Positions 1 through 41,864 of a stretch of 41,864 bases of DNA are shown here, piece by piece. A program made the translations under genes and the position numbers. Position 1 is the stretch's first letter; every line of letters begins with the position of its first letter. The stretch comes from a virus. The DNA lies in IMG/VR virus record IMGVR_UViG_3300031227_000123, positions 1-41,864 of that record; one strand, 5' to 3'. The notes beneath the pieces are model-generated. The model worked only from the letters and a program-made list of their open reading frames with translations. It searched no databases and had not been told where the DNA came from.

Positions 1-380
1 CGAGTAGCTGTTGCCGAGCCCATAGACGCAACCGCTGATCGGGCCGCTGATCGTGTTCGAGTAGCTGTAGTAGAGCCCATAGGTGCAACCGCTGATCGGG
101 CCGCTGATCGTGTTCGAGTAGCTGTAGTAGAGCCCATAGGTGCAACCGCTGATCGGGCCGCTGATCGTGTTCGAGTAGCTGTAGCGGAGCCCATAGGTGC
201 AACCGCTGATCGGGCCGCTGATCGTGTTCGAGTAGCTGTTGCCGAGCCCATAGACGCAACCGCTGATCGGGCCGCTGATCGTGTTCGAGTAGCTGTAGTA
301 GAGCCCATAGGTGCAACCGCTGATCGGGCCGCTGATCGTGTTCGAGTAGCTGTAGCGGAGCCCATTGGTGCAACCGCTGA
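1..380. repeat. 57-bp in-frame tandem repeat (at least 6.6 copies)
   Basis: Units begin at 1, 58, 115, 172, 229, 286 and 343, with a constant 57-bp period and no spacer, and the array continues past the left edge. 57 bp equals 19 codons, so copy number can change without breaking the adhesin frame. Differences between units are confined to a few codons at the repeat tip; the first and fifth units carry the same Gly-Asn variant, which suggests duplication of multi-unit blocks. Confidence 0.95.
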
Positions 381-1068
381 TTTCACAGCCAAGATTGGAA
401 TCACTAACACCATCGAAGGCATATCCTGTGCTTCCGGTAACCTTGATATTCCTGGTAATTAGTACAACCTTCGACCCAGCAATCTTCGCAGCGGTCAGAC
501 CAGCAGTAATATCTATGTGATCCGCAGAAATGCCTCCAGCGGCAATTGTTCTTGCCTCGCTGTTTACACTCTCATCAATATTATCTATGCGAACGGCATC
601 ACCTACTGCCCAGGTATCTGCGGTGACATCAGTAGTCACTCCGAGTTCTGTCTGCCCTATAGCCTCCAGAGCCGTCAACTCAATCACAGGATTCGTTGGA
701 TTGACACAGTAGAAGTTACAGACCAGTCCGGCAGTGCCATCGATGCTGGACGCTGTAGAATCGAAGTCTATCAGGAAGGTACAAGTAGCGGGATAGTCCG
801 CACCGCTCGAACCGATGTTGAACGTACCAGCCCCCACAATATCAGCCGAGCATAGGAGCGTGTAGTCCCCCGCCGTAGTATCAGCTGTCAAGGTGCCAGT
901 AATAGTTAGCCCCGCTAGGTCAATTGAGTCAGTGACTAGATCAGCGTTGAATGTCACCACATGCCCAGCGGCAATAACGACACTGTCTCCGGTTGCGGGC
1001 TTTGTCCCACCAACCCAAGTTGCCCCTGTGTTCCAATTCCCAGTCTGAGTAGAAGTAATAACCGCCAT
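1..1068 (-). CDS. Beta-helix phage adhesin/tail fibre-like protein with 19-aa repeats (C-terminus beyond left edge)
   Basis: The frame is open from an ATG at 1068 to the edge of the window, so the 3' end is missing. The N-terminus (MAVITSTQTGNWNTGATWVG, then GDSVVIAAGHVVTFNADLV) resembles the G8-like cap found on secreted and phage adhesins. It is followed by a Ser/Thr/Gly/Ile-rich beta-solenoid-like stretch. From about residue 230 the protein consists of a 19-residue repeat with core SNTISGPISGC and a variable tip (LRYSY, LYYSY or LGNSY). The pattern suits a right-handed parallel beta-helix used in host or surface binding. The start overlaps the upstream stop as TAATG, which implies translational coupling. 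Its exact virion position is inferred. Confidence 0.75.
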   Translation of the reverse strand, partial: MAVITSTQTGNWNTGATWVGGTKPATGDSVVIAAGHVVTFNADLVTDSIDLAGLTITGTLTADTTAGDYTLLCSADIVGAGTFNIGSSGADYPATCTFLIDFDSTASSIDGTAGLVCNFYCVNPTNPVIELTALEAIGQTELGVTTDVTADTWAVGDAVRIDNIDESVNSEARTIAAGGISADHIDITAGLTAAKIAGSKVVLITRNIKVTGSTGYAFDGVSDSNLGCEISGCTNGLRYSYSNTISGPISGCTYGLYYSYSNTISGPISGCVYGLGNSYSNTISGPISGCTYGLRYSYSNTISGPISGCTYGLYYSYSNTISGPISGCTYGLYYSYSNTISGPISGCVYGLGNSYS

Positions 1069-1313
1069 TATTTCGTCTCCGCCAACACACGGCTTCTTCG
1101 ATCTACCTCGGCCAACAACGTCTCGTCCGAGAACGCCGTGATCTCCAGCCTCTCGGGCTCCGGTTTCGGCACCGGCACCGGCATACTGGCCAGTTTGTCC
1201 ACTATCGCGGGAGCTTCGTTGGAAGTACACCTAAGCTCTTGGCGGGTGCCGTCGTCTAGCTCGACAATGGTATAGTCCTGATCGTTCCACTTATAGCTTC
1301 TCACGACCTCCAT
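1068..1313 (-). CDS. Small protein of unknown function upstream of the adhesin
   Basis: 81 residues, acidic, with a Pro-rich linker (PVPVPKPEPE) in the middle. It is linked to both neighbours by TAATG overlaps, so it belongs to the same transcript as the adhesin. The position suggests a virion accessory or chaperone for the adhesin, but I see no diagnostic domain. Confidence 0.7.
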   Translation of the reverse strand: MEVVRSYKWNDQDYTIVELDDGTRQELRCTSNEAPAIVDKLASMPVPVPKPEPERLEITAFSDETLLAEVDRRSRVLAETK

Positions 1314-1603
1314 TATCGACTCCGGTAGAGGATGTGGATTGTGGCTGTTCCGGCACCGCTGTTGAACGCCTGCACCAAGTTCAGGTTGTCAACCGGCATG
1401 GGTAAAATGACGTTCGACGGCAGCAAAAACTTCGTTGCATTGGACCTATCACCAATGTTGAGATAAACACCAGCGTCTGGGGTCCAGATCAATGAAGAGG
1501 TACAGGGCATGTTGTCTGAGAGCTTGGAGTTGACCCCCGCAGCTACTGCTGTCTGGAGGGCACCACCTAAATCACTATTCCCGCTCAGGAATTTCTCAGC
1601 CAT
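1313..1603 (-). CDS. Small predicted beta-rich protein of unknown function
   Basis: 96 residues, rich in Ala, Gly, Ser and Leu, without Cys-based motifs. It has a good ribosome-binding site (GAAAGGATAAAGA before ATG) and is the first gene after the promoter at 1632-1660, so it heads the adhesin operon. It is probably a structural or decoration protein because of its company; this is inference. Confidence 0.7.
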   Translation of the reverse strand: MAEKFLSGNSDLGGALQTAVAAGVNSKLSDNMPCTSSLIWTPDAGVYLNIGDRSNATKFLLPSNVILPMPVDNLNLVQAFNSGAGTATIHILYRSR

Positions 1604-1631
1604 TCTTTATCCTTTCAGTAGGTATGACCCC

Positions 1632-1660
1632 ACTATACCAAAAGACCAATAATAAGTCAA
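1632..1660 (-). promoter_or_regulatory. Sigma-70 promoter for the adhesin operon
   Basis: On the minus strand: -35 TTGACT (1660-1655), 17-bp spacer, -10 TATAGT (1637-1632), followed about 30 nt later by the ATG at 1603. Confidence 0.75.
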
Positions 1661-1668
1661 GAAAAATT

Positions 1669-1878
1669 CTACAATCCCTTGATTTCAACCACTCCATGCA
1701 TCTCCAGGGTCTTGATCCTACCACGTTCGTCCTTCTCGTAGTACCGGACGAGGCCAAGGTCAGTGTCTGCGGTGTGGGCGGTCTTGATGTGTTCGCCGTT
1801 GCAGTAGATCTCCAGGCCTTTCCGCTGAGTGGCCTCTTCATTGTAACCAGGATCGTCTTTCAGGGCCGAGATCCGCAT
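1669..1878 (-). CDS. Small phage protein of unknown function
   Basis: 69 residues beginning MRISALKDDPGYNEEA, similar in style to short phage proteins that start MRISALxDDPGY. It overlaps the upstream stop as TGATG. It is the last gene of its operon, ahead of the promoter at 1632-1660. No function can be assigned. Confidence 0.7.
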   Translation of the reverse strand: MRISALKDDPGYNEEATQRKGLEIYCNGEHIKTAHTADTDLGLVRYYEKDERGRIKTLEMHGVVEIKGL

Positions 1879-2195
1879 CAGAATAACTCCAATTGCTCGC
1901 CTGCCGGCGAATTCTCTTCGTGGATCGGACGCAATGCCCGATCTCTGGTGGTGACATACTTATGACGCTCGATAAGGAGCTTCTCCTGTGTTCTCACAAC
2001 GCCCAGGAGCTTCGATTGGTGGTCCTTGGGGATCACAGGGCCGTGAGCGAAGTGCATTTCCTGCTCCATGAAGGCCTCGTCGGACCATCCGAGGTACTTC
2101 CACGGAAAGACGGCCAGCTTGCACGTGATCCCGCATGGGACGCAGTGCTTTTTGATGAATTCTGGAGTCAGAAAGTCGAAATCACTTGGGGTCAC
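1878..2195 (-). CDS. Protein of unknown function
   Basis: 105 residues with a CVPCGITC cluster near residue 18 that could bind a metal. The start is GTG at 2195, overlapping the upstream stop as GTGA. The C-terminus is acidic. No family recognised. Confidence 0.65.
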   Translation of the reverse strand: MTPSDFDFLTPEFIKKHCVPCGITCKLAVFPWKYLGWSDEAFMEQEMHFAHGPVIPKDHQSKLLGVVRTQEKLLIERHKYVTTRDRALRPIHEENSPAGEQLELF

Positions 2196-2545
2196 CTAGA
2201 CACCTTCGCGATGAGCAACGACTTGCTCAGCTTGTCCATGATGAGGACCTCAATGTAGGGCATGGCTTTCTGCACCTCTTCTATCGAGATCTCGTGACGC
2301 TCTTCCTCAGTGTGGTACTTCACCAGCACGAGAATGCCGTCACCGGATCGCTTATATGTGACTGAGAGCCCGTCGATGAACAGAATCTTATTCATGATCG
2401 CAGCCCACTGGTTGTTCACGGCCCGGACTCGCTTGGTGAGCTGGAGAATTATGGCCGGCCAGTCCTGTTTGTACCGATGGCGTATGCCGTTCTGTAGTGA
2501 CAGCTCATCAATAGGCTGCGGACTATTCTGCTGGTTCTTGTTCAT
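2192..2545 (-). CDS. Protein of unknown function
   Basis: 117 residues, charged, mixed alpha/beta in appearance, with no recognised motif. ATG at 2545 is preceded by GAGGAGAAGAC, a good ribosome-binding site that lies inside the end of the upstream gene (23-nt overlap). Confidence 0.7.
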   Translation of the reverse strand: MNKNQQNSPQPIDELSLQNGIRHRYKQDWPAIILQLTKRVRAVNNQWAAIMNKILFIDGLSVTYKRSGDGILVLVKYHTEEERHEISIEEVQKAMPYIEVLIMDKLSKSLLIAKVSR

Positions 2546-3038
2546 GTCTTCTCCTCAATTCATTCTGCATCAACGTTATGAGCTTGGATGAAGCTCGTTT
2601 GGCAATCAGTTTCTGTTGCCCAGGTGGGTACCTGTCGTGGAGTTTCTTCGCATTCCTGGTGATGACGACACAGTCCTCCAGGGCGGCTCCCTGCGTAAGC
2701 CTTCTCTCAGTGAATAGGATCAAACCGTACCTACTGTTGAGCTGTTCAATCTTTGCTACAGCGATTTCCTCCAGTGACGTAGGGACGCAAAAGAAATACC
2801 GGTTGGGATTACATCGATTCCAACTAAACCCGTGCAGATAATTATTATGCTTGCCGAGCTTCCTATCCTCACCCTTGCGAAGATCATGCTTGTCAACCTT
2901 CACCTCCACCTCGACTATGTCGTCGCCGGTGTCCACGATCACGTCAGCTCCCGCGTACTCATCTACGCAAACGCACTGACGGCGAAAGCGGTAGTAGGCG
3001 AGCAAAGCAATCTTGAGATGGAGGGCGGTCGGTTTCAC
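2523..3038 (-). CDS. Putative PD-(D/E)XK nuclease-like protein
   Basis: 171 residues from a GTG start at 3038 that overlaps the upstream TGA as GTGA, with GGAGG 10 nt upstream. A longer reading frame begins at 3179 but would lie inside the HD gene. The segment GADVIVDTGDDIVEVEVKVD near residues 28-47 has the Asp...Glu-x-Lys arrangement of the restriction-endonuclease fold, and the next segment has the spacing of its usual helix and strand. The C-terminus is basic (RRRHEQ). The function is inferred from the motif; its substrate is unknown. It is coupled to the HD protein. Confidence 0.5.
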   Translation of the reverse strand: MKPTALHLKIALLAYYRFRRQCVCVDEYAGADVIVDTGDDIVEVEVKVDKHDLRKGEDRKLGKHNNYLHGFSWNRCNPNRYFFCVPTSLEEIAVAKIEQLNSRYGLILFTERRLTQGAALEDCVVITRNAKKLHDRYPPGQQKLIAKRASSKLITLMQNELRRRHEQEPAE

Positions 3039-3649
3039 TTCGCGATGTCCTCCAGCCACTGGTCCAGGTGTCGAGACGCGGCGTAGTCGGCCATGTGCGT
3101 TGTGACGCAGACCACGTGAGTCTTCTGCGAGACCTGCACTACGAAGTCGCCGTGAGGGATGTTGTAGCTTGCTGTCCACTTACCCATGTGGTCGCGAACA
3201 GCCGTGACGATCCGCTTGATTCTATCGGCCGGCAGCAATGCCCGGAGATGAGGACTGCTGTCACAATGGCTGGAGATATAGTCCGCACAGTAGAGGCCGT
3301 GACACTGTCTTGCCATCGTGTGATCCGGGAACGTCTCTAGGGCGTCCTCCGTGGCTCCACGCTTCATCATGTCGTGCAGCAACACCGCAGCGATGACTTC
3401 ATCGTGTGACGTCTCGGGCGGGTCCGGCCATGCCTCCATGAAGGAGTGAGCGAACTTCACTGCTAATTTCGTGTGGCGGACAAGTCCACCTTCACCTCTG
3501 GCGATCGCAGGGTGGTGACTGCTTTGGCTCGCGGGGATCGTCCAGAAGTAGTCCGGACAGATATCATCGAAGACAACTCTGACCCACTCGCGGACCATCG
3601 GGTTCGTAATTAGGTCCAGCTCTTTTACAAATACGGTTGCACAGCTCAT
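3035..3649 (-). CDS. HD-domain phosphohydrolase
   Basis: 204 residues. The order GGLVRHT, VLLHDMMKRG, FPDHTMARQ and HMADYAASR gives the H...HD...H...D metal-ligand pattern of the HD superfamily. Members hydrolyse phosphate bonds of nucleotides, cyclic nucleotides or RNA; the substrate here cannot be read. ATG at 3649 has GGAGAG upstream. It follows the promoter at 3772-3800 and is coupled to the nuclease-like gene downstream. A 16-codon frame (3646-3696) precedes it and overlaps it as ATGA; it may be a leader. Confidence 0.8.
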   Translation of the reverse strand: MSCATVFVKELDLITNPMVREWVRVVFDDICPDYFWTIPASQSSHHPAIARGEGGLVRHTKLAVKFAHSFMEAWPDPPETSHDEVIAAVLLHDMMKRGATEDALETFPDHTMARQCHGLYCADYISSHCDSSPHLRALLPADRIKRIVTAVRDHMGKWTASYNIPHGDFVVQVSQKTHVVCVTTHMADYAASRHLDQWLEDIAK

Positions 3650-3771
3650 AGGCTCTCCGGTCCAAAGGAATTCGGTAGCATCTCATCGGCGGTCATGCCC
3701 AGGGGCGGCACCGCAGGATCTTGGCAGTACGACCAGATCAGGACATCCCCTTTGGGTTACTATCTACGTGC

Positions 3772-3800
3772 AGTATAGCAGATAGCCGGGGGCGGGTCAA
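3772..3800 (-). promoter_or_regulatory. Sigma-70 promoter upstream of the HD gene
   Basis: Minus strand: -35 TTGACC (3800-3795), 17-bp spacer, -10 TATACT (3777-3772). It overlaps the stop of the BCS1-like gene. Confidence 0.75.
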
Positions 3801-4984
3801 GGGAAATACTTGGCGATTATTTCACTCAACGACCTACCCAGAAGTACCTCGTTTTGAAGATCGGCAACGGTCACATTGCCGGACGGTTCCCCGACATTGG
3901 GCCGCTCTCCGAAAAACTTCTCTGCGAAATCCTTGAAGGTCTCCGCAGTCACGTAGCTCAGCTCAAGTTTCAGATCGATGCGACCTGGGCGTATGATCGC
4001 AGGATCAAGCTTCTCAATGTGGTTGGTAGTCATGATGACAATTCTACCGTGGCTGACAACTATACCATCCAGCATATTTAGAATCTCAGAGATCCCGCCG
4101 CCCATCAACTTCGCTACATCATTGGTGGCTTTAGGCTCGTGGTCTCGATCATGAACCTCAGTGTTAGAGTCTATATCCTCCACGACGATGATAGTCTTTG
4201 ATTTCTCATCCTCGGCGTCCCGCAACTTAGACAGCAGGCTGGCCGGCACTACCCTCACCATGTATCCTAGATGAGCGGCGATAGCCCGAATCAATGAAGT
4301 CTTCCCGGTTCCTGGAGGGCCGTACAGCAAGATGCCCAGTTGGTATGGGATTCCGTGCTCAACGAACCAATCCTCTTTCTGGCGAAACTCAGTCAGCGTC
4401 CTAACTATGGCGTCCCGATTGCTTCTGCCAATATAGACAGTGTCCAGATCGCGGGGCGGCTGAGTCGAAACACTCCATCCATCTAGTCCACGTGTGTAGA
4501 TTTTAGTCATCCCATCATCCCTGTTGTCACTCTTCTTCAACTCCAGGATGAGGTCATCAAAGAGCTTGTGGCTCCTGCCCAACTTTATTATAGTCACTGC
4601 CTCCTTATCCTTCTCTGAATTCGTGTCCATCCTGGTCAACTCGATAATTACTGGGATTCCTTGAAACCATGTCAGGTGTCTACCCATACCCACCGACTTG
4701 GCTAGTTTATCATCACCCCAGCGGCCGTTGGTGAGCTTCACCCGCCGAAACTTGGCTGAGTATCCCTGCGACTCCATCCACGCCATCAGCTCATAGAATG
4801 ATCCGTGGGCCGATGTTATTGTCAAGGACGTGGTCAGATGTTTCTTGGAGAGAGCGTAGATATCGGACGGTATCTTCCGGAAGAGGTACGTCATCACCCC
4901 CAGGCCCCACATGCTTATGGCACCAACCAGAAACTGGTTCCCACCGGCAACGTCTGTTATTCTTTCAAACAGTTGAGTAATCAT
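3797..4984 (-). CDS. BCS1-like membrane-anchored AAA+ ATPase
   Basis: 395 residues from the ATG at 4984. Residues 18-35 form a transmembrane helix. Residues about 45-180 match the BCS1 N-terminal region (ALSKKHLTTSLTITS...LMAWMESQGY). A canonical AAA module follows: Walker A YGPPGTGKTS (221-230), Walker B IIVVEDID (265-272), sensor 1 MTTN (318-321) and arginine finger IIRPGRID (330-337). BCS1 translocates folded proteins across the mitochondrial inner membrane; bacterial and phage relatives have varied or unknown roles. No Shine-Dalgarno site precedes the ATG, but a promoter places +1 on its A, so the message is probably leaderless. Confidence 0.85.
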   Translation of the reverse strand: MITQLFERITDVAGGNQFLVGAISMWGLGVMTYLFRKIPSDIYALSKKHLTTSLTITSAHGSFYELMAWMESQGYSAKFRRVKLTNGRWGDDKLAKSVGMGRHLTWFQGIPVIIELTRMDTNSEKDKEAVTIIKLGRSHKLFDDLILELKKSDNRDDGMTKIYTRGLDGWSVSTQPPRDLDTVYIGRSNRDAIVRTLTEFRQKEDWFVEHGIPYQLGILLYGPPGTGKTSLIRAIAAHLGYMVRVVPASLLSKLRDAEDEKSKTIIVVEDIDSNTEVHDRDHEPKATNDVAKLMGGGISEILNMLDGIVVSHGRIVIMTTNHIEKLDPAIIRPGRIDLKLELSYVTAETFKDFAEKFFGERPNVGEPSGNVTVADLQNEVLLGRSLSEIIAKYFP

Positions 4985-4990
4985 GTGAGC

Positions 4991-5019
4991 ATTGTAGCAG
5001 GTTCTCTGGAGGGAGTCAA
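4991..5019 (-). promoter_or_regulatory. Promoter giving a probable leaderless BCS1-like mRNA
   Basis: Minus strand: -35 TTGACT (5019-5014), 17-bp spacer, -10 TACAAT (4996-4991). Six bases separate the -10 box from the ATG at 4984, so the A of ATG falls at the expected +1. Confidence 0.75.
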
Positions 5020-5044
5020 GAAGAAAACTTTGTTTATCTTTAAT

Positions 5045-5495
5045 GTCCGATAATGTTTCTATGGCGTGGATCTCGTTTTTTGAATTTTGAATTTCAGAAC
5101 CGCAGGCAGTCAGTGTGCGTGGGAAGGGAAGGTCCGATAATAAGTACCTTATGGGGGAAAGACCCCGTTTATTATCGGACCAACAATGTGCCACCACACC
5201 CTCAGATCGTAGATATTATCGGACGTACACCACCACCCACCCCACCACATTATCGGACGTTGTGCATTATCGGACCTACATTATCGGACGTCGATATTAT
5301 CGGACCAGTGTCAGGCCGGCACGTCCGATAATCCGAATGATACATAACCCCGATTATAGGACTACGCAGCCGAGGCCTCAGTTGGTCCGATAACATGCTG
5401 GTCCGATAATAAATTCCGGCCCCCACGTCACGTCCGATAATGTTTAGGTGCGGGCAAGGAATGAGGTCCGATAACCTGGGCAGGGCTATCGGACC
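5045..5495. repeat. Left array of the TTATCGGAC motif (13 exact copies plus variants)
   Basis: This gene-free stretch upstream of the BCS1-like promoter is filled with the 9-mer TTATCGGAC. Reverse-oriented copies start at 5045 and 5132; forward copies at 5172, 5216, 5250, 5267, 5281 and 5297; reverse copies at 5323, 5385, 5401, 5432 and 5466. One-mismatch forms are at 5353 and 5486. The base before the motif is nearly always A or G. Many neighbours are 14-17 or 31-34 bp apart. The last pair (5465-5495) forms a 9-bp inverted repeat. I see no gene in 4985-5537. The array could bind a phage repressor or replication initiator. Confidence 0.9.
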
Positions 5496-5537
5496 TTCGG
5501 GTGTGATGAGGCCAGTAGGTTTAGGCTGGCCGATGTG

Positions 5538-5714
5538 TCAAGTTGAACAGTACTCCTTGTACTCCATGTCAGTCATGTCCGTCTCTATCACTATCTCTCC
5601 GTCCAGTGGTTCAAACACGCACGCGTGCGGGTGGGTGTGCTTGATGGCGTAGTCTGTCATATGATCGCCCCACCACTTACCGCACTTCTTACATTCGCCA
5701 GGGTATACACGCAT
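5538..5714 (-). CDS. Small Cys/His-rich protein (probable zinc-binding)
   Basis: 58 residues starting MRVYPGECKKCGKWWGDHM. It has a CxxC knuckle (Cys8, Cys11) and HTHPHAC (His26, 28, 30, Cys32), giving enough ligands for one zinc. The ATG lies 3 nt after the stop of the upstream gene, with GGAG 9 nt before it. Below usual gene-caller size limits, but codon structure and spacing support it. Confidence 0.6.
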   Translation of the reverse strand: MRVYPGECKKCGKWWGDHMTDYAIKHTHPHACVFEPLDGEIVIETDMTDMEYKEYCST

Positions 5715-5717
5715 GGT

Positions 5718-6113
5718 CTAGTACTCCGAACAGGACAAGGCCTTGTCATGGCTGATGGTATCATGGTGCATGGCGTAGTACGGCCAATTGCAGACGCAAC
5801 CAGAGAATTCGTAATCGTCCCCATCTGCGGGCTGGCCAGTGTAGTCCAGCCAAACGCAATGGACGCCGAGCACTTGACGCAATCGCTCCCATAGACGGAG
5901 TATCGTAGTAGCGGACACATCGCCAAGCAGGGTCAACACAGCCCCAGTCTCAACGCCGAACGTGTTGGAGATGTTGTTGTGTACGCTTGAATACATCGGC
6001 GATGCATTGGCCAGTACTTGCATGGCCGACGCTATACCGGCAGACTGATAGGCGATTTCGTCTGCCCTACTACAGACCGACGATACCGATAGAAACATTC
6101 TTGACGGTCTCAT
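5718..6113 (-). CDS. Protein of unknown function controlled by a TTATCGGAC site
   Basis: 131 residues, predicted mostly helical in the middle (about residues 55-85), Cys-rich at the C-terminus. ATG at 6113 has GGAGG 8 nt upstream, and a TTATCGGAC copy (6128-6136) lies immediately before that ribosome-binding site. It is co-transcribed with the small zinc-binding protein. Antisense frames exist but lack start signals. Confidence 0.6.
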   Translation of the reverse strand: MRPSRMFLSVSSVCSRADEIAYQSAGIASAMQVLANASPMYSSVHNNISNTFGVETGAVLTLLGDVSATTILRLWERLRQVLGVHCVWLDYTGQPADGDDYEFSGCVCNWPYYAMHHDTISHDKALSCSEY

Positions 6114-6127
6114 AATACATCCTCCAG

Positions 6128-6136
6128 TTATCGGAC
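6128..6136 (+). promoter_or_regulatory. Single TTATCGGAC site abutting a ribosome-binding site
   Basis: An exact copy of the repeated 9-mer. Read on the minus strand it is GTCCGATAA followed directly by CTGGAGG and the ATG at 6113. This position suits an operator or stoperator for the 5718-6113 gene. Confidence 0.6.
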
Positions 6137-6150
6137 CTAGTTGCCTTCCG

Positions 6151-6178
6151 GCCTATGGCGTCGGGGACGCCACAAGGC
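6151..6178 (-). other. Stem-loop in a gene gap
   Basis: TGGCGTC and GACGCCA pair (7 bp, 3-nt loop at 6156-6172), extended by GCCT/AGGC across a small internal loop. It has no U run, so it is not a classical terminator. It lies between the stop at 6205 and the TTATCGGAC site. Confidence 0.5.
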
Positions 6179-6204
6179 ACAAAACAACTCGGGGTATCGA
6201 CCGA

Positions 6205-6411
6205 CTAGGCCGATGCAAGAATGCTATCGATGGCGTGCTTGGCAAGCTTGACGGTCGCATACTTGCCGATGAATTCGTCATGGTACCAAACCTTGACGGC
6301 GATTCCACCGTCAATGAGGAAACCCCTGTAGGTCGATTCTGTCAGTTCCCCCAACGTCGAACCATGGGCATTGGCGTTTTTCGCGTCGAAATCGGTCGTA
6401 ATGTCATTCAT
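6205..6411 (-). CDS. Small protein of unknown function
   Basis: 68 residues with no recognised domain. The ATG is preceded by AAGGGGCAAGCC, a leader shared almost exactly with the two genes upstream. The stop of the previous gene (TAA) lies within that leader, so the three small genes look translationally linked. Confidence 0.65.
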   Translation of the reverse strand: MNDITTDFDAKNANAHGSTLGELTESTYRGFLIDGGIAVKVWYHDEFIGKYATVKLAKHAIDSILASA

Positions 6412-6421
6412 GGCTTGCCCC

Positions 6422-6535
6422 TTATGAAAGTGCTATCAGCATTGCAACGACCAGCCAAACCATATGGCTTGCCGCTATGTTGTTGAACAGTGTCGAACGG
6501 TCTGCCTTGTACGATATTGAGCATACATGTATCAT
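6422..6535 (-). CDS. Very small membrane protein (37 aa)
   Basis: Begins MIHVCSISYKADRSTLFNNI and ends in one hydrophobic helix (MVWLVVAMLIALS). The leader TAGGGGCAAGCC before ATG matches that of its neighbours, and the stop of the previous gene is the TAG of that leader. Small but well supported by context. Confidence 0.55.
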   Translation of the reverse strand: MIHVCSISYKADRSTLFNNIAASHMVWLVVAMLIALS

Positions 6536-6544
6536 GGCTTGCCC

Positions 6545-6700
6545 CTACTTGTCCTGCAAAACCTTGATGGCGTCCGAGAAATTCGATTCGGTCTGACGGC
6601 TGATATCATTCGCCATCTTACCGGCCTTGACACCAATCCAAACCAGCATCAAGAACATTCCGGCGATGATTACCATTTTGCTTATCATTCTGTTATTCAT
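6545..6700 (-). CDS. Small membrane protein (51 aa)
   Basis: Begins MNNRMISKMVIIAGMFLMLV, giving one N-terminal transmembrane helix (about residues 9-24) followed by a charged tail. It is the first of three tandem small genes with the AAGGGGCAARCC-ATG leader and lies about 40 nt downstream of the promoter at 6744-6771. Function unknown. Confidence 0.6.
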   Translation of the reverse strand: MNNRMISKMVIIAGMFLMLVWIGVKAGKMANDISRQTESNFSDAIKVLQDK

Positions 6701-6743
6701 GGTTTGCCCCTTGATTGCGTTTCGTTCGTCTCTGACTACTTAT

Positions 6744-6771
6744 AGTATACACCATAGGGGCCGAAATGCAA
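6744..6771 (-). promoter_or_regulatory. Sigma-70 promoter for the three small genes
   Basis: Minus strand: -35 TTGCAT (6771-6766), 16-bp spacer, -10 TATACT (6749-6744). It partly overlaps the stop of the 55-aa gene upstream. Confidence 0.75.
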
Positions 6772-6772
6772 A

Positions 6773-6940
6773 TTAAAACTTGCGATGTTTGATATGCTCA
6801 ATATACGACTTACTACGATATCCACCTTCCGGCGGCGTCGCGTCGTCTATGGGCACAATGTTCCAAAACGTTTGGGGACCTATCTCAATACGCCAATACC
6901 GATATTCTTTGTCTTGTTTGACTAGAATTGCCTTTGACAT
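6773..6940 (-). CDS. Small protein of unknown function (55 aa)
   Basis: Begins MSKAILVKQDKEYRYWRIEI, basic at the C-terminus. ATG follows the previous stop by 2 nt and has GGAGG upstream. Co-transcribed with the DUF7178-like gene. No family recognised. Confidence 0.6.
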   Translation of the reverse strand: MSKAILVKQDKEYRYWRIEIGPQTFWNIVPIDDATPPEGGYRSKSYIEHIKHRKF

Positions 6941-6942
6941 GG

Positions 6943-7572
6943 TCAAACCTCCATAAACGAAAAGAACGGGGTTTCGCAGAAGATTTCGTGATAGACTTGA
7001 ATGAACGACCGGTCACGCAATCCGGCTTGACGTCGGACCGCATACCACAAGACAGCCTGATATCCGGCTGGGGTTGCCTTGCACGCTACAGCGTCGCGTT
7101 TTATCTTTCGCTCCAGACGATCATACAATTTCGGCGTTAAGCCTTTATGCTTGATACCGTAGGCTTGACAAATCCAAACGTCTATCGTAACGACGGATAG
7201 ATCGCCTTTAAGGTTTGCTGCGAACCGCGAAACCTTCGGACCATGTATGGGCTTGCCTCGCAATGAGCGTAGAACGTTCACGAGGTGGGCGGGCATTAGT
7301 GCTTGCAAGGCAACGCCGAAAACATCCGGTCGGCGTTTCCGGTTTATGTATGCATGCATGATACCGGTCGCGAGTCTCCAATTCTTCTTGACGTACATTC
7401 GCGGTGACGTACTGGCCAGAAGGTCAACGAATAGTTTCCATTGGTCCCCGTACAATTCGCGGATTAGTCGCGTCGCGTCTGGATACCACTGTAACGCGGA
7501 GTAGTCCAATTCATTCGGCTTGCATCGCAGACGCAAACGAATCTTGTCGGTTTTGCTTTTCGCTTTCGCCAT
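6943..7572 (-). CDS. DUF7178-like phage protein of unknown function
   Basis: 209 residues. The pattern YPDATRL...FVDLLASTSPRMYVKKNW...LRGKPIHGPKVSRF...DLSVVTIDVWICQAYG...GLTPKLYDRLE...AGYQAVLWYAVRRQAG matches a conserved phage/bacterial family that I know as DUF7178-like, whose role is unknown. The conserved SPR, GPKV and TIDVW motifs suggest an enzyme or nucleic-acid-binding protein. The basic N-terminus (MAKAKSKTDKIRLRLR) supports nucleic-acid contact. Confidence 0.65.
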   Translation of the reverse strand: MAKAKSKTDKIRLRLRCKPNELDYSALQWYPDATRLIRELYGDQWKLFVDLLASTSPRMYVKKNWRLATGIMHAYINRKRRPDVFGVALQALMPAHLVNVLRSLRGKPIHGPKVSRFAANLKGDLSVVTIDVWICQAYGIKHKGLTPKLYDRLERKIKRDAVACKATPAGYQAVLWYAVRRQAGLRDRSFIQVYHEIFCETPFFSFMEV

Positions 7573-7575
7573 GTT

Positions 7576-7743
7576 TCAGAATCCCCAAGCTAACCACCGA
7601 TGGAAATCGCGACGCCAAGCCTTTACATATTCAGACTCCGTCAACGTCGCATTGCATCGGGCACAATACCTATCGGTCTTACCTTTGACCAAATAACGGC
7701 TTGTCGCGATGTGTCCTAGTAGTATGCACTTGATTGGTTTCAT
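7576..7743 (-). CDS. Small zinc-binding protein, DUF1660-like (55 aa)
   Basis: Begins MKPIKCILLGHIATSRYLVK and continues with RYCARC. Cys6, His11, Cys27 and Cys30 fit the prophage family of short C...H...CxxC proteins (DUF1660-like). It is the first gene of the small-gene cassette. There is no Shine-Dalgarno site; the promoter at 7750-7777 puts +1 at the A of the ATG, so it is probably leaderless. Confidence 0.65.
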   Translation of the reverse strand: MKPIKCILLGHIATSRYLVKGKTDRYCARCNATLTESEYVKAWRRDFHRWLAWGF

Positions 7744-7749
7744 ACTTTA

Positions 7750-7777
7750 AGTATACACTACAAAACCGGAAACGCAA
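7750..7777 (-). promoter_or_regulatory. Promoter giving a probable leaderless mRNA
   Basis: Minus strand: -35 TTGCGT (7777-7772), 16-bp spacer, -10 TATACT (7755-7750), then six bases (TAAAGT) and ATG at 7743, exactly the geometry seen at the BCS1-like gene. Confidence 0.75.
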
Positions 7778-7861
7778 AAAATACGAAAAGTTAAATTACC
7801 ATTTTGCTTTTAGCGTTTTGTGGCGTAGGCTTTGGGCATGGAGTCTATTTGACCAAGGAAG

Positions 7862-8081
7862 GTCCGATAGTAGTTCGGCTGCGTCTGCGTCCGATAATGC
7901 TTGGGGTCCAATTTGTTATCGGATGGTACGATAATTTACTGCGGAACTTCTCCGTCCGATAACGGTCTAACATTATAGGGCGTGACATTTATCGGACGTG
8001 ACGTTATCGGACCAAGAGTGGCGGCGACCGAGTAAATTATCGGACGTAACCCGACCCACCTCCAACCCACCTTTATCGGAC
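7862..8081. repeat. Right array of the TTATCGGAC motif (6 exact copies plus variants)
   Basis: Exact copies: reverse-oriented at 7889 and 7954; forward at 7989, 8004, 8037 and 8073. One-mismatch forms lie at 7862, 7916 and 7926. As in the left array, copies in the same direction are grouped. The array runs into the ACCCACC array at 8054. Confidence 0.9.
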
Positions 8082-8197
8082 CCCGACCCACCTCCTGAGA
8101 TCTTGCGAAAAACACGACCCACCCTCAACCCACCCTCCGTAAAAGCCGACCCACCTTATCCTTAATGTCCAGAATAGCAACCCACCTTCAACCCACC
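8054..8197 (+). repeat. Eight-copy RACCCACCYY array with helical phasing
   Basis: ACCCACC starts at 8054, 8065, 8086, 8117, 8128, 8149, 8180 and 8191, all in one orientation. The start-to-start spacings are 11, 21, 31, 11, 21, 31 and 11 bp, multiples of the 10.5-bp helical turn, so all copies face the same side of the DNA. The arrangement repeats with a 63-bp period although the sequence between sites is not conserved. This is typical of an iteron or centromere-like protein-binding array. Confidence 0.9.
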
Positions 8198-8269
8198 CTC
8201 CGATGCCGGCCAAATGCTCCTGGGCCTGGGGCCTCGGCCATACATTGGATCGCGGCACGTTTCAGATCG

Positions 8270-8305
8270 CTCTACAGTTGTCGTGGCACCTCTACAGTTG
8301 TAGAG
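8270..8305. repeat. CTCTACAGTTGT direct repeat and CTCTACA/TGTAGAG palindrome
   Basis: CTCTACAGTTGT occurs at 8270-8281 and again at 8290-8301, 20 bp apart. The second copy is part of the inverted repeat CTCTACA-GT-TGTAGAG (8290-8305), a likely dimeric protein-binding site. Confidence 0.6.
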
Positions 8306-8366
8306 CTAACATAAGTCGCCAAACCCAGAACGAGTCACTCGCCTAAGTCCTTTGTATTACTATATA

Positions 8367-8497
8367 TAACAAGTTAGAGTATTCTACAACTTTAAAATAG
8401 AAGTATAAGAAAATAGAGAACCCACTATGCCGCCACCCCTGGGCTTTCCAATATGTGGGGGAGTGAAAAAAGACCCTCCGAATACTCTAACCTGTTA
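8367..8497. repeat. 18-bp inverted repeat around an AT-rich core
   Basis: The arm at 8367-8384 (TAACAAGTTAGAGTATTC) and the reverse complement of 8480-8497 match at 17 of 18 positions, separated by 95 bp. The left arm and the start of the loop lie in the AT-rich stretch 8351-8420. Confidence 0.7.
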
Positions 8498-8682
8498 TGT
8501 CCTTACCCCCACCCGACTTACAGGAGCACCAAGAGTCGAATTTCGGATTGAATACAAGCGACGCATAAACCCAGCACTCAGCAGCACTTGCCGAACCACG
8601 CTGGCCATAATCCCCATAAATGACACGAGCCCCACAACTCCAACCACAAGATGTAGGGCCCGGATACTATATATGGTATGCT

Positions 8683-9144
8683 TTACGAGATGAGCCAGTT
8701 CGGCAGCTCCTCTGCGGTTCCGTCCTGGAGCCCCCGGACCATGACGAACTGGGCCCTGGCGATGTTACGCGGTTTACGGTGGTCAGAAGCCGCCTCAATG
8801 GCCTCTTCGATCTTCCAGGCAGTCTCAGCCACCCCCGGCTTGCTGTACCACACACGGCCGCTGTGGGCGTGTCTCCAGTACCAGCCTTCGCGATGCTTGA
8901 TCGCATAGCCTGCCTCGACTGGCCAGTGCTCCATATCTTCCATCGTCTGGCCGACGCCGTTGACCAGCTCCAGATCCTCCCACAAGATGCTGTTCAGCGT
9001 CATGTAGCCAGAGGTCATCAAAGCATTCACGGCCGGCTTGCGTGAGAGGTAGCCTAAAACACGCTCTCCGAGAAGCCCAGTGGCCCCCGTCCGGCGATTA
9101 AGCACGATGATGTCGCCGCTCTCCTTGTGTCTAATCCACCACAT
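8683..9144 (-). CDS. Protein of unknown function
   Basis: 153 residues from the ATG at 9144, which overlaps the upstream stop as TAATG; an alternative ATG lies at 9159. The centre is rich in Trp and His (HREGWYWRHAHSGRVWYSK). No domain recognised. It is the last gene before the 7744-8682 control region. Confidence 0.65.
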   Translation of the reverse strand: MWWIRHKESGDIIVLNRRTGATGLLGERVLGYLSRKPAVNALMTSGYMTLNSILWEDLELVNGVGQTMEDMEHWPVEAGYAIKHREGWYWRHAHSGRVWYSKPGVAETAWKIEEAIEAASDHRKPRNIARAQFVMVRGLQDGTAEELPNWLIS

Positions 9145-9494
9145 TATGATTTGGCCCATTCCGGATATTGTGACTCTTGATCCCCGTAAATGATCTGCCC
9201 AGGTGACGCCGCGTCCACTTCAACTGTTCCGCTCTCCTCGATTTCCCGCAGGCGATGGAACATTTGGTCGAAGGTCCCCGGAGATGACAGAACATAGTAC
9301 CGATAGCAGTAGATGATGATTCGCCGGCAGAGATCCGCGTACTCGTTCAGGATCATTCGGCCGCTGGTCTCATCACTCTCATACTTCTCGACCTCCGCGA
9401 TTGTCCTGGGTCGCTCCCACCGATCGAAGTGCGTCGGCACCCACCCCCGTGACGAGACCTCAAAGAGGCCGGCACCGTCGGCGGCATAAGTCAT
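9144..9494 (-). CDS. Protein of unknown function
   Basis: 116 residues from the ATG at 9494, chosen because it overlaps the upstream stop as ATGA. It has a Tyr-rich segment (IIIYCYRYYVL) and an acidic C-terminal half. No family recognised. Confidence 0.65.
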   Translation of the reverse strand: MTYAADGAGLFEVSSRGWVPTHFDRWERPRTIAEVEKYESDETSGRMILNEYADLCRRIIIYCYRYYVLSSPGTFDQMFHRLREIEESGTVEVDAASPGQIIYGDQESQYPEWAKS

Positions 9495-9874
9495 CCACCG
9501 GCCGGCATGAAGCACTGGTGCTGGTGCAGACCAGATGCGACGACACCGCCCTCATGGGCCAGTGACAACTCAGTGACATTGGCGAACTTCTGCTCGCCTT
9601 CGCCGGCCGGGGTCAGCTTCGCTCGCACTTCGATCGCCGTGGCGTTGTAGGTGATTGCTGCGACGAGCCAGACCTTGCCGTCGTGGCGGACTGTGTTGCC
9701 TACCCGCACCGTCGGAAGCTTCCGCATCCAGTCGGTGTCACGGTAGTAGTGGGTGCCGCCGTCGTCCAGCATCACTTCGTACTCTGCACCTTTGTTGTCG
9801 CTGGTGACGGCCAGGATTGTGCCCTGGACATCTTCGCCCTCGACCTTGACCATTACTCTATCGAATACTTGCAC
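9491..9874 (-). CDS. Protein of unknown function with SH3/KOW-like N-terminus
   Basis: 127 residues; GTG start at 9874 with GAGAGGAG upstream. The N-terminal segment (DRVMVKVEGEDVQGTILAV) has the look of a small beta-barrel such as KOW or SH3. The C-terminus is His/Gly-rich. A longer antisense frame (9683-10444) is treated as a shadow. Confidence 0.6.
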   Translation of the reverse strand: MQVFDRVMVKVEGEDVQGTILAVTSDNKGAEYEVMLDDGGTHYYRDTDWMRKLPTVRVGNTVRHDGKVWLVAAITYNATAIEVRAKLTPAGEGEQKFANVTELSLAHEGGVVASGLHQHQCFMPAGG

Positions 9875-9943
9875 GTTTTGCTCCTCTCAAAGCTTCGTAT
9901 GAATCCAGTGCCATCTGGTGACGCCGCAGACGTTCCGCGACGC

Positions 9944-10414
9944 TTAGTGTATGGTGGGCTTGTGTCCTATCCATGCTCTCCAGAACGCCGCTACGATGCG
10001 GGACCACACGCTTTTCTTCGCCACAACGCGGCGATGCATCCGGCTTTCCGCCTGGGGCCAGTCGCCATCTATCCAGGACTTCTTCTCCGTCAGGAGGCTA
10101 TGACCATAGCGAGACTCGGCGGGCAGACCACACGGGCCCGCCGCTATCTCGGTGTCCATGGCTTGTCTCACTGCGTCCCACCTATACGCAGGCATCAAGA
10201 ACTCGTCATCGATCTGCACCTTGGCATGCTCGTCCAGGATACGTCCCATGCGTCTAGCAGACTGCAACCAATTGGGCAGCGGCTGGTACAGCATCCGCAG
10301 TTGATAACGCTTCGCGGCTGCTTGGCACTCTTCCGTGCAGTGGGCAACCCGTCGATGTCGAGTACACCAGGGAATCCCGCTCCCTTTGGGTGTTATCAGA
10401 TAAAAGCAACTCAT
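9944..10414 (-). CDS. Protein of unknown function with Cys/His cluster
   Basis: 156 residues, basic. An N-terminal WCTRHRRVAHCTEEC segment could bind a metal. ATG at 10414 has GGAGG upstream. No family recognised. Confidence 0.6.
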   Translation of the reverse strand: MSCFYLITPKGSGIPWCTRHRRVAHCTEECQAAAKRYQLRMLYQPLPNWLQSARRMGRILDEHAKVQIDDEFLMPAYRWDAVRQAMDTEIAAGPCGLPAESRYGHSLLTEKKSWIDGDWPQAESRMHRRVVAKKSVWSRIVAAFWRAWIGHKPTIH

Positions 10415-10415
10415 G

Positions 10416-10490
10416 TCACATCCTCCAAGCTACGATTAGTGTAGCCACTGCGGTCAAAATCCACAACAGCTTCACTAGGTTAATTCTCAT
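10416..10490 (-). CDS. Possible 24-aa membrane peptide
   Basis: MRINLVKLLWILTAVATLIV and four further residues form one hydrophobic helix with a basic start. The stop is one base before the ATG of the next gene. AAGGTG lies upstream as a modest ribosome-binding site. The size makes it uncertain. Confidence 0.4.
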   Translation of the reverse strand: MRINLVKLLWILTAVATLIVAWRM

Positions 10491-10548
10491 CCGGCACCTT
10501 CGACAGAAGAGGGCGGAAGTCTCTCGCGTGCATCCTCGTGTAATGCAC

Positions 10549-10854
10549 TTATTCATGCTGACCATCCATCAATATTGCAAGGCCCATCTCCAGATCCGCG
10601 TCGCCAGTACCAACACCCCGGACCTGCGACGGATGAATCACGTACGCCACCAGGGCTTCGCCACACTCTGGGCATGCCGGCCGAAGGTCGCCACCGTGAT
10701 CCATAAGCAGTTCGCCACACTCTTCGCAGACCCAGGCGGTTGCCTTGGTTTCATCCTCACAGTGTCCGCAGTGCGGACAGATCGGCGTGCCGTTCGGTGT
10801 TACCATCTGAACGTTGACGATGTGCTTGTGGCAGTGTTGGCAGATCTTCGTCAT
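10549..10854 (-). CDS. Zinc-ribbon protein with four CxxC knuckles
   Basis: 101 residues from the ATG at 10854 (TGGAGG upstream). CQHC, CPHC, CEEC and CPEC form two zinc ribbons, expected for a nucleic-acid- or protein-binding adaptor. Transcribed from the promoter at 10892-10920. Confidence 0.7.
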   Translation of the reverse strand: MTKICQHCHKHIVNVQMVTPNGTPICPHCGHCEDETKATAWVCEECGELLMDHGGDLRPACPECGEALVAYVIHPSQVRGVGTGDADLEMGLAILMDGQHE

Positions 10855-10891
10855 TGTACCTCCATTGAAAAAGCTCTTCTTGTCTATGTAA

Positions 10892-10920
10892 AGTATAGCA
10901 CAAGAAGAGCCGAAGTGCAA
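10892..10920 (-). promoter_or_regulatory. Sigma-70 promoter for the zinc-ribbon gene
   Basis: Minus strand: -35 TTGCAC (10920-10915), 17-bp spacer, -10 TATACT (10897-10892). Confidence 0.75.
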
Positions 10921-10939
10921 ATCGAAAATGGAAATAGTG

Positions 10940-10948
10940 TTATCGGAC
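10940..10948 (+). promoter_or_regulatory. Single TTATCGGAC site
   Basis: An exact motif copy placed immediately after the stop of the interrupted gene and 20 bp upstream of the -35 box of the 10892-10920 promoter, a good place for an operator. Confidence 0.6.
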
Positions 10949-11140
10949 TTAGTCAGTCACGACATGCCCCTGAGCCATAATCCGAAATATGAACGGAAGA
11001 TCCAAAGCCTTCGAGTGCTGGTCTTGGATGTTTACAGGAATGCCGCCATTCACTTCTACAGGGGCCCAGATCTCTCTACCTCACTGAGTGGCCTTGCCTA
11101 AATACCCGATGAGGTTGGCCGTTGTTTCTCCGATAGACAT
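10949..11140 (-). pseudogene. Small gene interrupted by one in-frame TGA
   Basis: ATG at 11140 follows GGAG and a promoter. The frame reads 19 codons (MSIGETTANLIGYLGKATQ), meets TGA at 11083-11081, then continues for 43 sense codons (GREIWAPVEVNGGIPVNI...) to TAA at 10951-10949. Both halves have normal composition, and the second half has no convincing start of its own. This looks like a recent nonsense mutation or a read-through gene. TGA is a normal stop elsewhere in the window. Confidence 0.6.
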
Positions 11141-11184
11141 GGTGATACTCCATTGAGGTTAGCTTTCCGTTTCAGCAACTATGG

Positions 11185-11213
11185 AGTATACCATATTCGG
11201 CCAAGGAATTCAA
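11185..11213 (-). promoter_or_regulatory. Sigma-70 promoter
   Basis: Minus strand: -35 TTGAAT (11213-11208), 17-bp spacer, -10 TATACT (11190-11185). It precedes the TGA-interrupted gene. Confidence 0.7.
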
Positions 11214-11219
11214 GCAAAA

Positions 11220-11423
11220 TTACAAACTGCGTAGTTCTACTATTACCACTTCGTGGGCCTCGAACTCGGACGAGACGAGTCCTACTTCTTTCAGGATATT
11301 CCAGCTCTTCTTCATCTCATTAGGTGAGGACCAGAGCCATCGGCCCCCGGCACTGACAGACCAGATCTTTCCAGTCTGCCCGTGCCGCAGTGCATACATC
11401 CGGGTTGCCGGCAGGTCATCCAT
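11220..11423 (-). CDS. Small protein of unknown function
   Basis: 67 residues from the ATG at 11423 (MDDLPATRMYALRHGQTGKI), which overlaps the upstream gene by 8 nt. A longer frame to 11462 would sit inside that gene. No domain recognised. Confidence 0.6.
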   Translation of the reverse strand: MDDLPATRMYALRHGQTGKIWSVSAGGRWLWSSPNEMKKSWNILKEVGLVSSEFEAHEVVIVELRSL

Positions 11424-11643
11424 TCTTCTGCTGAGACTTGGCCTCCACGATGGCTTGGTCAACCCACAGTTCCGCCTCCTCCTGGAGGCCGCGTTTCATC
11501 CGGGGATACTCCCACTCCAGGATGACCGCTCCTGCGAACTCAACCGTAGCCTCGACTCCGCCTCGATCTTTCGTAAGCCGGAAACGGCAGGTGTATCCGT
11601 TCTTCTCAATTGTGATTATTTGTCTCGGCATGTCATTTACCAT
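11416..11643 (-). CDS. Small protein of unknown function
   Basis: 75 residues; the N-terminal half is beta-rich, the C-terminal half an acidic/basic helix ending KSQQKNG. ATG at 11643 overlaps the upstream gene by 11 nt; ATG at 11631 is an alternative. Confidence 0.6.
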   Translation of the reverse strand: MVNDMPRQIITIEKNGYTCRFRLTKDRGGVEATVEFAGAVILEWEYPRMKRGLQEEAELWVDQAIVEAKSQQKNG

Positions 11644-11901
11644 TAATAGAAATCATCGGCGTTAACTCGACTTCGATATTCACAAGGTCCTTCTGTTCGT
11701 CCATGACAGCTTCGATATCTTTGTAGGCCCCGTTCGCTTCATCCAGACCGCTTACACTGTTTAGGCCATGCACGACGCCTAGGTCGTCCAGGTGTTTCCG
11801 CTCAGCCTCCAGGCTCAGCGTGTTCTTGGCAGCCGTACGTGACATGGGCCGGCCGGCACCACCAGCCCTTCATCTACGTTGCTGTTCCATTTCGTTCTCA
11901 T
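11633..11901 (-). pseudogene. RtcB RNA ligase C-terminal fragment
   Basis: The frame from 11845 gives 70 residues, MSRTAAKNTLSLEAERKHLD...GLDEANGAYKDIEAVMDEQ...ELTP, which is the C-terminal end of RtcB 3'-phosphate RNA ligase. The codons just upstream read GGAGRP, matching the HGAGR motif but with the catalytic His replaced by Gly, and an in-frame TGA follows further upstream. All other catalytic regions are missing. An ATG at 11901 overlaps the previous stop as ATGA and opens a short shifted frame, so a deletion plus frameshift of a once complete rtcB is likely. Confidence 0.7.
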
Positions 11902-12203
11902 GATAGACTGTTCCGTAAATCACGTATTTTTTGTAGTGCTCGTTGGCCATCTGCGGATCTCCTACTATCCGCGATGCAGGAAAGCAGGTCTTCATCTTTG
12001 AGGATCTCAGCAAGTCCGTCACGGGCTTCCTTGAAGACGTCTTTGATTAGCTCGGACTTCATCACATCATCGCTGGTTCGGCACGGCCGGCCAGAGTCCA
12101 CTACCTTCTCTACCAGCACGGCCAGCTTATACCGCACTACCCGTCCGTAAGCACTGCGAAAACTTGTAGAGAGTATTCCGTCCTTCATGTCTTTGATTTT
12201 CAT
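11898..12203 (-). CDS. Helical protein of unknown function
   Basis: 101 residues, mostly charged helix; no domain recognised. Its stop overlaps the ATG at 11901, and it starts 3 nt after the dUTPase stop, so it belongs to the same transcript. Confidence 0.65.
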   Translation of the reverse strand: MKIKDMKDGILSTSFRSAYGRVVRYKLAVLVEKVVDSGRPCRTSDDVMKSELIKDVFKEARDGLAEILKDEDLLSCIADSRRSADGQRALQKIRDLRNSLS

Positions 12204-12205
12204 GG

Positions 12206-12751
12206 CTACGGCACCCTCCTAGCCCAGTCGAGGTAGTACTGCTGCACGTTCTCGCCCAGGTCTTCCAGTGACATCGCGTCCGCGTCGGACGGCTGGGCCC
12301 AAGGATGTCCGTATCTGTTTCTCGTGAACAGAATCCAGGCCCGGTCCTTCTGCTGGATGCTGTAGCCGTCGTCCTGTCGTTTGAGGTTCTTGGCCAGCTT
12401 GGTCTTGTACATGTTCTCGGCCATCTCCGGCGTCATGCCCACGGCCTGGGCTATCGAGATCCAGAAGTGCAGCATGTCGATGACTTCTTTGCGGGCCGCG
12501 TCAATGTCCTTGACCATGTACCGCTTCCCTCCCTGGGCCTCGGAGCACCAATGCTTCCAGTAGGTACAGTTCCGCAGCTCTTCCATCTCAGACATCATCG
12601 CCTTGAGCATGTCATCGATCCACTTGCCGGCCTCGATGAGATTGGCAACAGAGCCTTCGCCGTCCGCGAAGTCAACTGCGAATTTTTCGTCGTTCAGGCC
12701 AACGCGAGCGTTCAGCGTGCTTTGCAGTTGAAACAGTTCTTTCAGGTTCAT
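12206..12751 (-). CDS. Dimeric dUTP diphosphatase (dUTPase_2, all-alpha NTP pyrophosphatase)
   Basis: 181 residues. KWIDDMLKAMMSEMEELRNC supplies the ExxE metal motif and KEVIDMLHFWISIAQAVGM the ExxD motif of the MazG-like all-alpha superfamily. The KTKLAKNLKRQDDGYS tail matches dimeric dUTPases. The enzyme hydrolyses dUTP to dUMP, keeping uracil out of phage DNA and feeding dTMP synthesis. It is coupled to the membrane protein upstream by a 4-nt overlap. Confidence 0.85.
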   Translation of the reverse strand: MNLKELFQLQSTLNARVGLNDEKFAVDFADGEGSVANLIEAGKWIDDMLKAMMSEMEELRNCTYWKHWCSEAQGGKRYMVKDIDAARKEVIDMLHFWISIAQAVGMTPEMAENMYKTKLAKNLKRQDDGYSIQQKDRAWILFTRNRYGHPWAQPSDADAMSLEDLGENVQQYYLDWARRVP

Positions 12752-13011
12752 GGCTTCATCTTCTTTCCTGAAAGGTGCTCCAGCGGAATGCGGAGAACCG
12801 ATAGATGCCAGTGTCGGCTCTCTTTACCAACATAGAGAGCCACGGGTGCAATCACGATCAAAGACAGTTCAAGTAACGTGAGGCCCAAGCAGAGCACTGC
12901 GAATAGGATGCAGATGATGGCGGAACCTAAAGGCTCCAGGGCCGTCTTCACCAGCTCCCACTCGTACCAGACTGCAAACACCATCACGATACAGACGAGC
13001 ACGTTTGACAT
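12748..13011 (-). CDS. Small membrane protein
   Basis: 87 residues with two to three hydrophobic helices (about residues 3-17 and 28-62) and a basic C-terminus. It could be a holin-like or envelope protein, but there is no endolysin beside it, so no role is assigned. Confidence 0.6.
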   Translation of the reverse strand: MSNVLVCIVMVFAVWYEWELVKTALEPLGSAIICILFAVLCLGLTLLELSLIVIAPVALYVGKESRHWHLSVLRIPLEHLSGKKMKP

Positions 13012-13487
13012 TTGTCTTTCCCTTCATGAAGGATCATGGTCCGACCCAGTTCTTTGCACGTGTCACATGGACAGACGTGCCACTCTCGCATGATGTTTCG
13101 TATCTCGACCTCGTCGGGGTGGTCGTTGATGTAGGCCTTGAATGAGTCCAGGGCCTCTGCGTCGGTGTTGAACCGCCAATAGGTGTAGTGGCTATCGTAG
13201 TGCAGACACCACGTGTCTTCGCCGGCGTAGTAGATGCAGCCGTCCCAGGACGTCACGTCGGCCAGTATGCCCAGCATGTCGGCCAGCCTCGTTGCCATCC
13301 GATACAGTGACATTTCTGTCGCCTGCCCGTCCGCGTACTTCCCTTTCAGCATCACGTTCTGCCGGCACTGGATGGGTCTTTGGCTGTCTATCATGACCTG
13401 CTCGCTTGTTGATGTATGCTCTAATCCCAGAGCGTCATCTTGGTCAACGTTGAGGTCAAACTCTACCCTGTATATCGGAAACTTCAT
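12984..13487 (-). CDS. Protein of unknown function with C-terminal zinc cluster
   Basis: 167 residues from the ATG at 13487 (MKFPIYRVEFDLNVDQDD), which overlaps the upstream stop as TGATG. The C-terminus carries CPCDTC and CQTC, a probable zinc site. The central part is Tyr/Trp-rich. Confidence 0.65.
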   Translation of the reverse strand: MKFPIYRVEFDLNVDQDDALGLEHTSTSEQVMIDSQRPIQCRQNVMLKGKYADGQATEMSLYRMATRLADMLGILADVTSWDGCIYYAGEDTWCLHYDSHYTYWRFNTDAEALDSFKAYINDHPDEVEIRNIMREWHVCPCDTCKELGRTMILHEGKDKCQTCSSVS

Positions 13488-13816
13488 CACTTGGACTCCT
13501 CGAAGATCGGCAGGAGCCACATCGGCAGTGACACGCCACGGCCCTTTGCCGTCGTGCCGTAGTTCCTGATGACGTCCTGGCTGTACTGGTCCGGGATGTC
13601 ACCGTATACGATAGAGGTTGACACCTTCTTCCAGATCACGAGCTTTTCGCCCTGGATCTTCCACTTTCGGCACCGGATGAGCTTCCGCACCTTCGTTATG
13701 TCAGAACGCTGGTAACGGAACCGCGTGTGCGAGCAGTCGGCAATCTTCTCATGGGGCCGACCATGCGGGCAGCCCATACGCATGCACAGCTCGTTGGCTT
13801 TCTCACAGATGTTCAT
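13487..13816 (-). CDS. Protein of unknown function, N-terminal Cys/His cluster
   Basis: 109 residues from the ATG at 13816, chosen for the GGGAGAGAAGTC just before it; a GTG at 13852 (GTGA overlap) is an alternative. The first 30 residues (MNICEKANELCMRMGCPHGR) hold several Cys and His residues. Basic middle region. Confidence 0.6.
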   Translation of the reverse strand: MNICEKANELCMRMGCPHGRPHEKIADCSHTRFRYQRSDITKVRKLIRCRKWKIQGEKLVIWKKVSTSIVYGDIPDQYSQDVIRNYGTTAKGRGVSLPMWLLPIFEESK

Positions 13817-13848
13817 GACTTCTCTCCCAATTACGGTTTGGTGGATTG

Positions 13849-14028
13849 TCACACCTTCGCGGGGCTAACCAACAGAAGGCCGGTCGTGAAGATCGTTCGC
13901 GTATCTGTCGCTGTCTTGACTGTCACAATACGCGTAGTATCGACTGACTGTACGATGCCCTGCACCGGCACGGCGTCTGCACCGAAAATGAGCACCAAGT
14001 CTCCAACGTTGAACTCGCTATTCTGCAT
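13849..14028 (-). CDS. Small SH3/KOW-like protein
   Basis: 59 residues from the ATG at 14028 with GGAGAGAAGAACG before it. VGDLVLIFGADAVPVQGIVQ and the following strands look like a small beta-barrel. Function unknown. Confidence 0.6.
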   Translation of the reverse strand: MQNSEFNVGDLVLIFGADAVPVQGIVQSVDTTRIVTVKTATDTRTIFTTGLLLVSPAKV

Positions 14029-14497
14029 CGTTCTTCTCTCCAATAAGGCCATGTTCTCTGTTGTTGGCACAACTCAGAAGTTCATCCTCCAAGGTATGCA
14101 GAGCGTCCTCGATTGGCTCAAGCAACTGTTGGGCCATCTCCTTGGTCCACTCGTACGTGTAGCTCGTGACGCCGGTCCTGACTCGTTCGTACTTGCTCAC
14201 CAAGTGACTCAGCTTGCGAATCGCTTCCAGGGCCTGTTCTTGCCGCTTGGCACCGATGCGTTCAAACCTCGCACGCCGCGTCTCAGTGCATGGGGCCGTC
14301 GGAAAGACTATCGGCTCGGCCTTCGGGGCCGGCGTCACCGCTGGCTGCACTGCCGGCTCAGTGGCCAGTTCAGTGGCCAGAGCCCCGGCCGATGGTTTGT
14401 TCAGGTCGAGCTTCATCCACTTGCCGCACGGTATAGCCCAGCCCCGGCAGTCGTCGCGGTACAGGTTGCATGCGAGACATTTCTTCGATACCGCCAT
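14018..14497 (-). CDS. Protein of unknown function with N-terminal Cys cluster
   Basis: 159 residues. CLACNLYRDDCRGWAIPC supplies four Cys for a probable zinc or iron-sulfur site. An Ala/Pro/Thr-rich linker (about residues 36-66) and a helical C-terminal half follow. TAATG overlap with the upstream gene. Confidence 0.65.
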   Translation of the reverse strand: MAVSKKCLACNLYRDDCRGWAIPCGKWMKLDLNKPSAGALATELATEPAVQPAVTPAPKAEPIVFPTAPCTETRRARFERIGAKRQEQALEAIRKLSHLVSKYERVRTGVTSYTYEWTKEMAQQLLEPIEDALHTLEDELLSCANNREHGLIGEKNDAE

Positions 14498-14697
14498 TAC
14501 ACTTCCTCCAGCTCGGTGACTTCGCCTTCGTTCCAGATCTGATCTACAACGTCGTACAGATCTTCACTCTTGTGTGTTGACCCAGGCAACGTGATTGTCG
14601 CCTGCACCCACATAGAAACTGTCACCTTGTGGTGTTTGCCCGCAGCTTCTTGTCGTGCGAAGTCTGCCTCATCCTGTCTGCTGTCATCGTCACCCAT
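14497..14697 (-). CDS. Small acidic protein of unknown function
   Basis: 66 residues, acidic at both ends (MGDDDSRQDE and GEVTELEEV). It is the first gene after the tRNA-like region and is probably expressed from the promoter at 15359-15387. Confidence 0.6.
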   Translation of the reverse strand: MGDDDSRQDEADFARQEAAGKHHKVTVSMWVQATITLPGSTHKSEDLYDVVDQIWNEGEVTELEEV

Positions 14698-14945
14698 CTC
14701 TCATTTCTCCTAGTCAGACCTACAGTAAAATCGCGGGGCTTTCCTGAACTGTTCCGTATCTCTCGACAGTACAGTCAGGCTAACGACTACGCCCCAACGC
14801 CGGTAAAGATTCGGCAGGAATTCAACCTGCGTGTCCGGGCTCACCTGGAATTTATCCCGCGTCCGCTACATGTCACGTACGCCAAGAGGCACCCCCGTTG
14901 TCGTTGCATTTAGACCACGAATCGCTCAAGCCCTACAGAAAAAGC

Positions 14946-15017
14946 TGGGAAGTGCGGGACTCGAACCCGCGTTTTCCGGCCGGTCGCCGGCTGTCCTTTC
15001 TATTGGACGAACCTCCC
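14946..15017 (-). tRNA. tRNA-like gene with non-canonical anticodon arm
   Basis: A 72-nt cloverleaf folds: acceptor GGGAGGT/ACTTCCC (7 bp), D stem GTCC/GGAC, T arm GCGGG-TTCGAGT-CCCGC, discriminator A. The anticodon stem pairs at four of five positions, but the loop reads CGACCGG, without the universal U33, and GCCGG-CGA-CCGGC can pair right across it. The D loop (AATAGAAA) lacks the GG pair. It may be a degenerate tRNA or tRNA mimic; I do not assign an amino acid. Confidence 0.6.
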
Positions 15018-15058
15018 GATATTATGCTGCCCCTTTACTCTCCAGCAGCGTCTAATCA

Positions 15059-15105
15059 GCCAGTGGCATGCACACCCGAAGATGTGCAAGGATAGATCCA
15101 CTGGC
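15059..15105 (-). ncRNA. Structured RNA segment between tRNA-like elements
   Basis: GCCAGTGG/CCACTGGC (8 bp) encloses a second stem GCACA/TGTGC with a Cys-rich-looking TCTTCGGG loop in the RNA sense. It could be a tRNA remnant or a processing structure. No coding frame is evident in 15018-15184. Confidence 0.35.
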
Positions 15106-15184
15106 CGCCTAGACACGGCCTTGTAGGCGTGGACAGTCTTTAGTTGACGCCTCGTTGTTCGGTCTGAGTGACCTACAGAAAAGC

Positions 15185-15323
15185 AGCCCCCGGCCGGACT
15201 CAAACCGACATCTCCCGCAGGCCAAGAAACCGTTAGCGTCCCGACAATCTCGCCGACGCAGTGTTGCACCACCCAGCCGACTGATGGCTCGATGCGGTCG
15301 CATTACCACAATGCTACAGGGGC
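15185..15323 (-). tRNA. tRNA-like gene with a roughly 66-nt insertion in the anticodon loop
   Basis: The 5' half GCCCCTG-TA-GCAT-TGTGGTA-ATGC (15323-15300) and the 3' half GTCGG-TTTGAGT-CCGGC-CGGGGGC (15209-15186) fit one tRNA: the acceptor arms pair over 7 bp, U8 and a D loop with GG are present, and CCGC/GCGG can close an anticodon stem. The halves are separated by about 66 nt more than normal. Either the gene carries a small intron or insertion, or two degenerate tRNAs overlap. The T loop has U instead of C at position 56. Confidence 0.45.
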
Positions 15324-15358
15324 ATAAATTCAGTTGTCAAAGATCGTCCTACACTTAA

Positions 15359-15387
15359 AGTATACAACACAAACCACATCCATACAA
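15359..15387 (-). promoter_or_regulatory. Sigma-70 promoter for the tRNA-like cluster
   Basis: Minus strand: -35 TTGTAT (15387-15382), 17-bp spacer, -10 TATACT (15364-15359). Transcription starts about 30 nt before the first tRNA-like element. Confidence 0.7.
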
Positions 15388-15406
15388 CAGAAAACTCTGA
15401 GATTCA

Positions 15407-15652
15407 TCAGGTTTTGTTATCGGTCATTGCCTCGTGTACAGCGTAGAGCTTGTCCAGCTCGGTTTCTCGGTAGATGAACATGAACTGTTTCAGGCGGTCC
15501 AGATCTGGATACTGGTGGCACACTTCCCGTTTTGGGTTGCCGCCGTTCGTCACCGTCAGGCCCGGCCCTTGATCCTCCAGGACCACGTAGCCCCACCGAT
15601 GCAGGATCTCCCGCACGTCGTGAAGCTTCAATTTGTCGAGTGTCATACGCAT
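15407..15652 (-). CDS. Small protein of unknown function
   Basis: 81 residues from the ATG at 15652 (AGGTAGAG upstream; ATG at 15646 with an ATGA overlap is an alternative). The longer frame to 15745 lies inside the metalloprotein gene. Mixed alpha/beta, basic. No family recognised. Confidence 0.6.
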   Translation of the reverse strand: MRMTLDKLKLHDVREILHRWGYVVLEDQGPGLTVTNGGNPKREVCHQYPDLDRLKQFMFIYRETELDKLYAVHEAMTDNKT

Positions 15653-16122
15653 AACTCTACCTGTTTTATCTTGAACCATTTGAGCAACTCTTTCCCGAGG
15701 GTCTCGCCCATGTAGCGAATCACAAGGTGCAGAAACACAGAGCAAAAGATCGGCCCGTGAAGCTGCCTATGTGTCACGATGTGGGCTAGCTCGTGCAGAG
15801 CCACCATTCTTGTCATCAGCACGCCATTGCCGGCCGGGAACCCCAATGTGAACTCTTGTTTCAGCCGGTTGTAGCTACAGCACGCCGTCGTCTTTCGCTG
15901 CCAGTTGATTATGATATTGAACCTGACTTTTCCGAACCTCTCGCGGAACCAGTAGTCCTCGACAACTGATCGAAGGAAAGTCCGCAGCACGTCCGGTGCC
16001 ATCCCAGGCTCGTGGTTCTCGTTCCGGAATGCCCACTCTGCTTTGTAGACCTTTCGACGCTGGCTGTCCCGCGTGACTTCCCGGAAGGAGTAGGAGTCCC
16101 ACTGTCTGATTTCTTCACTCAT
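15643..16122 (-). CDS. SprT-like/TIGR04338-like zinc metalloprotein
   Basis: 159 residues with MVALHELAHIVTHRQLHGPIF: HExxH plus a downstream His-Gly, the zinc site of SprT/Wss1-like proteases and of the TIGR04338 metallohydrolase family. Such proteins often act on DNA-bound proteins, but the substrate here is unknown. ATG at 16122 overlaps the upstream gene by 4 nt. Confidence 0.7.
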   Translation of the reverse strand: MSEEIRQWDSYSFREVTRDSQRRKVYKAEWAFRNENHEPGMAPDVLRTFLRSVVEDYWFRERFGKVRFNIIINWQRKTTACCSYNRLKQEFTLGFPAGNGVLMTRMVALHELAHIVTHRQLHGPIFCSVFLHLVIRYMGETLGKELLKWFKIKQVELCV

Positions 16123-16538
16123 GATGTCACTACCTCCCGAACTCGCATCGTATATCCGCTTGTCCGGTCCAGGGTCTGTCCCTTGAACGCCTTATCCAGC
16201 ATAGCCTGGAGACCGCCTGCAATCTGGCCACACCAGTGTTCGGCCAGCTCCGAATACTCCAACGCCCTGGGGACCAGAGAGATAGACGTCATGCCGCCGT
16301 CTTCGTAGACCATGACTTCCGCGTGCCGATTCGCCAAAAGCACGTGGTCCTCGCGGTTATTCCACCGATCGCACTGGTAGAAGGATGGCCAGCGTTTCTC
16401 GATGGCTTCCATAATGGTGTCCACGGTTTCACGCCACAGCTCGGCCTCCATCCACTCATCCTCTTCTCCTACCCAGCCAGATGAATCCAGGTGGATGGTG
16501 ATCGCCGCGTCTTGGTTGTAGTAGACTCCTCTGGGCAT
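16119..16538 (-). CDS. Protein of unknown function
   Basis: 139 residues, acidic and Trp-rich, no recognised motif. First gene after the promoter at 16593-16620 and coupled to the SprT-like gene. AGGAAACAAAG precedes the ATG. Confidence 0.65.
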   Translation of the reverse strand: MPRGVYYNQDAAITIHLDSSGWVGEEDEWMEAELWRETVDTIMEAIEKRWPSFYQCDRWNNREDHVLLANRHAEVMVYEDGGMTSISLVPRALEYSELAEHWCGQIAGGLQAMLDKAFKGQTLDRTSGYTMRVREVVTS

Positions 16539-16592
16539 CTTTGTTTCCTTTACTCGTCTGTGAAGCGTGTTGGGCGAACTCTATCTACCTAA

Positions 16593-16620
16593 AGTATACA
16601 CCAGATCCAGCGATGTGCAA
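16593..16620 (-). promoter_or_regulatory. Sigma-70 promoter
   Basis: Minus strand: -35 TTGCAC (16620-16615), 16-bp spacer, -10 TATACT (16598-16593). Confidence 0.75.
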
Positions 16621-16622
16621 AT

Positions 16623-16913
16623 TTATTCTGCCAGTTCGGCCAGGTAAGGTAGACAGTGACTTTCGCAGCCGTTGTCCCACTGGATCACAAGCCCAACGGA
16701 TGAGCCAATGCTGTGGTTGGCCGGCGACACTGCGGTACAGGTGCCACGCTCGGCCTGCTTGGCATCATACTGTCGGCGATAGCTGGCCTTCCGGTTATAC
16801 GCTCCCGCACTCAGCCACGCGTCCCGTAGGGTCCGCATGGAGTATTCGCTGTGCTTGACCTGCTTGCCTAAGAATCGGTCGATCATTTCCTGTTCGTAGG
16901 TGATTGTTGCCAT
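16623..16913 (-). CDS. Protein of unknown function
   Basis: 96 residues; basic first half (NRKASYRRQYDAKQAERG), C-terminal segment SSVGLVIQWDNGCESHCLPY resembling short phage proteins that end in a small beta-barrel. ATG at 16913 has AGGAGAGCACC upstream. Confidence 0.65.
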   Translation of the reverse strand: MATITYEQEMIDRFLGKQVKHSEYSMRTLRDAWLSAGAYNRKASYRRQYDAKQAERGTCTAVSPANHSIGSSVGLVIQWDNGCESHCLPYLAELAE

Positions 16914-16973
16914 GGTGCTCTCCTTGTGTCAACATAGATGTGGACAAATTGGGCCGAAAAGTCAATGTATATA

Positions 16974-17342
16974 TTAACTCAGTCGGGTCAGCTTCGTGGG
17001 GTAGTAGTCGCCCCAGGACCAATCGTCAATGGTGTCCAGCGTGCCGTATGCGTGGCCCCGGTGGATACGACCGTAGCCCTTGATGCCGAAGATCTCACCA
17101 GTGCGGGCTTCGACCATGAATCGACCACTGGGGCCGATGTTGACCTTGTCGTACTTGTTGCCGGCCTTGACTTCGGTCTTGGCGTTGCGAAGGTTGGCCT
17201 CACAGTCACAGAGCAGTGTAATCAGGCGGACCTGCTGTTCCTGCTGTTCCTGCTCGACCTTTCGGGCAAACGCCATGAGCTTATTGCCATACTTCGTGCC
17301 GGACAACATCGCCCTGCTCTTTTCGTCTTTCCAGTCTGCCAT
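16974..17342 (-). CDS. Protein of unknown function with coiled-coil segment
   Basis: 122 residues from the ATG at 17342 (GGAGAGAACG upstream). KVEQEQQEQQVRLITLLCDC is a short helix or coiled coil; the C-terminal half is Gly/Tyr-rich. A longer frame to 17426 would extend through the promoter. Confidence 0.6.
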   Translation of the reverse strand: MADWKDEKSRAMLSGTKYGNKLMAFARKVEQEQQEQQVRLITLLCDCEANLRNAKTEVKAGNKYDKVNIGPSGRFMVEARTGEIFGIKGYGRIHRGHAYGTLDTIDDWSWGDYYPTKLTRLS

Positions 17343-17385
17343 CGTTCTCTCCTCGATTCGTTCTGTTCTGTTTCTGTCTATGTAT

Positions 17386-17414
17386 AGTATAATACATAGA
17401 TGCAATCTGTGCAA
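17386..17414 (-). promoter_or_regulatory. Sigma-70 promoter
   Basis: Minus strand: -35 TTGCAC (17414-17409), 17-bp spacer, -10 TATACT (17391-17386). It follows directly after the terminator at 17425-17452, so it starts a new unit. Confidence 0.8.
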
Positions 17415-17424
17415 GTAGAATCTC

Positions 17425-17452
17425 AAAAAAATGCCGGGGAAGGCCCCGGCAC
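17425..17452 (-). terminator. Rho-independent terminator
   Basis: Minus strand: GCCGGGG-CCTT-CCCCGGC stem-loop followed by seven or more T residues. It ends the serine protease transcription unit. Confidence 0.9.
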
Positions 17453-17470
17453 GGAGGAGAGGGAGATCGG

Positions 17471-18244
17471 TTAAAGGCGGGCCCGCAGGTCCGCGTCGAG
17501 TCTTCGCAGTGGGATAGCTAGGCCCAGGTCGGCACCGCCCGCAGGTCTGGCCCTGGCGATTCCTACAACCTTGCCGTCATAGACGAGGGGTCCGCCGCTA
17601 TTGCCGCCCCAGGCAAGGCCGTCGAAAATAAACATGTTCTGATAGTTTTCTCTTGACACACGCGATGTGTATATGATAAGCTGTCTATCCATGTTAAGCA
17701 GCTGCGAACCAACACCCAACAGGCTGGAACCCAGGGGCGGAACTTCTCCTAATTCCAGCCACACGTCTACGGTCCCGTCGATAATTACCATCGCCAGATC
17801 GTCGTCGGAGTCAACCAAGATTTCGACCGCAGAGAAGGTCCGGCCATCCTCAAGAATCACTTTGACGTCCGATAATGATTTCCAGCCAGCGACTACGTGT
17901 CCGGCGGTCAGCAAAATGCTATCGGACGCAAAGACTCCGGTCCCATAACCTGTAGTGCGGATAGTTATCGGACTTAGTATTATTTGATCGAATGTCACTT
18001 CCAGGCGGCACGCGGCCGTGCGTATTTTCTCAATAGTCAACCCACCTTTCGCAGAAGCCAACCCACCTTCGACTGTGTTTAGCCGGTCGTGGTTGCCGTA
18101 GGCCCACTCCTTCACGTTGTGGATGTTCCAATCGTTCCGCCACGTCCGTTGTTTCAGGGTGGTGACGTCACGGTCTTGCCAGACGGTCATCACGACCAGG
18201 ACGGCGAAAAGTAGTACTGCCAAGATGTTCGTCAAGGTTCTCAT
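17471..18244 (-). CDS. Membrane-anchored trypsin-like serine protease
   Basis: 257 residues. An N-terminal helix (residues 7-22) should anchor or export it. The catalytic triad of the DegP/S1 fold is visible: His116 in LTAGHVV, Asp149 in SDDDLAMV and Ser216 in WGGNSGGPL. Hence the domain is probably periplasmic or external. Phage proteases of this type are uncommon; roles in superinfection exclusion or protein turnover are possible. The coding region itself holds two exact TTATCGGAC copies, one variant and two ACCCACC sites. Its message ends at the terminator 17425-17452. Confidence 0.85.
   Translation of the reverse strand: MRTLTNILAVLLFAVLVVMTVWQDRDVTTLKQRTWRNDWNIHNVKEWAYGNHDRLNTVEGGLASAKGGLTIEKIRTAACRLEVTFDQIILSPITIRTTGYGTGVFASDSILLTAGHVVAGWKSLSDVKVILEDGRTFSAVEILVDSDDDLAMVIIDGTVDVWLELGEVPPLGSSLLGVGSQLLNMDRQLIIYTSRVSRENYQNMFIFDGLAWGGNSGGPLVYDGKVVGIARARPAGGADLGLAIPLRRLDADLRARL
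17867..18067. repeat. Intragenic cluster of both repeat motifs
   Basis: TTATCGGAC occurs at 17867-17875 (reverse) and 17965-17973 (forward), with a CTATCGGAC variant at 17919-17927. RACCCACCTT occurs at 18040 and 18061, 21 bp apart. All sites are inside the serine protease gene. The pairing of both motifs mirrors the 7862-8197 region. Confidence 0.85.
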
Positions 18245-18252
18245 GGGATCTC

Positions 18253-18603
18253 CTACTTATTCCAGGGGCGGCAGTGGGCGTACTCGTCCTGTGAGAAGGC
18301 TTTGCATTCCCAAACAGGTGTCACCATGTCGTTATCCACACAGTGTAGATAGAGGCTGTTGGCCAGGAGGCGGTTATCTGTTCTTCCAGGCTTGAACTTC
18401 TCGCAGTCATGGCAGAGGCAATGATCGCGATGTTTCCCCATAGGGTCGGCACGCACCCACACTCTTGCACCGTGGTGGATGTACTGCACAAACCGTGCAG
18501 CGGGCTTGGCCGCTTTGTGAAGTTGTTTGGTAAGCCCCCTGTTGGCGAAGTATCCAGCCAGTAAGACGGCCAATAGTGCTATGAGGTAAATGAACGTCAT
18601 CAT
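18253..18603 (-). CDS. Membrane-anchored Cys-rich phage protein
   Basis: 116 residues: transmembrane helix at residues 4-20, then KHRDHCLCHDCEKFKP and VTPVWECKAF, a Cys motif seen in many phage proteins of unknown role. Probably binds zinc. It lies 8 nt upstream of the protease gene. Confidence 0.7.
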   Translation of the reverse strand: MMTFIYLIALLAVLLAGYFANRGLTKQLHKAAKPAARFVQYIHHGARVWVRADPMGKHRDHCLCHDCEKFKPGRTDNRLLANSLYLHCVDNDMVTPVWECKAFSQDEYAHCRPWNK

Positions 18604-18624
18604 GTTTCGTTCCTCCTAATTGTC

Positions 18625-18681
18625 GGGTATCCGGGTCCGGTTCATCTTAGATCTTATGAATCCCCGGACCCCATGATACCC
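18625..18681 (-). other. Large inverted repeat in a gene gap
   Basis: GGGTATC and GATACCC, then GGTCCGG and CCGGACC, then TTCAT and ATGAA pair in nested order, giving a long hairpin with small bulges. There is no U run. On the transcript it lies between the 213-aa gene and the 116-aa gene and could be an RNA processing or stability element. Confidence 0.6.
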
Positions 18682-18688
18682 TCATTCG

Positions 18689-19330
18689 TTAGAGCTGGGA
18701 CTTCACGGCTTTCACGGCCGCTCGGGTCTCAGGCAACTGATCTGCTTTCAATTCTTTCAGGTACGCGTCACGCTCGGTAGCCGGCTTGGAGTCGATGACC
18801 TTCTGGATCTGGGTGACGAGCTGGATCAATGCACGGTCCCTTGAAGTCACCTCACCCTTCACCTCGAAGAGAGCAGCCTCATGTTCCTCGGGGGAGAAGT
18901 CTCTCTTCCGCTTGCGTATCATGCCCAGGTAGCCACCGGCACCAATGCCCAGCATGCTGAGTCCGACAGCCAAGGCTCCGGTCGTTGGGTTGAAGATTGC
19001 GTCCTCTAACTCCAGCCCGGCATTCATGTCGTAGTCAACAACCCCGGTCAAGTATCGCCATTCGATTTCTTCGTCCTCCATGAGATGGCGAAACATCTGT
19101 GCGTTGGTTTGATGAGCCTGGACCAGATCAGCCTGCAACAATGTAAGTTCGGCCAAGCTCGGGTATAGGAAGCCGCGATAGTCGTTGGCGTCACCTATGC
19201 CTGCGGCCTCCACGAACTCCACGGCGTCTTTGTCGATCCTAGCAGGGGCGATGTGGCAAGAGAGTGAGCCCACGCACAAGCTCCCAACTACCACTGCCGC
19301 GATCATGATGTAAGCAATTACTTTCTTCAT
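18689..19330 (-). CDS. Exported/membrane protein of unknown function
   Basis: 213 residues. A signal peptide or anchor (residues 3-23) ends in SLSCH, a weak lipobox. A second hydrophobic segment (GALAVGLSMLGIGAGGYLGM, about residues 117-136) is followed by RKRKRD, then an acidic/basic coiled-coil-like tail. It could be an envelope protein with lysis or exclusion function; this is speculative. Confidence 0.6.
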   Translation of the reverse strand: MKKVIAYIMIAAVVVGSLCVGSLSCHIAPARIDKDAVEFVEAAGIGDANDYRGFLYPSLAELTLLQADLVQAHQTNAQMFRHLMEDEEIEWRYLTGVVDYDMNAGLELEDAIFNPTTGALAVGLSMLGIGAGGYLGMIRKRKRDFSPEEHEAALFEVKGEVTSRDRALIQLVTQIQKVIDSKPATERDAYLKELKADQLPETRAAVKAVKSQL

Positions 19331-19794
19331 TCGTTTGGTCTCCTGATTACGCCGTCGATCAATGATTCAAGGGCAGAAACGTACGCACGCGTCCGCTTGA
19401 TGTACTCCTTGTGCAGATATAGCCGGACCTCCATATCCGGTAGGTTGTTGGTGACATTGCCCACCGCTTTCAAGCGATCGTCAATCCTGCTTTCTTCCGC
19501 CAACAACTGGTTGTAGCTCAACAGGGTGCTTGGTTCACACTCCAGAATCTCTTGAATGTACAGAGCCTTACGCATCTGGTCGTCAGTGATGTTGCAGAGA
19601 AGGAGGTGCCCACCGTCCAAGGTCATACTGACTTCGTTCAGCCCTCCGTCCGGTGTGCTCCTATCGCGGTCGTAGTCCACACCTACGACACCGCAGCCCT
19701 GGGCGTTACTCACTGACTGAGCAAATGCATCTGGGTCCAACGTGTGAATAACGAGGGTCTCGCCGCTACGGAATGTCATTGTCACTGGGATCAT
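19327..19794 (-). CDS. Protein of unknown function
   Basis: 155 residues from the ATG at 19794, which overlaps the upstream stop as TAATG. Beta-rich first half, helical second half. No domain recognised. Confidence 0.65.
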   Translation of the reverse strand: MIPVTMTFRSGETLVIHTLDPDAFAQSVSNAQGCGVVGVDYDRDRSTPDGGLNEVSMTLDGGHLLLCNITDDQMRKALYIQEILECEPSTLLSYNQLLAEESRIDDRLKAVGNVTNNLPDMEVRLYLHKEYIKRTRAYVSALESLIDGVIRRPNE

Positions 19795-20009
19795 TAGTTC
19801 ACGTTCTCGCATTCACCTAGTTCCGGGAACAGCACATCGACGTTGGGAGAATCATGGATCTCCATGAAGGCCTGCTCAAGAATCCGCCGATGTGTGTCTA
19901 TCAGCTCACCACCGTCTTGGCCTTCGACGGCACACTTTACAAGGCACTCGCTCTCTATGCGAGTCACGGCGGTGCCCTTCAAAAATACGATTGCGATAGT
20001 AATATTCAT
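19794..20009 (-). CDS. Small protein of unknown function
   Basis: 71 residues (MNITIAIVFLKGTAVTRIES). The ATG is preceded by GAGGACACT, which overlaps the expected start of transcription from the promoter at 20019-20047; from that promoter the leader would be only about 3 nt. Confidence 0.6.
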   Translation of the reverse strand: MNITIAIVFLKGTAVTRIESECLVKCAVEGQDGGELIDTHRRILEQAFMEIHDSPNVDVLFPELGECENVN

Positions 20010-20018
20010 AGTGTCCTC

Positions 20019-20047
20019 AGTATAGCAGTCTCACAGTAGTTTGTCAA
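20019..20047 (-). promoter_or_regulatory. Near-consensus sigma-70 promoter
   Basis: Minus strand: -35 TTGACA (20047-20042), 17-bp spacer, -10 TATACT (20024-20019). It overlaps the end of the 73-aa zinc-ribbon gene. Confidence 0.75.
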
Positions 20048-20252
20048 TCATCTTCTGCATAACTTTCATGCCCGTATTCGGAAGGTTCATCACGAAGCTG
20101 AGCCAGAGCTGGTGGCATTCCTTGCACTGTCTGACGACTGCTCCGTGCTTGTTCTCGACCAGCCCGTATGTTGTGGCCGACACAACCGTTGGCCGGCCTA
20201 GCTGGGCCTCACACGCTCTGCATCTCAAGGTGTAGTCTCCGGGGAACGTCAT
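20031..20252 (-). CDS. Small zinc-ribbon protein
   Basis: 73 residues with CRAC (residues 11-14) and CKEC (43-46), a two-knuckle zinc ribbon. AAGGAGATTAG precedes the ATG. It follows the primase-helicase gene closely. Confidence 0.65.
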   Translation of the reverse strand: MTFPGDYTLRCRACEAQLGRPTVVSATTYGLVENKHGAVVRQCKECHQLWLSFVMNLPNTGMKVMQKMIDKLL

Positions 20253-20265
20253 CTATCTAATCTCC

Positions 20266-22632
20266 TTAGAAGGGTGGTTGGTCGTCTGTCTCAGGTACGT
20301 CCTGCCAGACCGTCTTGAATCCGCTGACTGTGTCCCATGTCTTCCGGCATTCGTCCAGCGTGGGAAGCTGGTAGCACCTGGGATTCGTGCAGAAGGCAAG
20401 CCCAGTGGAACGCGGGGCTCCTGGCTGAGGGCTAACTTTCATGGTGTGAATGGAGGGATACCCAGCGGGCATTATCCTCGTTAGGAATCTAGTCAGCCGG
20501 TGCTTAGAGCATCGGTTCATGTAGCCGCCGACGTACAGTTTGACAAACTCACAGAAGTCCATGAACATCTCTTCCTTGGGCACCATCATCTCCCACTCCT
20601 CGTGGCGTGCCAGGACTCTGCCATCGTGCAACTTGTCATACCACCACGACTCCTCTGGCGTCATGTTAAGCTGTTTCTGCTCACCCAACGCTTCGGTGTT
20701 TGGTGCATCTCGGAGGTTGACGCGGGAGAGATCGTACGATAGCAGGTAGTGCAGTAATGCCTCATACCCACCGTTGTTTAGTTCGGCGGCGATCTGTCCG
20801 AAATACTTGGTGTCCTGCATGTGCTCTTCGCTGAGATCCAGCACAAAGAACCGGCGATCATCCATAGCCACAGGGACAACCCATTCGCTGTTGGATGCCA
20901 TGATGAGGTGGATGTAATTCGGTTGAGCTTCGGAGTCGATACCCTTCTTCTCCACGATGATGTGCTCTTCTGTAATCAGGGCTTTCAAGATCCCTTCACT
21001 CCTCTTATCACCGGCGAAGAACGCCTCATCCGCGAAGAGGACAACGCAGTCCCGCAGGTGATCGTTGAACGACCCTACGAGGTGCTTTGAGTTACTGATC
21101 TGGAGGAAGTGCTGCCCGAAGAGCTTGCCCACCGCCTTGGCAAAGAAACTTTTGCCGGTGCCTTGTTTGCCACGCATGACGACCGCAGTGCCGGCCGGCC
21201 GGTTCGGGTTCTGCACGGAGTCCGCGAGCCACGCCATGAGGTAGTTGTAATTGACTTCGTTGCCTTGACACACGTTGTCACGTAGGTGTCCCAGGAAGCC
21301 TTCGCAGTTTCCAGGGATCGCTTCGCAGGTGAACCCACGCCATAGGTTGTAGGCCCCCGCTACTTCCTGCCCCGGCACGAACACGATGGCGTCGTACTGT
21401 CGGCGGTTTCGTTGCTGGAGCCACCACTTGCCCATCGGCATGAGTTGATCGGCACCGTTCTTGTCCTCGCCCATCTTGACTGATCTATGCATGTACCTAT
21501 TCGTGAAATCTGCAAAGGTCTGTACTGAGCTTTTCTCCCGCTCAAACGCGTAGTCGTGTTCCTCGGAAATGATTCGGCACTTGCCGCCCATCGACGCAAT
21601 GACCGCGTGACGTTCGTTAAGCTCTTTAAGGGCAGGGTCAATCGCGTACTCTTTGGCTCGCTCGATCTGTCGCAGGGCGTACGACTCGGCCCGAGACCCA
21701 AGCGTTACTACCGACTCGGCAATGGCGAAGTCTTTGTCAGTAATGATTGAGAAGATGACGTCGTCTGGGACGCCAGCACGATACAGTTCGCAGCATACGC
21801 AGAACAGTGTCTCACTGCGTGACTCAAACCGCCCAGGGTTGTCGGGGTCGCGGCCCTGCACGATGAGTACCTTGACCCATCCCTTGACACCGTCGCCAAG
21901 CTCATCCAGGTTCTCGACCCTGCGGACGTTGCCGGTATCCACCTTGGGTATCAGCTCAGACTTACCACCAGAAAACCCAGAGGAGGCAGAGGCCTGAACT
22001 CTTTGGGCCGGCGTGAAGGTTGCTATAGGATAGGAGATCTTTACATCGAAGTGGACCAGCTCGGCCATTACTTCTTTGCGGCCTTTGGCCCTCTTCTTTT
22101 CGTTGGGCCGGTTCATCGTCCCAGGGAGCCGCATGATCCTATCGATGTTGTGACAGTTGTCTCCGCCCAGGAGCATCTCAAGCTGCATGTTGTATCGCTT
22201 GGTGTCCTCGGCCAGTTGCAGATCGCCACCGATCGCTATGGGCTCTTCGAGTCGCCAGAAGGCTTGATACCCACCGCCTGAGAAGATGACGCAGGTCGGC
22301 ACCGGCTTGAACTCGCGGATCTTCTGGAGTATTCGCGTCTGCTCATCTTCCAGACCTTCGCCGGCACGCGGGTCCACATCTACGTGTAGGTACTCGACTG
22401 CTTCGATGTCCTCGCGTGACGCCTTCTTACTGACGGAGCCCTTGGCTGGATTGACGGAGAAGTAGACGTTGTTTGTCTGCCCGTGCTCGACCAGCCACGT
22501 CTCTGTCTTCTCTTCCGCGTCGCCGCCGAATGTCACGGTGTCTAGCTTTCCGCCGTCCACGGGTATAGCCGTCAGGGTCCAAGGACCGCCCGGCCTAAAC
22601 GCCCGCAAAAAATCAATTGCTGGATGCGGCAT
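20266..22632 (-). CDS. Primase-helicase (RepB/prim-pol-like N-terminus, SF3 helicase)
   Basis: 788 residues. Residues about 50-200 carry HVDVD (83-87), SGGGYQAFW (118-126) and DRIMRLPGTMN (164-174), typical of archaeo-eukaryotic-type primases of phages and plasmids. The C-terminal half has Walker A GKQGTGKS (488-495), Walker B LFADEA and MASNSEWVVP, as in DUF5906/D5-like SF3 helicases. It should unwind and prime the phage origin. The ATG overlaps the HNH gene by 20 nt. Confidence 0.85.
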   Translation of the reverse strand: MPHPAIDFLRAFRPGGPWTLTAIPVDGGKLDTVTFGGDAEEKTETWLVEHGQTNNVYFSVNPAKGSVSKKASREDIEAVEYLHVDVDPRAGEGLEDEQTRILQKIREFKPVPTCVIFSGGGYQAFWRLEEPIAIGGDLQLAEDTKRYNMQLEMLLGGDNCHNIDRIMRLPGTMNRPNEKKRAKGRKEVMAELVHFDVKISYPIATFTPAQRVQASASSGFSGGKSELIPKVDTGNVRRVENLDELGDGVKGWVKVLIVQGRDPDNPGRFESRSETLFCVCCELYRAGVPDDVIFSIITDKDFAIAESVVTLGSRAESYALRQIERAKEYAIDPALKELNERHAVIASMGGKCRIISEEHDYAFEREKSSVQTFADFTNRYMHRSVKMGEDKNGADQLMPMGKWWLQQRNRRQYDAIVFVPGQEVAGAYNLWRGFTCEAIPGNCEGFLGHLRDNVCQGNEVNYNYLMAWLADSVQNPNRPAGTAVVMRGKQGTGKSFFAKAVGKLFGQHFLQISNSKHLVGSFNDHLRDCVVLFADEAFFAGDKRSEGILKALITEEHIIVEKKGIDSEAQPNYIHLIMASNSEWVVPVAMDDRRFFVLDLSEEHMQDTKYFGQIAAELNNGGYEALLHYLLSYDLSRVNLRDAPNTEALGEQKQLNMTPEESWWYDKLHDGRVLARHEEWEMMVPKEEMFMDFCEFVKLYVGGYMNRCSKHRLTRFLTRIMPAGYPSIHTMKVSPQPGAPRSTGLAFCTNPRCYQLPTLDECRKTWDTVSGFKTVWQDVPETDDQPPF

Positions 22633-23257
22633 GTTGGGTCCTCCGTGCGTCAGCTATGGCTTTATTTCTACAGGTGATACAACAAAATCGTTGATGCGTT
22701 TTCTTTCGTATGAACAGGTCGTCGCACTTCTCACAGTATCCTTTTGTCCTCTTTCCGTCAACTAATTTCTTTCTGTTTAGGATGTTGACTGATCTTGTCA
22801 CAAACCGTAAATTTCCTGGGCAGTAATCTCCGTCGTTGTCTATGCGATCTATCTGCAATAGTGGATCGTCCCACCCGTGGAGGGATGTTAGGTATCTCAT
22901 CATAGCTTTTCTATCAGTATGCCAGGGAAGATATACTCCAATTCCCCGACTGCCATAATGATAAAAATGATCGCATTTCGGATTGTAACATCTTCTGAAT
23001 ATATCGGATATTTTTCGGAGGATGCGGAGATATTCTGGATGTGTTTGGAGGCCAGAGTATACGGGCTTTCGAGTACTCTTGCATTTCCTACATCCACTAT
23101 TTTTCCGGCCGCGTAGGTTGTACGCAAGAACATCCTTAACAGTACCACAGGAGCATTTGCACTTTACCCTTGCACGACTTCCTTGTGCAGATTCAAGTAC
23201 CGTCCACTTGCCGAGCACATCTCCTGGATTGAAGAATGTTTTAACAGATCTTGACAT
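22613..23257 (-). CDS. HNH endonuclease (free-standing homing-type)
   Basis: 214 residues from the ATG at 23257. LGKWTVLESA...CKCSCGTVKDV...C is the usual zinc-finger-like head. RRCYNPKCDHFYHYGSRGIG and QIDRIDNDGDYCPGNLRFVT form the HNH core. A CEKCDD...CCITC zinc knuckle ends it. Such genes cut DNA site-specifically and spread by homing. It overlaps both neighbours, in the middle of the replication block. Confidence 0.8.
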   Translation of the reverse strand: MSRSVKTFFNPGDVLGKWTVLESAQGSRARVKCKCSCGTVKDVLAYNLRGRKNSGCRKCKSTRKPVYSGLQTHPEYLRILRKISDIFRRCYNPKCDHFYHYGSRGIGVYLPWHTDRKAMMRYLTSLHGWDDPLLQIDRIDNDGDYCPGNLRFVTRSVNILNRKKLVDGKRTKGYCEKCDDLFIRKKTHQRFCCITCRNKAIADARRTQHAASSN

Positions 23258-23669
23258 AGTCAACTATCTCCGCCAAATCATTAGTTGTCATCACCGCAAG
23301 CTCGAAGAGCTTTGCTCTGCACACGCCATCCTTCGCCACGTGACGAGCTGCGGTTTCTCCGTCGAAGAGGAGCCAGTCTCTCGTGCTGACTACGTAGATC
23401 AGTAACCAGCCTTTATCTATATCGGTGTTCAGCTTCCTACATGATATCCAGCGACGCAGGAGCCATACACGTTGCTGCGGTGAGAAGTGCGGAATACGAA
23501 CGGCGGTCTCTGCTCTGGCCGGCCAGTCCTCCAGGTACTTACATTCTATCCATCCGCCGATGAACTGAATATCCGGCGTCCCAGGGTAGGCGGGGTTCTC
23601 AACACTGGTCGCGTCGAGGCCGAACCTGTTTAGGGCTTTGACTACCTTTTGTCGTTGTTGTTGTTCCAC
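23241..23669 (-). CDS. VRR-NUC-like nuclease
   Basis: 142 residues from the GTG at 23669, which overlaps the upstream stop as TAGTG and has GGAG upstream. PGTPDIQFIGGWIECKYLED is the PD...(D/E)xK active-site signature of VRR-NUC/Holliday-junction-resolvase-like nucleases. Likely acts on branched or flap DNA during replication. Confidence 0.75.
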   Translation of the reverse strand: MEQQQRQKVVKALNRFGLDATSVENPAYPGTPDIQFIGGWIECKYLEDWPARAETAVRIPHFSPQQRVWLLRRWISCRKLNTDIDKGWLLIYVVSTRDWLLFDGETAARHVAKDGVCRAKLFELAVMTTNDLAEIVDYVKIC

Positions 23670-23965
23670 TATACGTAGCTCCGTGGACCCCACTTGATGA
23701 ACCGCCCGCACAGCGAGTAGTACGAAACAACCTTCCCAAATGTACGATCTATCATGACACTCTTGTGCTTTGTGTGGAGTCGAAGATAGAAGTTCGTTGA
23801 TCCGATGAATACCCTAACGCGGACTGGCTGTCTGCCCGGAGAGATCTTACGGTGCAGATTGATTGACACGTGCCACCAAAGAACGTCCACGCGGACAGAG
23901 AAATACGTTGTCTCCAGCCTAACCCAATCTCGGTATAGTAGGCTAAGCTCCGCAGCGATTCTCAT
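23669..23965 (-). CDS. Protein of unknown function
   Basis: 98 residues, basic and aromatic (VDVLWWHVSINLHRKISPGR). It overlaps both neighbours, within the polymerase operon. No family recognised. Confidence 0.6.
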   Translation of the reverse strand: MRIAAELSLLYRDWVRLETTYFSVRVDVLWWHVSINLHRKISPGRQPVRVRVFIGSTNFYLRLHTKHKSVMIDRTFGKVVSYYSLCGRFIKWGPRSYV

Positions 23966-24339
23966 ATGACTACCTCATAGAAGACCAGTGTCACCAGCTC
24001 GTGATGGAGGAAGCCGTCGTAGACCGTACGCATGACACTATGCAGTCCAGAGAACGTCTGGCAGGCCGGGTCATGCTCAAGCTGCAACATGCGATTGTAG
24101 TTGGCGAGATCATTGAACGCCATCACCTTGATGTCGAAGATCGTTGCGTATTTTCGATCCTGAGTCTTTGGAAGTGGATCTTTAGCGGCTGCGTCCCTTA
24201 ACTCAACAGTCTCACCCACCTGTAGGTCAGCCCACTTGAGGCCCTTGCGGACGGTGAGGTTGACGGCCCGCATTTCGTGATTCGGTATCTCGACCGGATC
24301 GGTGCTGTGACAGTTGTTTTTGAACAGTAGTACTCTCAT
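23962..24339 (-). CDS. Protein of unknown function, possibly ASCH/PUA-like
   Basis: 125 residues. NLTVRKGLKWADLQVGETVE and later strands resemble the ASCH fold, which often binds RNA or modified nucleotides. This is a loose match. ATGA overlap with the polymerase stop. Confidence 0.5.
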   Translation of the reverse strand: MRVLLFKNNCHSTDPVEIPNHEMRAVNLTVRKGLKWADLQVGETVELRDAAAKDPLPKTQDRKYATIFDIKVMAFNDLANYNRMLQLEHDPACQTFSGLHSVMRTVYDGFLHHELVTLVFYEVVI

Positions 24340-26321
24340 CCCATCGAATCTCCCCAGCTCCTTCCGATCTCAATGTCCACCTTGGACGGCACGACCAGCG
24401 GAACGCATGTTGACATTATTTCAGCCATCTCTTTTGGTGTACGTTCATCATATACAGTTGTATCAACTTCGTCATGAATTTGCAACTGAATTTTGTAGTT
24501 ATTCTCATCCATGATCGCCATCGCGAGCTTGGTCTGGTCGGCGGCTGACCCCTGGATGAGGTTGTTCAGAGCCTTACGTTCCGTGCCGGCCCCCGGAGGA
24601 TAGTGGATGTGACGTCCCAGGATCGTTCGGATGTAGTGGCGATTCCACGCAACTGCCTCGGCCCGCTTCTTGATGTCCTCCAGGAACGGAACCTTCCGGT
24701 TGAACTCTGCCAGGAACGCTTTCCCTTCTGGGCCTGCCACCTCACGCTCGGCCCCACGGATGTTGATTATCTCAGTCGAGAACCCGCAGGAGTGGCACAT
24801 CTTCGCCTGACCCATCCCATAGGTGAGGCCCAGGAAGACGGCCTTTGCACGGCCTCTGAGGATCTTCCATTCGTTCTTCTTTGAGTCATGGACCCACACT
24901 TCTTTGCCGCCCACTATCGTGCAGTGATCCCACTTTCGCATCCCGAAGGCCATCTCTGTGGTCATATCATGCCAATCGAGCCCCTCGTGGAAGCCGTCTA
25001 CGGCTGCCTGAGTGCCCGCACATCCTGCGATGTGTGCGTAGTGGATAAACAGGCGTGGCTCCTGCTGAGAGTAGTCCAGGGCTGCCCAGCGGCCTCCCTC
25101 GTCTGCCAAGTAGATCGACCGCCACATCTTGCCCAGGATTGGATGTCGCGACGGCTGTTGCTGGAGATTCGGGTCACATGAGGATAGACGCCCAGGACCG
25201 GCACCCTTGACGTCGTCGCTGTTGTCATCCTGCCGGCGTAGCTGGTTGAAGGTGCAGTGGATTCGCCCGTTGGTTTCATGTGTCCTGATCGACTTGACGA
25301 ACGTGTTCCTGACCTTGTTGTAGGACCGAGCCTCCAGGATCGCCGCGACCACCGGGTGTTTCTTGTTTGGCTCCAGGAATTCCTTCTTCACAGACGGCTG
25401 CCCTTCGGGAAACTTCGTGCTCGGTGGCGTCCTGCCGTACGGAATGTGCTCGTGGTCCAGGGCCTGGATGATTGGGCCCTTCTTGTTGATCTCATCAATG
25501 TTGATTCGGACGCCGGTTTTGTGGTAGATGAGATCAAGCTGTTCCTGTTCTTGCTTGATCGTCAGGGCTTCGACTTTGTCCAGTTGATCGAAGTCGATGC
25601 GGATGCCGCGACGACGCATCTTAACCAGGACCGGAAGGACTCGGTTCTCTATATCATAGATCTTCCATAGATCTTGATCGTCAATGACTCGCTCCTGCTT
25701 CCGCAGGATCTGCAACGGAAGCATGGCGTCAGGTTCGGCGTAGGGTCCGACATACTTCGCCGGCAACCGCCACATGCCTTTCTTTGGGTCTACTCCGTAC
25801 GCGTTGGCTGCTTCCCTCAGTAGCGTTTCTTCCTTGCCCATGAAGCCGTACTTCTTTGCGAGCGTGTTCAGGCTGTACGATAGTTGGTTCTCATCAATCA
25901 AAGGCTCAGCTATTTGAATGTCACGGAAGGAGGCTTGGCGGAACACCACATTTTCTTCTGCCAGGAAGTCTAGGTCGTATTGAAGATTCGCACCGCATAC
26001 AGAGCCAGTGAAGACCTTGGCTTGATCCTTCAAATACTGGAACACGTGATCTGGATTAAGGTTTCCTTCGGGGTGACGTATCGGCAGGTAGTATCCGCGA
26101 CCGTCTTCGATGGCAAAACTTATGCCGATGATTTTCGCACCGCGACGCACACCGGGCCCGAGCCTCGTCAGATCTTTATCCTTGGTCTCAGTGTCAAGGC
26201 CGATCCGCTTGATGCCGTCCCATGACGGCAGGTCGCTAAGCTTTGGGGCTACCCACTTGCTTGGCGGCGTGAACATGGGCTGCTGCCCAACGTAGGTGTG
26301 GCCCTTCTTTGCTCTAGCCAT
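24336..26321 (-). CDS. polA: Family A DNA polymerase with 3'-5' exonuclease, Leu at the 762 position
   Basis: 661 residues from the ATG at 26321; the longer frame would lie inside the upstream gene. The proofreading domain shows DTE (43-45), NLQYDLDF (112-119) and YAEPDA (194-199). The polymerase domain shows motif A LDYSQQEPR (415-423), motif B RAKAVFLGLTYG (491-502) and motif C QIHDEVD (614-620). No 5' nuclease domain is present. The residue four after the motif B Lys, equivalent to E. coli Phe762, is Leu497. It is the main phage replicase. Confidence 0.92.
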   Translation of the reverse strand: MARAKKGHTYVGQQPMFTPPSKWVAPKLSDLPSWDGIKRIGLDTETKDKDLTRLGPGVRRGAKIIGISFAIEDGRGYYLPIRHPEGNLNPDHVFQYLKDQAKVFTGSVCGANLQYDLDFLAEENVVFRQASFRDIQIAEPLIDENQLSYSLNTLAKKYGFMGKEETLLREAANAYGVDPKKGMWRLPAKYVGPYAEPDAMLPLQILRKQERVIDDQDLWKIYDIENRVLPVLVKMRRRGIRIDFDQLDKVEALTIKQEQEQLDLIYHKTGVRINIDEINKKGPIIQALDHEHIPYGRTPPSTKFPEGQPSVKKEFLEPNKKHPVVAAILEARSYNKVRNTFVKSIRTHETNGRIHCTFNQLRRQDDNSDDVKGAGPGRLSSCDPNLQQQPSRHPILGKMWRSIYLADEGGRWAALDYSQQEPRLFIHYAHIAGCAGTQAAVDGFHEGLDWHDMTTEMAFGMRKWDHCTIVGGKEVWVHDSKKNEWKILRGRAKAVFLGLTYGMGQAKMCHSCGFSTEIINIRGAEREVAGPEGKAFLAEFNRKVPFLEDIKKRAEAVAWNRHYIRTILGRHIHYPPGAGTERKALNNLIQGSAADQTKLAMAIMDENNYKIQLQIHDEVDTTVYDERTPKEMAEIMSTCVPLVVPSKVDIEIGRSWGDSMG

Positions 26322-26679
26322 ATCGCTCCAGGTTGCGTTGTCGTAGCGGCATGATGTATCCGTATCGGTCTGCCCGTGCCACGAGTCGGCTGACAACCGT
26401 GGGCCATCCGTACGTGGCTTGGTGGAAGTTGATGCCTAGCTCAAGCATCTCGTCCAGTGCGGAGGCGAACGCCGAATACATCGTCTCGAACAGGAAGCAT
26501 TCCGGCAGTGTGCTCGCCTGTCGAAGGCTAACATCAATCCCGTTCGCTGCGTCAAGCTCACACGTCCCACTGCAGAATTGACAGTCCTTGCAAGAGAACA
26601 GCGTTCTACTATTCTGGTATTTGATTGCTCGCCGGATCAGGACGCGAAGCTCTCGCTTTTTCACGTTGTTCATTTTCAT
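26314..26679 (-). CDS. Protein of unknown function with Cys cluster
   Basis: 121 residues from the ATG at 26679, which overlaps the helicase stop as ATGA. CKDCQFCSGTC could hold zinc or an iron-sulfur cluster. It lies between the helicase and polymerase genes, so it probably serves replication. Confidence 0.6.
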   Translation of the reverse strand: MKMNNVKKRELRVLIRRAIKYQNSRTLFSCKDCQFCSGTCELDAANGIDVSLRQASTLPECFLFETMYSAFASALDEMLELGINFHQATYGWPTVVSRLVARADRYGYIMPLRQRNLERYG

Positions 26680-27857
26680 CGGGTGACAACCGTCACCTTC
26701 TCTGTTGCCCGAGTGACGGCAGTGTACAACCACTTGTGTGCGTCGCGGCCGAAGGCCCCACTCTCATCAAAAACAAGTACGCTACCCCACTCCGATCCCT
26801 GTGACTTATGGGCCGTCAAGGCGTAGCCGTAGTCGAACTCCTGGGCCTCCTTCCTAATCCACCAGGGGATCGGTGTATTATCGTCTGTCAAGAAATGATG
26901 TCGGTGAGTCTGGATAGCCACGAACCCCGCATCGCTCTCTGGGTCTTTGATTATCATGTCAAGGAACTCGTCGCCGGTGTCGTAGCAAGAATCGACTTCC
27001 CAGATGGCCCCGTTAAGCAGACCCACCTCGTGATTGTTTCGCAGGCATACCACGCGGTCCCCCGCGACTGGCACGTCACCAACTCGATTCAGGAGGCTAC
27101 GGATCTTCCGGTTGGAGGCCTTCCTTGTAGCGTTGCGACCCACCAGCACTTGATCGTATTGCAGTACCTCTTCTGGGGTAATGCTTCCCCACGGTATGAC
27201 CATGCCGCCGTCAGGTTGAATAATTTCTCTCTGTCGTATCCTGGTGGCAAGCCCAATGATGGGGTTGTCCCGAGCCTGTCGATGGATCTCCGTAAGCATG
27301 AAGTCCGGTTGGGCCTTGATGAAGTATCCAGCTCCGTAGACCGGAGGAAGTTGGGCGGGATCGCCCAGGACGAGGATCTTTGTGCCGAAAGACATCAGGT
27401 CCATCGCCATCTGCTCATTGACCATTGAGCACTCATCGACTATGATAAGATCGGCAGTCTTCACGGGGCTGTCTGGATTCAAGACAAACGAGGGACTGTT
27501 TAGCTTCCTATGCTCGACAGCTATCTGTTTCTCCAGCTCTTCGATCGTCTCCGCGTTGTCGGTGTTCTTCAATTGGATCTCCAGCTCTTTCAGTCGTGAC
27601 TTGCTCTTTTCCTTCGGCTGATAGATGAGCTGGTGGATCGTGAAGGCTTCGCATCCCTTTTGCCGCAGGACGTACGCGGCCTTACCGGTGAACGCACAGA
27701 AGAGCGTGGCCCCGTTGCAGCTTTCCGCCAGTGCCTTCGCTAAGCAAGTTTTTCCTGCACCGGCATATCCGAACAGTCTGTATATTTGTTCAGACCCATG
27801 CCCCAACCAGTGGCCAACAGAATCAATTGCCTGTCGCTGTTGATTACTCCATTTCAT
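26676..27857 (-). CDS. SF1 helicase, RecD/Dda-like
   Basis: 393 residues from the second of two adjacent ATGs (GGGAG 5 nt upstream). Motifs in order: Walker A FGYAGAGKT, motif Ia FTGKAAYVL, DECSM (Walker B), GDPAQLPPV (motif III), LTEIHRQ (motif IV region), ALTAHKSQGSEW (motif V) and YTAVTRAT (motif VI). It is a 5'-3' DNA helicase by family. Residues about 90-125 form a coiled-coil-like insertion. Confidence 0.9.
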   Translation of the reverse strand: MKWSNQQRQAIDSVGHWLGHGSEQIYRLFGYAGAGKTCLAKALAESCNGATLFCAFTGKAAYVLRQKGCEAFTIHQLIYQPKEKSKSRLKELEIQLKNTDNAETIEELEKQIAVEHRKLNSPSFVLNPDSPVKTADLIIVDECSMVNEQMAMDLMSFGTKILVLGDPAQLPPVYGAGYFIKAQPDFMLTEIHRQARDNPIIGLATRIRQREIIQPDGGMVIPWGSITPEEVLQYDQVLVGRNATRKASNRKIRSLLNRVGDVPVAGDRVVCLRNNHEVGLLNGAIWEVDSCYDTGDEFLDMIIKDPESDAGFVAIQTHRHHFLTDDNTPIPWWIRKEAQEFDYGYALTAHKSQGSEWGSVLVFDESGAFGRDAHKWLYTAVTRATEKVTVVTR

Positions 27858-28362
27858 CATAACTCCCAGTAGCAGCTCTATAGACACATCTATACCCAAG
27901 CTGCGGATATTGCTCTACAAGGTTTAGGATGAATCCATTCTTGGCCTTCTTTTTGCCCTCCATGTGCCTACAGTAAGTCGCCCGTATTGTTCGAGCCTCT
28001 ACCTTTGTAATCTTCACGCCTGGATGATCGAACCCGCAGACCTGTCGGCCATGAAGTATTGTGTCTTGGGCATTTTCCAGGTTAGTTCCCCAGCGAAGAT
28101 TGCAGGACCGATTGTCCTGACTATCTCCATTTAGGTGGCGAACACACTCACTTCCGGCGGGCCTCGACCAAAATGTGACACATACAAGGTAATGGACTTT
28201 CAGTGTCAATTTTCGCCCGGCCAACCTTAGACCTACGTGAAGATATCCACCACGTCCCACGCTTGGAGCCAATACTTTACCACCAGTACGGCGAATTTTG
28301 CCTAAGCTGGATGCTTGGTAGGTGGTATTTTGGATCTGTTTCCAGGTTTCTGATAATTTCAT
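27844..28362 (-). CDS. NUMOD4/HNH homing endonuclease
   Basis: 172 residues. ETWKQIQNTTYQASSLGKIR is a NUMOD4 motif; VRHLNGDSQDNRSCNLRWGT is the HNH core; the C-terminal helix region resembles a DNA-binding HTH. The ATG at 28362 has no Shine-Dalgarno site and lies only 2 nt after the 3' end of a tRNA-like element, so translation may rely on a processed 5' end. Confidence 0.8.
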   Translation of the reverse strand: MKLSETWKQIQNTTYQASSLGKIRRTGGKVLAPSVGRGGYLHVGLRLAGRKLTLKVHYLVCVTFWSRPAGSECVRHLNGDSQDNRSCNLRWGTNLENAQDTILHGRQVCGFDHPGVKITKVEARTIRATYCRHMEGKKKAKNGFILNLVEQYPQLGYRCVYRAATGSYDEME

Positions 28363-28364
28363 AA

Positions 28365-28437
28365 TGGACTGACCAGGAATCGAACCTAGACTTAGGGGAG
28401 AACTCCCCACGTGCTCGCCAATTTACACTACCAGCCC
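28365..28437 (-). tRNA. tRNA-like gene with non-canonical anticodon loop
   Basis: 73 nt: acceptor GGGCTGG/TCAGTCC (7 bp with G-U pairs), U8-A9, D stem GTGT/GCAC with GG in the loop, T arm CTAGG-TTCGATT-CCTGG, discriminator A. The anticodon stem-loop is TGGGG-AGTTCTC-CCCTA, with G instead of U at position 33 and a 3-nt variable loop; GGGGAG-TT-CTCCCC can pair through it. The amino acid is not assigned. Confidence 0.6.
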
Positions 28438-28443
28438 AGAGCG

Positions 28444-28467
28444 AATGAGGGCCCGGAGGCCCTCATT
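28444..28467 (-). other. Stem-loop between gene end and tRNA-like element
   Basis: AATGAGGGC and GCCCTCATT pair perfectly (9 bp, 6-nt loop). There is no U run, so it is more likely a processing or attenuation hairpin than a terminator. Confidence 0.55.
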
Positions 28468-28487
28468 GCCGGAGGAGAGGGGAGAGA

Positions 28488-29312
28488 CTAGAACGGGGCA
28501 GGCTTCTCACTGCCAGAGCTATCACCGGAAACCGACCCACCATGATCGACCTTGGCGTCGCCAGTCTGGACGCTGTCCTTCAACGCCTTGCCGGCCTGCA
28601 CGAACTCGTGCTCCGGGGCGATCAGGGACGAGACCGCGTCGCCGTTCGCCGGGACGATCTTGAAGTTGTGGAAGGTCCCCTTGGGATTCTTCTCGGCAAC
28701 CGTCGTGATGCGGAGCTTGAACGCGTACAGCGGCGGGCGATTCTTGACCTGACGCAGCGGGCTCATGATGCTCTTGTATGCCTTGATCTTGGTACTGGAG
28801 AACGAGATCATGCACGGCGTGATGATCTCATCACCCTTGATGAGCAGGCCGAAGATGTAGAACGTCTCGACCAGATCATGATCGATTCCACCATCGATCG
28901 GGATGGAGTACTTGCCGAACGCCGTGCTGTCCTGTCTTGCCTGACGCACAACGTCGGAGTCGCACTGGTGAACGCCGATGAAGCCGCCGCCATCGGTCTG
29001 GCGGTTCTTCCACTCGACATAGAGATGCTGAGTGAGGCACGGCACGAACTCAACGCCATCTTTGCCGTCGAACATTTCTTTTGTCACCGTGTTCATAAGC
29101 ATGCCGGCTTTGGCACCTTCAATGAATTCGGCCTCGGTCTCCTGGACCTGCGGGCTCATGGCCTGTACGCATGTCAGGAACGGGATGGACACGTCTTCCT
29201 GCGTGACGTTGTCGAACCCATCGCCGGCCATCTCGCCGTACTCGTAGTCGGCGACCAGGGCGGTGGTTTCGTCGGCCTTTACGGCCAGTTCAGTCTTTTT
29301 CTTTGCTGCCAT
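28488..29312 (-). CDS. Putative single-strand DNA-binding/replication accessory protein
   Basis: 274 residues. Lys-rich start (MAAKKKTELAV), a conserved-looking core (EFVPCLTQHLYVEWKNRQTD), and a flexible Ser/Gly/Asp tail ending in EKPAPF, like the tails of SSB-type proteins. The family recurs in replication operons of siphoviruses. The role is inferred from context and tail. Confidence 0.55.
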   Translation of the reverse strand: MAAKKKTELAVKADETTALVADYEYGEMAGDGFDNVTQEDVSIPFLTCVQAMSPQVQETEAEFIEGAKAGMLMNTVTKEMFDGKDGVEFVPCLTQHLYVEWKNRQTDGGGFIGVHQCDSDVVRQARQDSTAFGKYSIPIDGGIDHDLVETFYIFGLLIKGDEIITPCMISFSSTKIKAYKSIMSPLRQVKNRPPLYAFKLRITTVAEKNPKGTFHNFKIVPANGDAVSSLIAPEHEFVQAGKALKDSVQTGDAKVDHGGSVSGDSSGSEKPAPF

Positions 29313-29332
29313 ACAGTTTTCTCCTCTTGAAG

Positions 29333-29908
29333 TTACTTGCTTGAGATCTCGACGACATTAACACAATGCACGCCGAATGTTTCCATGGGAATTGCCTTCC
29401 CGTCTTTCAGTTGTGCGGTAACGAAAGCCTTCACAGTCGCGGAGTGAACGTCTAACTCCGTGCGATGGTTCGGCCAGCCCTTGCCGATCAGGCGGAACAG
29501 TGCGTCCACCTTATCCATCCGTGTCTTGTCGAACTCGATGACCACGTTTCGCTTGACCATGCCACCGTGTCCGTTCTCATCCAACCACGCGATAGCCTTG
29601 GGCTTGCGACCCTTGGAGAGACTGGCGAACACCTTTTTTCTCAGCTTCAACGGCAGACCGCTTCGCGTCTTCAACTCTTGCATGCCCACTTCCTCGAACA
29701 TCTCAGGGAGCTGTTCTTCGGCGATCTGTCGGTGTTGCTCTGTGAGCTTCTTGGTGGTCAGCACTGACTCAGCAATCTCCTTGTCCAGGGCATGCATCTC
29801 ATCGGCCAGCACTGAGATCCGGCCAAGGATGTCCTTCTGATTCGTTGCAGCGTCTTCGCCAAAGTCTGAATAGTCATATGGTAACTCGTTGGTCGGGGCT
29901 TTACTCAT
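29333..29908 (-). CDS. Phage coiled-coil protein of the replication block
   Basis: 191 residues; residues about 25-70 form a coiled coil and the C-terminus (VHSATVKAFVTAQLKDGKAI) matches a conserved phage protein family of unknown role. First gene behind the duplicated promoter and just ahead of the ssDNA-binding-like gene. Confidence 0.6.
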   Translation of the reverse strand: MSKAPTNELPYDYSDFGEDAATNQKDILGRISVLADEMHALDKEIAESVLTTKKLTEQHRQIAEEQLPEMFEEVGMQELKTRSGLPLKLRKKVFASLSKGRKPKAIAWLDENGHGGMVKRNVVIEFDKTRMDKVDALFRLIGKGWPNHRTELDVHSATVKAFVTAQLKDGKAIPMETFGVHCVNVVEISSK

Positions 29909-29928
29909 CTCTCATTTCTCCTTAGCAT

Positions 29929-29998
29929 GATGATAGTATACCAGTCTCGGAATCGCATGTCAAGATGATAGTATACCAGTCTCGGAATCGCATGTCAA
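29929..29998 (-). promoter_or_regulatory. Perfect tandem duplication of a consensus promoter (2 x 35 bp)
   Basis: Two identical 35-bp units (29929-29963, 29964-29998) each carry, on the minus strand, -35 TTGACA, a 17-bp spacer and -10 TATACT. They drive the 29333-29908 and 28488-29312 genes. A near-consensus pair in tandem suggests very strong expression. Confidence 0.85.
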
Positions 29999-30000
29999 GA

Positions 30001-32442
30001 TTAAACTCCAAGAAGGCCCAAAGCATCTGTGATTGCTTCCTTCACGGACGGGCCAGAGTCGGGCCCAGTCACCTCTTGATATGAAGAGAGCCATTTCCGA
30101 ATCCTACCATCAACAACCATAGAGGCGTTGTCGAACTTGACCCGAAGGGCGTTAATGATATCAACATCCTTGGTATTATCGGCAACGATGTCAATGATGT
30201 TTACTTGATTTGTCTGCCCGGCTCGGTGATTCCTGGCCTGCGACTGGTGCCGTTCCTTCATCTTGAAACTGTTGCTGTAGTAGATCATCGTCAGTGCCTC
30301 GTTCAATGTGTGACCTTCGCCCATGCTGTCGGGCGTTGCCACCATGAACTTGACGTCGTCCACGGACTCTTGCTTGAACCGCCGCTTGTTCTCTTCGCGT
30401 TGGTCCTCGTGGACCGACCCATCCCACCGGACGGCTGAGTCCCCAAGCATCTCACAGATCAGGTCGATGTCCTGAATGAACCTAGCCCAGATGATCGTCT
30501 TGTGGGGCAGGTCCTGCGTGATCTCATTCAGGATACGGAGCCTCGGGTTCTCCTTCTCGATCATGATGCATTCGTTCTCAATGCCGGTCGGAAGGTATCC
30601 ACACGCCACCTGTTGAAGCCGCAGAAGTCTCGTGATCGCGAGCGGCGTGAAGACCATCTCACCATCGATCTCAGCCATGAAGTCGTCCTCCAGCTCCTTG
30701 TAGAGCCGCCACTGCTTCGGAGTCATCTCAAAGCCAGCGTAGGAGTAGAGCTGTGGTGGTAGATCCAGGACGTCCTCTTTCAGAACACGTGACGACATGA
30801 GCTGCACCAACTCGGTCAAGATCCCCAGGTTCTTATAGCCTACGAGCTGATCGAACTCGCGGTCCATCTGACCGTTGTAGCCCTTCACCCAAATGCCAAA
30901 CATCGTCTTGAAGCACTGGTAACTTCCGAGACCGTAAGGCGTCTCAGACCAGAACCGCTTATCGAGGAATCGGAACTGCGTGTACACGTCGAACGGCGTG
31001 TTGGTGATCGGCGTCCCGCAGAGCGTTCGCTTGTAGTCCGCGTACTCGGCTGAGGCCAGCACCGTCCGGGTGATCTTCGCTGACGGCGTCTTGATTCGGT
31101 TCGACTCATCTGCTACATAGAGACATCGGTGCGTCGTCAGAAACTTCTTCGCCAACTTCTTACCAATCTCCGTCTTGATCCCTGGGTATGACATCGCAAG
31201 GATCGGAAAGTCGGTGGCATTCATCACGGCGTCACATGCTCTCTTATGCTTCTGGGTCTTGGCCCGTTTTGTCTGGAACGCGATCGCCGAATACGGAAGG
31301 CTGAAATGGTCCGGGATCTCGTAGTTCACCCAATTGGTGTGAAGCCCAGGAGGGGCGAGGACGAAGAGTGCGTCGATCTCGCCGGCCTTGAACAGTGCTT
31401 CGGCCGTTGCTAACGCGAGCCACGTCTTGCCAGTATTGCCAGACGGAAAGACACAACCGTTTCGACGTAATATCAAGAAGCCGGTCGGCACACAAAAGCA
31501 ATATTTTTTTCCATCTACTGTTTCTTCAACAGAGAAATTTTCGCTACCCACTGAGTAGCTTTTAGTATGAACTTGTCTTTGTTCCAAATACCAGATGCCC
31601 CTACTATTTTCATTGATTCGAGCAACACCCCCAGAAGATGCGATTAGTAGCTGAATGAAATCCACATCAGATTTTTGCTTTGAGTAGAAGACATGTCCCT
31701 TACTTCCATCCCAGTGAAAGACTTCATCTAGGATGACATCTCGCTGCTTATTGTTCATAGCACACCACCAAGACCGAGGGTAGTGCTTCAATCTTACCGG
31801 AGCGTTGAAGTGATACACTGTGTCGTTTGGCCTGTTCTTCGGTGTTGCTGTCTTATATTCGATGCCAGCGTCGCTCAGTAACTCTTCCAGACGTTTCTTT
31901 TTTCTGGCCTTAACCAAATAGAGATGACATCGTGTCGTTGTAGTTCCGACATCGAACGAACCATCTGCCATAACTGCTACCAACACCCGCAGCTCCTTAT
32001 CCGTGTATCTGAGGCCGCAGCCGGGCAGTGACATAGTGAACCCAGCGGGTATGCTCTGACGACGTGACGCTTTGGCGTTTAACTTCTGAAAAAGTCCCTG
32101 AGCACTATCTACAATTGGACGACCTCTCCAATCCAGCAATGGCATTTTATGTTCAAACGATACCTTCTGGTCTACGCCCTTCGATGTTTTGATGCGGATC
32201 ATTTCTCTACAAGGCAGCACCACATACTCAGATGGAGTGACAAACTCTGCAACACCTGTTTCGGGATGCCACTGAGCCACCTCACCATCGTTAGGGTATT
32301 CTGATATTTTTCGCCAGCCTATCGGACTCAAATACTCAGTGTCGTCTGAAAAACATCCTTGTTCCCAATGGATCGCTCGCACCTTATCCATGCCGTGCTC
32401 AGTCAGTTCCTTTGCTTGATGGTCAAACGGGCTAGTTATCAT
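30001..32442 (-). CDS. SNF2-family helicase interrupted by an intein
   Basis: 813 residues from the ATG at 32442 (ATGA overlap with the upstream stop); the mature helicase is about 506 residues once the 307-residue intein is removed. The N-extein ends WEQG and the C-extein begins TGKTW, which rejoin as Walker A. Further motifs: CLYVADESNRI (motif II), LCGTPITNTP (motif III) and QSQARNHRAGQTNQVNIIDI (motif VI). It probably remodels DNA or protein-DNA complexes in replication. Confidence 0.9.
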   Translation of the reverse strand: MITSPFDHQAKELTEHGMDKVRAIHWEQGCFSDDTEYLSPIGWRKISEYPNDGEVAQWHPETGVAEFVTPSEYVVLPCREMIRIKTSKGVDQKVSFEHKMPLLDWRGRPIVDSAQGLFQKLNAKASRRQSIPAGFTMSLPGCGLRYTDKELRVLVAVMADGSFDVGTTTTRCHLYLVKARKKKRLEELLSDAGIEYKTATPKNRPNDTVYHFNAPVRLKHYPRSWWCAMNNKQRDVILDEVFHWDGSKGHVFYSKQKSDVDFIQLLIASSGGVARINENSRGIWYLEQRQVHTKSYSVGSENFSVEETVDGKKYCFCVPTGFLILRRNGCVFPSGNTGKTWLALATAEALFKAGEIDALFVLAPPGLHTNWVNYEIPDHFSLPYSAIAFQTKRAKTQKHKRACDAVMNATDFPILAMSYPGIKTEIGKKLAKKFLTTHRCLYVADESNRIKTPSAKITRTVLASAEYADYKRTLCGTPITNTPFDVYTQFRFLDKRFWSETPYGLGSYQCFKTMFGIWVKGYNGQMDREFDQLVGYKNLGILTELVQLMSSRVLKEDVLDLPPQLYSYAGFEMTPKQWRLYKELEDDFMAEIDGEMVFTPLAITRLLRLQQVACGYLPTGIENECIMIEKENPRLRILNEITQDLPHKTIIWARFIQDIDLICEMLGDSAVRWDGSVHEDQREENKRRFKQESVDDVKFMVATPDSMGEGHTLNEALTMIYYSNSFKMKERHQSQARNHRAGQTNQVNIIDIVADNTKDVDIINALRVKFDNASMVVDGRIRKWLSSYQEVTGPDSGPSVKEAITDALGLLGV
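31435..32355 (-). mobile_element. Intein with LAGLIDADG-type endonuclease domain
   Basis: 307 residues from Cys1 (CFSDDTEYLSPIGW, block A) to Asn307 before Thr+1. Block B is VSFEHKMPLL. LVAVMADGSFDV and DFIQLLIASSGGVA are two LAGLIDADG-like motifs. Block F/G is YCFCVPTGFLIL then CVFPSGN: the usual penultimate His is Gly. It is inserted inside the Walker A motif of the helicase. Confidence 0.9.
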
Positions 32443-32705
32443 GGGTTCACCTTTGCGTTCAAAATGGTTTGCACCTCGCCGTCCTCCTCGACTACGAAGA
32501 TGTAGTTGCCTAGCTGCTTGAAATCGAAGTCCAGGGCAAACACGCCCTTCTCTAGCTTGAATAGCTCTAGGGTCTGCGTGCTTCGATTCCCCGCCCGGTG
32601 GCTTGGACCGTAGACGCGAGTCACTACCTCTGTAGCAGTCACGTCCACGGCCGCGTAAGCCAGCCGATCCTGTCCAGGTCTGTAGTTGTCCCGGATAAAC
32701 ATCAT
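32439..32705 (-). CDS. Small protein of unknown function
   Basis: 88 residues, beta-rich. ATG at 32705 overlaps the upstream stop as TAATG. Its neighbour upstream has structural-protein character, so it may be virion-associated. Confidence 0.65.
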   Translation of the reverse strand: MMFIRDNYRPGQDRLAYAAVDVTATEVVTRVYGPSHRAGNRSTQTLELFKLEKGVFALDFDFKQLGNYIFVVEEDGEVQTILNAKVNP

Positions 32706-33115
32706 TATCCGAAGTGCCCACTACCGCCGCCGCTGGTGACGCCAGCGAGGATCGCAGCTAGGGCAATGTCATGGTTCGCCAGGGTGACGTCCTGACTATC
32801 AATCTTCGCCTCAATGGTGGAGGCTATGGCCCCCACGCGTCCGAGGGAGTAGGCCCCAACGATGAACTGCTTAACAACGTCCATTCCGGAGTCATCCACC
32901 ATGTGGACTGACCACTCACCGTTCGCGTCCGGAACGAAGGTGCCTACGACTATCCGAGTCGAGCCAATTTGGCTCAGCCCAGAGCCGATGGTTAGGCTCG
33001 GTGTCACGGGGGCATCTACCTCATCGTGAACCACGGCGGTTGGGTTGTCTGTGGCGGGATTGCCATCGATCCGCACGCGGAATCTGACTGTGTCTCCTAT
33101 CCTGTACGTTTTCAT
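32705..33115 (-). CDS. Possible virion-associated protein
   Basis: 136 residues: a beta-rich segment (MKTYRIGDTVRFRVRIDGNP), a central FVPDANGEWSVHMVDDSG typical of immunoglobulin-like phage modules, a helix, and a Gly/Ser tail. ATGA overlap with the HExxH gene. Role inferred only. Confidence 0.55.
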   Translation of the reverse strand: MKTYRIGDTVRFRVRIDGNPATDNPTAVVHDEVDAPVTPSLTIGSGLSQIGSTRIVVGTFVPDANGEWSVHMVDDSGMDVVKQFIVGAYSLGRVGAIASTIEAKIDSQDVTLANHDIALAAILAGVTSGGGSGHFG

Positions 33116-33555
33116 TTTTTGCCCTTCTCAAAACTGAACCTATGCTTTGATTTACCTCCTGCGTTACGCCGCAAGAGCACGAGTGTTTGTGCAATCTGGT
33201 CAATTGGTTGTTCGATCATGACAGCTTCTTCTGTCTTAGTCACGTTCGCTTCCACGAGCTGGTCAGACGCATGGCAGAAAGCAACATGGAGCATCTCATG
33301 AACGAGAATCATCTCGGTATCATGGGCGATGTTCCTGCTGATGACGTCCGGGTTGCACACCATGATCTGAGCCATGCGTCTGGTCGTGTACCAGATGACT
33401 CTGCCATCGACGTAGGTACTGCTCATGTCGTCCGGGTTGACAACTACGGCCTCAATGAGCCAGTCAGCTACTCCGATCTTTGGTGCCCAGTAGGCGATCA
33501 TCTCCGCAAGATCTTTTTCTTCCGCATGCACCCACTGCTTTACGCGTTTCATCAT
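33112..33555 (-). CDS. HExxH zinc metalloprotein
   Basis: 147 residues from the ATG at 33555 (GGAGG 8 nt upstream; a TTG at 33570 is rejected). EMILVHEMLHVAFCH carries the HExxH zinc motif. Basic tail. It could be a peptidase of unknown target; a lytic role cannot be shown. Confidence 0.65.
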   Translation of the reverse strand: MMKRVKQWVHAEEKDLAEMIAYWAPKIGVADWLIEAVVVNPDDMSSTYVDGRVIWYTTRRMAQIMVCNPDVISRNIAHDTEMILVHEMLHVAFCHASDQLVEANVTKTEEAVMIEQPIDQIAQTLVLLRRNAGGKSKHRFSFEKGKK

Positions 33556-33559
33556 ATCC

Positions 33560-33868
33560 CTATCCTCCAAACTTGTAGTAGATTAACATGGCCAGCCATA
33601 CCGTGTTCATTGCGGTGATGAAGTAGGTCGCCCGCAGGCTCCACTTCTGCTGGATCGCTTTGTAGTAGTACAGGTTCCAGTATCCCCAGATTGTAAAGAA
33701 GAGCACGGCCAAGATACAGACGCCGGCCACGGACTTGTCGTGGTACGCCTGGAGGATGTGCATCACTATGAAGAACCCACCAGCGAACTCGAAGACGCTG
33801 TTGGCTCTATCGGCAAGGCTTCCATCCGCGTGCTCTTGCTTGGGCCCAGGCTGCGTCGATTCTGTCAT
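33560..33868 (-). CDS. Conserved small phage membrane protein
   Basis: 102 residues with about three transmembrane helices. FTIWGYWNLYYYKAIQQKWS and AMNTVWLAMLIYY match a membrane protein common in phages; function unknown. Confidence 0.7.
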   Translation of the reverse strand: MTESTQPGPKQEHADGSLADRANSVFEFAGGFFIVMHILQAYHDKSVAGVCILAVLFFTIWGYWNLYYYKAIQQKWSLRATYFITAMNTVWLAMLIYYKFGG

Positions 33869-33928
33869 CGTATTCCTTTCTAGTTATTGTCTCTGCTTGC
33901 AGATCGTAGTTGAGATCCCGCACTTCCC

Positions 33929-33960
33929 AGGGGACGGAGCTTCGCCGCGTCGCGTCCCCT
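33929..33960 (-). other. Stem-loop in a gene gap
   Basis: AGGGGACG and CGTCCCCT pair (8 bp) around a 16-nt loop, downstream of the metallophosphoesterase stop. No U run; possible processing site. Confidence 0.45.
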
Positions 33961-33990
33961 TTACCTCCTGACCACTGTCCTTTCATAAAA

Positions 33991-35160
33991 TCAGTCCTGT
34001 AACTTGATCGGGTACAGGGCGGTCGTGTCGAAGCGACTGTGCATCAAAAAGATTGCCTGCTGGGCCTTCTGATAATCAGCCTTGAGCATTTCGGCGAAGG
34101 TGTTGTAGCCGATCAGCGATCCGTTGATGATATAGTCCGAGGCCCAGTTAAGGGTGTGCCAGTGTCCGAAGAGATCGAGATCCGCCGTCTTGCCCTTGTT
34201 CCACTGGGCGATGGCTTTCTTCACTGGGATGTGGACCCCACCGACTCCACCGTTATACCGCAGGTTGTCGCCGTGGTGGCACCGAACATTGTGGCCGCAG
34301 ACGTTGACCCAATTGAAGTAGCCGGTCGGAATCTGAAACTTTACTCTGGTCTCACCCTTCGCGGAGAAGTGGCTCATGAGCAGGTTGTAGATCATCCACT
34401 CATAGGACGTCTTCGTGCGGAGCTTGTAGAACGTCTTCTGCGTGATTCGGCTATGGTTGCCCACGCAGCACACCATTGTGATATTACGAACCACGCCGGC
34501 GTCCAGGAGGTTCTGAATGAGTCCGGTCAGCATGTTCAGCACTTCCAGCACGGCCTCAACCGGGGTCAGCTCGTTGGCTGTTTGCAGCTCTTCGTGAATC
34601 CAGCCGCTCATGAAGTCGCCGAGGGCTGCAACGACGAGGTGCTCAATGTCCGACTCACCTTTAAGGATGCCGATGATCTTCGTGGCATACTTCGTCAGCC
34701 GAGCTACGCGGTCTCGGGCGATGGCAACACTGAACTCGTTCAACCCGCAGATGGTTTCCGGGTCCACGGGCTCGTCAATATGCCAGTCGGAGATGACCAG
34801 GATAGGTACGGCCTGCGTGGTTCCCTTGTACGCCTGCACCTCCTGATTCTGCGGCACAATGAGGTTCTTCACGTCCTGATACTCGCGGAACACCATAAGC
34901 TCTTTTCTCACCTCTGCGAGCTGTTTGATGGACTCGCGGTAGAGCCGCTTGTGTTGGTCAGCCAGAACCTTCTGGGCCATGAGCTTCGATTCTGAGTCTA
35001 CCTGCCCAGGGGCGAGGATCGCGTTTGACTTCTTGGCGATATGATAGACGGTCCCTCTGGACACGCCGTGTCGCTTTGCCAGCTCGGTGCGATTCACATC
35101 TGGCGTCGCCAACAGCTCCTTGGCAATACACTCTTTCTTCTTGCGTGATACTACAGACAT
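33991..35160 (-). CDS. Metallophosphoesterase with N-terminal helix-turn-helix
   Basis: 389 residues. Residues about 20-45 (NRTELAKRHGVSRGTVYHIA) form an HTH. The calcineurin-like core shows SDWHIDE, GDFMSGW, CVGNHSR, CHHGDN and FGHWH, all metal ligands of the family. Phage members are thought to be nucleases or phosphodiesterases acting on DNA; the HTH suggests DNA targeting. It overlaps the nucleotidase gene by 10 nt. Confidence 0.85.
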   Translation of the reverse strand: MSVVSRKKKECIAKELLATPDVNRTELAKRHGVSRGTVYHIAKKSNAILAPGQVDSESKLMAQKVLADQHKRLYRESIKQLAEVRKELMVFREYQDVKNLIVPQNQEVQAYKGTTQAVPILVISDWHIDEPVDPETICGLNEFSVAIARDRVARLTKYATKIIGILKGESDIEHLVVAALGDFMSGWIHEELQTANELTPVEAVLEVLNMLTGLIQNLLDAGVVRNITMVCCVGNHSRITQKTFYKLRTKTSYEWMIYNLLMSHFSAKGETRVKFQIPTGYFNWVNVCGHNVRCHHGDNLRYNGGVGGVHIPVKKAIAQWNKGKTADLDLFGHWHTLNWASDYIINGSLIGYNTFAEMLKADYQKAQQAIFLMHSRFDTTALYPIKLQD

Positions 35161-35756
35161 GCGGTTCCTTTCCGTGCGGAGTACTTTGAAATTTCAATCC
35201 ATGTATCCATTCGCTCGGCAACATACTTCACAGTGTCGCCGGCGTAGAATGTACTATCCAGGCTGTTCCAGGGACGTGGCACGAGCAAGCCAGCACCACC
35301 AGCGTTGGCCCATGCCTCGATGTTCTCCTGGCTGTCGTCAATGAGTAGATCGTTGAAGCCATGACAGAACTCGTGCTTGTTGATGTGAGTGGGCACCAGC
35401 CGGCGACGCAGTTCCGGAATATGTTCCGTGACCCACTGGGCCTTTCCCGTGTAGGAGCCGTCGTGATCCATTGGCTTGGTGAGGAGCATCGAATCAGCGG
35501 GGTCGAAGCGTTTCCAGACTTCCGCCAAGATCTCCTTGCCGTCCTCCATCCAGGGCAGGCCAGCCCAGAAGTCTGAGGTGCAGTGCTTGCTCGCTTCCTT
35601 CCAGTTGGTCCCGATCAGCGGGAAGATATCGAAGACGCGGCCCCATGACCACTCGTTGATGTCGTAGTCTGGATACTCCAAGACGTCGAGAATGCCGGTA
35701 ATGAAGTCCGCGTAGACTCCATCACAGTCGAGATAGATCGTGTGACTTCTGCTCAT
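35151..35756 (-). CDS. HAD-superfamily 5'(3')-deoxyribonucleotidase-like protein
   Basis: 201 residues with YLDCDGVYADF (motif I, nucleophile Asp), MLLTKP (motif II), a Lys (GKAQW) and LLIDDSQENI (motif IV). Relatives dephosphorylate deoxynucleotides, so it likely balances nucleotide pools with its neighbour. Confidence 0.8.
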   Translation of the reverse strand: MSRSHTIYLDCDGVYADFITGILDVLEYPDYDINEWSWGRVFDIFPLIGTNWKEASKHCTSDFWAGLPWMEDGKEILAEVWKRFDPADSMLLTKPMDHDGSYTGKAQWVTEHIPELRRRLVPTHINKHEFCHGFNDLLIDDSQENIEAWANAGGAGLLVPRPWNSLDSTFYAGDTVKYVAERMDTWIEISKYSARKGTACL

Positions 35757-35759
35757 GCC

Positions 35760-36485
35760 TTATCCCCTCACTCTAATAGGTCGGTCGTCAATCCAGTTGC
35801 CCATCACCATGCTGTCGAGGAGCACCTGAGAACTAGATAGTGCTTTGGATAAATGGGACAACCCACTGTCCTTGTCTATCTCAGTTCCTTCAATAGAGTC
35901 GGCAAGGTGACGAGTCGTGGCGTCGTAGTAGACACTGGCCCGGACTCCTGCCTTACGATAGTTGTGTCGGCCGTACTTCCGCCCACCTTCCATCATGCCC
36001 AGGGCCATCTCCATGACTACTCGCCAGGGCAAAACGTTGAAGGGTGTGGCCAGTTCGATGCTCACTGGCACCGTAAACCCAACCGTACCCACTGGCAGGT
36101 GTGTGCATGGGTCCACACAGTCCGGATACTTCTCGATGATCTCAGCGGCCTTGGTATTCAGTTCCGCGACATGCAGACCGTCACATCGAACTCGATCATC
36201 GTCCAGAAGATTCTCCAGCTCTGCGTGACGAAGAAGCATGATGCGTGCCATCCCTCTTGCCAAGTACAGCGTATCGTCGTTTGTTCCCTCCCAGAAATTC
36301 ATGAGATGTGCGATAGCCGCGTCGAATTGTTTGGAGAACTTCACCTGCTTGCCCACGAGCTGGTCCAGCCCATCACTTACGAACTCTCGGGCGACGAGTG
36401 TCACGACCTGCGAACTGAGACAACTCATCGGCACCTTCTTAACACCGATGGCATCTTTGGGGTTGGTTGGTTTTACTTCCGGCAC
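35760..36485 (-). CDS. dATP/dGTP diphosphohydrolase-like protein (DUF5664-type) with apparent domain duplication
   Basis: 241 residues; GTG start at 36485 inside the end of the 57-aa gene. TNPKDAIGVKKVPMS and the C-terminal GGRKYGRHNYRKAGVRASVY, RHLADSIEGTEIDKDSGLSHL are the family signatures. Between them lies about 110 residues including DAAIAHLMNFWEGTNDD, which looks like a second, diverged copy of the DATTRHLADSIEGTEID helix. The enzyme would hydrolyse purine dNTPs. Confidence 0.75.
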   Translation of the reverse strand: MPEVKPTNPKDAIGVKKVPMSCLSSQVVTLVAREFVSDGLDQLVGKQVKFSKQFDAAIAHLMNFWEGTNDDTLYLARGMARIMLLRHAELENLLDDDRVRCDGLHVAELNTKAAEIIEKYPDCVDPCTHLPVGTVGFTVPVSIELATPFNVLPWRVVMEMALGMMEGGRKYGRHNYRKAGVRASVYYDATTRHLADSIEGTEIDKDSGLSHLSKALSSSQVLLDSMVMGNWIDDRPIRVRG

Positions 36486-36646
36486 GGTTTACCTCCATCA
36501 AGTTTTTCACGACGTTTCTTCTCCTGTAGGATCAGTCGCCCTAGCTGGAGCTGAGCTTTGCGGGCACCCTTCAACCCAAGGGTAGCCATTAGCTGACGAT
36601 AGACTTTCTCCGCAGCGTTGTCAATGGTGACATTGTTCGCCTTCAT
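36473..36646 (-). CDS. Small basic protein (57 aa)
   Basis: Begins MKANNVTIDNAAEKVYRQLM and is a basic helical protein. ATG at 36646 has GGAGAG upstream; its end overlaps the GTG of the next gene by 13 nt. Function unknown. Confidence 0.6.
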   Translation of the reverse strand: MKANNVTIDNAAEKVYRQLMATLGLKGARKAQLQLGRLILQEKKRREKLDGGKPCRK

Positions 36647-36669
36647 GAGTCTCTCTCCTCTTGGCGTGA

Positions 36670-36912
36670 TTAGGTTACGGCCTCCTTGACAGCTTTGGCC
36701 AGTGCGGCTATCGCTCCTCCAGCGATGCCGAGGGTGATGATGCCGGCCAACAGCGTGATGACTCTGGTGCCGACTGCTTCTGTTCTTTGACGCAACGATC
36801 TAAGGAAGTGCATGTCACTCTGCACGGCAATCGGGTCCGATAACTCGAACCCAAGCTTTGTTAGGGTACAGGTCACTGCCGCGTCTATCTCTTTGAGCCT
36901 TACATCATCCAT
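36670..36912 (-). CDS. Small membrane protein, DUF6127/holin-like
   Basis: 80 residues from the ATG at 36912 (GAGG 8 nt before it; a TTG at 36933 is weaker). MHFLRSLRQR precedes a hydrophobic helix (VITLLAGIITLGIAGGAIAAL), like DUF6127 and holin-type proteins encoded near tail genes. A TTATCGGAC copy (36835-36843) is inside the coding region. Confidence 0.65.
   Translation of the reverse strand: MDDVRLKEIDAAVTCTLTKLGFELSDPIAVQSDMHFLRSLRQRTEAVGTRVITLLAGIITLGIAGGAIAALAKAVKEAVT
36835..36843 (-). promoter_or_regulatory. Single intragenic TTATCGGAC site
   Basis: An exact motif copy within the DUF6127-like gene, encoding part of ELSDP. It is far from the main arrays and could be a chance copy or a roadblock-type site. 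Confidence 0.45.
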
Positions 36913-36955
36913 GCTGACATCCTCATCGTTCAAAAGCGTTCAATCATATCCTTAG

Positions 36956-36984
36956 ATTGTACTACTTTTTGGCATAGGTGTCAA
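36956..36984 (-). promoter_or_regulatory. Sigma-70 promoter after the tail genes
   Basis: Minus strand: -35 TTGACA (36984-36979), 17-bp spacer, -10 TACAAT (36961-36956). Confidence 0.75.
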
Positions 36985-36996
36985 GGTATTTTTAGA

Positions 36997-39738
36997 TTAG
37001 GCGAACACTAGAACACCAAAAGCGTCTTCGGGGCCGGTAGGACTATCAATCGTCAGTAGAACTTCATCTACGGAAGAGCTGTCAAGATGTCGCACCTCAA
37101 CAATGTCCGCCGCAGTGACCCCAGTAAGGTTGCCAGTAAGGTTGCCAGTAGCGATAACCTGGGCCCAGCCTCCGGCATTGATTCTGGCCTCGACATCGCC
37201 AGCCAAGGCAACGCCCAAAGAGAATGCGTACGTCCCGGTGTCTGGTGCCGTCCACGAGCTGCTCACTCCTGACGGGCTGAGTACGCCAAGCCACTCGTCG
37301 TCATCATAAGCTGACGCGGCTACTGCGGCCTCCCACATCACCTCCTGGAGGGCCCCGTAGTCCACTGCGGAGAACGTGTGAATGGTGTCCACGGCCATCT
37401 TCAACGTAGTTGGCAGTCCATCCAAGTAGCGAAGGATCTTCACGAACGCCATAGTCAGTGAGGCGGTGCCGGCGTTCCAGGCTCCAGTGTGGACTAGACT
37501 GGACCCATCATATAGCTTGAGCCGGTACTTCGTGGAATTGTTGGCTGGGAAATCGCCGTTAATGGTAGAAGCATCCGTACTGTATTGAGAATCCTCATCT
37601 TCTATTCTGTAGTCCCTGCGATTGAATGTCACGGTGACGTCACTGGTGATGGTGACACTTGCCGGATAGCCACTACTATTCCACTCGACAAATGTCGGCG
37701 GGTACGGGCGTCTCTCTCGGTAGTCCATATCAACTGATAGAGCCGTGATGCCGGCGTCACTCTCCGCAATCTGATTGCCGGTCAGGTCGAACGGCAACAG
37801 TTTAAGATCCACGTTGTAGCTAGGATCGAAGGCTTGGTCAGTTAACCTGCCGCCCGTTGCCAGGAACCACACTGGATCAGCGTTAGCGTGAGCTGCCTGG
37901 GCGGTGTCGCATAGCCCACGGTAGCATCCGCTGAACCGCAACCCACCAGTGATCTCGGCCACCGAAGTGAACGACAAAAGCTCGTCTCCAATCATAAACA
38001 GGTTGACCAAGTTGGCCCCGATATCGGCGGCTGTTGCTGCCTGTACAACCTCTGTGATGTTCATGTCCGTAGTTATGTCAATGACCGTATCGTCATTATC
38101 GACACCTCCATCAAGCTCACCGGTCCAAGTTGACCCTGAGTTAGAGCCAGCCGTGTAGTAGATACCGGACGGAGTGCCAGAACCATTCCGCTGCCGGATC
38201 TCGTAGCCGGATTCGCCTCGGCCAGTGGCGTCAGCCGCAACCCATATCCTACCTTCGGAGTATGCCGTATCTCTTCGAGCAATCGCGTACGGCTGCTCGA
38301 ACGCTAACTGGTCCGTGGCCGGGTACGGGATAAGGTTGCGAGGTGGGATCACCCACTTAGTGACATCTGAGTCGGCGAACGACGCGGCCCGCCATGAGAA
38401 CACATCCTGCACAGCATCGACAGTGATCTCCGGACTCTCCGGGCTTCCAGTGTCGATCTTCGTTATCCGGAACGGCTGGTCTGCCACGACGAAGTTGGCG
38501 AACTCCCAGGAAAACTTAAACACCTCACCAACATATGAATTCCAAAACGTTCGGTTGACCTTCATCCTCAGCTTTGCGAACGGGTAGCTGCTCGATCGGA
38601 TCTCACGCCATGCAAGCTTGTTCGCGAGAGCGTCATCACGCACACCGATGTAGGTGAAAATGACCGGCACCCTTCGACCTTGGATCTTCATGTTCGCGGA
38701 GTCGTGTGCTGGAGCATAGCCGTCAGCATAGTCATTCGCCCGTCGCTTGTACATAATGCGGACAACATTGATCGTGCCTTCCCAGCTACCCCGTGAGAAG
38801 TCCATCAGCTCAGTGACATTGGAGGTGTCCGCCTCTTTCAAACCAACCAAAGAATAGCCGTCACGAATTAGTTCGCACTTCCACTTTCCGGTAGAGGCAT
38901 CGATTCGGAAGTGACCATCGATCTGCTTCTCGACCTCTTTAAGAATGTCCTTGGCGTCCTTCTGGGTCGCCAAAATGAACGACATTCCATTACCTTCGGA
39001 GTACAGCGTTGCGGCCGCAGCCGAGAAGCTGGTGGTGTCAATGTCACCTGTTGGGTATCCGTAGCCCCAACTTGTGTCCGTGAAGATTTCATAACCGATC
39101 TCCATCGGGTTACAGTCTGCTCCATTCACCACGGAGCCAGTGCCAAGCCCAGTGGGGATGCGTTGGATCTCGAACGACCACGCCTTGATCGATGTTGACT
39201 TGCCGACGTAGCCATGTTCCAGAACACCGTAGCACATATTCCTATACGCGGGACATGGGCTCTGCTTGGTCTCCAGGTATGCGTTCTTGGCTTGCGTCTT
39301 GCTTCCGGTGTGGAAATTGAAAGTGCCAATCACATCGTTGCCGTTAATCTCAATTGGACCGTCTGTGGCCTGCGTCCCGGACCAAACCAGCTCATCACCA
39401 ACATACACGGCCTTGAGAACAGCCGGCCCGTGGCAGATGCCGAACTGAATGCCCACGTAGTAGGTATGGCCCGTCGTCACCTTCTCGGTCTTGAAGAAGT
39501 TTATCTTGATCTTTTTCTCAATCGCGTAGGTGCTAAGGTCGCCGTACCATATGACGTTTGGTCCCTTCACCAGATCCGTTCCCCAATTCAGCGGAAGGAT
39601 TCGACCCTCAGTGGCCGTAGGAAAACTGAAGTCATTCAGCGACGCCGGCCGAGCGTTCTCGATATCCGGATCTGGAGTCAGTAGCTGGCTAAGGGCGAAC
39701 GTTGCAACCCACAGAAATAGCGTGAAGAAGAAGGCCAT
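36997..39738 (-). CDS. Tail tip protein (J/TipJ-like)
   Basis: 913 residues from the ATG at 39738, 2 nt after the upstream stop; a TTG at 39786 is rejected. A hydrophobic N-terminus (MAFFFTLFLWVATFALSQLL) is followed by RILPLNWGTDLVKGPNVIWY, a strong match to siphovirus tail tip proteins. The C-terminal third is made of beta-rich modules. It likely caps the tail and takes part in host binding. Confidence 0.8.
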   Translation of the reverse strand: MAFFFTLFLWVATFALSQLLTPDPDIENARPASLNDFSFPTATEGRILPLNWGTDLVKGPNVIWYGDLSTYAIEKKIKINFFKTEKVTTGHTYYVGIQFGICHGPAVLKAVYVGDELVWSGTQATDGPIEINGNDVIGTFNFHTGSKTQAKNAYLETKQSPCPAYRNMCYGVLEHGYVGKSTSIKAWSFEIQRIPTGLGTGSVVNGADCNPMEIGYEIFTDTSWGYGYPTGDIDTTSFSAAAATLYSEGNGMSFILATQKDAKDILKEVEKQIDGHFRIDASTGKWKCELIRDGYSLVGLKEADTSNVTELMDFSRGSWEGTINVVRIMYKRRANDYADGYAPAHDSANMKIQGRRVPVIFTYIGVRDDALANKLAWREIRSSSYPFAKLRMKVNRTFWNSYVGEVFKFSWEFANFVVADQPFRITKIDTGSPESPEITVDAVQDVFSWRAASFADSDVTKWVIPPRNLIPYPATDQLAFEQPYAIARRDTAYSEGRIWVAADATGRGESGYEIRQRNGSGTPSGIYYTAGSNSGSTWTGELDGGVDNDDTVIDITTDMNITEVVQAATAADIGANLVNLFMIGDELLSFTSVAEITGGLRFSGCYRGLCDTAQAAHANADPVWFLATGGRLTDQAFDPSYNVDLKLLPFDLTGNQIAESDAGITALSVDMDYRERRPYPPTFVEWNSSGYPASVTITSDVTVTFNRRDYRIEDEDSQYSTDASTINGDFPANNSTKYRLKLYDGSSLVHTGAWNAGTASLTMAFVKILRYLDGLPTTLKMAVDTIHTFSAVDYGALQEVMWEAAVAASAYDDDEWLGVLSPSGVSSSWTAPDTGTYAFSLGVALAGDVEARINAGGWAQVIATGNLTGNLTGVTAADIVEVRHLDSSSVDEVLLTIDSPTGPEDAFGVLVFA

Positions 39739-39740
39739 TG

Positions 39741-40538
39741 TTAGAGTCCAGTTATAAAAATGTTCTTGGTTGGTACGTAGGGACAACCGCCGAAGTTTAT
39801 CTCATCGAAGAACTTGGCGGCACACGTCGCTATGGTGTGATCGCATCCGGCGTACACCGTGACATTGTTACCGAGCACATCTTCATGGAACGGCAGCACT
39901 AGAACCAGATCGTCACCATCCTGCTCCAGGATGAGTCGGTAGTCGAGAATGCCGTAGGCCAGATACCCACCGGTGGACCAGCCGTCACCCTTCGCAGCCG
40001 TCAGCCCGGCTACAGTCACCACGTTGCTGGTAATGGCCGTCACAGCGTCCTCAAACGAAAAGCTCCCGGCCGATACCTTGCAGTCCGGGTCGAATAGAAC
40101 ATTGTTGCACGCGGCCTGGAAGGTCCGCTCTGGGATCTCCTTCTTGAACGCGTCAGTCAGCGGGACGATAGATAGTGCCGACTTCGCAGCATTCTCAGTA
40201 AAGGCTACGGATCGAACCACGCCCTTATAGATGACCTGGACGTCCGTGTCGTCTGCTCGGTGCCAAGTCTGGATCGTGAGGGTCGCTGTTTGGCCCGGAG
40301 CGATGTTGGTGAATTTCAGTGGGAACGTGTGATCCCCAGGGAGCGAGATCTCCAGGTACTCCTGGCCGGTTGAGATGTTGCCGCGACTGATCGAGGTTCG
40401 ATAGAAGTTGTCCCCCAGGTAGCTGACGACCTCTTCGATAGAGTTGTGCATCCGGTAGATGGAGTTGCCCATCGCGAGAGTGTAGATCTCGATTCGGCTA
40501 CCACTTGCCTGTGATAGTTCCAGGGCTTCAAATGACAT
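39741..40538 (-). CDS. Tail protein, BR0599/DUF2163 family
   Basis: 265 residues. CNNVLFDPDCKVSAGSF and YAGCDHTIATC, then FGGCPYVPTKN, are the conserved C-terminal signature of BR0599 family proteins, found at the distal tail of siphoviruses and gene transfer agents. TAATG overlap with the upstream tail gene. Confidence 0.85.
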   Translation of the reverse strand: MSFEALELSQASGSRIEIYTLAMGNSIYRMHNSIEEVVSYLGDNFYRTSISRGNISTGQEYLEISLPGDHTFPLKFTNIAPGQTATLTIQTWHRADDTDVQVIYKGVVRSVAFTENAAKSALSIVPLTDAFKKEIPERTFQAACNNVLFDPDCKVSAGSFSFEDAVTAITSNVVTVAGLTAAKGDGWSTGGYLAYGILDYRLILEQDGDDLVLVLPFHEDVLGNNVTVYAGCDHTIATCAAKFFDEINFGGCPYVPTKNIFITGL

Positions 40539-41864
40539 TACTCATCGACCTCCTTAATCGGAACGACGCACTTACTCTGTCCTAATGCATTATAGTGTAC
40601 AACGACGATGTCGTCAACATCAAATCTGACTTTTTCCAAGAATTCTATCCGCTCAATATCACTGGGCTCGTACGTCGCCGGCCAGGAATCGTTCAGAGTA
40701 AGTTGCTCAACCGCCGAACTCACCTCCGCACTGTTCTGGATCGTCCTGGTCAGCATGGTTCCGTCCGTGAGGACCACGCGAACCACCTGCTTGGGCCAAC
40801 GCTGACGTGCGTTCACTGTATAGCCAATGTTCGCCATAGTTATGGAGAACGTCCCTATTGCCATGTCCAGCGTCGGAACGATGTCCTTCGAGAATGTCGG
40901 GATGTAGAATGACACCTGCTTACCTTGCAGGTAGTGGATGAGCTTCCGCAGCTTCCACAGCTCTTCCCGAGTGTTCGTCTTGAAGCCCTTCTTACTCTGA
41001 CGCTTGTTGTGTTCCCACGCCGACACCGGCCTGCGAACCCCGGTGAGGTTGTCGAGGACAGCTACCTTGGTACGTAATGCCTCTGTGAGCTGTCCACCGA
41101 CGATGAGGTTCGGGTCGTCCAAGAACAAGTCGCCGTCGTAGGTGCTCCATCCGGAGGCATCCGCGATATCATTGTCCGTGGGGTCCACGTGGAGTCTAAG
41201 GTTGAAGTCCTGATCGTTGTACGGCTTCTTGAGTGACGCACTGGAGGCCTCGATGTACGCGGTCATGAGTGGCATCACTTGAGCTTTCGTCGTGTAGTTG
41301 AAGCTCAGGGCCGACTCGAACGTCAGCGTCGTCGCTGTCATCGACTCGATCTTCAACGCATCGTAGGTGTACTGATCTTCTAAGACAACGGCATACCCAC
41401 CGACATAGAAGTTAGCATAGTCCGTGGTGTTGACCGTGACAGTGACATCATCCACCACACCCGCCACAACCATGAACGCCGGCTCGTGCCATGCCGGGAC
41501 CGCAACCACTCTGGACTGCCGGTCGAAGAGTATCATCTCGATGGCCCTGCGGTTCTTGCGGAATGTAGCCTCGAACAGTCCACGAGGATACTGACGATTC
41601 TGTATCCTCTGCTCTTCTCCGCTCACGGCTTCAACGATTTTCGTGTCGAAGATGAGGTGCTCGCGGAAGGGAGCCTCCGGCCGAATCGGGAGCAGTACGA
41701 TACGAGAACCTATAATCGTTACAACGTACTCCTCGCCAGTGGAGAGCACGAACGTGTACGTACTGTTGATTGTCAAGCCACCACTCCGTAGCACAGTGAT
41801 GGTGAAGGGCACGCCGTCCTGCGAGTCTATGGTGAACGGCACGGCCGGCACGCCTGAGATCTTA
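40538..41864 (-). CDS. Minor tail protein (N-terminus beyond right edge)
   Basis: The frame is open to the window edge (KISGVPAVPFTIDSQDG...), so the 5' end is missing; a GTG at 41851 is unlikely to be the start. At least 441 residues, beta-rich, without catalytic motifs. Its place before the BR0599 protein and tail tip protein marks it as a distal tail component. Confidence 0.65.
   Translation of the reverse strand, partial: KISGVPAVPFTIDSQDGVPFTITVLRSGGLTINSTYTFVLSTGEEYVVTIIGSRIVLLPIRPEAPFREHLIFDTKIVEAVSGEEQRIQNRQYPRGLFEATFRKNRRAIEMILFDRQSRVVAVPAWHEPAFMVVAGVVDDVTVTVNTTDYANFYVGGYAVVLEDQYTYDALKIESMTATTLTFESALSFNYTTKAQVMPLMTAYIEASSASLKKPYNDQDFNLRLHVDPTDNDIADASGWSTYDGDLFLDDPNLIVGGQLTEALRTKVAVLDNLTGVRRPVSAWEHNKRQSKKGFKTNTREELWKLRKLIHYLQGKQVSFYIPTFSKDIVPTLDMAIGTFSITMANIGYTVNARQRWPKQVVRVVLTDGTMLTRTIQNSAEVSSAVEQLTLNDSWPATYEPSDIERIEFLEKVRFDVDDIVVVHYNALGQSKCVVPIKEVDE

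Follow-up and report, generated by a model that had tools for sequence, protein, structure and literature searches.

Helically phased direct repeats beside readily melting DNA as a probable replication origin in a phage clade related to Mesyanzhinovviridae

The window analyzed here, an IMG/VR virus record of 41,864 bases (G000), codes its genes on the minus strand, and between those at 8683–9159 and 6943–7572 lies about 1.1 kb of intergenic DNA (a possible small ORF aside) that carries a row of direct repeats. This row, henceforth array A (8054–8197), consists of eight plus-strand sites, with ACCCACC starting at 8054, 8065, 8086, 8117, 8128, 8149, 8180 and 8191, i.e., at gaps of 11-21-31-11-21-31-11 bp, and with 8/8 copies fitting the consensus RACCCACCYY; re-derived from the sequence, these starts reproduce exactly the copies, strand and spacing given in a preliminary description of the locus. 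The heptamer ACCCACC occurs 25 times in the window as against 5.5 ± 2.2 in dinucleotide shuffles, and the eight same-strand copies within 144 bp are far beyond chance. When the two full 63-bp units are compared, the sites are identical at 21/21 positions and the spacers at 15/42, which bears out the earlier account of a 63-bp repeat with varying intervening DNA. The full site is longer than was then seen: it is the asymmetric 9-bp CAACCCACC (GGTGGGTTG when read on the other strand), the form taken by most of the copies in relatives and by all the repeat-carrying copies within a protease gene described below. A coding origin of array A is ruled out because the gaps of 11 and 31 bp break the reading frame, and an RNA element is likewise ruled out, there being neither an Rfam match nor a stable single-strand fold (z 0.15 vs. 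shuffles).

Downstream of array A in the direction of transcription lies the minus-strand gene for a DUF7178 protein (6943–7572), which has distant mycobacteriophage relatives (~27% amino acid identity) coded near the right genome end and sometimes annotated as glycosylases. Directly to the left of the array clusters a second type of site, TTATCGGAC, one copy of which lies inside the array (8074). In this unphased cluster (7862–8081, both strands), exact copies of TATCGGAC are found at 7862−, 7889−, 7954−, 7990+, 8005+, 8038+ and 8074+, and one-mismatch copies at 7917+ and 7926−; such sites adjoin array A in 5/5 contigs that have the array, with gaps that are not helically phased. A further intergenic TTATCGGAC cluster, again on both strands, occupies 5045–5494, upstream of a good sigma-70-like promoter (TTGACT-17-TACAAT, 5019–4991) that is followed by an AAA ATPase gene, and in both clusters the gaps between same-strand copies tend towards half turns. 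The TTATCGGAC sites would be the targets of a second regulator. On the other side of the array, CTCTACAGTTGT occurs twice, 20 bp apart (8270–8305), before an AT-rich block, its second copy completing the inverted repeat CTCTACAGTTGTAGAG. A scan for words shared downstream of the array returned only TAAGTCCT and ACAACTT, which are too weak for interpretation.

Searching viral contigs for the exact array pattern recovered two other records (L003/L004, i.e., G001/G002), which are 99.99% identical over their shared 9.1 kb and are therefore counted as one lineage. With the DNA polymerase as query, six diverged lineages were obtained, that of G001 at 76% amino acid identity and five more at 70–73%; beyond these six the identity falls to ~50%, with one primase relative at 56%. 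It was the polymerase and alignment queries that recovered relatives, single-protein searches with DUF7178 and the primase yielding none. The array pattern is absent from the 43 more distant relatives searched (30 + 13) and the TTATCGGAC pair from 30 of these more distant relatives; thus, the array is a feature confined to one clade, and a distant DNA search with the array region gave no match among named phages. Compared with Pseudomonas phage Ab18 and Bordetella phage FP1, the clade shows 63–67% identity in the major capsid protein, 49–56% in the large terminase and ~46–54% in the polymerase and primase. The core genes of these two phages (major capsid protein, large terminase, portal, polymerase and primase) are matched in conserved order in G001, G003, G004, G006 and G007, the window itself having neither the major capsid protein nor the large terminase. 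Judged by these protein comparisons, the clade is related to Mesyanzhinovviridae. It gives no sign of lysogeny, and no tyrosine integrase was found in its seven contigs. One of them, G001, looks circularly permuted because its large terminase gene begins at base 3 while the small terminase gene lies near the opposite end.

G001 keeps the 11-21-31-11-21-31-11 layout exactly, with a DUF7178 neighbor that is only 63% identical at the amino acid level. Placed in register, the window and G001 agree at 56/56 site bases and at 43/88 (49%) of the spacer bases; with the bases flanking the sites set aside, 32/67 spacer bases are still identical as against 18 expected, such that there is residual spacer similarity, with spacing and sites conserved far more tightly. 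The preliminary description had posited selection on spacing rather than on sequence: the spacing is indeed kept, and its exclusion of sequence has to be abandoned, given that the site bases are kept too. The exact layout is common to only 2/5 lineages with an intergenic array. In G007 the gaps read 21-21-11-21-31-21-11 (counting one ACCCGCC copy) and in G003 33-31-33-31, while G005 has a single pair at 33 bp, its only two clean copies. The layout changes in these other lineages nearly always amount to whole helical turns, the 33-bp gaps of G003 and G005 being 1.5 bp off phase. Taken together, the array A gaps give a mean cosine of 0.92 at a period of 10.5 bp, with a Monte Carlo p of ~1e-5 when the layout of G000/G001 is counted once and of 0.003 on the four distinct gap sizes alone; the TATCGGAC gaps of the same genomes, treated identically as an internal control, give −0.37. 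This is what the earlier account had proposed to look for in relatives, namely gaps near multiples of 10.5 bp, and neither random spacing nor an array not conserved in relatives, which it had named among the contrary outcomes, was encountered, five lineages (the window's included) having the array. Array A thus consists of helically phased direct repeats of one asymmetric site, as in iteron origins, and its best reading would be that of a row bound by a cooperative protein on one face of the helix. The evolution of the spacing by whole turns between lineages can also be seen as a natural experiment on how strictly nucleoprotein arrays must be phased.

By nearest-neighbor energies, the stretch at 8355–8414, 158 bp to the right of array A, is the least stable 60 bp anywhere in the window and constitutes the proposed DNA unwinding element. 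The corresponding rank-1 60-bp window is found 145–237 bp to the right of the array in G001, G003 and G007, and in these three and G000 the least stable windows, whether of 60 or of 100 bp, all fall 117–237 bp to its right. In G005 the rank-1 window, at 29800, lies on the opposite side, ~90 bp to the left of the short array; the contigs of G004 and G006 are without the array A region and have their rank-1 windows elsewhere. Hence, in 5/5 contigs with array A the contig-wide least stable 60 bp come within 250 bp of it, a coincidence very unlikely by chance, though common ancestry links the lineages and a high AT content is usual in intergenic DNA. In Ab18 (L069), the two least stable 60-bp windows occupy long intergenic regions (123–365 and 31245–31568) that share ACTYGAG repeats, and the two least stable windows of FP1 likewise fall within the two corresponding intergenic regions.

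Some 10 kb from array A, a second set of CAACCCACC sites, array B (18038–18067, plus strand, two sites at a gap of 21 bp), is embedded in the minus-strand gene for a membrane-anchored trypsin-like protease (17471–18244; Pfam PF13365, E 1.1e-11), where it falls in the N-terminal linker and gives GGT GGG TTG on the coding strand. Copies occur at the corresponding place in 6/7 lineages: beside the single 21-bp pair of the window, G001 has four gaps of 21 bp, G003 has 21-21-21-42, G007 has 21-21, G004 has 42-11 and, 127 bp away, one more ACCCACC, and G006 has two copies 53 bp apart. The protease gene of G005 is present, but without clustered CAACCCACC copies. Among the Gly-Gly-Leu motifs of the protease genes, 18/19 are spelled GGT GGG TTG and the remaining one is GGCGGGTTG (GGC GGG TTG), as against 6/40 with the former spelling for the same tripeptide elsewhere, while the codons neighboring these motifs vary. 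Two of the G004 sites, 11 bp apart, occupy different reading frames, which argues that in array B the DNA site, besides the protein, is under constraint. The reading of array B as a mere coding repeat is ruled out by these two frames and by the nearly invariant codons. Array B may be counted as a clear instance in which codons, and even the protein sequence, are dictated by a DNA-binding site. The protease gene of the window also carries TATCGGAC sites (17867−, 17920+ and 17966+), which in this gene occur in G000, G003 and G007.

The preliminary description had left the choice among an initiator, a partition protein and a repressor; the evidence favors an initiator, because the least stable DNA adjoins the array in 5/5 lineages and because no ParA-type ATPase was found in the seven contigs. 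Array A is thus proposed, with a fair measure of confidence, to provide the iterons of an origin of phage replication, because phased, direct, asymmetric sites adjoining the most easily melted DNA are the very anatomy of an iteron origin. A phage initiator would bind the sites of array A as a phased row, the resulting filament or bend would melt the AT-rich block (8355–8414 in the window), and the replicative helicase would enter there. With less confidence, the initiator may be the phage's own P4-alpha-like primase-helicase (20266–22632, minus strand; 788 aa), which combines an N-terminal RepB_primase region with a DUF5906 helicase and might act via its C-terminal winged-helix-like region. 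These C-terminal 175 residues, for which Pfam gave no match, are predicted to adopt a winged-helix-like fold (mean pLDDT 78.8). In a fold search with this model, the best match was insignificant (E 0.83), several of the matches being winged-helix DNA-binding or replication proteins, with the P4 alpha domain not listed among them; since these matches are insignificant, the primase-helicase is put forward as a putative site-binding protein. Array B would play an accessory part in the origin.

Several observations count against the origin model. Array A is ~12 kb from the primase gene (array B is ~2.2 kb past it, and both are outside the gene); G005 has just the two clean copies with the unstable block on the opposite side; the spacer similarity exceeds chance; the 33-bp gaps are off phase; and the fold search with the primase C-terminal model produced no significant match. 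Moreover, the gene-sense GC skew drops across array A in several lineages, the opposite of what a simple bidirectional origin should give, although the uniform gene direction confounds this measure.

A parallel might be struck with satellite phage P4, whose alpha primase-helicase of 777 aa acts with ori1 and crr, two iteron sets that lie apart. A single short repeat likewise makes up arrays A and B, which are separated from each other and both present in G000, G001, G003 and G007, and the primase-helicase is of similar size, with one set lying shortly past its gene; by analogy, A and B may correspond to ori1 and crr, array B being to A what crr is to ori1. Unlike in P4, the site is a different one, array A lies far from the primase gene, and the C-terminal model is without a detectable structural match to P4 alpha. 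Plasmid iterons are generally in helical phase, an origin can be inactivated by upsetting that phase, and an AT-rich region is opened beside them (PMC5043065). Array A resembles the iteron origins of P1, RK2, R6K and pSC101 in its direct, asymmetric, in-phase repeats beside an AT-rich region; it differs in that its site is only 9 bp long, in that its gaps alternate among one, two and three turns where plasmid repeats are nearly constant, and in that it resides in a phage, with a second set in coding sequence ~10 kb away. No plasmid-type Rep protein was identified in the phage. The lambda origin offers both iterons with an adjacent AT-rich region that opens and the embedding of iterons in coding sequence, as in array B (PMC5043065). 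However, the iterons of lambda, to which O dimers bind, are inverted repeats located within the gene for the initiator, whereas array B occupies a protease gene and array A is intergenic.

The principle of phased iterons is already known from plasmids, whereas the 9-bp site, its layout at one, two and three turns, the second set within coding sequence and their presence in this phage clade appear to be undescribed in the searchable open-access text. That all this adds up to a new design of phage origin, with a self-loading primase-helicase recognizing 9-bp monomer sites at one, two and three turns and completed by a distant row in a protease gene that shapes the protein's linker, is a doubtful proposition, offered tentatively. 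Outside the model systems, few origins of lytic tailed phages have been mapped; in this light, array A provides a nucleotide-resolution, spacing-based prediction of the origin for the Mesyanzhinovviridae-related clade, inclusive of the place of melting and a candidate initiator.

The main rival to the origin is transcriptional control, wherein arrays A and B would be phased operators or enhancers through which a phage or host regulator would turn operons on or off, TTATCGGAC acting as a second operator. Array A does precede an operon that runs leftward and has, near 7750, a TATACT resembling a promoter, and in Ab18 it is the AT-rich regions before the replication and terminase operons that share the ACTYGAG repeats. 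Further, the sites of both arrays are asymmetric and keep a single orientation relative to transcription, as do the asymmetric, orientation-dependent stoperators of cluster A mycobacteriophages (PMC9283540). Stoperators, however, are spread singly across the genome, whereas the array sites form helically phased rows at two loci, with the full 9-mer rare elsewhere (in 402 kb, 8 copies beyond the two arrays). Array B, moreover, is intragenic, with both a terminator and a separate promoter downstream, and regulation leaves the least stable DNA beside array A unexplained, which together make transcriptional control an unlikely, if serious, contender.

A packaging (pac) site bound by the small terminase is a far weaker candidate. 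In some phages this protein forms rings that bind repeated DNA elements, and the G001 contig appears to be circularly permuted; nonetheless, packaging is very improbable because array A lies 6–16 kb from the small terminase gene, i.e., 6–9 kb upstream of it in G007 and G001, with many genes between, and ~16 kb from it across the contig ends in G003, while array B forms a second full-motif set ~10 kb further off. Still less credence can be given to a partition (centromere) site akin to the iteron arrays of ParR or TubR: such sites are typically phased direct repeats bound by small DNA-binding proteins. However, both partition and lysogeny are weakened by the failure to find a ParA-type ATPase (control genomes all positive, the contigs possibly incomplete, and the search, unlike one for ParM or TubZ, covering the ParA type alone) or a tyrosine integrase in the seven contigs of a clade without signs of lysogeny. 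Least plausible of all are G-quadruplexes formed by GGGTGGGTTGAGGGTGGG on the minus strand, which the G-runs of the 11-bp pairs in G000 and G001 would allow, but which are ruled out as not kept across layouts, since the 21-, 31- and 33-bp layouts of G003 and array B separate four G-runs while site and phase persist; the single-strand fold of the array is no better than shuffles, quadruplexes being outside that tool's model.

Unrelated phage contigs (L007, L011, L019, L024 and L025) also have CCCACC repeats at gaps of 10–11 or 21–22 bp; as the searches themselves selected for gaps of 11 and 21 bp, outside the clade only the extra copies are informative. In L025 (2037–2617) and L024 (10266–10461), GACCCCACC repeats are spaced at 11, 21 and 22 bp, and those of L025 come directly after a DNA polymerase/primase-like gene, a placement that was counted for the origin reading. 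In L011 (minus strand, 1642–1705), L019 (minus strand, 114–230) and L007 (minus strand, 348–432), CCCACC alternates at 11 and 10 bp with a 21-bp period just after a terminator-like hairpin. These repeats outside the clade, including those of L025, are a lead and no evidence of kinship. In bacterial genomes the 11-21 pattern gave eight matches, mostly chance or repeats, the exception being L156, a MAG contig labeled Mageeibacillus, with intergenic AACCCACC-like copies at 11, 21, 11, 22 and 12 bp (450–530) and a second intergenic set at 11 and 22 bp (2860–2945), the neighboring proteins being without phage families. Elsewhere in the window, tRNAs were called at 14946–15017 and 28364–28438, one each by Rfam and ARAGORN, at different places and thus without mutual confirmation. 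A perfect 35-bp direct repeat (2.1 copies) lies between genes at 29929–30001, and a 57-bp tandem repeat (6.7 copies, 94% match) occupies positions 1–381 at the window's end.
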